DNA from: Chitinophagales bacterium
Lineage (GTDB): Bacteria > Bacteroidota > Bacteroidia > Chitinophagales > CAIODY01
Assembly (NCBI GenBank): GCA_947452995.1
Contig: CANGEV010000007.1
Location: 65,143 to 111,681, forward strand
Length of the DNA stretch: 46,539 bases
Direction of reading: 5' to 3'
The position numbers and the translations under genes are program-made. A model generated the notes under the pieces. That model had not been told where the DNA came from. It worked only from the letters and a program-made list of their open reading frames with translations, and searched no databases. Shown piece by piece: positions 1 to 46,539 of the stretch (positions are counted from its first letter, which is position 1; each line of letters begins with the position of its first letter).

Positions 1-1495
1 CGGCTTCGATAGCATATTCGCCTTCTCCTGCTGGTAAACAAAACATAAATTCGCCATCCTGACTATTGCTTTCTGCTTCACGTACTACTCTTCCTGTTTT
101 TAAATTAACCAATTCTAAAGTTGCTGCTAAAGCCTTATTCGTTTTCTTATCTAGTACTTTTCCTTTCAAATAATTCACTGGCGTTGCTTGAACATCCGGG
201 TTTAGAACAAATGTATAAATGTCTAGATTATTCCCTCCTTTTCCCATTGAAGACGAATAATAAGCTGTTTTGCCATCTGCTGTTACGATCAAATTTGTTT
301 CGTCATCTTTCGTATTAATAGGGTAACCTAAGTTTTGTGGTTTACTCCAGGTACCATCAGTCTGCTTTCTACTTACAAATAAGTCCATTCTTCCCATGCC
401 GACATGACCATTAGACGCGAAATAAAGAGTAACGCCATCCGGATGTATAAACGGACTGTTTTCGTCACCCATTGAGTTGATTGCCGGACCAAGGTTCTCT
501 GGCATGCTCCATTTACCGTCTGCTTGTAATTTACTGACGTAAATATCAGCACCGCCAGAACCGATTTTACTTCTATGCGCTGCAAAATATAAAGTACGAC
601 CATCTGCAGAAAAAGAAGGTTGCGATTCCCAATCGCCTGTATTAATCGGAGGACCAAGTGGAGTAGGGGGTGTCCAGCTTCCTTTTTCTTTGTAGGTTAA
701 ATATAAATCACAACCACTCGACATATTGCGCTTGTCATTGCATCGTGTAAAAAACATATAACTGCCGTCTACGCTCATGCACTGCGCACCTTCATTATTA
801 TCTGTATTGATGATATTGCCCAAGTTTTTGGCGCGAGTCCAGTGTCCTTCTTTGAAATAACTTATATAAAAATCTTCATTACCCGCAGCTCCGTTATTTA
901 AGAGGCGGTTAAAAAGTAGTGTGCTGCCATCAGGTGTGATAAAAGGAGAATAATCACGAGTGGTAGAGTTTATGCTGTCCCCAAGATTGTGAGGTTCAAA
1001 TGGAACTGGGTTGGCTAGAGCCTGAATCCTAAATTCGTAAGTAGCCTTTAAGTTATCTCCTTGAATTTTTTCAGCAGAACTTAGTTTCGTCAAGGCGAGA
1101 TATTTTTCAATAGGCCCTAATGCCTCTTGGTATTTATCTTCGGAAGCAAATAATTCTGCAATTGTTTTATAACGCTTACCACAATAATCTTCATCGATTA
1201 AAATCGCCTTGTTGTAACTTTCAATGGCTTTAGCAAGTTTCTTTTCTTCGCGTTGAACATCTCCAAGTAAAAGCCATGCGTCGCAATATCGTGGTTCTAA
1301 TACAATGGCCTTTAATAAGGATTTTTCCGCATCTTCAAACTGCATTAGACCAACTGCACTAATCGCTTCCTGATAATGAGCCTTTGCTTTCGAAGAAACT
1401 TTAGTAGGGTCGTACTGTGCATGCACATTTTTTGTAAATATGCATAGAACAAACAAAAGTACCCACACTTTACTTGTATTAATGTTTTTTGTCAT
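1..1495 (-). CDS. TPR / PD40 beta-propeller / CRD envelope protein, PorE-like, 3' end outside window
   Basis: The reading frame is open from the ATG at 1495 to the window edge, giving 498 residues with no stop. A signal peptide (about residues 1-26, ending VHAQ) is followed by TPR helices (about 36-135). Five PD40 blades carry the DGxTLYF pattern near 180, 234, 290, 345 and 398, and a carboxypeptidase-regulatory-like beta sandwich begins near 441. In the family an OmpA-like peptidoglycan-binding domain usually follows, and it would lie off the left edge. This order matches PorE of the type IX secretion machinery, but similar paralogues are common in Bacteroidota. The expected PorE lipobox cysteine is not seen. 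The start lies 17 nt inside the 3' end of the Prc gene, so the two are probably cotranscribed. The function is inferred from architecture only. Confidence 0.8.
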   Translation of the reverse strand, partial: MTKNINTSKVWVLLFVLCIFTKNVHAQYDPTKVSSKAKAHYQEAISAVGLMQFEDAEKSLLKAIVLEPRYCDAWLLLGDVQREEKKLAKAIESYNKAILIDEDYCGKRYKTIAELFASEDKYQEALGPIEKYLALTKLSSAEKIQGDNLKATYEFRIQALANPVPFEPHNLGDSINSTTRDYSPFITPDGSTLLFNRLLNNGAAGNEDFYISYFKEGHWTRAKNLGNIINTDNNEGAQCMSVDGSYMFFTRCNDKRNMSSGCDLYLTYKEKGSWTPPTPLGPPINTGDWESQPSFSADGRTLYFAAHRSKIGSGGADIYVSKLQADGKWSMPENLGPAINSMGDENSPFIHPDGVTLYFASNGHVGMGRMDLFVSRKQTDGTWSKPQNLGYPINTKDDETNLIVTADGKTAYYSSSMGKGGNNLDIYTFVLNPDVQATPVNYLKGKVLDKKTNKALAATLELVNLKTGRVVREAESNSQDGEFMFCLPAGEGEYAIEA

Positions 1496-3602
1496 CAAAC
1501 AAAATTTGATCTATAAGTATTAAACTGGTTTCATAGATATAACTGTCTTGGCGAATGTTCTTACGCCATACATTGTTCTTGCTAATCTTATTTGTATCTG
1601 CAACGATTCCCGCAGAATCAGCCATTGGGATTGCAACATACATCGGTCGACTTTTTTTGCTCAAGCGTTCGTTTGCCTTCGTTTTGTTTTTCATTTCATT
1701 TTCCTCATTGATAAATTTATCATAGTTTAAAGAATACTTATTGTCATGATTCTTTTCCCCGATATAATTCGCAAGACCAGATACATTAACAAAGAAAGAA
1801 TCAGTTGCTAGCCTGAGGCTACTTTTCTTTTGAAGTTCATCTAGTTTCGGAGCCTTTGGCCATTCCAGATGTGCTGCTGCAGGTATTTGAGACCAACGTA
1901 AAGGGAAGTCGTCTTTCTTTTCACCATATTCGATCTTTGCATATGCATCTGGTAAAATAATATCTGGCGTTACTCCCTTTAATTGAGTGGATCCTCCATT
2001 CACGCGGTAAAACTTTTGATCAGTAATTTTTAAAGCACCTAATGTTCTTGCTAATTCAAAATTCTTGGTGTGCGCGAAGACCCCTAAGTCGTAAAAACGC
2101 TGTACACTTCCTTTGCCATGTGTTGAAGGACTGCCAACAATGATTCCTCTATGATAATCTTGAATAGCAGCCGCTAGAATCTCTGAGGCCGACGCACTAA
2201 ATTCATTTACCATTACAGCAACTGGACCGTCATATTGAATTCTTCCATCTGGGTCTTCCAAAATCTCAGGATCTTGGCCTCTAGCCTTAACTTGTACCAT
2301 GGGACCATTCTGCACAAATAATCCTGCAATCTGTACCACGTCAGATAAGGATCCTCCGCCATTATTTCGAACATCAATGATAATCCCATCTACATAGTCT
2401 TTCTTTAACTTTTCTACTTCTTTCGCCATATCCGGACCACATCTTCTACCGTTAGCTGCGTTAAAGTCAGCATAAAATTCAGGCAGATAGATATAGCCGA
2501 TTTTCTTGCCATTCATTTCTAAAATACTTGATTTCGCAAAAGTTTCTTCTATTTCGACAACATCTCGCGTAATTTTTATCTCCTCTTTAGAACCATCACT
2601 ATGTTTTACCAATAAACGTACCACAGTGCCTTTCTTACCTCGTATATGCTTTATCGCCTCGTCAATATCCACATTTTCTAAGGAGAAAAAATCAGCAGTT
2701 AATCCTTCTGCAACCTTCATGATTAAATCTTCCGCTTTTAAATGCCCTTCCTTCCAAGCAGGACCACCAATTACTAAACTTGCTACTTTGATGTAGTCAT
2801 CTTTCACTTGCAAAGTGGCTCCAATACCTTCCAATTTACCACTCATTCGTATGTCAAATGTTTCCTTATCCTTTGGGGGAAAAAAGTTAGTATGCGGATC
2901 CATCACTCCAGTAATACAGTTGACGTAAGAAGTAAACAAATCACTTTCATTAATTTTTGCAATTCGCTCAAAATAGTCTTTGGTAGATTTTTGAATCTTA
3001 GTGCGCGCTTCAATTTCTAATTGTGCATCTGTTTTAATTGAATCGTAAGTAGAGTCTTTTTTATCAAGCCTCTGTTGTTGCTCGTCTTTGAGTTCCTTGA
3101 ACTTCACAAGCACTTGATATTTTAATTCTTTTCTCCAAAGGTCTTTACGTTGTTCTTCCGATTTTGCAAATTGCAGTTTTTTGCCATCAATGATGATTTC
3201 TTCATCCTCTTTAAAACTAAATGGAGTTTCTAAAAGAGTAGGATAGAAAGTCTTTACCTCAGCGATTCGTGATTGATAAGTTTTTACTATCTCGTTGTAT
3301 GCGTTCAGATCTGGCGAAATGATAGCATCGTCTAATTTGTTGGCATATTTAGTTTTGAAAGTAGAAATGTCGCTCGCAATAAAAAACTTTTTATTGTAGT
3401 CGAGACGTTGAATGAATAAATTAAAAATATCGTTTGAGAGCGCATCATTAAGTTGCTTCGGCTCAAAATGACTATTCATAACTGCCGTAGCCACAGATTG
3501 AATTACCAACTTTCTTTTCTCAGTTGTTTCAGTGTTTACCTGTGCTTTTAAACTCATGCTCAAACTTAAAATGGTAAAAGCGACACTAACTATTTTTCTC
3601 AT
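1479..3602 (-). CDS. prc: Tail-specific (C-terminal processing) protease, S41 family
   Basis: This 707-residue protein matches the Prc/Tsp family, periplasmic serine proteases that degrade or trim proteins from their C termini. A signal peptide (about 1-20, ending LKAQ) is followed by the alpha-helical Tsp N-terminal region, a PDZ domain (about 250-340) and the S41 protease core. The SASASEI motif at 469-475 holds the nucleophilic serine, and the general-base lysine is K497 in THGKGS. The C-terminal DUF3340-like extension is present, so the length is normal for the long Tsp class. It overlaps the downstream PD40 protein by 17 nt, which suggests translational coupling. A link between the protease and turnover of envelope proteins is plausible but not shown here. 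Confidence 0.95.
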   Translation of the reverse strand: MRKIVSVAFTILSLSMSLKAQVNTETTEKRKLVIQSVATAVMNSHFEPKQLNDALSNDIFNLFIQRLDYNKKFFIASDISTFKTKYANKLDDAIISPDLNAYNEIVKTYQSRIAEVKTFYPTLLETPFSFKEDEEIIIDGKKLQFAKSEEQRKDLWRKELKYQVLVKFKELKDEQQQRLDKKDSTYDSIKTDAQLEIEARTKIQKSTKDYFERIAKINESDLFTSYVNCITGVMDPHTNFFPPKDKETFDIRMSGKLEGIGATLQVKDDYIKVASLVIGGPAWKEGHLKAEDLIMKVAEGLTADFFSLENVDIDEAIKHIRGKKGTVVRLLVKHSDGSKEEIKITRDVVEIEETFAKSSILEMNGKKIGYIYLPEFYADFNAANGRRCGPDMAKEVEKLKKDYVDGIIIDVRNNGGGSLSDVVQIAGLFVQNGPMVQVKARGQDPEILEDPDGRIQYDGPVAVMVNEFSASASEILAAAIQDYHRGIIVGSPSTHGKGSVQRFYDLGVFAHTKNFELARTLGALKITDQKFYRVNGGSTQLKGVTPDIILPDAYAKIEYGEKKDDFPLRWSQIPAAAHLEWPKAPKLDELQKKSSLRLATDSFFVNVSGLANYIGEKNHDNKYSLNYDKFINEENEMKNKTKANERLSKKSRPMYVAIPMADSAGIVADTNKISKNNVWRKNIRQDSYIYETSLILIDQILFDDKKH

Positions 3603-3669
3603 ATGGAATCATTTTCTCAATAATACGAAAATTACTTTGGTTTTGTTGTGGCAAGTTCTAAACAAGCTG

Positions 3670-4443
3670 TTAAGCAAGTTCTGTTTTAAAATGCTTAAAG
3701 GCTGTTAAAATCCTTGATCCATACCAACTGCAATAGCTTCCATTAATTAATTCAACTTTAATTTCTGGAAGTAATAATTGTAGCTCCTCTTTATGTTTCT
3801 CTTTGAACGGGAATGGCTCGTCCGAAAGCAATAGTTTGTCCGGCGCTAATTGTTTTATCTCTTCTAAACTCAGAGTAGGGTAACGTAGAGTTTCTTTTGG
3901 AAGTATATTTTCATAACCAATTTCTTCCAAAAATGAACTGATATAGGTGTCATGACCGATACTCATGAAAGGCTTGTTCCAAATTAAATAGATTACTGTT
4001 TTCTTTTTGAATTGAAAATGTTTTCTCGCTTCATTGATCGCAGCTACTAATTGTTCTGATTGTGTTTTCTTGTCAAAAATGTAACCAATGTCATTGATCA
4101 TTTTTAAAGCATCTTCAATGGTCTGAATATTGCTTACATAACAGTTAGTGTGCTCCGAAATTAAGTCAATATGCTCTTTTAGGTTTTCTTCTTTATTGGC
4201 GAATACAATAGCAGGTTTTAATCGAATAATCTCTTCAAAATGCGGGTTCTTTGTTCCTCCTATTCGATGAATGCTATTACATTCTTTTTCAGGATAAATA
4301 CAAAATTTCGTTCTTCCAATGATTGATTCGGTAAGTCCCATGTCTATTAGTAATTCCGTGATGGAAGGGACCAAAGAAACAATGCTTTGTGGTACTTGTG
4401 AAAAGGTAAGCGATCGGCCTAGTTGGTCATTTATTTTTAGCAT
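3670..4443 (-). CDS. Helical-backbone (BtuF/TroA-like) substrate-binding-fold protein without signal peptide
   Basis: The protein matches the vitamin B12/Fe-siderophore type of substrate-binding fold: two lobes joined by a long helix. Family motifs are visible as VSLVPSITELL, GGTKNP and FANKEEN. No signal peptide or lipobox is present, and no ABC permease or ATPase gene is nearby. The frame can be extended to an ATG at 4473, but a -7 box at 4476-4483 would place the transcript start inside that extension, so the ATG at 4443 (257 residues) is preferred. It is divergent from a methyltransferase gene. A cytoplasmic cobalamin- or metal-binding role is possible; the ligand cannot be read from the sequence. 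Confidence 0.75.
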   Translation of the reverse strand: MLKINDQLGRSLTFSQVPQSIVSLVPSITELLIDMGLTESIIGRTKFCIYPEKECNSIHRIGGTKNPHFEEIIRLKPAIVFANKEENLKEHIDLISEHTNCYVSNIQTIEDALKMINDIGYIFDKKTQSEQLVAAINEARKHFQFKKKTVIYLIWNKPFMSIGHDTYISSFLEEIGYENILPKETLRYPTLSLEEIKQLAPDKLLLSDEPFPFKEKHKEELQLLLPEIKVELINGSYCSWYGSRILTAFKHFKTELA

Positions 4444-4475
4444 AATTGTCTCAAAAATCGTAAATTTAACCAAGA

Positions 4476-4483
4476 CAAAGGTA
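4476..4483 (-). promoter_or_regulatory. -7 box for the BtuF-like gene
   Basis: On the minus strand this reads TACCTTTG, a full match to the Bacteroidota -7 consensus TAnnTTTG, 32 nt upstream of the ATG at 4443. No clear TTG is seen at the -33 position, so the call is tentative. Confidence 0.3.
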
Positions 4484-4485
4484 AA

Positions 4486-5145
4486 ATGTCAATAGGTCGT
4501 TGGAAATGGCGCTTGGCGCAGAGTTTAGAAATCCGCTGGTGGAAACGTTATCTAACCGGAAAGGATAAAGTAAGCTATTATAATTGGAAGAGAAATTATT
4601 GGAACCATACCCTTGCTGATATTCAAGAATTTCTTCCTTCGTTAAAAAATCTTCAAATTGCAGATGTAGGTAGTGGCCCTGCAGGGATATTCACTGTTCT
4701 TTCGGGTAATACAGTAGATGCTGTTGATCCCTTATTGGAATCTTATAAATTGAACATTTCTATTTTTGACCCTAGTGACTTTCCTTGGGTGAATTTCGTT
4801 ACTAAGGATTTAGAAAATTGGTCTCCGGAACAAAAGTTCGATGTCATTTTTTGTTTGAATGCTATTAATCACGTTGACAATATTTATCTAGGTTATCGCA
4901 ATTTGCAAAAAGCATTAAAGCCTGGAGGTGTACTAGTAATTAGTACCGACGCACATCGATGGAATTTCTTAAAATGGATATTCAATTTTTTACCTGGGGA
5001 TATGTTGCATCCGCAACAGTTTAATTTGGCTGATTATAGACAAATGCTCAATAAGGAAAACTTGACCATTCATAGAGAACTATGCTTACACAAAGGAGTA
5101 ATTTTTAGCCATTATATTCAAGTTGCTAAAAAAGGCCTTTACTAG
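4486..5145 (+). CDS. Class I SAM-dependent methyltransferase
   Basis: A 219-residue Rossmann-fold methyltransferase. Motif I is ADVGSGPAG (about 59-67), followed by an acidic strand end AVDPLL (about 79-84). The FDVIFCLNAINHVDN segment is in the motif II region and LKPGGVLVIS follows. This resembles ubiquinone/menaquinone-type or small-molecule methyltransferases, but the substrate cannot be assigned. It is divergent from the BtuF-like gene and may share a short control region with it. Its TAG stop interlocks with the stop of the convergent DUF721 gene in the 4-nt palindrome CTAG. The N terminus (RWWKRYLTGKDK) is basic and aromatic, with no membrane segment. Confidence 0.85.
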   Translation: MSIGRWKWRLAQSLEIRWWKRYLTGKDKVSYYNWKRNYWNHTLADIQEFLPSLKNLQIADVGSGPAGIFTVLSGNTVDAVDPLLESYKLNISIFDPSDFPWVNFVTKDLENWSPEQKFDVIFCLNAINHVDNIYLGYRNLQKALKPGGVLVISTDAHRWNFLKWIFNFLPGDMLHPQQFNLADYRQMLNKENLTIHRELCLHKGVIFSHYIQVAKKGLY

Positions 5146-5435
5146 TATATGTTAATGTCTTTAACGTAATCTCCGCCTAAAAAATCATTAATTAGTTTTT
5201 TTACTTGTTCTTTACCATGACTTAACTCGCTTTTTAGCACACCGATGTTTACACTTATTCCAACGGTTCCTTTTTTGTAGTTAACATTGCTAGTTTGACT
5301 CGCAATGAGTTGACCCATTATCTCTTGCCAGTTGTTTTTTATACGAGCTTCGATATAGGCATCTTCTAAGTGAAACTGTCTAAGGTAGAGTTGCATGGCC
5401 TCTTGCAAACTAACATCATTACTCTTTCTTCGCAT
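5142..5435 (-). CDS. DUF721 / DciA-like protein
   Basis: A 97-residue protein consisting of little more than a DUF721 core. The pattern NNWQEIMGQLIASQT followed by VNIGVLKSELSHGKEQV matches this KH-like family. DciA proteins of this family help load or activate the replicative helicase DnaB in bacteria lacking DnaC/DnaI, so that is the likely role here. The N-terminal helix (LQEAMQLYLRQF) is retained, and no long C-terminal extension exists. It lies 3 nt downstream of the RluA-type pseudouridine synthase gene and is probably cotranscribed with it. Confidence 0.75.
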   Translation of the reverse strand: MRRKSNDVSLQEAMQLYLRQFHLEDAYIEARIKNNWQEIMGQLIASQTSNVNYKKGTVGISVNIGVLKSELSHGKEQVKKLINDFLGGDYVKDINIY

Positions 5436-5438
5436 TTC

Positions 5439-6167
5439 TTATTTTTTGGACCACTTATTTAATTGTTGAACTACTGCTCTGAAGTCTTTTGTCAACGGAG
5501 CTTCTATTTTGATATGTTTTGTAGAACCCATTGGAATAAATTCCAGAGATGAAGCATGAAGTGTTAAGCGATTCATCAAAGGATTTTCTTGTTCTTGATT
5601 TACGCTTAATTTGAATTTTCTTTTTATCGCGGAAAGAAAAATTCCTTCTTCACCTCCATAAAAAGGATCTATAACCAATGGAAATCCTGCTGTTAAGCAA
5701 TGAACTCTAATTTGATGCGTACGTCCTGTTTTAGGTTCTACTTCCAACAAGCTCATCCCGCAAGCGTAATTGTCTATTGTTTTGTAAATGGTAAGTGATT
5801 CTTTGCCATATTTGTGATGGCACATCATTCGTCCTGCATGAATGGGGTCTTCAGTAATTTTGAAATTTATTTCCCCTTCTTCTGGTGTACGCCCAATTAC
5901 CAGCGTTAAATATTTTTTGCAGACTGTATGTGAACTGAACTGATCGTTCGCCCACTGATGCGCTTCTGCATTTTTAGCAAATAATATTAATCCACTTGTA
6001 TCCTTGTCTATTCTATGAATGACATATACCTTAGCATAGAGTTTGTTTAAAAATCCTAAGATATTTGGTTTGTTTGCATCAAATCGATCAGGAATACTAA
6101 GCCAACCCGAAGGTTTATTTACGGCAACATAGTTGTCGTCTTCCCATATAATTTCTGGTTTCTCCAT
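5439..6167 (-). CDS. RluA-family pseudouridine synthase
   Basis: A 242-residue enzyme that converts uridine to pseudouridine in rRNA or tRNA. The catalytic motif HRIDKDTSGL is at 51-60, with D54 as the expected nucleophilic aspartate. It is followed by the RTHQIRVH motif typical of RluA/RluC/RluD. No N-terminal S4 domain is seen, which points to the shorter RluA-like branch. The frame extends upstream to 6242, but the ATG at 6167 (MEKPEIIWEDD) fits the family start and leaves room for promoters between it and sppA. The exact RNA target is not assignable. Confidence 0.88.
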   Translation of the reverse strand: MEKPEIIWEDDNYVAVNKPSGWLSIPDRFDANKPNILGFLNKLYAKVYVIHRIDKDTSGLILFAKNAEAHQWANDQFSSHTVCKKYLTLVIGRTPEEGEINFKITEDPIHAGRMMCHHKYGKESLTIYKTIDNYACGMSLLEVEPKTGRTHQIRVHCLTAGFPLVIDPFYGGEEGIFLSAIKRKFKLSVNQEQENPLMNRLTLHASSLEFIPMGSTKHIKIEAPLTKDFRAVVQQLNKWSKK

Positions 6168-6201
6168 AATTCGCTCGAAAGGTACTAAGAAAGCTTGATT
6201 A

Positions 6202-6233
6202 TTGAGTCGTGTTAGGATAAAATTGTATTTTTG
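6202..6233 (+). promoter_or_regulatory. Promoter of sppA
   Basis: TTG at 6202-6204, 21 nt, then TATTTTTG at 6226-6233 match the Bacteroidota -33/-7 pattern. The predicted transcript start is near 6238-6240, giving a leader of about 10 nt before the ATG at 6249. This also argues against the upstream TTG start at 6231. Confidence 0.45.
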
Positions 6234-6248
6234 GCAAAACATTTTTTT

Positions 6249-8033
6249 ATGGCTTCATTTTTCAAGACTTTCTTTGCTTCTCTTTTAGGATTTATGGTTG
6301 GTTCGCTATTGTTGGTTTTTTTCGGAGTCGCGATTATTGTTGGAATAGCCGTTGGTTTTTCAGAGCCTAAACAAGTAATGGTGCATGCAAATTCAATTTT
6401 GCGTATTGATTTGAATGGCCCCATTGATGAGCGTACCATTCAATACAGTGCAAACCTTTCCCTCTTGGGTGGTGTTCAATCCGATAAAAGCCTTGGACTT
6501 TTAGAAATTAAAAAGGTATTAAAGCTTGCTAAAACTGATAAGGATATTAAGGCGCTTTATTTGAATGTGCAAATGCCGCAGGCGGGTTGGGCAACGTTAC
6601 AATCATTGCGAGCAGCCATTTTAGATTTTAAAACGAGTGGTAAAACTATTTATGCTTACGGAGAAGTGATGTCACAAAAAGGGTATTACTTAGCCAGTGT
6701 TGCAGATAAGGTATATTTAACTCCGCAAGGGTATGTTGAATTCGCAGGACTAAGCGTTAATATTACGTTCCTAAAAGGCGCACTGGATAAGCTAGGTATT
6801 GAGCCGCAAATATTCTATTGTGGCAAGTTTAAAAGTGCCACAGAACCTTTACGTGCTACTAAGATTAGTGAACCTAATAAAATTCAAACAACAGCATTCA
6901 TGCAGACCATTTATCATTCCTTCATGGGTGAAATTGCTGCATCAAGAAAAATACCCTTTAGTCGTCTTGATTCTATTTCTCGAAATTTATTGGTTCGTAA
7001 CGCTTCCTCCGCAATGCAATTTCACTTAATTGATAAAACAGTTTATTATGATCAATTCTTAGCTGAATTGTCTGATAAAACTGGTTTGAAAGGGGATGAA
7101 TTAAAATCTCGTTTTTTAAGCATTAAAGACTACGCTAATGCGAAACAGATTTCTTTTGATGCAGAAAATACAGAAGTGTCAAACAAAGTTGCGGTTTTAT
7201 TTATGACAGGTGATATAGTGGATGGTAAAGGTGAAAAGGATAATATCGGTTCTGAAAAATTTGCAGAACAATTACGTAAGATTAGAATGGATGATTCTTA
7301 TAAGGCACTTGTGTTACGTGTAAATTCTCCAGGGGGGGCAGCTTTAGCTAGTGATGTAATGTGGAGAGAAATCACTTTGCTTAAAAAGAAAATGCCTGTG
7401 GTGGTATCTATGGGTGATTATGCTGCTAGTGGCGGCTATTATATTTCATGCCCTGCAGACTCAATTTTTGCCATGCCTACTACGCTTACTGGATCAATAG
7501 GTGTGTTTGGTATTTTACCTTGTATGGAGAAATTCTTGAATGAAAAGCTAGGAATCACCAACGACGGAGTTAAAACAGGTAAGTATAGTGATATGCCTAA
7601 TTTAACGCGTGCATTAACAGCTGATGAAAAGCTTATAGTACAAGCTGGTGTTGATTCTATTTATCTAGATTTCTTATCAAAAGTTTCTGCTGGAAGAAAA
7701 CAACCGCGCACTATGATAGATAGTATTGCGCAGGGTAGAGTATGGGCAGGTCCTGCTGGCGTCAAAGTACATCTGGTAGATCGTATTGGAGATTTAGAAC
7801 AAGCAATTGATTGCGCACGTAAAATGGCTAAGCTAGAAAAATGTCAAAAAGTATATTTACCTAAAAATCAAGCAAAGTGGACCGAGCTCCTTGTTGAAGC
7901 GATCTCTGAATCTGAAGAAACAAAAATAAAGACAAGTTTAGGAGATCTCTATCCTGTATTCAAGCAAGTCCTGTGGGTAAAAGAATTGAAAGGTGTTCAA
8001 GCTCGTTTGCCTTATGTAATGGAATTGCGTTAA
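6249..8033 (+). CDS. sppA: Signal peptide peptidase SppA, 67K type
   Basis: A 594-residue membrane-anchored serine protease that cleaves remnant signal peptides. One N-terminal membrane helix (about 10-36) is followed by two tandem ClpP-like domains, the long 67K architecture. The catalytic lysine is K195 in CGKFKSATEP in the first domain. The nucleophile is S394 in YAASGGYY in the second. The ATG at 6249 was chosen over the upstream TTG at 6231 because the TTG overlaps the -7 box. The TAA stop interlocks with the stop of the convergent threonine aldolase in TTAA (8030-8033). Confidence 0.95.
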   Translation: MASFFKTFFASLLGFMVGSLLLVFFGVAIIVGIAVGFSEPKQVMVHANSILRIDLNGPIDERTIQYSANLSLLGGVQSDKSLGLLEIKKVLKLAKTDKDIKALYLNVQMPQAGWATLQSLRAAILDFKTSGKTIYAYGEVMSQKGYYLASVADKVYLTPQGYVEFAGLSVNITFLKGALDKLGIEPQIFYCGKFKSATEPLRATKISEPNKIQTTAFMQTIYHSFMGEIAASRKIPFSRLDSISRNLLVRNASSAMQFHLIDKTVYYDQFLAELSDKTGLKGDELKSRFLSIKDYANAKQISFDAENTEVSNKVAVLFMTGDIVDGKGEKDNIGSEKFAEQLRKIRMDDSYKALVLRVNSPGGAALASDVMWREITLLKKKMPVVVSMGDYAASGGYYISCPADSIFAMPTTLTGSIGVFGILPCMEKFLNEKLGITNDGVKTGKYSDMPNLTRALTADEKLIVQAGVDSIYLDFLSKVSAGRKQPRTMIDSIAQGRVWAGPAGVKVHLVDRIGDLEQAIDCARKMAKLEKCQKVYLPKNQAKWTELLVEAISESEETKIKTSLGDLYPVFKQVLWVKELKGVQARLPYVMELR

Positions 8034-9052
8034 ACAAAACTCCGCAACGCATTCTCAATTCGTAGTAAGTCGATTTCTGTTACATCTAAATGAAAGGCAA
8101 ATCGAATGGTTGTCGGGCCACTGCTCACAAGCTTGATGCCTTGTGCTGCAAAGTGTGCGATAAACCTAGGTGTTACACTTGCATCCTTAAATTTAAATAT
8201 GAGTAAATTGCTTGCGTGAGGTAAAACTTCATGAACATATTTGCATTCATTTATCACATGTGCAATCTTTTGACAGTTTTCATGATCGTTTTTTAATCTA
8301 TCAATATTGTGAGTTAAAGCATACTGACCAGCCGCTGCGAGGAGCCCTGCTTGACGCATTCCTCCACCAAATACCTTTCGTATTCTTCTTGATTCTTTAA
8401 TGAAACTTTTATCACCTAGCAATAGTGATCCTACAGGCGCACCGAGTCCTTTACTTAGACAAATTGATATTGTGTCAAAATATCTACCAATATCCTTTGT
8501 TGTATAATTACTTGCAACAATTGCATTAAATAATCTAGCCCCATCTAAGTGTAATGGAAGATTTTCTTCCTTAGCACATTGACTTACCAATTCTAGTTTT
8601 TCCTTACTCCAGATACTTCCTCCCGCTTTATTAACGGTATTTTCTACACATATCAAGGACGTACGCGAGAAATGTACGTTGTCTGAATTAATTCTTTCTC
8701 TAATTTCATCAGGAGAAAAAATTCCGTCTTTGGTATGTATTAACCTTGCTTGAACGCCTGAATTAAAAGCAATTCCTCCGCCTTCGTAATTGTAGATGTG
8801 CGAGAAGCCATCACAAATTAACTCGTCGCCTGGGCGCGTGTGAACCTTTATTGCAATTTGATTTGTCTGAGTGCCACTACTACAAAATAGTGCAGCCTCC
8901 TTTCCAAATAAATCGGCTGCCATATTCTCTAATGCATTCACACTCGGATCATCTTCAAAGACGTCATCCCCCAATGGTGCATTAAACATTGCATTGCGCA
9001 TCGCCTCACTAGGTTGCGTAACAGTATCACTCCTTAAATCTAATAGCTTCAT
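8030..9052 (-). CDS. ltaE: Low-specificity L-threonine aldolase
   Basis: A 340-residue PLP enzyme of fold type I that splits threonine or allo-threonine to glycine and acetaldehyde. The PLP lysine is K201 in SKGLGAPVGS, the cofactor-stacking histidine is H85 in GFSHIYNYEGG, and D170/R173 lie in HLDGARL. The N terminus LDLRSDTVTQPS is the usual family start and the length is normal. It is monocistronic and convergent with sppA, and divergent from the DUF4139 gene. A -7 box (TATTTTTG, minus strand) lies at 9116-9123. Confidence 0.95.
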   Translation of the reverse strand: MKLLDLRSDTVTQPSEAMRNAMFNAPLGDDVFEDDPSVNALENMAADLFGKEAALFCSSGTQTNQIAIKVHTRPGDELICDGFSHIYNYEGGGIAFNSGVQARLIHTKDGIFSPDEIRERINSDNVHFSRTSLICVENTVNKAGGSIWSKEKLELVSQCAKEENLPLHLDGARLFNAIVASNYTTKDIGRYFDTISICLSKGLGAPVGSLLLGDKSFIKESRRIRKVFGGGMRQAGLLAAAGQYALTHNIDRLKNDHENCQKIAHVINECKYVHEVLPHASNLLIFKFKDASVTPRFIAHFAAQGIKLVSSGPTTIRFAFHLDVTEIDLLRIENALRSFV

Positions 9053-9115
9053 AAATGTGTATTCTTAATAAAATTTAAATCTACTTGTGGAATTGCTAAC
9101 TTTTCGCATCTTTAT

Positions 9116-9123
9116 CAAAAATA
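9116..9123 (-). promoter_or_regulatory. -7 box for ltaE
   Basis: On the minus strand this reads TATTTTTG, a full TAnnTTTG match, 63 nt upstream of the ltaE ATG. No good -33 TTG is found at 19-21 nt, so support is partial. Confidence 0.3.
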
Positions 9124-9129
9124 CAATTT

Positions 9130-10776
9130 ATGAAATACTTGTCTTTCTGTCTGGCACTTTTATTTTCAACGAGTTCTTTCGCTGATAACAATCCTGACGT
9201 AACAGGAAAAGCCAAATTAAAACATGTTACGGTTTATCAACAAGCCGCAAATTTGTTTTGGACTTCAGCTATTCCCGTTAAAGCAGGAACTACATTGGTC
9301 CATATAGAAGGACTTCCATCATCGATTAATATTGCAACCTTGCAGTCTGGTTCGAAAGATGTCGTAATTCAATCAACTAACTTTTCGAACAGTATATATA
9401 AGATACCAGCAAAATCCTCACGTTTAAAAGTTATTGATGATTCAATTAATATTATTAATGAACTGATAGGTAAAAATGCTGTAGAGCAGAGTATAGTTAA
9501 TAATTTATTGGCTATTCTAAATTCCAATTTAACTGTTGCTGGAGCTAATACTGGCTTAAGTGTCCTTGAATTACAGAAACTAATTGATTACAATTCTACC
9601 AAGCAACGATCTCTAAATTCAGAATTGGCAGTGTTGGGTAAGGAAGGAATAAAGTTGCAAGAGATTTTGGGTAGATTAGGAGCTGAGCAAACGGTTGAAA
9701 ATGCAAAGGCTGCTATCCCTAATGGCGAAGTTATTATGCAAATCACTGCTGCCACAGCAACAGTAGCGAATTTTCAAATCAATTTTGTGGTGAGCAATGC
9801 TGGTTGGACGCCTATTTATGATATTCGTGCAGAGAATTTAAATGATCCTGTTAAATTGAATTACAAGGCCCAAGTTTGGCAAAATACTGGAATGCCATGG
9901 AACGATATAAAATTAACTATAAGCACAGGTAATATAAATCAATCAGGAACGCAACCAGTTCTGTCTCCTTGGTGGATCAATTTCAATATGCCTGCCACTT
10001 ACAAACGTAAAGCAGAAACCCGAAATGATTATTATTCCAACGCTCCTGCAGCTAATGGTTCTTTAAACCTAAGCATGAGTTCTGAGCCTGGCGTGGCGCT
10101 TCAAGATTTCAAATCTGTTTCTTGGGGGAATTCATTAGGAGAAAGTGTAATAGTGTCTGATAACGCCTTGAATGTTGAATTTGACATTGCATTGAATTAT
10201 GATGTACCTTCTGATGGACAGGTGCACCTAGTGAATATGATTGATTATACCTTGAACGCAAATTTTGAACATTATACCGTTCCAAAATTGGAGGGTTCTG
10301 CTTTCTTATTGGCTCGAATTTCAGATTGGGAAAAGTTGAATTTAATCCCAGGAACAGCTAATATTTTCTTCGAAGGAAATTATGTTGGTCAAAGTACCAT
10401 AGATCCAAACATTACAGGGGATACGTTAAATTGCTCACTAGGTAGAGATAAAAAAGTTGTTGTGAAACGAAATAAGTTGAAAGATCAAACCTCTTCGAAA
10501 TTAATTGGAGGGGAGAAAACACAAACGTTTACTTATGAAATCGTGCTACGTAATTTACGTAAGGAGCCGATAATAATACATGTGTTCGATCAATATCCGC
10601 TTTCTCAGGATAAGGAAATCGTCGTAGAACCAAATGCTACAGGCTCTCCGCTAAAGAATGAGGAACGCGGTGAATGGCATTGGAAGCTGAATCTTGGAAA
10701 TGGAGATAGTAAACAATTGAAGGTTGGGTACACCGTTCGTTACCCAAAAGAAAAGCAAGTATATAACTTACATTAA
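9130..10776 (+). CDS. Exported DUF4139 (MuiA-like) protein
   Basis: A 548-residue protein with a signal peptide (about 1-18, ending SSFADN). An N-terminal DUF4140-like segment starts at VTVYQQAANLFWTS, followed by a helical middle and a C-terminal DUF4139 beta-rich domain. The NAGWTPIYDIRAEN segment is characteristic. The family is named after the mucoidy inhibitor A of enterobacteria, but its biochemistry is not established. Bacteroidota versions often carry a carboxypeptidase-regulatory-like segment, which is not evident here. It is monocistronic and ends in a strong hairpin terminator. Confidence 0.85.
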   Translation: MKYLSFCLALLFSTSSFADNNPDVTGKAKLKHVTVYQQAANLFWTSAIPVKAGTTLVHIEGLPSSINIATLQSGSKDVVIQSTNFSNSIYKIPAKSSRLKVIDDSINIINELIGKNAVEQSIVNNLLAILNSNLTVAGANTGLSVLELQKLIDYNSTKQRSLNSELAVLGKEGIKLQEILGRLGAEQTVENAKAAIPNGEVIMQITAATATVANFQINFVVSNAGWTPIYDIRAENLNDPVKLNYKAQVWQNTGMPWNDIKLTISTGNINQSGTQPVLSPWWINFNMPATYKRKAETRNDYYSNAPAANGSLNLSMSSEPGVALQDFKSVSWGNSLGESVIVSDNALNVEFDIALNYDVPSDGQVHLVNMIDYTLNANFEHYTVPKLEGSAFLLARISDWEKLNLIPGTANIFFEGNYVGQSTIDPNITGDTLNCSLGRDKKVVVKRNKLKDQTSSKLIGGEKTQTFTYEIVLRNLRKEPIIIHVFDQYPLSQDKEIVVEPNATGSPLKNEERGEWHWKLNLGNGDSKQLKVGYTVRYPKEKQVYNLH

Positions 10777-10778
10777 AC

Positions 10779-10813
10779 AAAAAAGGGGATGTGAATAACA
10801 TTCCCCTTTTTTT
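10779..10813 (+). terminator. Rho-independent terminator after the DUF4139 gene
   Basis: AAAAAGGGGATGT pairs with ACATTCCCCTTTTT with one bulged base around a GAATA loop, and a T tract follows. It separates the DUF4139 gene from the promoter at 10815. Confidence 0.85.
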
Positions 10814-10814
10814 A

Positions 10815-10845
10815 TTGTAATTACTATAACGAGAAATTATATTTG
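10815..10845 (+). promoter_or_regulatory. Promoter of the 99-residue protein gene, predicted leaderless
   Basis: TTG at 10815-10817, 20 nt, then TATATTTG at 10838-10845 match the Bacteroidota consensus. Only four bases separate the -7 box from the ATG at 10850, so the predicted start of transcription coincides with or abuts the start codon. Confidence 0.5.
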
Positions 10846-10849
10846 GAAT

Positions 10850-11149
10850 ATGAATGAGTTTTTGATTATTTATGATTTACCCATTGAGTTTGATGAAAGC
10901 TTTGTGATGTTGATTCCTCAACATCGTCTTCGGATCAATCAATTATTGGATGAAGGCGTTATCAAAAGTTATTCTCTAAGTGCCGATAGATCTAAATTGT
11001 GGATGGTAATTGATGTTGAAGAAGAAAACGATATTAAAGAGCTATTGGATTCATTGCCCTTGCAACATAAAATGTTGAATTATGAAATCGTTCCGTTGAT
11101 GTTCAATCAGGTTTCTGCACCTGGTTTGCCAACTTTAAGCCTTAATTAA
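10850..11149 (+). CDS. Small ferredoxin-fold-like protein, muconolactone isomerase-like
   Basis: A 99-residue cytoplasmic protein with no signal peptide. The order of an initial strand (FLIIYDLP), a helix (HRLRINQLLDEGVI), a strand (SYSLSADRSKLWMVIDV) and a helix (EENDIKELLDSLP) suggests a dimeric alpha+beta barrel. This resembles the muconolactone isomerase or YciI-like superfamily. Catalytic activity cannot be inferred. It is 2 nt upstream of the permease gene and is probably translated from the same mRNA. Confidence 0.7.
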   Translation: MNEFLIIYDLPIEFDESFVMLIPQHRLRINQLLDEGVIKSYSLSADRSKLWMVIDVEEENDIKELLDSLPLQHKMLNYEIVPLMFNQVSAPGLPTLSLN

Positions 11150-11151
11150 CA

Positions 11152-12369
11152 TTGAGTTCCTTTAGCTCCTTTATTGCAAATAGACTTTATACTCAAAATA
11201 AAAAGGGCTTTTCACGCCTTATTGTAACTATTGCTACTATTGCTATTGCATTAAGTTTTAGCGTAATTCTATTGGCAAACATGATTATCAATGGATTTAA
11301 ATTTGAGGTACAATCGAAAATGTTCGGATTGTGGGGGCAAATGCAGGTATTGCCTTATTTGGAAAATCAATCCTACGAATCAGTTCCAATTGTGTTAAAT
11401 GACACGCTTCGTGAGAAACTCTTCTTGATGCCAGGTGTTGAAGATATTCGCGGAGCTGCTACCAAAGCGGGTATTTTAAAATGGCAGGACGAGTTAGAAG
11501 GTGTCGTTGTAAAAGGATTGAATGAAAACTGGAATCAGCAAAAGCTTCAAACCTATTTCAAAGCAGGACACTTTTTGAAACTTGCAGATACCAACTTACA
11601 TAACGAAGCCATTATTTCAGATTGGCTGGCTAGGCGACTCAATATTAAAATAGGGGATCGTTGTTACCTCTTCTTTATGGATAAAAGCCCACGTCTTCGC
11701 CGCATGCAAATTGTTGGCTTGTTTCATTCAGGAATTGACGAATACGATAAAAATATGGTATGGGTAGATATTCGCCATATTCGAAAATTAAATGCTTGGA
11801 AGGAGAATGAGTGTGGTAATTATGAAGTTTATGGCGACGTACAAACATTAACTAAAAGTCAGAATGATTGGAATGCGATGTTACCGCAAAATCAAATAGC
11901 TGTTCCTTTGCGTGATTTAAAACCTCAGATCTTTGATTGGCTCGAATTACAAAATACGAATGAGTGGGTTATTCTTTTAGTAATGGGTGGGGTAGCTATT
12001 ATAAATGTTATTTCTACCATTCTAATTCTCGTATTGGAACGAACCCAAATGCTAGGCATTTTTAGAGCGATGGGCGCTTCTGAATCTAAATTAATTGCTT
12101 TGTTTTTTAAGTATAACTTTAGAATTGCTTGGATTGGCCTTGTTTGGGGTAACTTACTAGCAATAATAATCTATTTATTACAAGCCAATTTCCACCTTAT
12201 TAAATTGGATGAAGCCTCTTATTTTGTTTCTTTCGTGCCGATGAGATGGCAGTTGAGCGATTATTTACTATTGAATTTGGTTTTACTAGCTGCCATATTA
12301 CTTAGTTCAATTGTTCCATTGATGATAATTCGAAGCTTAAAGACAGTAAAATTACTTCGTTGGAGATGA
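11152..12369 (+). CDS. FtsX/LolE-like ABC transporter permease, TTG start
   Basis: A 405-residue permease with a first membrane helix (about 22-47), a long periplasmic MacB-type domain (about 48-265) and three C-terminal helices (about 270-395). This is the arrangement of LolC/LolE lipoprotein-release permeases. The segment LERTQMLGIFRAMGAS is the typical cytoplasmic coupling loop. The start must be TTG at 11152. An in-frame stop lies just upstream (11143-11145) and the first internal ATG is residue 44, which would remove the first helix. No ATPase gene is adjacent, so the partner must be encoded elsewhere. It overlaps nothing but sits 2 nt after the small protein gene. Confidence 0.88.
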   Translation: MSSFSSFIANRLYTQNKKGFSRLIVTIATIAIALSFSVILLANMIINGFKFEVQSKMFGLWGQMQVLPYLENQSYESVPIVLNDTLREKLFLMPGVEDIRGAATKAGILKWQDELEGVVVKGLNENWNQQKLQTYFKAGHFLKLADTNLHNEAIISDWLARRLNIKIGDRCYLFFMDKSPRLRRMQIVGLFHSGIDEYDKNMVWVDIRHIRKLNAWKENECGNYEVYGDVQTLTKSQNDWNAMLPQNQIAVPLRDLKPQIFDWLELQNTNEWVILLVMGGVAIINVISTILILVLERTQMLGIFRAMGASESKLIALFFKYNFRIAWIGLVWGNLLAIIIYLLQANFHLIKLDEASYFVSFVPMRWQLSDYLLLNLVLLAAILLSSIVPLMIIRSLKTVKLLRWR

Positions 12370-12439
12370 TCCAAGTCCTCTGTAAAATAAAGCCGATCTC
12401 ATTCATCATTCTCTTGAGTCTTTTCTTTAATTTAGCGCA

Positions 12440-13063
12440 ATGATTTATTCTTCCAAATTGCTTGAAAACGCTGTGAATGCCTTTGGTGCATTGCCAGGCA
12501 TTGGAAAAAAAAGTGCGCTGCGTTTAGTTTTACATTTACTAAAAGAAGATCTAAATGAGTCTCGCCTTTTGGCTGACGCGATAACGAATCTCCGTGAGCA
12601 AATCAAATTTTGTCAAAAGTGTCATCATATAACAGATGAGACCTTGTGTTCGATATGTGCAAATCCTGCACGTAATAAAAAACAAATATGTGTGGTTGAA
12701 ACGATACGTGAAGTATTAGCTTTTGAAAACACACAGCAATATAACGGGGCCTATCATGTATTAGGGGGCGTTATTTCTCCTATTGATGGAATTGGTCCTG
12801 ATAGCCTTAATATACCAGATCTTTTAAAACGAATAGGGGAAGATCAAGTGGAAGAGATTATTATGGCATTAAATCCAACAACAGAAGGTGACACCACCAT
12901 TTTTTATTTGTCTAAATTACTTAAAGATTCACCAGTGAAAATAACAAGTATCGCCAGAGGCGTTTCATTTGGTGGGGAATTAGAGTATGTAGACGATTTA
13001 ACACTTGCTCGCTCACTAGCGACTCGTTTACCTTACGAAAGCTACCTTGTTCAAAATAAATAA
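12440..13063 (+). CDS. recR: Recombination protein RecR
   Basis: A 207-residue protein that works with RecF/RecO to load RecA at single-strand gaps. The N-terminal helix-hairpin-helix (ALPGIGKKSA, about 17-26) is followed by a four-cysteine zinc finger with C58, C61, C70 and C73. A Toprim domain follows with the VVETIREVLAFE and NPTTEGD segments. Length and order match the family. The stop is 2 nt before the DegT aminotransferase ATG, implying one transcript. Confidence 0.97.
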   Translation: MIYSSKLLENAVNAFGALPGIGKKSALRLVLHLLKEDLNESRLLADAITNLREQIKFCQKCHHITDETLCSICANPARNKKQICVVETIREVLAFENTQQYNGAYHVLGGVISPIDGIGPDSLNIPDLLKRIGEDQVEEIIMALNPTTEGDTTIFYLSKLLKDSPVKITSIARGVSFGGELEYVDDLTLARSLATRLPYESYLVQNK

Positions 13064-13065
13064 CT

Positions 13066-14265
13066 ATGATTCCTTTTTCTCCGCCTTATATTGATGAAAG
13101 AATAATTAAAGAAGTTACTGAAGCACTTACCAGCGGTTGGATAACTACTGGCCCGAAAACAAAAGCGCTCGAAAAGAAAATATCAGATTATGTAGGGGTG
13201 CAGGATGTTCTTTGCCTTAATTCAGCCACCGCTGGATTAGAGTTAATGCTTCGTTGGTTAGGTGTTGGACCCGAGGATGAAGTTATTGTACCGTGTTATA
13301 CATATTCAGCAACTGCAAACGTGGTTATGCATTGCAATGCCAAATTGGTTTTGGTAGATGTTAATGAGTCTGATTTTAATATTAGTCTGGAAAAAATAAA
13401 AGACGCAATCACTTCAAGAACAAAAGTAATAATGCCTGTAGACTTTGCAGGCTTTCCATGTGATTATGATGCAATTAATGGCTTGGTGAATTCTGCTACA
13501 ATAAAGAGTTTGTATACGCCAAGTAACGAACAGCAACAGTTGCTTGGTCGTATTATGGTTCTAAGTGATGCAGCACATTCTCTCGGGGCAAAATACAAAG
13601 GTAAGCGTACTGGCGGATTATGTGATGCAACTGTTTTCTCATTCCATGCTGTAAAGAATCTTACGACAGCTGAAGGGGGGGGGCTTTGCCTTAATCTACC
13701 TGCACCATTTGAAAATACTCAAATTTATCGACAGCTTTATATCAAATCTTTGCATGGTCAAACAAAAGACGCCTTAGCCAAAACGCAAAAGGGTGCTTGG
13801 GAATATGATATCGTTGAACCTGGCTACAAATGCAATATGCCGGATATCGCTGCAGCGATTGGTTTGGCTCAATTTGAAATTTATGAGTCAATCATGTTGC
13901 CTGAACGTAGACGTGTTTTTGATGCATACCAAGCAGCATTTGAAAAGGATGAACGCCTAATATGCCCCACGTTTATAGCTAATGACACTATCTCCTCCTT
14001 ACATTTATATCCTTTGAGAATTAAGAATGTTTCGTTGGAACAAAGAAATGCGATCATTCAACGCATATTTGATAAAGATGTAGCAGTCAATGTTCATTTT
14101 AAACCAATTCCATTATTAAGTTATTATGCTGGTTTGGGATTCGATCTAAATCAATATCCTGTTTCTAAGAAATTGTGGGAATCTGAAATTAGCCTCCCCG
14201 TTTACGCGCAATTAACCGAGAGTCAAGTAAATGAAGTGATAAACGCGGTTTTAAGCGCCATTTAA
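13066..14265 (+). CDS. DegT/DnrJ/EryC1/StrS-family aminotransferase
   Basis: A 399-residue PLP-dependent enzyme of the family that aminates keto sugars on nucleotide carriers, used in LPS and glycan building. The PLP lysine is K197 in SFHAVKNLTTAEGG. The DAAHSLGA segment carries the cofactor-binding aspartate, and the N-terminal SGWITTGP motif is typical. There is no sugar-pathway gene beside it; its only operon partner is recR, so substrate and pathway are unknown. It ends in a hairpin terminator shared with the convergent DUF3276 gene. Confidence 0.9.
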   Translation: MIPFSPPYIDERIIKEVTEALTSGWITTGPKTKALEKKISDYVGVQDVLCLNSATAGLELMLRWLGVGPEDEVIVPCYTYSATANVVMHCNAKLVLVDVNESDFNISLEKIKDAITSRTKVIMPVDFAGFPCDYDAINGLVNSATIKSLYTPSNEQQQLLGRIMVLSDAAHSLGAKYKGKRTGGLCDATVFSFHAVKNLTTAEGGGLCLNLPAPFENTQIYRQLYIKSLHGQTKDALAKTQKGAWEYDIVEPGYKCNMPDIAAAIGLAQFEIYESIMLPERRRVFDAYQAAFEKDERLICPTFIANDTISSLHLYPLRIKNVSLEQRNAIIQRIFDKDVAVNVHFKPIPLLSYYAGLGFDLNQYPVSKKLWESEISLPVYAQLTESQVNEVINAVLSAI

Positions 14266-14308
14266 GCATTTTGGCTTTACTGTCACTACACTCGTTGGTG
14301 TAAAATAT

Positions 14309-14343
14309 AAAAGCCTTCAATTCGAAAGAAAAGAAGGCTTTTT
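14309..14343. terminator. Bidirectional terminator between the DegT and DUF3276 genes
   Basis: AAAAGCCTTC pairs with GAAGGCTTTT around a 14-nt loop, with A and T runs flanking both sides. It can therefore serve the genes converging from left and right. Confidence 0.75.
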
Positions 14344-14361
14344 AAGTAGTGAAAATTTAGT

Positions 14362-14760
14362 TTACCATTTGTCTACATCACCATGGTCTGTAGAGCTTTC
14401 GAATGAGCCGTTTTCACCGCCCTCACTTGTTTTACGAGCTTCCCATTCCTTTTGAGCTTCCGCACGGCGACGACCAAATTCGTCATAGTCATACTGTGGC
14501 ATTAAATCTTGCTTTACATGATCAATGGTTTGAGTTAACATCGATAAGAATTCATTAAAGTCTTCTTTATACAAGAAAATTTTATGACGCTCGTAACCAT
14601 CTCCATCAGCACGTTTGGTGCTTTCTGTAAGGGTAATGTAATAGTCGTTGCCACGAGTTGCGCGTACATCAAAAAAATAAGTACGACGTTTACCTGCTCT
14701 GAATTTCGTTGAGTAAACACTGTCACTCATACGCTTTTCATTTCCGTTGTTGTGCTCCAC
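14362..14760 (-). CDS. DUF3276 / PUR-alpha-like nucleic-acid-binding protein
   Basis: A 132-residue protein with a single PUR-type repeat (TKFRAGKRRTYFFDVRAT through FLYKEDFNEFLSML, about 16-85). Related bacterial proteins bind single-stranded DNA or RNA, and BpuR of Borrelia is the studied example. The C terminus is acidic and disordered. An internal ATG at residue 11 is an alternative start. A consensus promoter lies upstream at 14801-14831, so it is probably monocistronic. The target nucleic acid is unknown. Confidence 0.85.
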   Translation of the reverse strand: MEHNNGNEKRMSDSVYSTKFRAGKRRTYFFDVRATRGNDYYITLTESTKRADGDGYERHKIFLYKEDFNEFLSMLTQTIDHVKQDLMPQYDYDEFGRRRAEAQKEWEARKTSEGGENGSFESSTDHGDVDKW

Positions 14761-14800
14761 AGTTGTTAGTTTAGATTTAGTATTGACTTTTAGTGCAATA

Positions 14801-14831
14801 CAAAAATAAACTATTCCAGAAATTATCCAAA
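14801..14831 (-). promoter_or_regulatory. Promoter of the DUF3276 gene
   Basis: On the minus strand TTTG (14828-14831) is followed by 19 nt and TATTTTTG (14801-14808), a full match to the Bacteroidota promoter consensus. The leader to the ATG at 14760 is about 35 nt. Confidence 0.6.
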
Positions 14832-14842
14832 AAAATTAAAAA

Positions 14843-15463
14843 TTATTTCTTTTCCTCCCTCCGAGATATTTCATCTCTTATTTGTGCCGCTTTCTCATAT
14901 TCTTCATCCTCCAAGTGGCGTGTCAAACGCTCCTGTAATTGAGATAAACTTAAATTGCTAAAAGAGTTAGCGCCTTCTTTTGTTTCTGAATCGGCTGTTG
15001 GGGAATCAGTCTTTTTAATTCGCTTGCCTTCTGGTCCTTCCTTTGCTTCAAGTGAATAACCAGTTTGATCAAGTATTCGATCAAACGTGTAAATTGGACA
15101 CTCGTATCTAATTGCTAATGCAATAGCATCAGAAGTACGTGAATCAATTTCAATTAATTTCTCGTTTTGCTCACACACTAATTTTGAATAGTAAACCTTG
15201 TCCTGCATATTGTCAATAATCACTTCTTTCAAGGTGATTTCGAATAAACTCATCATGTTCTTCATGAGGTCATGCGTAAGTGGACGACTTGGTGTGATTT
15301 TCTCCAAAGCAACGGCAATGGCTTGCGCTTCGAAAGCGCCAATCATTATAGGTATACGGCGTTCCCCATCGATTTCTCCTAGAATCAGAGCATAACTGTG
15401 GTTCTGCGCGACATTAGGTGATAACGCTATTATTTCTAAAGCAATCTTTGGGGAATCGCTCAT
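14843..15463 (-). CDS. Bifunctional nuclease (DUF151) with C-terminal UVR motif
   Basis: A 206-residue protein. The N-terminal BFN/DUF151 domain covers about residues 1-135 and includes the IPIMIGAFEAQAIAVAL and SRTSDAIALAIRYECPI segments. A low-complexity linker follows, and then a UvrB/UvrC-type UVR coiled-coil motif (about 170-205, LEDEEYEKAAQIRDEI). BFN domains are reported to have RNase and DNase activity in plants, while bacterial roles are unclear. The gene starts 2 nt after etfA ends and is the last gene of the etfB-etfA transcript. This UVR fusion is common in Bacteroidota and Chlorobi. Confidence 0.88.
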   Translation of the reverse strand: MSDSPKIALEIIALSPNVAQNHSYALILGEIDGERRIPIMIGAFEAQAIAVALEKITPSRPLTHDLMKNMMSLFEITLKEVIIDNMQDKVYYSKLVCEQNEKLIEIDSRTSDAIALAIRYECPIYTFDRILDQTGYSLEAKEGPEGKRIKKTDSPTADSETKEGANSFSNLSLSQLQERLTRHLEDEEYEKAAQIRDEISRREEKK

Positions 15464-15465
15464 AA

Positions 15466-16440
15466 TTATTGTCCTTTGAATTTTTTAATGGCAGCGTTAA
15501 GCTTAGGTACTACTTCAAATGCATCGCCTACAATACCGTAGTCAGCTGCACTAAAGAATGGCGCCTCCTTATCTGTATTGATAACCACTATTGTTTTACT
15601 TTGATTAACACCAGCCAAATGCTGTATTGCACCACTGATTCCAACTGCGATATAAAGATTCGGGCGTATTGTAATACCTGTTTGACCAACGTGCTCTTCA
15701 TGCGGGCGCCAATGCACGTCTGCTACTGCACGACTACATGCTGTTGCAGCTCCTAGCAATTCTGCAGTTTCTTCTAACATGCCCCAGTTCTCAGGCCCCT
15801 TAAGTCCTCGACCACCACTCACCACTAATTCTGCCTCCGTTAAAGGGATTTTACCACTACTGCGTAAAGTGTCCTTAACTTTCACACTGAATTGTTCTGC
15901 TGGGATATTCAAGCCACTGGCTTCGATTGTACCTGCTTTCGGACAAGTTTCTGTCTTATAGGCATTCGGCGTCAAAGCAATCACTTTATTAGCGCTATTT
16001 ATACGTACATAGGCAAATGCCTTACCTGAAAATACCCCTTTCTTTATCACAAAGCCGTTACTTGTTGATGGAATATCAATCGCGCCTGCAACCAAACCTG
16101 CATTCAAATGCTTGGCTACACGTCCGGCAATCGCCTTACCACAAATATTGTAACTAATAACAACTACTTCACATGCGTTCGCTTTCGCAACTTCCGCAAC
16201 CATATAAGCATAAGCCTTGGAGTCGAAATCATTGAGTCGATCATCCAACAATGTGATGATTTTATCTGCTCCAAATTGACCAAGTACTGATAATACATCA
16301 GAAGGTAAACGCCCATCTACAAGCGCGTTTACGCTCGCGTTAGTTGCATTAGCATGTGCACGGGCATAGGTTAAAGCTTCCAATGAAGCTTTTTTAATTT
16401 GATTATTTTGACTTTCTATTAAAACTAAAATTGATGACAT
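15466..16440 (-). CDS. etfA: Electron transfer flavoprotein alpha subunit
   Basis: A 324-residue FixB/EtfA protein. The N-terminal domain resembles the EtfB fold, and the C-terminal FAD-binding domain begins near GGRGLKGPENW. The motif EEHVGQTGITIRPNLYIAVGISGA binds the FAD. It accepts electrons from acyl-CoA dehydrogenases in fatty-acid or amino-acid oxidation and passes them to ETF-quinone oxidoreductase. It lies 18 nt downstream of etfB and 2 nt upstream of the bifunctional nuclease gene. Confidence 0.95.
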   Translation of the reverse strand: MSSILVLIESQNNQIKKASLEALTYARAHANATNASVNALVDGRLPSDVLSVLGQFGADKIITLLDDRLNDFDSKAYAYMVAEVAKANACEVVVISYNICGKAIAGRVAKHLNAGLVAGAIDIPSTSNGFVIKKGVFSGKAFAYVRINSANKVIALTPNAYKTETCPKAGTIEASGLNIPAEQFSVKVKDTLRSSGKIPLTEAELVVSGGRGLKGPENWGMLEETAELLGAATACSRAVADVHWRPHEEHVGQTGITIRPNLYIAVGISGAIQHLAGVNQSKTIVVINTDKEAPFFSAADYGIVGDAFEVVPKLNAAIKKFKGQ

Positions 16441-16458
16441 ATAAATCGTTTAATAGGG

Positions 16459-17199
16459 TTAGATAACTTTTGCTTCTTCATGTAAAAGACGAACTAGTTC
16501 GTCCATTTGGTCTGCCGTTAAATAGTGACAACCTTTTTTTGCAGCAGGTAATTCAAACTTAACTACTTCTGTTAATGCCTCACATGCTATTGGTGCAACA
16601 ACTTGCAATGGCTTCGTTCTTGCTGCCATAATCCCTTTCATATTAGGAATACGAGCTTCTGACATTCCCTTCTGACAAGAAATGAGAGCAGGCAAACTAA
16701 CTTCACATACTTCTTTACCACCTTCTATTTCACGATCAACCTCAGCAGTATTGCCGTTGATGTTTAATTTTGTTGCTAAGGAAATATAGGGCATGTCCAA
16801 GGCCGCTGATAACAGTGAACCTACCTGGCTGCCGTTATAGTCAATGGTTTCTTTACCACAAAGAATTAAGTCAAAACCTTTATCATTTGCGTAAGCTGCG
16901 ATTTGGTCAGCAACAACACTTGCGTCATTAGCAATCATGTCAATTCTTACGCCATCATCAGCTCCGATTGCAAATGCCTTTCTAATGATAGGTTCATAAT
17001 CTGCTCCTCCAAGACTAATGGTCGTTACAGTGCCGCCTAGACTTTCCTTTAATTCAAGTGCACGTACTAATGCATACCATTCATCATAAGGATTTACGAT
17101 CCAAGTTACCTTATCCTCTAAAAATTTACTGTCATTTTCAGTAAATGCAACTTTACTGGTTGTGTCCGGTGCCTTACTCAAGCATACTAAGATTTTCAT
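16459..17199 (-). CDS. etfB: Electron transfer flavoprotein beta subunit
   Basis: A 246-residue FixA/EtfB protein. The N terminus MKILVCLSKAPDTTSK, the NPYDEWYALVRALELKE segment and LILCGKETIDYNGSQVG are family signatures of the AMP- or FAD-binding half. The pair with EtfA forms the soluble heterodimer. It is the first gene of the etfB-etfA-BFN operon, with a -7 box at 17288-17295. Confidence 0.95.
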   Translation of the reverse strand: MKILVCLSKAPDTTSKVAFTENDSKFLEDKVTWIVNPYDEWYALVRALELKESLGGTVTTISLGGADYEPIIRKAFAIGADDGVRIDMIANDASVVADQIAAYANDKGFDLILCGKETIDYNGSQVGSLLSAALDMPYISLATKLNINGNTAEVDREIEGGKEVCEVSLPALISCQKGMSEARIPNMKGIMAARTKPLQVVAPIACEALTEVVKFELPAAKKGCHYLTADQMDELVRLLHEEAKVI

Positions 17200-17250
17200 A
17201 GCTATTCTTGTTGAAGTTTTTAATGTTATTTTCGCTTAACTCCTAATTTC

Positions 17251-17282
17251 TTTGAAGCTAAGCCATAAAACCTGTATTTTTG
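17251..17282 (+). promoter_or_regulatory. Promoter of the small TPR protein gene
   Basis: TTTG at 17251-17254, 20 nt, then TATTTTTG at 17275-17282 match the consensus. Transcription should begin near 17287, leaving about 27 nt before the ATG at 17314. This disfavours the TTG start at 17302. Confidence 0.6.
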
Positions 17283-17287
17283 AACTG

Positions 17288-17295
17288 CAAAAGTA
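17288..17295 (-). promoter_or_regulatory. -7 box for the etfB operon
   Basis: On the minus strand this reads TACTTTTG, a full TAnnTTTG match. No TTG is found at the expected -33 distance. It lies only 5 nt from the -7 box of the divergent TPR gene, so the two promoters may compete. Confidence 0.35.
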
Positions 17296-17313
17296 AGCAT
17301 TTTGCTCCATTTT

Positions 17314-17637
17314 ATGAATAATATCGCAAGAGTAGAAAAATTAAAATTGATGTTACAAGATCATCCTACAGATTCTTTTCTGTTGTTTGCGCTTGGATTA
17401 GAGATGGTTAAGGCAGGGGAGTCGAACGAAGCCGAATCCTTATTTAAAAACATCATAAATAAGGACCCTAACTATTGCGGAGTATATTATCATCTTGGAA
17501 AATTATTAGAAAAAAATGGTCGGGCGGATGAAGCATTACAAATTTATGACCTAGGGATGTTGATTTGTAAAAAATTAAATGAGCAACATAATTATAACGA
17601 GCTTAGAAGCGCCTTGGATAATCTTATGGACAATTGA
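17314..17637 (+). CDS. Small TPR protein
   Basis: A 107-residue cytoplasmic protein made mainly of two to three tetratricopeptide repeats. The clearest is SFLLFALGLEMVKAGESNEA and the next is CGVYYHLGKLLEKNGRADEA. Such proteins act as docking surfaces, and no enzyme motif is present. The ATG at 17314 was preferred to the in-frame TTG at 17302. It is monocistronic, divergent from etfB, and ends in a hairpin terminator facing pit. The partner is unknown. Confidence 0.75.
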   Translation: MNNIARVEKLKLMLQDHPTDSFLLFALGLEMVKAGESNEAESLFKNIINKDPNYCGVYYHLGKLLEKNGRADEALQIYDLGMLICKKLNEQHNYNELRSALDNLMDN

Positions 17638-17670
17638 TAAGTATTCCTTAATATCCTAGAGTTTAAATAT

Positions 17671-17713
17671 AAAAAAAGCCTTCTAATCAATTTCGATGAG
17701 AAGGCTTTTTTGT
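17671..17713. terminator. Bidirectional terminator between the TPR gene and pit
   Basis: AAAAAAAGCCTTCT pairs with AGAAGGCTTTTTT, with A and T runs on both sides. It can stop transcription from the TPR gene and from the convergent pit gene. Confidence 0.85.
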
Positions 17714-17726
17714 TGCTTCAAGTGAA

Positions 17727-19049
17727 TTATTTAAATAGGGTAGTAATAAAATAAATCAATGCACCCATAATACCGCTTATTGGAATTGTTAGAACCCATG
17801 CCCACATTAATTTGATGGTAACACCCCATCTAACGGCGGAAATTCTGCGCGTTAATCCAACGCCTACTATCGAGCCAGTAATCGTGTGGGTTGTACTCAC
17901 AGGAATACCTAGCATTTGAGTTAAATAAAGTGTAATTGCTCCAGCTGATTCAGCGGCAACACCTTCAAATGGTGTCACTTTTGTTATCTTAGACCCCATT
18001 GTTTTGATAATTCTCCAACCTCCGGATAAAGTTCCTAAGCCAATTGCAATAAAACAGGCATATTGAATCCAATCAGGAATTGTTGTAATGTCCTTCTTTG
18101 GTTTTAAAGTCGATACTTGCACTAAGGCATTAGCAGGAACCAAAACCAAGGAATCATTGATTTTTACAAACTGCTTTGAACCATCCTTCTTTATTGCCCA
18201 ATCGCTTTTGCTATGCGCTTTGCCTTTGCCATAAATGGCTGTAGAGTTAAAAATAGCATGTTGATGACCAGTGATTACACTGTCTGTAATTCCTCGGATA
18301 GAATCAAAATGAACAACATTAGCTGGTATAGAAACATAGTTCGTATCCATTTTATAAACCGTTTTGATTTCGGTCCAGGTTGGCACTTCTTTATGTTCTT
18401 TTTTTGCACTAGCTGTGAATACCAATAACGCTGCAGCAATTATCCCCATTACCTTTTGAGCATCATTTGAACCGTGGCCAAGACTAAATGCTGCTGAAGA
18501 AACTAACTGTAATCGCTTAAACCATTTATCAGCCCTACCAGGATGAACGCGTTTAAATAAGTGTAAAATTATTATGGAGATCGTATAGGCTAATAGCAAT
18601 CCTATCAAAGGTGCTAAAAAGATGAATGCAATAGTTGTATAGATCTTGGTTAAGTCGGCCAAAACACCCACACCAGCTTTTGCGATAGCTGCCCCTGCAA
18701 AGCCACCGAGTAACGTGTGGGATGATGAGGATGGAATTCCCCAATACCAAGTAATCAAATTCCAAATTATCGCTGCTAAAAGACCAGCCAAAATCACTTC
18801 TAGTGAAATTGCCTCTGTCTTCACAATCTTTGCAATGGAATCTGCAACTTTTAATTCAAATCCAAGCCAGTGATGTTTGGCAAAGAATAAAACAACTGCA
18901 TTAAAAAATGCAGCCCAAGCTACAGCTTGGAATGGGCTCAATACTTTAGTAGAGACAACGGTTGCAATACTGTTTGCAGCATCATGAAATCCGTTAATAT
19001 AGTCGAATACTAAGGCAAGGGCCACTACGACTAATAGTAGTGTCATCAT
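17727..19049 (-). CDS. pit: PiT-family inorganic phosphate transporter with a large soluble insert
   Basis: A 440-residue inner-membrane low-affinity phosphate:cation symporter. The two inverted Pi-binding signatures are visible as GFHDAANSIATVV (20-32) and GHGSNDAQKVMGI (191-203). There are about ten membrane helices. Between the halves, residues about 215-325 form a hydrophilic segment with no predicted helix, longer than the linker of the E. coli PitA type. It is 10 nt downstream of the DUF47 gene, and the pair is a typical pit-DUF47 operon. Confidence 0.93.
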   Translation of the reverse strand: MMTLLLVVVALALVFDYINGFHDAANSIATVVSTKVLSPFQAVAWAAFFNAVVLFFAKHHWLGFELKVADSIAKIVKTEAISLEVILAGLLAAIIWNLITWYWGIPSSSSHTLLGGFAGAAIAKAGVGVLADLTKIYTTIAFIFLAPLIGLLLAYTISIIILHLFKRVHPGRADKWFKRLQLVSSAAFSLGHGSNDAQKVMGIIAAALLVFTASAKKEHKEVPTWTEIKTVYKMDTNYVSIPANVVHFDSIRGITDSVITGHQHAIFNSTAIYGKGKAHSKSDWAIKKDGSKQFVKINDSLVLVPANALVQVSTLKPKKDITTIPDWIQYACFIAIGLGTLSGGWRIIKTMGSKITKVTPFEGVAAESAGAITLYLTQMLGIPVSTTHTITGSIVGVGLTRRISAVRWGVTIKLMWAWVLTIPISGIMGALIYFITTLFK

Positions 19050-19059
19050 TATTATTGAA

Positions 19060-19707
19060 TTAGCTAATTTTAACTAATATACTTTCCAAAACATTGGCAA
19101 CATCTTCAGCCATGTCTGTGGCTGTTTCTAATGCTGAAAGGATTTCTTTTTGCTTGATTAAGTTAATTGCATCCTTTTCATTATCAAACAAGCTAGCTAC
19201 TGCTGTATCATAAATATCATCAGCGTGGTTTTCGATACTATTTATTCTCACACATGCGTCTGTAATATTTCTTATGTTTCTAATGTTCTTTAATTCATTA
19301 ATCGCACGTTGCAATTCAATAGTGCTTTGGTGAATTAATTCTGCTAATTTTATAATGGCAGGGGTGAACTCCGTAACCTTATACATCGCAATTCTTTTAC
19401 TAGCTCCGTGAATATAATCTGCAATTTCATCGATAGATGATGTTAAGCGATGGATATCTTCACGATCAAAAGGAGTTATAAAACTTCCTGATAACTCTAA
19501 ATAAATTTTGTGCGCACACTGATCACATACATGCTCAAGATCTTCAATCTCTTTTTCGAGTTCTTTACGCTTGTTCTGGTCCATTGTGTTCACCAACTCA
19601 TGCATCACTGAGGCAATTTTAACAAGATTAGTTGCTTGATCGTCGAATAGAGGGAAGAACTTACGATCCTTTGGCGCGAAAAATTTAAAAATTGAGTCTA
19701 AGGCCAT
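19060..19707 (-). CDS. DUF47 (PhoU-like) phosphate transport regulator
   Basis: A 215-residue all-helical protein of the PhoU-like DUF47 family, TIGR00153-type. The ExxxD metal-binding pattern is seen in LEHVCDQCAHKI and SSIDEIADYIHGASKRI. These proteins accompany Pit transporters and are thought to modulate them. It is the promoter-proximal gene of the pit operon. The first residues MALDSIFKFFAPKDRKFFPLF are typical of the family. Confidence 0.9.
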   Translation of the reverse strand: MALDSIFKFFAPKDRKFFPLFDDQATNLVKIASVMHELVNTMDQNKRKELEKEIEDLEHVCDQCAHKIYLELSGSFITPFDREDIHRLTSSIDEIADYIHGASKRIAMYKVTEFTPAIIKLAELIHQSTIELQRAINELKNIRNIRNITDACVRINSIENHADDIYDTAVASLFDNEKDAINLIKQKEILSALETATDMAEDVANVLESILVKIS

Positions 19708-19731
19708 TTTGGTTTTGAATTTGATTTAATG

Positions 19732-19761
19732 CAAAGTTAATAGACTCTTTTTTTATAACAA
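19732..19761 (-). promoter_or_regulatory. Promoter of the DUF47-pit operon
   Basis: On the minus strand TTG (19759-19761), 19 nt and TAACTTTG (19732-19739) match the consensus exactly. The leader to the ATG at 19707 is about 20 nt. No Pho-box-like direct repeat was recognised. Confidence 0.65.
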
Positions 19762-19991
19762 GGCGAGAGTTAACTGGTAACGTTATGGTAATATTGTATT
19801 TTGTTTTTAATGTAGGTTTTATTGAGAATTATTATGAATAATAAAATGAAAAGTGCGCTAGATTTAATCTATTACCCTCACGAAACAAAAAAATAAATAA
19901 TTTTTACTTCCTTGAAACCTTTACGCAGAAAGACTTTTAAGCATTTCGGTCATTTTTTGTTTAAAAAAAGTAAAAATAAAAGCGAATAAAG

Positions 19992-20022
19992 TTTGATTAT
20001 TGAATTATTAGTTCTACTTTTG
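19992..20022 (+). promoter_or_regulatory. Main promoter of the ribosomal protein operon
   Basis: TTTG at 19992-19995, exactly 19 nt, then TACTTTTG at 20015-20022. This is a perfect match to the Bacteroidota TTTG-N19-TAnnTTTG consensus. An AT-rich tract precedes it. It is by far the best candidate to drive the 29-gene operon. Confidence 0.8.
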
Positions 20023-20031
20023 CGGTCCCAA

Positions 20032-20059
20032 GTTAGAGATAGGAACGTTCTATTCTAAC
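20032..20059 (+). promoter_or_regulatory. Leader hairpin of the ribosomal operon
   Basis: GTTAGA (20032-20037) pairs with TCTAAC (20054-20059), and ATAG (20039-20042) pairs with CTAT (20050-20053). One G is bulged and the loop is GAACGTT. It begins within about 10 nt of the promoter -7 box, so it would form the 5' end of the mRNA. A role in mRNA stability or feedback control is an inference. Confidence 0.55.
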
Positions 20060-20099
20060 CGCTGGTTTCAAAATTAATTGAATTATTAACCTTATATCG

Positions 20100-20717
20100 A
20101 TGAAAGCAATCCTTGGGAAAAAGATTGGCATGACCAGCATTTTTGATGCAGCTGGTAAAAACATCGCCTGCACGGTAATCGAAGCCGGTCCATGTGTAGT
20201 TACACAGGTAAAAACCATTGAATCTGATGGCTATAACGCTCTTCAGTTAAGTTTCGGTAACAAAACCGAAAAATCAACTCCGGCCCCTTTGAAAGGTCAC
20301 TTTTCAAAATCAAACACAGCTCCTAAATCTTATACACGCGAAATTCGCAACGCTTCTATGGACAAAAACCTAGGAGATGTTGTGGATGCTACTTTATTTG
20401 CTGAAGGCGAAAAAGTAAATGTCGTGTCTACAGCTAAAGGACGCGGTTTCCAAGGTGTTGTTAAACGCCATGGATTTAGTGGGGTAGGTCAAGCTACACA
20501 CGGTCAACATGATCGTAGTCGTGCACCGGGTTCATTAGGTAACTCCTCTGATGCTAGCCGTGTAATGAAAGGTATGCGTATGGCTGGTCAAATGGGTAAC
20601 AATCGCGTTAAGATGAAAAACTTGAAGATTGTTAAAATATTCGCTGAGCAAAACTTGGTAGTTGTTAGTGGTTGTATCCCTGGCGCTCCTGGTCAGTATG
20701 TAATTATTGAAAATTAA
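20100..20717 (+). CDS. rplC: 50S ribosomal protein L3
   Basis: A 205-residue protein of the 50S subunit. The L3 signature is [13 protein letters not shown] (114-126), and the peptidyl-transferase-facing loop is [15 protein letters not shown] (about 134-148). It is the first gene of the operon here; rpsJ, which usually precedes it, is absent upstream. The ATG at 20100 follows a leader of about 70 nt with no Shine-Dalgarno motif. Confidence 0.98.
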
Positions 20718-20746
20718 TTGCTCACTTCTAAAAAAGTACAAAAGTT

Positions 20747-21373
20747 ATGAAACTAGATATTTTAAATAAAGAAGGTAAAGCAACCGGATCTCAAATTGAT
20801 TTGAACGAATCAGTTTTTGGAATCGAACCAAATGAGCACGTTGTTTATTTGAACGTTAAGCATTACTTAGCTAATCAACGCCAAGGTACGCATAGCACAT
20901 TGACTCGTTCATTTGTGAGTGGTTCTACAAGAAAGTTGCATAAACAAAAAGGTACTGGTGGTAGCCGTAAAGGTTCTATCAAGAATATTCAGTATCCTGG
21001 TGGTCCTCGTGCATTCGGTCCTGAACCGCGTGACTATGGCTTCAAGTTAAATGCTAAAATGAAAGATCTTGCTAAGCGCAGTATCTTGAGTGCTAAAATC
21101 AAAGCTAACAGCATCCGTGTTGTAGAAGATTTTGATTTGGATACTCCTAAAACAAAACAATACTTGAATTTCATTGCTAACATGAATATCGGTACTGCTA
21201 AATCTTTAGTTGTTACTGCAGATGTTAAAAAGAATATGTTGTTAGGTTCTCGTAACGTTCAACGTTCAGGTATGGTAACTGCAGATAATATGAATGCGTA
21301 TCAATTGATTAATGCTGATACATTAATTCTTTCTGTAAGCGCAGTGAAACGTATTGAAGAAATTCTTAAATAA
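20747..21373 (+). CDS. rplD: 50S ribosomal protein L4
   Basis: A 208-residue protein of the L4/L1e family. The extended loop reaching into the exit tunnel includes KQKGTGGSRKGS (67-78) and GGPRAFGPEPRDY (85-97). In Proteobacteria L4 represses its own operon through the S10 leader. Whether it recognises the leader hairpin at 20032-20059 here is unknown. The gene is 29 nt after rplC. Confidence 0.98.
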   Translation: MKLDILNKEGKATGSQIDLNESVFGIEPNEHVVYLNVKHYLANQRQGTHSTLTRSFVSGSTRKLHKQKGTGGSRKGSIKNIQYPGGPRAFGPEPRDYGFKLNAKMKDLAKRSILSAKIKANSIRVVEDFDLDTPKTKQYLNFIANMNIGTAKSLVVTADVKKNMLLGSRNVQRSGMVTADNMNAYQLINADTLILSVSAVKRIEEILK

Positions 21374-21394
21374 GCCCGTCAAAACAAAGCGATC

Positions 21395-21685
21395 ATGGAA
21401 ATCATTATCCGCCCGATAGTAACCGAAAAATTAACCCAGTTGACTGAAAAGCAACATAAATACGGGTTTGTCGTGAATCCTCGCGCCAATAAATTACAGA
21501 TTAAATCTGCAATTGAAAAAATGTACAACGTAACAGTTGAAGCAGTTAACACTGCAACAATGCCTGGTAAATCTATCCAACGTTATACTAAGAAAGGTTT
21601 CACAAAAGGTAGCAAGCCTTCATATAAGAAAGCTTATGTGACTGTTAGTGCAAACGATACAATCGATTTTTACGGTAACGTTTAA
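21395..21685 (+). CDS. rplW: 50S ribosomal protein L23
   Basis: A 96-residue L23 protein beginning MEIIIRPIVTEKLTQL, with the family pattern IRPxVTEK and the strand YGFVVNPRANKLQIK. It lies at the exit of the peptide tunnel and is the docking point for trigger factor and SRP. It sits in the conserved position between rplD and rplB. Confidence 0.97.
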   Translation: MEIIIRPIVTEKLTQLTEKQHKYGFVVNPRANKLQIKSAIEKMYNVTVEAVNTATMPGKSIQRYTKKGFTKGSKPSYKKAYVTVSANDTIDFYGNV

Positions 21686-21720
21686 TTCATTAATTAACTA
21701 ATTCGAAAACGAGCTAAATC

Positions 21721-22563
21721 ATGGCTTTAAAGAAATACAAACCAATCACGGCAGGAACTCGTCACCGCATAGGTAATGCTTATGCTGAAGTTACTGTAAC
21801 TAAGTCTAATCCAGAAAAGTCTTTGACTGAGTATATTTCTGGAACAGGTGGACGTAACGCTCAAGGCCGTCGTAGCATGCGCTATATCGGTGGAGGTCAT
21901 AAAAAATTGTATCGTATCATCGATTTCAAACGTAATAAGTTTGATATTCCTGCTACTGTAAAAACAGTTGAGTATGATCCAAATCGTTCAGCTTTCATCG
22001 CTTTGTTGAATTATGCTGATGGTGAAAAACGTTATATCATCGCTCCTGATGGTATTAAAGTTGGTCAAACTGTGATGAGTGGTACCAAAGCTACTCCTGA
22101 GGTTGGTAATGCAATGAAGATTAAAGATATTCCATTAGGAACTATCATTCACAATATCGAATTACGTCCTGGTCAAGGTGGCGCAATCGCTCGCTCTGCT
22201 GGTACTTACGCTCAATTGGCTGCGAAGGATGTTCGTTATGCAACGATCAAATTACCTTCTGGTGAAACTCGTATGATTTTGATGGAATGTTTCGCTACTA
22301 TTGGCTCAACATCAAATCCTGATCACAACTTGCAACAATTGGGTAAAGCTGGTCGTAGCCGTTGGAGAGGTATTCGTCCTCGTAACCGTGCGGTAGCGAT
22401 GAACCCAGTAGATCACCCGATGGGTGGTGGTGAAGGTAAAGCTTCAGGTGGTCAGCCTCGTACACGCCGTGGTATCAAATCAAGAGGTTTGAAAACACGT
22501 GCTCCGAAGAATCCAAACAATCGTTTTATCATCACGCGTCGTAACGGTCGCAAATTGTCTTAA
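21721..22563 (+). CDS. rplB: 50S ribosomal protein L2
   Basis: A 280-residue L2, one of the core proteins around the peptidyl transferase centre. The signature [13 protein letters not shown] contains H232, the counterpart of the conserved histidine near residue 229 in E. coli. The basic C-terminal tail ([20 protein letters not shown]) is intact. Length is a few residues above typical, with no obvious insertion domain. Confidence 0.98.
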
Positions 22564-22590
22564 TCCCTTTAAACTAAGAAGCACAATAAT

Positions 22591-22854
22591 ATGGCTCGCT
22601 CAATTAAAAAAGGTCCTTACGTAGATCATAACCTTCAAGGTAAACTAGATAAGATGAATGACGGTTCAACTAAAAGAGCTGTTATCAAAACTTGGAGTCG
22701 TCGTAGTATGATCACTCCAGATTTCGTTGGTCATACCTTGGCAGTTCACAATGGTAACAAATTCATTCCTGTTTATGTAGGGGAGAATATGGTAGGCCAC
22801 AAATTAGGTGAATTCGCTCCAACGCGTACATTCAAAGGACACTCAGCTAAATAA
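22591..22854 (+). CDS. rpsS: 30S ribosomal protein S19
   Basis: An 87-residue S19 with the family start [15 protein letters not shown] and the motifs [16 protein letters not shown] and [16 protein letters not shown]. It binds 16S rRNA in the head of the 30S subunit with S13. It is in the expected rplB-rpsS-rplV order. Confidence 0.98.
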
Positions 22855-22885
22855 TAATAATCCTTAAAGTCATAAAATAGACCAA

Positions 22886-23245
22886 ATGGAAGCAATAGCA
22901 AGATTAAGGAATCATCCAACTTCTACCCGCAAGATGCGCTTAATGGCAGATCTTATCCGCGGTAAGCAAGTAGAACAAGCTTTAGGCATTTTGCAATTTA
23001 CCAAGAAACATAACTCTACACCACTTTATAAGTTGTTGTTGAGTGCTGTTGACAATTGGAAGCAAAAAAATCCAGGTAGCCGTCCTGAAGATAGCAACTT
23101 GGTTGTTAAAACGATTATGGTAGACCAAGGTGTTACTATCCGTCGTTATACAAACGCACCGCAAGGACGTATGTATCGTATCCGTAAGCGTAGTAACCAT
23201 GTTACTCTCGTTGTGGATTCAAAAGTAGAAAACGTTAAAGCATAA
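22886..23245 (+). CDS. rplV: 50S ribosomal protein L22
   Basis: A 119-residue L22. The segments TSTRKMRLMADLIRGKQVEQA and IRRYTNAPQGRMYRIRKRSNH are diagnostic; the second contains the beta hairpin that lines the exit tunnel and affects macrolide response. The start MEAIARLRNHP is shorter than in Proteobacteria, as is usual in Bacteroidota. Confidence 0.97.
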   Translation: MEAIARLRNHPTSTRKMRLMADLIRGKQVEQALGILQFTKKHNSTPLYKLLLSAVDNWKQKNPGSRPEDSNLVVKTIMVDQGVTIRRYTNAPQGRMYRIRKRSNHVTLVVDSKVENVKA

Positions 23246-23270
23246 TTATCAACATTACAAATAAACGATA

Positions 23271-24023
23271 ATGGGTCAAAAAGCCAATCCGATAGGAAAC
23301 CGTTTAGGAATTGTTCGCGGCTGGGAATCTAGCTGGTTCGGTAACAAGGCCGACTTTGCTGGAAAATTGTTGGAAGACGATAAAATCCGCAAATATCTTA
23401 AAGCGCGTATTAACAAAGGAGGAATCTCTAAAATGGTTATCGAGCGTACTTTGAAGCGCTTGATTATTACTATCCATACTTCTCGTCCTGGTATTATTAT
23501 CGGTAAAGAAGGTAAGGAGGTAGATCGCATCAAAGAAGAGTTGAACAAACTTACAGGTAAAGACGTTCAAATCAACATCGTTGAAATTCGTCGTCCTGAA
23601 TTGGATGCTGCTATTATCGCTGACACAATCGCTCGTCAAATCGAGAGCCGTATCAACTTCAAACGTGCAATGAAAATGGCTATGCAGTCATCTATGCGTA
23701 TGGGAGCTGAAGGTATTAAGATCAAATGTGGTGGTCGTTTAGGTGGAGCAGAGATCGCTCGTACTGAAGAAGTTAAGCAAGGTCGTGTACCATTACATAC
23801 TTTCCGTGCAGATATCGATTATGCTCACGCTGAAGCGTTGACTGTATATGGTATCATCGGTATCAAAGTTTGGGTTTGTCGCGGTGAAGTTTTTGGAAAA
23901 CGTGACTTGAACATGAACTTCGGTACTAAAGCAGACGGTAACAACGCGAATGAAACTCGCGGAGATCGTCGCGATGACCGCCGCGGAGGTGATAGAAGAG
24001 GTGGAGGCCGCAACCGCAACTAA
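23271..24023 (+). CDS. rpsC: 30S ribosomal protein S3
   Basis: A 250-residue S3 with the N-terminal [14 protein letters not shown] start, a KH domain whose GxxG loop is GKEG (78-81), and the C-terminal S3 domain ([21 protein letters not shown]). It guards the mRNA entry tunnel. The last 25 residues are a low-complexity arginine/glycine/aspartate tail beyond the usual S3 core. Confidence 0.98.
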
Positions 24024-24061
24024 TTAATTTAGCAACTGATAACACGAAATACATTTAGACA

Positions 24062-24481
24062 ATGTTACAGCCCAAAAAAGTAAAATACCGCAAACAACAG
24101 CGCGGAATGATGAAAGGAAACGCTAAGCGTGGAGCAACCGTTTCTTTTGGATCTTTCGGTTTGAAAGCATTAGAAGAGTGCTGGATGTCAAGCCGTCAAA
24201 TTGAAGCAGCTCGTATCGCTTTAACCCGTCATATGAAACGTGAAGGTTCTGTTTGGATCCGCGTTTTCCCTGATAAACCAGTAACGAAGAAGCCTGCAGA
24301 GGTACGTATGGGTAAGGGTAAAGGTAATCCAGAAGAATGGGCAGCTGTAGTAAAACCTGGACGTATTCTTTTCGAAGCGGACGGAGTTCCTTTGAAAGTT
24401 GCTCAAGAAGCATTATCTTTGGCAGCCCAAAAGTTACCTATTGCAACTAAATTCGTAATTCGTCACGATTTCGCTGAATAA
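24062..24481 (+). CDS. rplP: 50S ribosomal protein L16
   Basis: A 139-residue L16 starting [15 protein letters not shown]. The segment [20 protein letters not shown] matches the A-site-facing region, including the arginine that is hydroxylated in E. coli. It is in the conserved rpsC-rplP-rpmC order. Confidence 0.98.
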
Positions 24482-24493
24482 AAATTTAAGACT

Positions 24494-24685
24494 ATGTCAA
24501 AGGAAAAAGAAAACTATAACAACTACTCTGCAGAAGAGTTGACCAATAAAATCGCTGAAGAGAAGGCTATGTTGGGTAAAATGAAATTTAACCACAAAGT
24601 TACTCCAATCGAAAATCCAATGAGCATTCGCCAAATCCGTCGCAATATTGCGCGTATGGCAACTGCTTTGAGCGCTAAAAATTAA
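24494..24685 (+). CDS. rpmC: 50S ribosomal protein L29
   Basis: A 63-residue two-helix protein of the L29 family, with [21 protein letters not shown] and the C-terminal [15 protein letters not shown]. It sits near the exit tunnel beside L23. Its position between rplP and rpsQ is conserved. Confidence 0.95.
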
Positions 24686-24711
24686 TACTCAAAACGACCT
24701 CACTTATTAAC

Positions 24712-24972
24712 ATGACAGAAGTTCGTAACCTAAGAAAAACACGTATCGGTATAGTATCCAGCAACAAAATGGATAAAACGATTACCGTTACTGTTGAGCG
24801 TAAAGTAAAACACGCTAAATATGGTAAGTTCTTGAAACAATCCAAGAAATTCCATGCACACGACGAGAAAGGGGAGTGCAATATCGGTGATACCGTTAAA
24901 ATCATGGAGACTCGTCCTTTGAGTAAAACTAAGCGCTGGCGTTTGGTTGAAATTTTGGAAAGAGCAAAATAA
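24712..24972 (+). CDS. rpsQ: 30S ribosomal protein S17
   Basis: An 86-residue OB-fold protein with the S17 signature [20 protein letters not shown] and the N-terminal [18 protein letters not shown]. It is an early binder of 16S rRNA during 30S assembly. It ends the S10-type block and runs into the spc-type block with only 28 nt between. Confidence 0.97.
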
Positions 24973-25000
24973 TTTTTGACCCTAAAACATTTGATAGAAA

Positions 25001-25369
25001 ATGATACAAACAGAAAGCCGTTTACGCGTAGCCGACAATAGTGGTGCTAAAGAAGTTCTTTGCATCCGCGTTTTAGGAAACAGTGGTCAGCGTTATGCTA
25101 CTATTGGTGACAAAATTGTTGTTACCGTAAAAGATGCATTACCTAACGGTGGTGTTAAGAAAGGTACAGTTTCAAAAGCTGTAATCGTTCGTACTTCTTT
25201 TAAATTCCGTCGTAAAGATGGTTCTTATATCTTCTTTGATGACAATGCTGTAGTATTGTTAAATACACAAGACGAACCTCGCGGTACGCGTATCTTCGGG
25301 CCAGTAGCTCGTGAACTCCGTGAGAAAAACTATATGAAAATTGTTTCATTAGCCCCTGAGGTTCTTTAA
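25001..25369 (+). CDS. rplN: 50S ribosomal protein L14
   Basis: A 122-residue L14 starting [18 protein letters not shown]. The family core [17 protein letters not shown] and the end [16 protein letters not shown] are intact. It lies at the subunit interface and forms intersubunit bridges with 16S rRNA. It is the first gene of the spc-type block, with no separate promoter seen. Confidence 0.98.
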
Positions 25370-25380
25370 ATCTTAAGATC

Positions 25381-25704
25381 ATGACAAGATTCGCAACGAA
25401 ATTACACGTAAAAAAAGGAGATATGGTTAAGGTTATCTCCGGCGACAATAAAGGTAAATCAGGACGTATCGTTTCTGTTTTCCCTAAAACGTCTCGCGCA
25501 ATTGTAGAAGGTTTGAATATGGTTTCTCGCCATACTAAGCCCAATGCGCAAAATCCTCAAGGTGCTATCATTAAAAAAGAAGCTCCAATCCATATAAGTA
25601 ATTTGATGGTAATGTCTGGTAACACGCCAAGTCGTATCGGACGTAAAGTAGAAGGTGACAAGATAGTTCGTGTTGCTAAAAAGACTGGTGAAGTTTTAAA
25701 ATAA
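25381..25704 (+). CDS. rplX: 50S ribosomal protein L24
   Basis: A 107-residue L24 with an N-terminal KOW motif (KKGDMVKVISGDNKGKSGRI) and the HTKPNAQNPQGAI segment. It helps start 50S assembly by binding domain I of 23S rRNA. It is 11 nt after rplN. Confidence 0.97.
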   Translation: MTRFATKLHVKKGDMVKVISGDNKGKSGRIVSVFPKTSRAIVEGLNMVSRHTKPNAQNPQGAIIKKEAPIHISNLMVMSGNTPSRIGRKVEGDKIVRVAKKTGEVLK

Positions 25705-25723
25705 TTAAACAGTAGAGAATACA

Positions 25724-26275
25724 ATGACATACATTCCTCGTTTAAAAGAGAAGTACAAAAAAGAAGTTGTTCCTGCTTTAAAGGAAAAACATTCTTATAA
25801 AACAGTTATGCAGGTTCCTCGTATTACGAAGATCTCCATTAACCAAGGTTTAGGCCGTATTGCAGGTGATAAAAAATTGATGGAATTGGCAATTGAAGAA
25901 TTGTCAACTATCACTGGTCAGCGTGCAGTAACTTCTAAATCACGTAAAGATATCTCTAACTTCAAATTACGTTCTGGTATGCCAGTAGGCGCTCGCGTAA
26001 CTTTACGTGGAGACAAAATGTATGAGTTTTTAGACCGTTTAATCGCTGTTGCACTTCCTCGTGTACGTGATTTCAAAGGTATAAATGATAAAGCATTTGA
26101 TGGTCGTGGTAACTATACATTAGGTGTTACTGAACAAATTATCTTCCCGGAGATTGATATTGATAAAGTATCAAAAATCAACGGTATGGATATTACCATC
26201 GTTACCACTGCCACAAACGATGCAGAAGCTAAAAGCTTGTTGCAAGAAATGGGCATGCCTTTCAAAAAAGATTAA
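25724..26275 (+). CDS. rplE: 50S ribosomal protein L5
   Basis: A 183-residue L5 that binds 5S rRNA and contacts the P-site tRNA. Family segments include [36 protein letters not shown] and [18 protein letters not shown]. Length is typical. It is in the conserved rplX-rplE-rpsN order. Confidence 0.98.
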
Positions 26276-26306
26276 TTCACTAAGATAAAAACACAAAACC
26301 GATAGG

Positions 26307-26576
26307 ATGGCAAAAAAATCTGTTATCGCTCGTCAACGCAAAAGAGAACATTTGGTTGAATTATACGCTGAACGTCGTAAAGCTTTGAAAGAAGCTGGAG
26401 ATTACGAGGCTTTAGATAAACTACCTCGTAACTCAGCAAAAGTACGTCTACGTAATCGTTGTCAATTGACTGGTCGTCCACGTGCTTATAACCGCTTATT
26501 CGGTTTGTCTCGTAACAAACTACGTGAATTAGCAATGAATGGTAAAATACCTGGAGTTCGTAAAGCTTCTTGGTAA
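26307..26576 (+). CDS. rpsN: 30S ribosomal protein S14, zinc-free type
   Basis: An 89-residue S14 of the long form, ending [21 protein letters not shown]. It has a single cysteine (in [15 protein letters not shown]), so it lacks the CxxC-CxxC zinc ribbon of the short form. It binds the 30S head late in assembly. Confidence 0.97.
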
Positions 26577-26605
26577 TACTTTAAATTTAAATACATTAAT
26601 TAGCA

Positions 26606-27007
26606 ATGATAACCGATCCAATTTCAGATTTTTTGACACGTTTGCGTAATGCTCAAATGGCGCGTCATCGTGTTGTAGATATCCCTGCTTCCAATCTTAA
26701 AAAGAAGCTTACGGAGATTCTATACCAGAAAGGTTATATCCACAAATACACCTTCCAGGAAACTCCTAACAAACAAGGTGTAATCAAGATCGCTTTGAAA
26801 TATGATGCGGTAACTAAGTTACCAGCTATTCGTGAAATGCTTCGCGTGAGCCGTCCAGGTCTACGTAAGTATAGCGGAATGCATGATATCAAACGCGTTA
26901 AAAATGGTTTGGGTATTGCCATCGTTTCAACTTCTAAAGGTATAATGACAGATAAAGAAGCTCGTAACTTGAATGTAGGCGGCGAAGTATTGTGTCATAT
27001 TTTCTAA
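26606..27007 (+). CDS. rpsH: 30S ribosomal protein S8
   Basis: A 133-residue S8 with the start MITDPISDFLTRLRNAQ and the C-terminal signature GIAIVSTSKGIMTDKEAR. It binds helix 21 of 16S rRNA. In E. coli S8 represses this block by binding the rplE start region; a matching structure was not identified here. Confidence 0.98.
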   Translation: MITDPISDFLTRLRNAQMARHRVVDIPASNLKKKLTEILYQKGYIHKYTFQETPNKQGVIKIALKYDAVTKLPAIREMLRVSRPGLRKYSGMHDIKRVKNGLGIAIVSTSKGIMTDKEARNLNVGGEVLCHIF

Positions 27008-27027
27008 TAGTTCATTAAAACATTTTT

Positions 27028-27582
27028 ATGTCTCGTATAGGTAAAGCTCCAATCACTCTTCCAAAAGGCGTAACAGTTTCTGTTGCTCCTAATAATGAAG
27101 TGACCGTTAAAGGTCCTAAAGGGGAGTTGTCTCGTAAGATTGACAGCGATATTCAATTAATAGTATCTGGTGATACTCTTACAGTAGAACGTCCAACGAA
27201 TCAAAAACGCCACAAAGCCTTACATGGTTTATACCGTGCTTTGCTAGCGAATATGGTTACAGGTGTTGCTGAAGGTTATACTAAGAAATTGGAATTAGTA
27301 GGTGTGGGTTTCAAAGCTAGCAATACAGGTCAAAATCTTGATATCGCAGTTGGTTACTCTCACAACATTATCATCCAATTACCAAAAGAAATTAAGGTAG
27401 CTACAGCTACTGAAAAAGGATCTAACCCAATCGTAACTTTAGAAAGTCATGATAAAGAATTGTTAGGTGCTATTTCTGCAAAGATTCGTTCATTACGTAA
27501 ACCTGAACCATACAAAGGTAAAGGTATCAAATACGTTGGCGAAGTATTGCGTCGTAAAGCTGGTAAAACTGCAGGTAAATAA
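27028..27582 (+). CDS. rplF: 50S ribosomal protein L6
   Basis: A 184-residue L6 with two related alpha/beta domains. The family end is RKPEPYKGKGIKYVGEVLRRKAG, and the start MSRIGKAPITLPKGV is typical. It lies near the factor-binding site. A hairpin follows it in the spacer before rplR. Confidence 0.98.
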   Translation: MSRIGKAPITLPKGVTVSVAPNNEVTVKGPKGELSRKIDSDIQLIVSGDTLTVERPTNQKRHKALHGLYRALLANMVTGVAEGYTKKLELVGVGFKASNTGQNLDIAVGYSHNIIIQLPKEIKVATATEKGSNPIVTLESHDKELLGAISAKIRSLRKPEPYKGKGIKYVGEVLRRKAGKTAGK

Positions 27583-27590
27583 TACACAAT

Positions 27591-27611
27591 CGTTGCATCC
27601 GGGATGTAACG
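27591..27611 (+). promoter_or_regulatory. Intercistronic hairpin between rplF and rplR
   Basis: CGTTGCATC (27591-27599) pairs with GATGTAACG (27603-27611), nine pairs with one G-U, around the loop CGG. No U tract follows, so it is not a standard terminator. It ends 16 nt before the rplR ATG. Confidence 0.55.
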
Positions 27612-27627
27612 GCAAACAAAATAGAAA

Positions 27628-27978
27628 ATGGTTAATCATAACATCACTCGTAGAGAAAAAATTAAAACGCGTAGCCGTTTAACATTACATGGAACATCTG
27701 AGCGTCCGCGTTTATGTGTGTTCCGTAGTAATTCTGAAATTTATGTTCAGTTGATTAATGACGATACGCATGTAGTTATTGCTGCATCTTCTTCTCTAAA
27801 GAAAGGTTTTCCTAAAGTTACTAAGACTGAAAAGTCTAAATTAGTAGGTAAGGAAATAGCAGAAATCGCCAAAGCTGCAGGTATCACTAACGTAGTATTT
27901 GATCGTAATGGATTCCTTTATCATGGTCGTGTAAAAGCTGTTGCAGATGCAGCTCGTGAAGCAGGACTTAATTTCTAA
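27628..27978 (+). CDS. rplR: 50S ribosomal protein L18
   Basis: A 116-residue L18 that binds 5S rRNA with L5. Family segments are RLTLHGTSERPRLCVFRSN and the end VFDRNGFLYHGRVKAVADAA. A hairpin lies directly before it, the most structured spacer in this part of the operon. Confidence 0.97.
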   Translation: MVNHNITRREKIKTRSRLTLHGTSERPRLCVFRSNSEIYVQLINDDTHVVIAASSSLKKGFPKVTKTEKSKLVGKEIAEIAKAAGITNVVFDRNGFLYHGRVKAVADAAREAGLNF

Positions 27979-28000
27979 TTAAAAACATTGAAACAATCAT

Positions 28001-28516
28001 ATGTCTGAAAATGTACAACGCGTAAAAGCTAGCGAACTAGAACTAAAAGAAAAACTAGTTAACGTTGGTCGTGTTACTAAGGTAACTAAAGGTGGTCGTA
28101 CCTTCACTTTCTCTGCTTTAGTAGTAGTAGGTGATGGTAACGGAATCGTAGGACACGGCTTAGGTAAAGCGCGTGAAGTTTCTGAAGCTATTACAAAGGC
28201 TACTGAAGATGCTAAGAAAAACTTAGTTAAGGTGCCTATCATGAAAGGGACAGTTCCTCATGAGCAAATGGGTAAATTTGGCGCAGGTCGCGTTCGTATT
28301 GCCCCAGCTTCTCATGGTACTGGTGTAATCGCCGGTGGTGCTATGCGTGCGGTATTAGAAAGTGCTGGTGTTACTGACGTATTGGCAAAATCATTGGGTT
28401 CTTCTAATCCGCATAACGTTGTTAAAGCAACAATCAATGCATTAGAAAGCTTACGTGATCCAATGACAATTGGTCATCACCGTTCTATGAGTATGAAACG
28501 CGTTTTCAACGGTTAA
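28001..28516 (+). CDS. rpsE: 30S ribosomal protein S5
   Basis: A 171-residue S5 with the double-stranded RNA-binding-like domain ([20 protein letters not shown] and [11 protein letters not shown]) and the C-terminal S5 fold ([20 protein letters not shown]). It contributes to decoding accuracy. Its position between rplR and rpmD is conserved. Confidence 0.98.
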
Positions 28517-28542
28517 TCTAAAAAGATCAAAGGTATAACAAG

Positions 28543-28722
28543 ATGGCTAAGATTAAAATAACATACGTAAACAGTGCTATCGATCGTAAATACGATCAGA
28601 AAGCTACTATTAAGGCTTTAGGTTTGAATAAACTTAACTCATGTGTTGAACACGAAGCAACTCCCCAAATTTTGGGTATGGTTCGCAAAGTGAATCATTT
28701 GGTTAAAGTTGAAAATGCTTAA
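28543..28722 (+). CDS. rpmD: 50S ribosomal protein L30
   Basis: A short gene of 59 codons. The protein starts MAKIKITYVNSAIDRK and contains ATIKALGLNKLNS and QILGMVRKVNHLVKVE, the L30 pattern (Lys-Ala-Leu-Gly-Leu then GMV...V.HLV). It fits exactly between rpsE and rplO, where rpmD is expected. Confidence 0.96.
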   Translation: MAKIKITYVNSAIDRKYDQKATIKALGLNKLNSCVEHEATPQILGMVRKVNHLVKVENA

Positions 28723-28747
28723 TTGAAAAAAAACAAAAGATCTAATT

Positions 28748-29197
28748 ATGAATTTACATAATTTACGTCCTGCTAAAGGATCAGTAAAATCTGAGAAACG
28801 TATCGGTCGCGGTGAAGGATCAGGTCATGGTGGGACTGCTACGAAAGGTAACAAAGGTGCTCAATCACGTGCTGGTTACAAATCTAAGCGTGGTCATGAA
28901 GGTGGTCAAACACCCATTCAACGTCGTTTACCAAAACGTGGTTTCAAATCTTTGAACCGTGTTGAGTATATGGTTTTGAATTTGAGTGACCTTACACATT
29001 ACGCAACTAAATTTAGTACTGATACTGTTGATGTAGAATTATTACGTCAGCATCGTCTAATCTCCAAAGATGCTAAGTTGAAAATCTTGGCTAATGGGGC
29101 ATTGGCTTCAAAAGTTAATGTGAAAGCGCATGCTTTCAGTGAAAAGGCAAAAACTGCAGTTGAAGCTTTAGGTGGAACTGCTGAAATTCTGAAGTAA
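28748..29197 (+). CDS. rplO: 50S ribosomal protein L15
   Basis: A 149-residue L15 with the glycine-rich N-terminal tail GRGEGSGHGGTATKGNKGAQ and the core QTPIQRRLPKRGFKS. The C-terminal globular part VNVKAHAFSEKAKTAVEALGG is complete. It lies 17 nt before secY, the usual order. Confidence 0.98.
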   Translation: MNLHNLRPAKGSVKSEKRIGRGEGSGHGGTATKGNKGAQSRAGYKSKRGHEGGQTPIQRRLPKRGFKSLNRVEYMVLNLSDLTHYATKFSTDTVDVELLRQHRLISKDAKLKILANGALASKVNVKAHAFSEKAKTAVEALGGTAEILK

Positions 29198-29214
29198 TTT
29201 TTTATCTTTAGTTC

Positions 29215-30561
29215 ATGAAAAGATTCTTAAACACGATTCGTAATATCTGGGCAATTAAAGAATTGCGCGATAAAATAGCATTAACATTATTGTTAATTGC
29301 TATTTATCGTTTTGGTTCATACGTTGTATTACCAGGTATTAATCCTAATATGTTGACTAAATTAGGTGCAAACGCTGGCAGTGGTTTGTTAGGTTTGTTC
29401 AACACATTCGTAGGAGGTTCATTCTCTCGCGCTTCCATCTTTGCATTGGGTATCATGCCTTATATTTCTGCTTCAATTGCTTTGCAGTTGTTAGGAATGG
29501 CAGTACCTTATTTTCAGAGATTACAACGTGATGGTGAAAGTGGTCGTCGTAAATTGAATCAATATACACGTTTTGCTACCATTGTGATAACTGCATTACA
29601 ATCAATAGCTTATGTTACGTATCTTAACAATCAAGTTGAAGCAGGTGGTATCACTATCGCACCTGGATTATTTTGGTTCTCTACCATTGTAACACTTACT
29701 GCAGGTACCATGTTTGCTCTTTGGTTAGGTGAGCGTATCACAGATAAAGGGATAGGTAACGGTGTTTCTTTATTAATCATGGTAGGTATCATGGCTCGTT
29801 TCCCTCATGCAATATGGAGTGAATTGGATAGCAAAGTTCAACGTGCAGGAGGAGGAATGATCATGTTCTTGGTAGAAATGATTTTCCTAATTTTTGTTCT
29901 TTTCTTCATTATTTTATTAGTTCAAGGAACTCGTAAAATTCCTATTCAATACGCAAAACGTATTATTGGTAACAAACAATATGGTGGTGTTCGTCAGTAT
30001 TTGCCATTGAAAGTTAATGCTGCTGGTGTTATGCCAATCATCTTTGCTCAAGCAATTATGTTCGTACCTAGTTTGTTCTTACAAATGTTCCCTAACAATA
30101 GTTTTGTTCAATACATTTCGAATTATGAAGGTTTTGGATATAATTTTCTTTTCGCTTTGTTAGTAGTAACGTTCACATATTTTTACACTGCTTTGATAGT
30201 TAATCCAGTTCAAATGGCAGATGAAATGAAGCGTAATAACGGCTTTATTCCGGGGGTTAAGCCAGGTAAAAAGACTGCAGAATATATTGACAGTATTATT
30301 TCACGTATTACTTTACCAGGTTCTGTATTCTTAGCTTTAGTTGCTATCATGCCAGCTTTTGCTCGTGTAATAGGTATTAACTCTCAGTTTGCGAATTTCT
30401 TTGGAGGTACTTCTATATTAATTATGGTGGGAACAATTCTAGATACTTTGCAACAAGTTGAAAGTCATTTGTTAAGTCGTCATTATGATGGATTGATGAA
30501 GAATGGTCGTATCAAAGGTCGTCAAGTTGCTAATTCTGCAATTGCTGTACCACAAGGATAA
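29215..30561 (+). CDS. secY: Preprotein translocase subunit SecY
   Basis: A 448-residue integral membrane protein, the channel of the SecYEG translocon. Ten hydrophobic segments can be traced. Signatures include YRFGSYVVLPGINP in the first helix and plug area, GIMPYISASIALQLL, RITDKGIGNGVSLLIM and NNGFIPGVKPGKKTAEYI. It is cotranscribed with the ribosomal proteins as in most bacteria. No adk gene separates it from map. Confidence 0.98.
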   Translation: MKRFLNTIRNIWAIKELRDKIALTLLLIAIYRFGSYVVLPGINPNMLTKLGANAGSGLLGLFNTFVGGSFSRASIFALGIMPYISASIALQLLGMAVPYFQRLQRDGESGRRKLNQYTRFATIVITALQSIAYVTYLNNQVEAGGITIAPGLFWFSTIVTLTAGTMFALWLGERITDKGIGNGVSLLIMVGIMARFPHAIWSELDSKVQRAGGGMIMFLVEMIFLIFVLFFIILLVQGTRKIPIQYAKRIIGNKQYGGVRQYLPLKVNAAGVMPIIFAQAIMFVPSLFLQMFPNNSFVQYISNYEGFGYNFLFALLVVTFTYFYTALIVNPVQMADEMKRNNGFIPGVKPGKKTAEYIDSIISRITLPGSVFLALVAIMPAFARVIGINSQFANFFGGTSILIMVGTILDTLQQVESHLLSRHYDGLMKNGRIKGRQVANSAIAVPQG

Positions 30562-30572
30562 TTACGTTAGAA

Positions 30573-31394
30573 ATGAGTGAAGTAACGTATAAGACAGTAG
30601 AGGAGATTGAATTAATAAAAAAAAGTTCTTTGTTAGTCAGTGCTGCTTTAGCTGAAGTAGCTAAAGTAATAGCTCCAGGTGTAACAACGTTGTATTTAGA
30701 CAAAGTTGCTGACGAGTATATTACAAAAAATGGTGGATATCCTATTTTTAAAGGATATCAAGTATACGATCAATCGTACCCATTTGCTACTTGTATTAGT
30801 GTAAATGAAGCTGTTGTACATGGGTTGCCAAATGATTATGTGATACAGGACGGAGATATAATATCTGTTGATATCGGAGTTAAGATGAATGACTTTATTG
30901 GTGATTCTGCTTATACCTTTGCGGTCGGAAATGTGAAACAGGATATTCTTGATTTATTAAGTGTTACAAAGCAAAGTCTTTACCTCGGTATTGCACAAGC
31001 TAAAGTTAACAATAGAGTAGGAGATATTGGCTTTGCAGTTCAAAGTCATTGTGAAGGAAATGGTTATAGTGTTGTAACAGAGTTAGTTGGTCATGGTGTG
31101 GGTAGAGAGTTACACGAAGATCCTCAAATACCTAATTATGGTAGAAGAGGAGCAGGGAAGAAATTACAAGAGGGATTGGTTATAGCAATAGAGCCGATGA
31201 TTAATTTAGGGAAGAAAGAATTAGGAGTGGCGGAAGATGGTTGGACATATATTACGAAGGACGGGAAGGCGTCAGCGCATTATGAACATACTATTGCCTT
31301 AACAAAGTCTGGTCCGATAATACTAAGTGACTTTAGTATAGTAGAACAGGCGGAGTTATCCAATAAAAATTTAAATACAAGTTATTTTGCATAA
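30573..31394 (+). CDS. map: Methionine aminopeptidase, type I
   Basis: A 273-residue enzyme that removes the initiator methionine from nascent proteins. The five metal ligands are D100, D111, H174, E207 and E238, in the segments [28 protein letters not shown] and YEHTIAL. It has no N-terminal zinc-finger extension. Its TAA stop overlaps the infA ATG by one base (TAATG), which suggests coupled translation. Confidence 0.97.
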
Positions 31395-31612
31395 TGGCAA
31401 AACAAGATGTAATAACACAAGACGGTACAATCGAAGAAGCGAATAGCAATGCGATGTTCAAAGTGAAGTTGGAAAATGGTCATTCCATTTTAGCAACGAT
31501 CTCTGGCAAAATGCGCATGCACTATATTCGTATTCTTCCAGGGGATAGAGTTCAGGTGGAAATGAGCCCGTACGATTTAACAAGAGGACGTATCATTTTC
31601 CGTTATAAATAA
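31394..31612 (+). CDS. infA: Translation initiation factor IF-1
   Basis: A 72-residue OB-fold protein with [37 protein letters not shown] and [18 protein letters not shown], all standard. It binds the A site of the 30S subunit during initiation. It overlaps the map stop by one base. Confidence 0.98.
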
Positions 31613-31645
31613 ACTAACAATTAAAGAAGCATAAATTACTCAATC

Positions 31646-31762
31646 ATGAGAGTTAGAGCATCCATCAAAAAAAGAAGTGAAGACTGCAAAATTGTCCGCA
31701 GAAAGGGCAAATTGTTCATCATTAACAAGAAGAATCCTCGTTTCAAACAACGTCAGGGATAA
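31646..31762 (+). CDS. rpmJ: 50S ribosomal protein L36, one-cysteine type
   Basis: A 38-codon gene. The protein begins [19 protein letters not shown] and ends [13 protein letters not shown]. Only C14 is present, so the CxxC-C-H zinc ribbon is absent. This is the C-minus form seen in Bacteroidota. It lies between infA and rpsM as expected. Confidence 0.96.
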
Positions 31763-31798
31763 TCGATTTTAAATTTCTACAAACTAACATAACAAAAC

Positions 31799-32179
31799 AT
31801 GGCCCGTATTTCAGGTGTAGACTTACCTAAAAACAAAATCGGCGAAGTAGGATTATCCTATTTGTTCGGTGTTGGTCGCAGCGGTGGCCGCAAAATTCTT
31901 TTGCAAGCCGGCATCGACCCATCTAAAAAGGTAAAAGATTGGAATGATGACGAATTGAATAAAATTCGTACGATTATCAACAACGATTGGAAAGTGGAAG
32001 GCGCTCTACGTAGCGAAATCCAGTTGAACATTAAGCGTTTGATGGACATTGGTTGCTACCGTGGTATCCGTCATCGTAAAGGTTTGCCTTTGCGCGGACA
32101 ACGTACTCGTACTAACTCACGTACTCGTAAGGGTAAACGTAAGACAGTTGCGGGTAAGAAAAAGGCACCTACAAAATAA
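31799..32179 (+). CDS. rpsM: 30S ribosomal protein S13
   Basis: A 126-residue S13 with the start [19 protein letters not shown] and the arginine-rich signature [20 protein letters not shown]. It forms bridges to the 50S subunit and contacts P-site tRNA. It is followed by an unusually long spacer of 93 nt before rpsK. Confidence 0.98.
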
Positions 32180-32193
32180 AATTAGTTCAGGTC

Positions 32194-32211
32194 AAAATAA
32201 TGTATTATTTT
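32194..32211. repeat. Perfect inverted repeat in the rpsM-rpsK spacer
   Basis: AAAATAAT and ATTATTTT are perfect inverted copies separated by GT. It lies within the longest gene spacer of the superoperon. It could form a weak AU hairpin or a protein-binding site. Confidence 0.45.
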
Positions 32212-32272
32212 CGCGCGGCTTAAGGTTGCTCGGGATACATTTAAACCGTGCTTAAAATTAAATTAAAAGACA

Positions 32273-32680
32273 ATGGCAAAAACCTCATCTGCAGGCGCAG
32301 GGAAGAAAGTTACCAAAAAGAAAACAGTTAAAACTGATGCTGAAGGTGTTGCACACATTCAAGCTTCATTCAATAACTTGATTGTATCCATGACAAACAA
32401 AACTGGACAGGTGATCTCTTGGTCATCAGCTGGTAAAATGGGTTTCCGTGGATCAAAGAAAAACACACCTTACGCAGCACAAATGGCTGCCTCTGACGCT
32501 GCTAAGGTAGCGCATGATGCAGGAATGCGTAAATGTGAAGTGTTTGTAAAGGGACCAGGATCAGGACGTGAGTCTGCGATTCGTGCCATTTCTCAAACAG
32601 GGATTGAAGTTACGATTATTCGTGACGTGACTCCTATGCCTCACAACGGATGCCGTCCTCCGAAAGCAAGACGCGTATAA
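32273..32680 (+). CDS. rpsK: 30S ribosomal protein S11
   Basis: A 135-residue S11 with a short lysine-rich N-terminal extension (about 1-25). The core is [19 protein letters not shown] and the end is [16 protein letters not shown]. It lies on the platform near the mRNA exit. It is followed by rpsD. Confidence 0.98.
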
Positions 32681-32711
32681 TTTTTATTAATTTAAACCAA
32701 CCCTATAAAAA

Positions 32712-33317
32712 ATGGCTAGATACACAGGACCAGCTTCCAAAATTGCACGTAATTTTGGTGAACCTATTTTCGGTGCCGATAAAGCCTTCGACCGCAAGAA
32801 TTATCCGAGCGGTATGCATGGTATGGCACGTAAGAAAAAGCAGCAGTCTGACTATGCTTTGCAATTGAAAGAAAAACAAAAAGCCAAATATACTTATGGC
32901 ATTTTGGAGCGTCAATTCCGCAAAATATTTGTCGAAGCTGCGCGTAAACATGGAGTAACAGGTGAAAACTTGTTGAAATTGTTAGAATCACGTTTAGATA
33001 ACACAGTTTTCCGTTTAGGTATTGCACCTACACGTCGTGCTGCACGTCAATTGGTTAGTCATAACCACATTGAAGTTAACGGTGTTAATACGAATTCACC
33101 TTCTTTTACTCTACGTAAAGGAGATGTAGTAACTGTTACGTTGAAAGCTCGTGAAATGGAGGTTATTCAAACCGCCTTGCGTAATAAAGGAAAGAATTTT
33201 CCTTGGTTGCAATGGAATGAAGATAAAATGGAAGGTACTTTCATCGCAATGCCTGAAAGAGATCAGATTCCTGAGAATATCAAGGAACAACTTATCGTTG
33301 AACTTTACTCTAAGTAA
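32712..33317 (+). CDS. rpsD: 30S ribosomal protein S4
   Basis: A 201-residue S4, a primary binder that starts 30S assembly. The S4 RNA-binding domain (about 93-155) includes [20 protein letters not shown] and SHNHIEVNG. The N-terminal region has no zinc-type cysteines. In E. coli S4 represses this block; a control site cannot be identified for certain, but two structured spacers flank the gene (32180-32272 and 33318-33394). Confidence 0.98.
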
Positions 33318-33332
33318 TCCATTGATTAATTA

Positions 33333-33358
33333 ATTTGCCTCGGACAGTCCGAACAAAT
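33333..33358 (+). promoter_or_regulatory. Hairpin between rpsD and rpoA
   Basis: ATTTG (33333-33337) pairs with CAAAT (33354-33358). Above an internal loop, CGGA (33341-33344) pairs with TCCG (33348-33351) around CAG. No U tract follows. It lies 37 nt before the rpoA ATG and may be a regulatory or processing element. Confidence 0.5.
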
Positions 33359-33394
33359 CTTAATCATTTTCCTTCACTTTCAATTAAATATAAA

Positions 33395-34387
33395 ATGGCT
33401 TTATTAAATTTCGTAAAACCAGATAAAATTATCCTAAACAAGGCAAACGACTTCGAAGGTACTTTCGAATTCCGTCCACTAGAGCCTGGTTTCGGAGTAA
33501 CAATAGGTAATGCTTTACGTCGCGTATTGTTATCTTCATTAGAAGGATATGCAATTACCAACATTAAAATTAGTGGTGTTGAGCATGAATTCTCTACGAT
33601 TAAAGGTGTAATGGAAGACGTTACTGAAATCGTTTTGAATTTGAAGCAAGTGCGTTTGAAAAAGGTAATTGATACAGACTTAAGTTCTGAAAAAATTATT
33701 TTAAGCATCAAAGGTAAAGAAGAATTACGTGCTGAAGCAATTGGTAAGCATACCACTAGTTTCATGGTAATGAATCCAGACTTGTTGTTGTGCCGCATGG
33801 ATCCTGCAACTAATTTGAATATCGAATTAACGATTGAAAATGGTCGTGGTTATGTTCCTGCAGAAGATAATAAAAACAAAGAAGGTGCTTTAGGTACTAT
33901 CGCGATTGATTCAATTCATACTCCAATCAAAAATGTAAAATACGCTATTGAAAATACGCGTGTTGAACAAAAGACTGATTATGAAAAATTGATTTTAGAT
34001 GTAACTACAGATGGCACTATTCATCCTGAAGAAGCTGTTAAAGATGCTGCTAAAATTTTGATTCAACATTTAATGTTGATCAGTGACGAAAAAATCACAT
34101 TTGATGATTTCAGTGAGTCTGCTCACGAAGTAGTTGATGATCATGTATTGCACATGAGAAAACTATTGAAAACTCCACTTGAAGATTTAGATTTAAGTGT
34201 TCGTGCTTATAATTGCTTAAAAACTGCAAAGATTAATAACTTAAGTGAGTTGGTTAAGTTTGATCTTAATGATTTGTTGAAATTCCGTAATTTCGGTAAG
34301 AAGTCATTGACTGAAATCGAAGCGATGGTACACGAAAAAGGTTTACACTTCGGTATGGACCTCAGCAAATACAAATTAGAAGATTAA
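33395..34387 (+). CDS. rpoA: RNA polymerase alpha subunit
   Basis: A 330-residue alpha subunit. The N-terminal domain for assembly contains [20 protein letters not shown], and the C-terminal domain for UP-element and activator contact contains [20 protein letters not shown]. The frame runs back to a TTG at 33335, but that would cover the hairpin. The ATG at 33395 ([12 protein letters not shown]) matches the family start and was chosen. Confidence 0.98.
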
Positions 34388-34424
34388 TTACTTACCTAAA
34401 AAAAAGACTAGCGTCAAATAAATC

Positions 34425-34931
34425 ATGAGACACGGAAGAAAAGTAAACCAGTTAAGTCGTACAAAAGCACATCGCGATGCTCTTTTGGCCAATATGACCA
34501 TTTCGCTTATCAAACACAAGCGTATGATCACTACGGTAGCTAAAGCTAAAGCTTTACGCCGTTATGTTGAGCCTTTATTAACACGTGCTAAGGAAGATAA
34601 CACACACAATCGTCGTATTGTATTCTCTTATTTGCAAGATAAACATGCAATCACTGAATTGTTTGGTGGTGTAGCTGAAAAAATTGCAAGTCGTCCTGGA
34701 GGATATACTCGTATCATTAAAGTCGGTTTCCGTCCTGGTGACAGTGCTGATATGGCGATGATTGAGTTGGTTGACTTCAACACAACTTATCAAAGTAAGG
34801 CTCAGCAAAAATCAGGTGCTACAGCAGCTCCTGCTAAGAAGACACGTCGTGCTGGCGGTGCTCGTAAAAAGGCAACTAAAGACGAAGGCGAAGCTCCTGC
34901 GAGCGAAGCTACAGATACTTCAGCTGAATAA
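34425..34931 (+). CDS. rplQ: 50S ribosomal protein L17 with C-terminal extension
   Basis: A 168-residue protein. Residues about 1-120 are the L17 core ([20 protein letters not shown] and [16 protein letters not shown]). About 45 extra residues form an alanine/lysine/glutamate-rich tail that changes from basic to acidic. Such tails are common in Bacteroidota L17. It is the last gene of the superoperon and is followed by a strong terminator. Confidence 0.98.
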
Positions 34932-34947
34932 TTATTCAGTAAAATAT

Positions 34948-34975
34948 AAAAGCCCATTCGAAAGAATGGGCTTTT
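34948..34975. terminator. Terminator of the ribosomal operon, bidirectional
   Basis: AAAAGCCCATTC pairs perfectly with GAATGGGCTTTT around a GAAA tetraloop, with a T run on the right and an A run on the left. It should end the rplQ transcript and also the convergent thioesterase transcript. Confidence 0.9.
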
Positions 34976-35022
34976 TTGTTGGGGGAATTAACTGAAATAA
35001 ATTGTGAAGATCGTGTGTGTGG

Positions 35023-35538
35023 TTATCCTTGTGAAAATAGCTTTTTTAAGGCCTCTGCTTCATGTGCCTTGATTTTGCCTGCCAATACTAGACGCACTTC
35101 TCTTCTGCGCTCAGCGCCCTCAAAAAGAGCCTTTTCTTCATCTGTTTCTGGTGTTATCGAAGGAACGTCTAATGGCACTCCGTTTTCATCCAATGCAACA
35201 AAGGTATAGAAGGCTTCATTCGAAGTTACCTTTCTACCATGCCGTAGTGTTTGAGCATAAACCACCATATGTACCTCAATTGAGGTTTTGAATGCTCGGG
35301 TGACTTTTGCTTCAATGGTAATTACGGAGCCTAATTTAATAGGATGTTTGAAAGAAACATTATCCACGGAAGCTGTAACAACCGAAGAATTGGCATGTTT
35401 AGATGCTGCCAATGCAGAGGCGATATCCATCCAATACAATAAACGGCCTCCCATTAAGTTTCCGAGTAGGTTGATATCATTTGGCAGTACCAACTCTGTC
35501 ATTATCGTGAGTGAATCACTTGGCTTTTTTGATTCCAT
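35023..35538 (-). CDS. Acyl-CoA thioesterase, hotdog fold
   Basis: A 171-residue YciA/BACH-type thioesterase that hydrolyses acyl-CoA to free acid and CoA. The hotdog helix segment NLLGNLMGGRLLYWMDIASALAA carries the expected aspartate, and ASVDNVSFKHPIKLGSVITI follows. The gene begins 1 nt after pyk ends and is the last gene of the minus-strand cluster starting at lysE. Chain-length preference cannot be predicted. Confidence 0.88.
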   Translation of the reverse strand: MESKKPSDSLTIMTELVLPNDINLLGNLMGGRLLYWMDIASALAASKHANSSVVTASVDNVSFKHPIKLGSVITIEAKVTRAFKTSIEVHMVVYAQTLRHGRKVTSNEAFYTFVALDENGVPLDVPSITPETDEEKALFEGAERRREVRLVLAGKIKAHEAEALKKLFSQG

Positions 35539-35539
35539 T

Positions 35540-36964
35540 TTATTTAACGGTTGATATTTTTAACATATTGGTTGGGCCTTGTGCATGTGTTGGCATTGCT
35601 CCTGTATTAACCACGGTATCACCTTCTTTTATCTTTTTATTGTTTTTCAATATCTCTATTGAGTACGCAATCATATCATCGATGGCATTTAAATTCGGGA
35701 AGTAATAAGATTGTTGCACTCCCCAACATAAAGAACTCTGATTTACGAAAGATGGGCGATCTGTAAACAAGTAAATAGGACAATGTGGGCGAAAACTACT
35801 AATCATGAAGCCGGTATAGCCGCTTCTTGTATGTGCAATGATTGCATTCGCTTCTACATCATCCGCAATTTTGGCTGCGTTATAACAAAGCGCATCCGAT
35901 AAGAATGTCGGTGAGTGTTTCTGTGGAATCAAATTTCTATTGTAGACACCTTCTTCTTTTTCTACTTCGTCAATGATCTTCTTCATGGTTTCAACTACCA
36001 AAACAGGATGCTTTCCGTTAGCGGTTTCGCCACTAAGCATGACAGCATCTGCACCTTCCCAAACTGCATTACTCACATCGGTGATATCTGCGCGGCTAGG
36101 TTTGGTATTTTCCATCATGGATTCCATCATTTGTGTAGCCATGATTACAGGCTTTGCGCGATGGATACATTTTTTAATGATGGTACGTTGAATCAATGGT
36201 ATTTTCTCCACAGGTAGTTCTACACCAAGATCGCCACGCGCTACCATTACGCCATCGGCCTCCAAAATAATTTCTCTAAGGTATTCTAAGGCTTCTGGTT
36301 TTTCTATTTTGGCAATTACTTTGATGAAGCTATTTTGCTTTTCAATGATATTTTTTAATTCGATGATATCACTCGGCTTTCTAACAAAAGAAAGCGCTAC
36401 CCAATCCAAATGATGTTCGATAATAAAATCGAGATCTTTTAAGTCTTTCTCCGTTAAGCAAGGGAGAGAGATTTTTGTGTTTGGTAAATTGATTCCTTTT
36501 TTAGAAGAAATTCTACCGCCATAGGGAGCCAAGAGTGTTACACGCTCATTTTCGTGATCAATTGCGATTACGCGCAATTCTATCTTTCCATCATCCACGA
36601 GAATCGTTTGACCTACTTCAACGTCGGCATGTAGGTTGTGATAACTAACATACAATTCTTCACGTGTTCCTAATTTTGGGATATGAGTAAAAGTGATTGT
36701 ATCGTTAGGTTGAAGTTCGATTGCTCCACCTTCGATTTCACCTACGCGAAGTTTCGGTCCTTGTAAGTCGCCTAGGATTGCAACATGGGTGTCTAATTCG
36801 CGATTAATTTGACGAATCAATTCAATGACACTTAAATGACTTTCATGAGTGCCGTGCGAAAAGTTTAAACGAAAAACGTTTACACCTGCCTTTACAAGAT
36901 TGGTTAAATGCTCATGCGTATTACAGGCAGGACCAACGGTAGCAACAATTTTAGTTTGTGACAT
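35540..36964 (-). CDS. pyk: Pyruvate kinase
   Basis: A 474-residue enzyme converting phosphoenolpyruvate and ADP to pyruvate and ATP. The active-site lysine is in VIAKIEKPEA, and the Mg/substrate loop is MATQMMESM...PSRADITDV, followed by DAVMLSGETANGKHPV. The domain order A-B-A-C is complete, and the C-terminal allosteric domain is present. It lies 6 nt after argS and is probably cotranscribed. Confidence 0.97.
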   Translation of the reverse strand: MSQTKIVATVGPACNTHEHLTNLVKAGVNVFRLNFSHGTHESHLSVIELIRQINRELDTHVAILGDLQGPKLRVGEIEGGAIELQPNDTITFTHIPKLGTREELYVSYHNLHADVEVGQTILVDDGKIELRVIAIDHENERVTLLAPYGGRISSKKGINLPNTKISLPCLTEKDLKDLDFIIEHHLDWVALSFVRKPSDIIELKNIIEKQNSFIKVIAKIEKPEALEYLREIILEADGVMVARGDLGVELPVEKIPLIQRTIIKKCIHRAKPVIMATQMMESMMENTKPSRADITDVSNAVWEGADAVMLSGETANGKHPVLVVETMKKIIDEVEKEEGVYNRNLIPQKHSPTFLSDALCYNAAKIADDVEANAIIAHTRSGYTGFMISSFRPHCPIYLFTDRPSFVNQSSLCWGVQQSYYFPNLNAIDDMIAYSIEILKNNKKIKEGDTVVNTGAMPTHAQGPTNMLKISTVK

Positions 36965-36970
36965 AGGGCA

Positions 36971-38749
36971 TTACATTTTGTTAGGCGCGTGAATGCCGAT
37001 TAGGTGAAGGGTATATTTAAGGACTTTAGCCGTGTAAGTTGCTAACGCAAGACGGAATTCCTTTTGTGTATTCTCTGCTTTTAATACGGAGTGTTCAGCA
37101 TAGAAAGTATTGAATGATTTAGCGACTTGATATGCGTAGTTGGCAATAATTGCCGGACTCAGATTATCAGCGGCTTCTTTTATTTTATTGTTCAACTGTA
37201 ACAAAGCCATTACTAATTCTTTTTCCTCATTATTTAAGGAGTGCGTTTCACTAAGATTAATAGTGGCATGCGAATTTTCTTCGGTCGCTTTTCTTAAAAT
37301 GGATTGAATACGTGCGTGGGTGTATTGCACAAATGGTCCTGTGAATCCATGGAAATCGATACTTTCTTCAGGATTGAAGAGCATTTTCTTTTTAGGATCG
37401 ATTTTCAATAAGAAAAACTTTAAGGCACCTAGGCCAATATCATTATAAAGTTCTGATTTCTCTTGTTCCGAAAACCCTTGATCTTTACCTGCTGATTCAG
37501 TGATTGTTTTTGCACTCTCAATCATTTCTTTCATTAAATCATCGGCATCAACAACGGTACCTTCACGGCTTTTCATTTTACCGGTAGGCAATTCCACCAT
37601 TCCGTAGCTCATGTGGTAAATACCTTCAGCGTAAGGCTTGTTCAGCTTTTTGCAAATTAACTGCAAGACTTTAAAATGATAATCTTGTTCGTTCCCAACC
37701 ACATAAATTGATTGGTCGATATTGAAATCATCATATTTCTTCTGTGCGGTACCAATGTCTTGTGTGATATAAACGGAGGTGCCGTCGCTACGTTGAACTA
37801 GTTTTTGATCTAGGCCATCTGCGGTAAGGTCTATCCAGACTGAATTATCAGGCTTTTGAAAGAAAACACCTGCATCAAGACCTTCTTTTATGATATCTTT
37901 TCCTAGTAAATAGGTTTGCGATTCGTAGTACATTTTATCGAAACTAACGCCCATTTTAGCGTAAGTTTCGTTAAATCCAGCATAAACCCATTCGTTCATC
38001 GTTTTCCATAGGGAGAGGACGGCTTCATTGCCATCTTCCCAATCGCGCAACATATTTTGTGCTTCAAGAATAATTGGCGCTTGTGCTTTTGCCTCATCTT
38101 CAGATTTACCTTCGCTCATCAATTGAGCAATTTCTTTTTTATAAGCCTGATCAAAAAGGACATAATATTTACCGACAAGATGATCACCTTTCAAATGAGC
38201 TGTACTTGGGGTTTCTCCATTCCCAAACTTTTGCCATGCAATCATACTCTTGCAAATATGAATTCCGCGATCATTTATCAAATTTGCTTTGATAACATGA
38301 TTGCCTGCCGCTTGTAGAATTTCTGCAATTGCATGACCGAGTAAGTTGTTTCTTACATGACCAAGATGCAAGGGTTTGTTTGTGTTAGGAGAGGAGTATT
38401 CAACCATCACCCGTTTATTGTTCGGGCTTATGTTATTTACCTTTTCTTGATTGAATTTGGTTTGAAATTGATTCAACCAAAAATGATCAGTCAGGGTAAG
38501 GTTTAGAAACCCTTTAACTACATTAAACTCCGCAAGGGTAGGAACCTGCAGCATCAATTGATTACCAATTGCGGTAGCAGTAGGTTCTGGGCCTAGTTTG
38601 GAGAATTTAGTGAAAGGAAAAACAACGATCGTACAATCTCCTTTGAATTCAGGGGGGGTAGGATTCAGTTGAATTGCGTTAGCATCAATGGTCTGGCCGA
38701 AAAGCGTTTGCGCCGCAGCGGCCACTTCGTTTTTTAGAAAGGACAACAT
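36971..38749 (-). CDS. argS: Arginyl-tRNA synthetase
   Basis: A 592-residue class I synthetase. The HIGH motif is HLGH (128-131) in SSPNTNKPLHLGHVRNN. The KMSKS-like region is LPTGKMKSREGTVV, and the C-terminal DALR anticodon-binding domain ends the protein. The longer frame to 38815 overlaps glyS; the ATG at 38749 (MLSFLKNEVAAA) fits the family and was chosen. A TACCTTTG -7 box sits 6 nt before this ATG. Confidence 0.97.
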   Translation of the reverse strand: MLSFLKNEVAAAAQTLFGQTIDANAIQLNPTPPEFKGDCTIVVFPFTKFSKLGPEPTATAIGNQLMLQVPTLAEFNVVKGFLNLTLTDHFWLNQFQTKFNQEKVNNISPNNKRVMVEYSSPNTNKPLHLGHVRNNLLGHAIAEILQAAGNHVIKANLINDRGIHICKSMIAWQKFGNGETPSTAHLKGDHLVGKYYVLFDQAYKKEIAQLMSEGKSEDEAKAQAPIILEAQNMLRDWEDGNEAVLSLWKTMNEWVYAGFNETYAKMGVSFDKMYYESQTYLLGKDIIKEGLDAGVFFQKPDNSVWIDLTADGLDQKLVQRSDGTSVYITQDIGTAQKKYDDFNIDQSIYVVGNEQDYHFKVLQLICKKLNKPYAEGIYHMSYGMVELPTGKMKSREGTVVDADDLMKEMIESAKTITESAGKDQGFSEQEKSELYNDIGLGALKFFLLKIDPKKKMLFNPEESIDFHGFTGPFVQYTHARIQSILRKATEENSHATINLSETHSLNNEEKELVMALLQLNNKIKEAADNLSPAIIANYAYQVAKSFNTFYAEHSVLKAENTQKEFRLALATYTAKVLKYTLHLIGIHAPNKM

Positions 38750-38755
38750 ACGGCG

Positions 38756-38763
38756 CAAAGGTA
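38756..38763 (-). promoter_or_regulatory. -7 box immediately upstream of argS
   Basis: On the minus strand this reads TACCTTTG, a full -7 match. No consensus -33 box is present. If used, it would give an almost leaderless internal argS transcript. Confidence 0.25.
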
Positions 38764-38783
38764 CAACGAAAGCGGTAAATAAA

Positions 38784-40256
38784 CTATAAAATCGGCATTC
38801 TAACGGCCTGATCAATAATTTCTTTTAGTGAGGAGGCTGGTACACGTTCTTGTGTCATTTTATCACGGTCGCGAATGGTAACTGTGCCATCCGTTAGTGT
38901 TTGGTGATCTACGCAAACGCAGAAAGGAGTTCCGATAGCATCCATGCGACGATAGCGTTTTCCAATAGTATCCTTTTCTTCATAGAAAATGGAGTGGAAA
39001 GGACGTAACTCGTCTGCGATTTTTCGTGCAGCTTCAGGAAGGCCATCCTTTTTTAATAAAGGTAGGATAGCCACTTTGTATGGGGCTAGAATAGCTGGCA
39101 AATGTAATACAGAACGACTATCAGAAGTGCCGTCTTCCTTTGGGATTACCTGTTCTTCAAAGGCATTACAAAGTGTCAAAAGAAATAAACGATCCAAACC
39201 AACTGAAGTTTCAACTACGAAAGGAATGTAGTTGCCATAAGGCTTTCCTTCCTCGTTTAAATCATTGTCGAAATATTGAATTTTCTTTTTTGAAAAGGTT
39301 TGATGTTGCTTTAGGTCGAAATCGGTACGGCTATGAATACCTTCAACTTCTTTAAACCCAAAAGGGAAATTGTATTCAATATCAACCGCGGCATTCGCAT
39401 AGTGGGCGAGTTTAGTATGGTCTTTGAATCGAAGCATGGAAGCGTCAATTCCCAGGCTTTTATGCCACGCCATGCGTTTTTCACGCCAGTGGTTGTACCA
39501 TTCCATTTCAGAGCCAGGTCGAACGAAAAATTGCATTTCCATTTGTTCGAATTCACGCATACGGAAAATAAATTGACGGGCTACAATTTCATTACGAAAA
39601 GCCTTTCCAACTTGTGCGATTCCAAATGGGATTTTCATTCTGCCTGTTTTCTGAACATTCAGGAAGTTGACAAAAATTCCTTGAGCTGTTTCAGGACGGA
39701 GATAGATGGTGTCAGAGTCTTCGCTAACGGAGCCCATTTGGGTGGAGAACATAAGATTGAACTGACGAACGTCTGTCCAATTGCTTGTTCCACTTAAAGG
39801 ACATACTATTTTATGATCGATGAGCAACTGACGGAGTCCTGCAAAGTCGGCATTCGTCAACATGGTATCCATAGAAGCGATCAGTGCATCGGCTGTCGCT
39901 TTATCACCTGCTGCTTCGTATTGTGCTGCTTTATCTTCAATAATCACGTCAACTCGGTAACGCTTTTTACTATCCTTATTATCGACCATAGGGTCGTTAA
40001 AATTATCTACGTGACCTGAGGCTTTCCAGATGGTTGGATGCATAAAAATTGCAGAGTCGATACCTACAATATTATCATTCATTTGAACCATTGATTTCCA
40101 CCAATAGTCGCGCAAATTTCTTCTTAATTCAACACCATATTGACCATAATCATAAACGGCTGCTAGACCATCATAAAGTTCACTACTTTGAAATACGAAG
40201 CCATATTCTTTGGTATGGCTAATAACCTGTTGAAACTTGTCGCTTTGATTTTCCAT
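38784..40256 (-). CDS. glyS: Glycyl-tRNA synthetase, single-chain dimeric type
   Basis: A 490-residue class II synthetase of the eukaryote/archaea-like GlyQS type, not the E. coli alpha2beta2 type. Segments include YDYGQYGVELRRNLRDYWW near the start, then LRPETAQGIFVNFLN (motif 2 region) and VVETSVGLDRLFL (motif 3). The C-terminal anticodon-binding domain is present. It lies 7 nt downstream of the LysE-family gene and 34 nt upstream of argS. Confidence 0.97.
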   Translation of the reverse strand: MENQSDKFQQVISHTKEYGFVFQSSELYDGLAAVYDYGQYGVELRRNLRDYWWKSMVQMNDNIVGIDSAIFMHPTIWKASGHVDNFNDPMVDNKDSKKRYRVDVIIEDKAAQYEAAGDKATADALIASMDTMLTNADFAGLRQLLIDHKIVCPLSGTSNWTDVRQFNLMFSTQMGSVSEDSDTIYLRPETAQGIFVNFLNVQKTGRMKIPFGIAQVGKAFRNEIVARQFIFRMREFEQMEMQFFVRPGSEMEWYNHWREKRMAWHKSLGIDASMLRFKDHTKLAHYANAAVDIEYNFPFGFKEVEGIHSRTDFDLKQHQTFSKKKIQYFDNDLNEEGKPYGNYIPFVVETSVGLDRLFLLTLCNAFEEQVIPKEDGTSDSRSVLHLPAILAPYKVAILPLLKKDGLPEAARKIADELRPFHSIFYEEKDTIGKRYRRMDAIGTPFCVCVDHQTLTDGTVTIRDRDKMTQERVPASSLKEIIDQAVRMPIL

Positions 40257-40263
40257 TTATTAT

Positions 40264-40881
40264 TTACTTAAATCCTTTATAAATTAGAGCTACTCCGAAT
40301 AGAATCATCCCTATCCCTAATACTTGTTGAATGCGATGAATAATCATTGGAGAAAGCCATTTTTTTAACTTTTCTGCAAAATAGGCTTTGGCTATATCGG
40401 AGGCGTTTACCATCAATAGGATCCCGCTGAAATAAACAATTTTTTCAGCTCTTGTAAAACCTTCGTTGGCTAATACGCCAGCATTTGCCGTCCAGAAAAG
40501 TATTACACCTGGGGCAGTAAAATTTATCATAAAGCCTTTTGCTAGATGCATCCAATGCGTATTCTTTTTTATTTGTAAATGACTCTCGTCCATTTTCGGT
40601 TTTTGAAGCCAGAGGTACAGGCCATAACCAATTAAAATAATCCCACCTAAATAATAAACCCATTTGATTTTGTTGGTTATCAATGTAGAGGCCCCAAAAT
40701 TACTCAAGAAAATATAGAACATATCACTCAGGGTGATTCCTGCGATAAGGAAAAGTGCAATTTTGAATCCTTTATTTAGACTTGTGTTTATGACAGTAAA
40801 TGCCACTGGGCCCATAGACAGGATGAGGAACAATCCTGGTCCTATGCAACTCAATAAGGCTTGTAACAGGTTTTCTTGCAT
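40264..40881 (-). CDS. LysE-family exporter
   Basis: A 205-residue membrane protein with about six helices. The N-terminal motif LSMGPVAFTVINTSLNKGFK matches the LysE/RhtB amino-acid exporter pattern (G-P-x5-N-x6-G). The substrate is unknown. It is the first gene of the minus-strand cluster, 7 nt before glyS. Confidence 0.88.
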   Translation of the reverse strand: MQENLLQALLSCIGPGLFLILSMGPVAFTVINTSLNKGFKIALFLIAGITLSDMFYIFLSNFGASTLITNKIKWVYYLGGIILIGYGLYLWLQKPKMDESHLQIKKNTHWMHLAKGFMINFTAPGVILFWTANAGVLANEGFTRAEKIVYFSGILLMVNASDIAKAYFAEKLKKWLSPMIIHRIQQVLGIGMILFGVALIYKGFK

Positions 40882-41033
40882 TTCGACTAGAATTGATGCG
40901 AAACGCTAAGATAATCAAATCATATTTAACCTCGAATGAAACAAGCGTAATTAGTTAATTATTAACAGGGACGAACCATTATGAATTTTCGCTTGTTTAA
41001 GGTGTAATTGGTTTTGTTTATTAATTTTACAGT

Positions 41034-43019
41034 ATGCAATTATTTTCTCCGAATTATAAGCGTCTAATCACGCGTGAAGTCAAGGTTGGTAATCTATCAA
41101 TAGGTAATGGAAGTAGTATTAAAGTTCAAACGATGACTACTACAGACACATTAGATACTATTGCAACAGTAGAACAAAGCATTCGATGTATAGAAGCAGG
41201 GGCGGAATTGATTCGAATCACTGCGCCTAGTTTGAAGGAAGCGCAAAATTTACAAGAAATTAAGAAGGAGCTACGTAATCGTGGCTTTAATACGCCTATA
41301 GTGGCAGATATACATTTTACGCCAAATGCAGCAGAATTAGCAGCTCGAATAATTGAGAAGGTGCGAGTAAATCCGGGTAATTATATCGATAAGAAAAAGT
41401 TTGAACAATTAGAATATTCAGATATAGAATATCAGGAGGAAATTGATAGGATTTATGAACGATTTGCTCCTTTGGTAAAGATTTGTAAAGAACATGGAAC
41501 TGCCATGCGAATTGGCACTAATCATGGTTCCTTGAGTGATCGAATCATGAGTAAATATGGTGATACAGCGCATGGAATGGTGGAGAGTGCTTTAGAATTT
41601 CTTCGCGTGTGTAGGAATGAATCGTTTCATAATATAGTCCTATCTATGAAGAGTTCAAATCCTCAGGTGATGGTACAAGCCTACCGCTTACTAGTTGACA
41701 GAATGCAAAGCGAATTTGGTGAATGTTACCCGTTGCATTTAGGGGTAACCGAAGCGGGTGATGGTGAGGATGGGCGAATTAAATCTGCAATTGGAATAGG
41801 TGCATTATTAGAAGATGGTATTGGTGACACTGTTCGTGTTTCCTTAACGGAAGATCCTGAATTTGAGATACCGGTTTGTAAAGATTTAGTTGCAAAATAT
41901 AATCAAGGTATTGTTATAACAGAAAGAACTTCGCAAAGTCCTAGTTTTAGTCCTGTGGAATACCATAGAAATACAACTAATTCCGTTGGTATCATCGGAG
42001 GGAAGCATGTACCCGTTGTATTTGCTGATTTTATGCATGTGGAGCACATAACGCGTGAATCGTTGGAAGGGGTCGGCTACTCTTATGATGCCACACTCGA
42101 TAAATGGAATATTAAAGACACTGCAACCGATTTTATATATACGGGAAAGCGTCGGATACCATTTTCTTTACCGGGAACATTAAAAGTTGTTCTAGATTTT
42201 AATGAATGGTTGCTTTTGGATTCTGAGAAGGGGTATTATCCATTGATTCAATATACATCTTTGGTTGCTGATTTCACTGTTTTGGAACGAGTGTCGAATG
42301 TCGATTATTGTTTTGTGGCTATTGATACCAACGTAACGAGTTTTAAGCAGGTATATGCCTTAATGCAATCAGTAAATAATATTGTACTTTGTTTATATAG
42401 TAGTGCAGCGCATATGATGCCTTGTGTGAGAAATTTTGTTTTCGGCCTTAAGGAATTGAACTATACTGGTGCTTTAATTCTTGTTGCAGAGTCGACTGCT
42501 AAATCCATTGATGAGCAGTTAATTGATTTTAGTAGAAACGCAGGAACATTATTGTTAGATGGAATTGGGGATGGTATATGGTTGATGAATGAGCCGGGTT
42601 CATTAGTGGATTTGCAATTAAAGGGAAGAACGTATTTACCTGTAACAGACAATAATCAATTCCTAAATAACACTTCGTTTTCTATATTGCAAGCGACTAG
42701 AACGCGTATTTCAAAAACGGAGTATATTTCTTGCCCAAGTTGTGGAAGAACATTATTTGATTTACAAGAGACAACCTCGAGAATACGTTCTGTAACAAAT
42801 CATTTGAAAGGCGTTAAAATTGCTATTATGGGTTGTATTGTTAATGGTCCTGGAGAGATGGCAGATGCTGATTATGGCTATGTTGGTAGTGGACCAGGAA
42901 AGATCACGCTATATAAAAGCAAAGAGGTTGTAAAAAAGGGACTTTCTAGTGATATTGCTGTTCAGGAATTGATCCAGCTCATTAAGGATAATGGGGATTG
43001 GACAGAGCCTATTCATTAG
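41034..43019 (+). CDS. ispG: (E)-4-hydroxy-3-methylbut-2-enyl-diphosphate synthase, long form
   Basis: A 661-residue IspG/GcpE, which reduces MEcPP to HMBPP in the non-mevalonate isoprenoid pathway. The TIM-barrel part runs to about residue 270. A roughly 250-residue central insert follows, then the reductase-like domain. The 4Fe-4S ligands are C567, C570 and C601, and the catalytic glutamate is E608 in NGPGE. The long form with insert is typical of Bacteroidota, Chlamydiae and plastids. Its TAG stop interlocks with the stop of the gene at 43016. Confidence 0.97.
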   Translation: MQLFSPNYKRLITREVKVGNLSIGNGSSIKVQTMTTTDTLDTIATVEQSIRCIEAGAELIRITAPSLKEAQNLQEIKKELRNRGFNTPIVADIHFTPNAAELAARIIEKVRVNPGNYIDKKKFEQLEYSDIEYQEEIDRIYERFAPLVKICKEHGTAMRIGTNHGSLSDRIMSKYGDTAHGMVESALEFLRVCRNESFHNIVLSMKSSNPQVMVQAYRLLVDRMQSEFGECYPLHLGVTEAGDGEDGRIKSAIGIGALLEDGIGDTVRVSLTEDPEFEIPVCKDLVAKYNQGIVITERTSQSPSFSPVEYHRNTTNSVGIIGGKHVPVVFADFMHVEHITRESLEGVGYSYDATLDKWNIKDTATDFIYTGKRRIPFSLPGTLKVVLDFNEWLLLDSEKGYYPLIQYTSLVADFTVLERVSNVDYCFVAIDTNVTSFKQVYALMQSVNNIVLCLYSSAAHMMPCVRNFVFGLKELNYTGALILVAESTAKSIDEQLIDFSRNAGTLLLDGIGDGIWLMNEPGSLVDLQLKGRTYLPVTDNNQFLNNTSFSILQATRTRISKTEYISCPSCGRTLFDLQETTSRIRSVTNHLKGVKIAIMGCIVNGPGEMADADYGYVGSGPGKITLYKSKEVVKKGLSSDIAVQELIQLIKDNGDWTEPIH

Positions 43020-43624
43020 AAGGTATCAAACCCTATATGGTATTGGCATAGTATCCCTTCTTTGAAATAGTAATCACCGAACCATTTCTCATGATTGTAT
43101 CTTGCTAGAAATCGTGGGGTTTCTATGTTCGTAAGCCAATAGTTATATACAAGAGCACCTTGGTAGGTCGTTTTTTGCCGCGGCTCACCCAGTATTTTTA
43201 TAAGATCGGATTCTGATATCCCAATTTTAATCCCACGTGAGCTCACGTATTGCTCTTCGGGAAATTTAACGCAACCCCGACAAGGCATTTCACTTGCCGC
43301 TTTTACACGTATTTCTGCTATTGCAAATTCGTGTAGTCCATAGCCAGGATGTGTGAAAAGTTGTAGTCTTTCAGATTCATCAGAATTAGTAAAGTCGGCG
43401 TATGGGAAATCTAAATCCTTATGTCGGTATAGGCGTTTGCTAACGAAGTCGGTATCTTCTTCGAAATGTGAGATAACCGATTTCCAATGTAATAATGCGA
43501 TACCATTTACAGCGGTATCAGGGATAAAGGTCTTAGGGTTAAAAACTATTTCTTCTTGCTTCTCGGAAAGGGAGAAGAGGAAGGGGATAAGTAGAATGCA
43601 CAATAGAATGCTTTGACGAAGCAT
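43016..43624 (-). CDS. Exported protein of unknown function with CxxC and BamE-like segment
   Basis: A 202-residue protein not recognised as a named family. A signal peptide (about 1-20, LCILLIPFLFSLSEK) is followed by a mixed region. A CRGC motif lies at 115-118. The segment GIKIGISESDLIKILGEP (131-148), followed by a strand ending VYNYW, resembles the BamE/SmpA fold signature. It starts at the last base of the Nudix gene, so the two overlap by 1 nt and are probably cotranscribed. Envelope location is likely; function is unknown. Confidence 0.75.
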   Translation of the reverse strand: MLRQSILLCILLIPFLFSLSEKQEEIVFNPKTFIPDTAVNGIALLHWKSVISHFEEDTDFVSKRLYRHKDLDFPYADFTNSDESERLQLFTHPGYGLHEFAIAEIRVKAASEMPCRGCVKFPEEQYVSSRGIKIGISESDLIKILGEPRQKTTYQGALVYNYWLTNIETPRFLARYNHEKWFGDYYFKEGILCQYHIGFDTF

Positions 43625-44259
43625 TAATTAGCAATTTTGTCGAAGATAGGAAGTAAGGTAGGGTAGGTATTCGTTGTATATTCCGACAGACTGTCTTTTT
43701 TTACCCAACGGATGTCTGTTATTTTCTCTTCTAATTGAGGCGTGAGTTTCTCAGATTTTGAGGCTGTCATTTCGAACCAATACGTTGTTTTCAAGAATCG
43801 TTCTTTTTCTTCCTTGTACGCATGGTAAGTGGTGAGGATAGGAGCACCTAATTTTATTTCGTTTAATCCTGTTTCTTCTTTAACCTCGCGTATTGCGGTT
43901 TCTTCCGGTTTTTCACCTTCATCGGCTTTTCCTTTAGGGAGATCCCATTTTCCTTTTCTAAAAATAAGAAGGAGCTCCTCCTCTTCGTTTTGTACAACAC
44001 CGCCCGCAGCCATGATTTCGGTGAATTGCTCTCTGAATGTTTTTTTGAAGGATTCAAAATCGGCTGCGTAAATTAACGCGAGTTGAAGCTGTTCATCTTG
44101 GTCGCAAATATTTAGAATTCGAGCTATGTCATCTTCCGTTTTGAATTTACAATAGATATAGCTTTGGTAATGTTCTGCCGGTGGCATAAAATATTGTTCC
44201 TCGTCATTCGTAAGTATGAGCGGTTTCTGATTTACGTACACGGTAAATGTTTCAGCCAT
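43624..44259 (-). CDS. Nudix hydrolase
   Basis: A 211-residue protein. The Nudix box GKADEGEKPEETAIREVKEE (followed by TGL) matches Gx5Ex7REUxEExGU, so it should hydrolyse a nucleoside-diphosphate-linked substrate with a divalent metal. The N-terminal part (about 1-80) is not assigned to a known domain. The ATG at 44259 (MAETFTVYVNQKP) was preferred to the one at 44277. It is divergent from pyrE, 47 nt away. The substrate is unknown. Confidence 0.9.
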   Translation of the reverse strand: MAETFTVYVNQKPLILTNDEEQYFMPPAEHYQSYIYCKFKTEDDIARILNICDQDEQLQLALIYAADFESFKKTFREQFTEIMAAGGVVQNEEEELLLIFRKGKWDLPKGKADEGEKPEETAIREVKEETGLNEIKLGAPILTTYHAYKEEKERFLKTTYWFEMTASKSEKLTPQLEEKITDIRWVKKDSLSEYTTNTYPTLLPIFDKIAN

Positions 44260-44270
44260 ATTGTTTGTTA

Positions 44271-44302
44271 TTTGCAAAGCTTGTACTCATTTCGTTACTT
44301 TG
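44271..44302 (+). promoter_or_regulatory. Promoter of pyrE, predicted leaderless
   Basis: TTTG at 44271-44274, 20 nt, then TTACTTTG at 44295-44302, which has one mismatch to TAnnTTTG. Only four bases separate it from the ATG at 44307, the same spacing as at 10845-10850. Confidence 0.4.
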
Positions 44303-44306
44303 CATT

Positions 44307-44948
44307 ATGATTTACAATGCAGAAATAGCCAAGACACTTGCCGATTATCTTTTACAAATAAAAGCAATCAAGTTAAGTCCTCAAACGCCTTTTACTTGGG
44401 CGAGTGGTTGGAAATCCCCAATCTACTGTGATAACCGCCTTACATTGTCCTATCCAGTATGCAGACAGTACATAAAAGAATCATTGACAGCTTTGGCTGC
44501 TTCAAAGTTTGCGGATGTGGATGTAGTGGCAGGGGTTGCGACAGCAGGTATTGCGCATGGTGCGCTTTTGGCTGATCATTGGAATAAACCGTTTGCATAT
44601 GTGAGATCTGCTCCGAAAGGACATGGTTTAAGCAATCAAATTGAAGGGAAGATAGAACCTGGTCAAAAGGTCTTGGTGGTTGAAGATTTGATATCTACAG
44701 GCAAAAGTAGTTTAGAGGTTGTTGAAGCAATTCGCCGTGCAGGTGGCGAGGTAGTTGGAATGCTTGCGATATTCACCTATGGTTTTCAAGCAGCGGAGGA
44801 TGCCTTTGCAGCGGCGCAATGTCCTTTTTATACCTTATCGGATTATTCTTTCTTAATCGAACTTGCGGTTGAAAAGGGATACCTAAAAACAGAGGAGGTT
44901 GCTCATTTACAAGAGTGGCGTAAGAATCCTTCTGTATGGGGTCAGTGA
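44307..44948 (+). CDS. pyrE: Orotate phosphoribosyltransferase
   Basis: A 213-residue enzyme that joins orotate to PRPP in pyrimidine synthesis. The PRPP-binding motif is VLVVEDLISTGKSS, and the FTWASGWKSPIYCDNR segment is the substrate loop of the family. The frame extends to 44247, but the ATG at 44307 (MIYNAEIAKTLADYL) matches the family start. Its 3' end overlaps the next gene. Confidence 0.96.
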   Translation: MIYNAEIAKTLADYLLQIKAIKLSPQTPFTWASGWKSPIYCDNRLTLSYPVCRQYIKESLTALAASKFADVDVVAGVATAGIAHGALLADHWNKPFAYVRSAPKGHGLSNQIEGKIEPGQKVLVVEDLISTGKSSLEVVEAIRRAGGEVVGMLAIFTYGFQAAEDAFAAAQCPFYTLSDYSFLIELAVEKGYLKTEEVAHLQEWRKNPSVWGQ

Positions 44949-46414
44949 GTCTGAAATTTTGGTTAAAACCATCAGGGCTGTCATTTACACTAGCTCTTTG
45001 TTTAGCCTTCGTTCCTTTATTTTTACAATGGCCTTTGTTTTGGGATAATCTCCCATACGTCGGTGGCATAGCAGATTTCTTTTACGAGCATGGTGTTGTT
45101 GGAAGCTTATTTCATTTACCAAAAGATTGGGATGTAGCGCATTCTCCAATTTTTGCGGCCATTTTAGCCGAAGCGTGGCATTTATTGGGTAAGAGTTTAT
45201 TATCGAGTTTTCTTGTACAGCTTCCATTGGTTACAATTACGCTATATTGTTCGTATGAATTAATCAGTTTGTTCTCCTCTAATTTTTGGCTTAAGCTTGC
45301 TTTTACGTTATTACTTTTGGCGGATACTCATTTTTTTACTCAACTTAATCAAATAGGCTATGAGTGGATAATGCTTGCTCCTTTTATGTGGAGTTTGCTT
45401 CAATTATTTCGCCATTTTGTTGGTAAAGATGAGCATTGGACAATCTATTCTAGATACAGTATTTGGGTTTGGGTACTTCCGTTTACCCAGTTAAGAGGAC
45501 TTAATATGGTGCTGTTATTGGTCGGTGTATCTTTTGTTTTAAATCAAAAGAAAATCGGTCTTCGGAAGGCATTCAGTGTAATATTAAAAAGAGATTCCCT
45601 GCTTGTTTTGGGAGCAGGATTAATTACATTTTCCTGGCTATTGTTACATAAATGGAAATGCGGGTATTGGACAAATGCTTCAGGGGTTGCCTGGTCGGGA
45701 GAGCATTTGATTCCATCAAATGTTTTTGACTTTTGTTATAAGATTGCGATTTCTGTTTGGCGTATGTTTGATTACGGTTTCGTTAGTTACCTAGTCGTTA
45801 TTCCCGTAGTATGGAAGTTACTACGTAAACGAAAGTCTATTGATTCCCAATTTGCATTAGGGGGTATTTTATTTGTTGCAAGTTTTGGTATCCTTGCCAT
45901 TCAATTCTCGTTTTTTGATATTCCTATTTGTCATCGTTATTTTTTGATTTTACATTTATTATTGCCAGTGCTGTTTGTTTGGCTTTTAGCACAAGTAGAA
46001 CAATTAAAATCAAGCGTATTGATTTTTATCATTTGCATACTTGGCGTTAGCAGTGGTTACGAATGGGAGTATCCGGAGAGAATGGCCAATGGACGAGAGG
46101 TGCAGGCTTCCTCGATGTGCTATTTTCCATTACGAGATTCTGTAGAAAAATACATGCAGGTGAAAAATATTTCAAATAATGAGGTTGTATCTCATTTTCC
46201 TATATGCGTGCCTAATGATTGGGTGAAATTGACCAATACAAATCAGGGCGCTTTATGCGGAGATATTGATACGGCTAAAAGTCCTCGCTATATTATATAT
46301 AGTAATTTCAGCAACGGGTTTACCGATGCAGAGAAGTTGCAAATAAGCAAAATGGATACCGTTCGTTTTTGGAAAAACGGACCGATACATTTAATGTTGT
46401 TGCGTTGTCCTTAA
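44936..46414 (+). CDS. Polytopic membrane protein, possible GT-C-type glycosyltransferase
   Basis: A 492-residue protein with about ten hydrophobic helices and a soluble C-terminal portion of roughly 120 residues. The family is not recognised. An acidic residue after the first helix (D37 in LFWDNLPYVGG) is placed like the catalytic aspartate of GT-C enzymes that use lipid-linked sugars. That is the only functional hint. It overlaps pyrE by 13 nt from the ATG at 44936; a GTG at 44945 giving a GTGA overlap is an alternative start. It abuts a probable ugd gene, consistent with glycan work. Confidence 0.7.
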   Translation: MGSVSLKFWLKPSGLSFTLALCLAFVPLFLQWPLFWDNLPYVGGIADFFYEHGVVGSLFHLPKDWDVAHSPIFAAILAEAWHLLGKSLLSSFLVQLPLVTITLYCSYELISLFSSNFWLKLAFTLLLLADTHFFTQLNQIGYEWIMLAPFMWSLLQLFRHFVGKDEHWTIYSRYSIWVWVLPFTQLRGLNMVLLLVGVSFVLNQKKIGLRKAFSVILKRDSLLVLGAGLITFSWLLLHKWKCGYWTNASGVAWSGEHLIPSNVFDFCYKIAISVWRMFDYGFVSYLVVIPVVWKLLRKRKSIDSQFALGGILFVASFGILAIQFSFFDIPICHRYFLILHLLLPVLFVWLLAQVEQLKSSVLIFIICILGVSSGYEWEYPERMANGREVQASSMCYFPLRDSVEKYMQVKNISNNEVVSHFPICVPNDWVKLTNTNQGALCGDIDTAKSPRYIIYSNFSNGFTDAEKLQISKMDTVRFWKNGPIHLMLLRCP

Positions 46415-46539
46415 GCCTTTACAGAAGGACGTCCGATAGAGTAGTAGGTATAACCTAATTCTTTCATTTGATCAATGGAGAGTACGTTACGACCATCGAA
46501 CACAACTTTAGCATTTAATAGCTTAGTGATTTCATTAAA
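46411..46539 (-). CDS. Probable UDP-glucose 6-dehydrogenase, C-terminal fragment
   Basis: The last 42 codons of a minus-strand gene whose start lies beyond the right edge. The peptide NAKVVFDGRNVLSIDQMKE and the end GYTYYSIGRPSVKA match the C terminus of Ugd/TuaD enzymes, which oxidise UDP-glucose to UDP-glucuronate. Because only the tail is visible, another nucleotide-sugar dehydrogenase is possible. Its TAA stop interlocks with the stop of the convergent membrane-protein gene in TTAA (46411-46414). Confidence 0.75.
   Translation of the reverse strand, partial: FNEITKLLNAKVVFDGRNVLSIDQMKELGYTYYSIGRPSVKA

Follow-up and report, generated by a model that had tools for sequence, protein, structure and literature searches.

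The closest described system is the leader of the E. coli S10 operon, in which an operon protein, L4, exerts feedback on the same string of genes that follows the element considered here (PMC10931766). The E. coli leader is long, stands in front of rpsJ and works through a terminator as well. An L4 r-leader of Archaeoglobi precedes a regulated string of which rplC is likewise the first gene (PMC7247131, Table 1); it is archaeal, is rated borderline in that study and was compared with our structure through Rfam scans only. In the same phylum, small covarying r-leaders are known for L13, S4, S15 and S16 of Bacteroidia and Flavobacteria, where they serve different genes (PMC7247131). The papers we found give no description of how the largest ribosomal-protein operon of the Bacteroidota is balanced.

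The window, a stretch of 46,539 nucleotides from a Chitinophagales bacterium, carries this operon with rplC in first place. The features around the start of the operon are listed below, where A1 is an alignment of 22 sequences made with MAFFT, L083 is a sister genome and L085 is a genome of the same family.

19992–20022, plus strand: predicted promoter, TTTG (19992–19995), 19 nt and TACTTTTG (20015–20022), from a pattern match; the same in L083.
20028–20030, plus strand: outer helix, 5' strand CCA (MFE fold; covariation in A1); A20030 is the invariant closing base.
20031, plus strand: single unpaired A, which is A or U in every member of A1.
20032–20059, plus strand: inner stem-loop, arms 20032–20042 (A20037 bulged) and 20050–20059, loop 20043–20049 (compensation at 20038/20054; covariation).
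20060–20062, plus strand: right side of the internal loop, CGC, unpaired; neither C varies in A1; CGA in L085.
20063–20065, plus strand: outer helix, 3' strand UGG, with U20063 invariant (MFE fold; covariation in A1).
20066–20099, plus strand: A+T-rich linker up to the start codon; the same in L083.
20100–20717, plus strand: rplC (ribosomal protein L3), the first gene of the operon (ORF; NCBIfam).
20747–34931, plus strand: the next 28 genes, rplD to rplQ, presumed to be co-transcribed (ORFs; rplD, rplW, map and rplQ by NCBIfam).

The hairpin at 20032–20059 is confirmed, and it forms the central part of a conserved 38-nt RNA element (20028–20065). Our check of GTTAGAGATAGGAACGTTCTATTCTAAC bears out the ten stem pairs, the single bulge and the loop GAACGTT described in the initial annotation. 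The bulge is better assigned to A20037 than to G20038, since L083 has a C–G pair at 20038/20054, the compensatory counterpart of the G–U pair in the window. The MFE fold of the window also includes an outer helix, CCA/UGG, in which C20028-C20029-A20030 pair with U20063-G20064-G20065, and an internal loop with A20031 on the left and C20060-G20061-C20062 on the right. It is this outer portion that relatives preserve. In outline, an A–U pair closes a short outer helix, which the internal loop separates from the inner stem; the left side of this loop is one unpaired base, A or U, and its right side is CGC, replaced by CUC or CGA in relatives. The folding energy of the hairpin is moderately better than chance (z −1.8; nine of 200 shuffles were equally good) and is weak evidence taken alone; the significance of the hairpin derives from comparison.

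The hairpin begins 10 nt past a perfect Bacteroidota-type promoter, TTTG-N19-TACTTTTG, in agreement with the initial annotation, and the TTTG-type consensus is that of this phylum (PMC7366714). The pattern is matched three times in the window against 0.46 expected by chance, so that a match by itself says little; the transcript is predicted to start where the element begins. No terminator-like site occurs on this strand from the promoter and element to rplC, and no Shine–Dalgarno-like sequence was seen in the linker at 20066–20099. The count of ORFs agrees with the proposed transcript of 29 genes, from rplC at 20100 to rplQ at 34931, co-transcription being presumed. NCBIfam confirms L3, L4 (rplD being second in the operon), L23, methionyl aminopeptidase and L17; the names of the remaining genes assume the standard gene order. 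rpsJ, which had been described as missing, is indeed absent from the operon, yet it is present in the genome on a different contig, behind fusA. On the minus strand, 17727–19707 encodes phosphate-transporter-like and TIGR00153-like proteins, both below the NCBIfam cut-offs and divergent from the ribosomal operon.

The helices of the element show strong covariation. From A1, RNAalifold returned unaided exactly the nine proposed pairs, and two-sided changes occur at eight of them. Four columns are invariant, namely the closing A, both C of the CNC and the U. Many members of A1 were chosen with a descriptor that includes pairing, which inflates the paired percentage in that alignment. The covariation score of A1 is 0.831 against 0.270 when shuffled (none of 500 shuffles was as high), and sliding the strands gave a maximum of 0.297. 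A separate set of 19 longer Chitinophagaceae leaders scored 0.572 against 0.250 for its shuffles. Between the window and L083 four of 46 positions differ: two make up the compensatory change from G–U to C–G at 20038/20054, one replaces A by U at 20031, which is unpaired and admits either base, and one, at 20025, sits 5' of the element. L085, which stood outside the descriptor-based choice, takes on the same architecture when folded by energy alone, GGUUUA-A-stem-CGA-UGAACC. The compensatory changes among relatives upstream of rplC, for which the initial annotation had proposed to look, are clear in A1, in the pair with L083 and in the second set of 19, and covariation backs the secondary structure, a property by which ribosomal-protein leaders are recognized.

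The survey comprised 80 rplC loci from named genomes together with further relatives and gave 201 upstream regions, 197 of them distinct. Loci without usable upstream sequence (L001, L045 and L084) and those whose start codon was not recognized by the script (L122, L148, L149, L152, L157, L160 and L181) were left out. The descriptor specified the window fold (A–U-closed outer helix, one A/U, inner stem and CGC-U); under strict scoring it fitted 44 of the 197 regions, against 0–2 fits apiece for ten dinucleotide shuffles. Roughly 13 of those 44 matches are look-alikes within rpsJ. With CUC or CGC admitted and the rpsJ look-alikes removed, 62 of the 201 regions fitted and 57 were retained as members. 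The five removed by judgement were L041, L066, L099, L105 and L134, of which L105 nevertheless shows a three-pair version by eye and is included in the count for family f20 given below. The 57 members contain a few near-identical pairs (for example L017/L109 and L051/L127). L103 and L156 joined the alignments by eye, and only L103 was aligned, in A2, which was misaligned and not used. A less circular selection by sequence only (C[GT]CT[AG] 12–45 nt 5' of the start codon) yielded 42 regions; the hairpin forms in 28 of these, against 28 of 1653 other NNNT positions serving as controls.

Of the 37 genomes from three family groups of the order that offer a usable region, 30 carry the element 5' of rplC: two of three in the window's own family (f1), 15 of 17 in f8 and 13 of 17 in f20. 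The third f1 genome is L085, with its CGA variant. Two of 86 genomes in the other 16 families of the order carry the element, and both were judged to be chance matches. Among the named records, members belong to Ferruginibacter, Chitinophaga, Flavihumibacter, Flavipsychrobacter and Taibaiella. In the window genome, model R1 has a single strong site, at 20.8 bits (E 0.025), which is the rplC leader; the next site scores 14.5 bits. Across 149 genomes of the order its 15 best sites all lie directly before rplC; most of these sequences had helped to build R1, so the result speaks for uniqueness rather than discovery, and the window genome was missed there under stricter filters. R1 sites elsewhere than rplC have E values of 0.0017 and above, about the chance level over 149 genomes. 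Outside the order, seven of 295 genomes of the class gave sites with E no higher than 0.05, a number below the chance expectation, and none of these loci encodes rplC. The element is consistently found 5' of a ribosomal-protein gene, as are leaders of this class.

In family f3 a look-alike occurs in the coding sequence at the 3' end of rpsJ, CTCA-T-CATCC..GGATG-CGC-TGAG (L042, L088, L091–L096, L098, L099, L138 and L211, with one C–G to U–A change in L211). Most f3 genomes have it, but it is broken in L112, L114 and L144 and was not found in L087. We considered it as a moved leader and rejected it, treating the likeness as probable chance together with shared ancestry.

The fold, its covariation and its conserved loop nucleotides are thus found at a single kind of site, before rplC. 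Position, covariation and conserved loop bases match those of ribosomal-protein leaders, and on these grounds we consider it probable that the element is a cis-acting leader of this kind, through which an operon protein, most likely L3, would repress translation. L3 in excess over free 23S rRNA would bind the hairpin, putatively at the internal loop, where A/U stands opposite CGC and is closed by the invariant A–U pair. The bound protein would impede loading of the 30S subunit at the nearby A+T-rich rplC start region; translation of rplC would drop and the later genes would follow by coupling. Interference with 30S loading appears to be the likeliest mode, since no terminator-like site is present and the phylum is not reliant on Shine–Dalgarno pairing (PMC10931766). 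The CNC lies 17–27 nt 5' of the start codon in f8 and in several f20 genomes. Among the longer leaders of Chitinophagaceae, the element stands about 110–340 nt before rplC with a second structured block between, a distance for which simple occlusion of the start site would be inadequate unless the intervening structures help.

The choice of L3 is tentative and follows from the adjacency of rplC, the first cistron, to the element; L4 is possible but rather less probable, with other proteins making up the remainder. The broader alternative, in which the ligand of the same leader is not L3 but L4, following the E. coli example, or some other protein of the cluster, deserves serious consideration. 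In E. coli these genes are under the control of L4 (PMC10931766), the archaeal leader with rplC first has been assigned to L4 by precedent (PMC7247131, Table 1) and rplD is the second gene of the window operon. Against this, the element stays directly before rplC even where rpsJ has moved away, and L3 and L4 alike fit the present data. Should L3 be the ligand, a new ribosomal protein would be added to the autogenous regulators.

Resemblance of the element to rRNA found no significant support in a descriptor scan, a model search or local alignments. The exact descriptor gave only chance-like matches in the genome's own 16S and 23S rRNA. The model search gave a weak match in the own 23S rRNA (4093–4120 of L213, E 1.1, the second best on own rRNA), which we place on the 3' strand of H73; the match is absent from L247 and L249. 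That strand accounted for 0 of 56 and one of 56 best local alignments (L247 and own 23S, respectively), against six and six of 560 shuffles. A further candidate, GGAUAAGCGCUGAAAGCAUCUAAG in the own 23S rRNA, a region that we take to be H98, was rejected, with one of 56 for the L247 23S (f20) and three of 56 for the own, against 19 and 11 of 560 shuffles. By cryo-EM, the H73 3' strand is reported to be capable of an alternative stem-loop in E. coli 50S core particles, with L3 contributing to the native form of H73 (PMC9687910); beside the weak match this is a suggestive coincidence. That L3 binds the leader as an imitation of this alternative stem-loop seems to us doubtful at best. If it were true, leader recognition would be tied to an assembly intermediate and not to the finished ribosome. 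We know of no earlier L3 feedback RNA in bacteria, and the leader would then be the first.

The initial annotation had tied the hairpin to the mRNA 5' end, as a cap, and to the absence of rpsJ. Neither connection survives comparison: rpsJ lies 5' of the element in 51 of the 57 member loci, a promoter stands directly before it in only two, both of the window's genus, and in L085 the same fold is well inside a longer leader. The element is accordingly an rplC leader and neither caps the 5' end nor stands in for an S10 leader that was lost. The proposal of a distinct control element has fared better, the compensatory changes in relatives supporting it as a candidate. Given the position of rpsJ and the restriction of promoter-adjacent copies to the window's genus, the ancestral site was likely between rpsJ and rplC, the leader becoming the 5' end after the operon split. 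It would represent a case of an internal leader of a polycistronic mRNA turned into a 5' end upon separation of rpsJ and rplC.

The location of rpsJ 5' of the element in 51 of 57 members would also suit a processing site, where RNase cleavage in the hairpin would part the rpsJ message from that of rplC and determine how stable each is relative to the other. We regard this as improbable: the element is retained right behind the promoter in the window's genus, where nothing is left to process, and stems that vary freely around a constant loop (A/U opposite CNC) look more like a protein site than a generic cleavage hairpin. A stem-loop shielding the mRNA from decay would agree with the start of the window element at the predicted 5' end; it is very unlikely in view of the two promoter-adjacent copies among 57 and the internal copy in L085. 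A chance hairpin, compatible with the unremarkable energy (z −1.8), is contradicted by the covariation and enrichment of the element, by its distribution over families and by its uniqueness in the genome, and is scarcely credible.

Other structures were seen in the relatives. Many Chitinophagaceae rplC leaders have a second, larger conserved structured block 3' of the element, in the last ~130–220 nt before rplC (L003, L017, L026, L029, L040, L070, L089, L100, L105, L106, L110, L130 and others). RNAalifold on 12 sequences gave 32 pairs, 11 with two-sided changes, and the loci scanned gave no Rfam match to this block. rplC loci of the Sphingobacteriaceae type (L004, L018–L021, L030, L035, L039 and L038) have a hairpin of another kind, CACCUUGAACGAAGC..GCUUCGAUGGGUG, some 45 nt 5' of the gene, with two-sided changes at five of 11 pairs in seven sequences. 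The UUGAA/UG internal loop of this hairpin is similar to the third hairpin of the block in Chitinophagaceae, and the two may be a shared second leader motif. In L016 (Chitinophaga silvatica) three Rfam DUF805b matches (1081–1116, 1420–1455 and 1785–1820) fall within 750 bases, far upstream of the rplC region.

Our best reading is that the element is an unreported ribosomal-protein leader before rplC. Rfam 15 at the gathering score has no match in the window, with nothing near threshold at 19900–20200, and none at the leaders of ten plus ten further loci. Table 1 of PMC7247131, with 20 leaders, has no rplC leader of this kind, and none is named in the accessible part of PMC8040213; we found no report of one for Bacteroidota in the open-licence literature. 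The element offers a small RNA with clear invariant nucleotides before rplC, including in cultivable genera such as Chitinophaga. The L13, S4, S15 and S16 leaders of the phylum are comparable, although they precede different genes and the present element has no Rfam match. The E. coli S10 leader differs from it: here rplC is the first gene, rpsJ is 5' of the element or absent, lying elsewhere in the window genome, no intrinsic-terminator-like site follows, and the 38 nt element stands before rplC instead of rpsJ.
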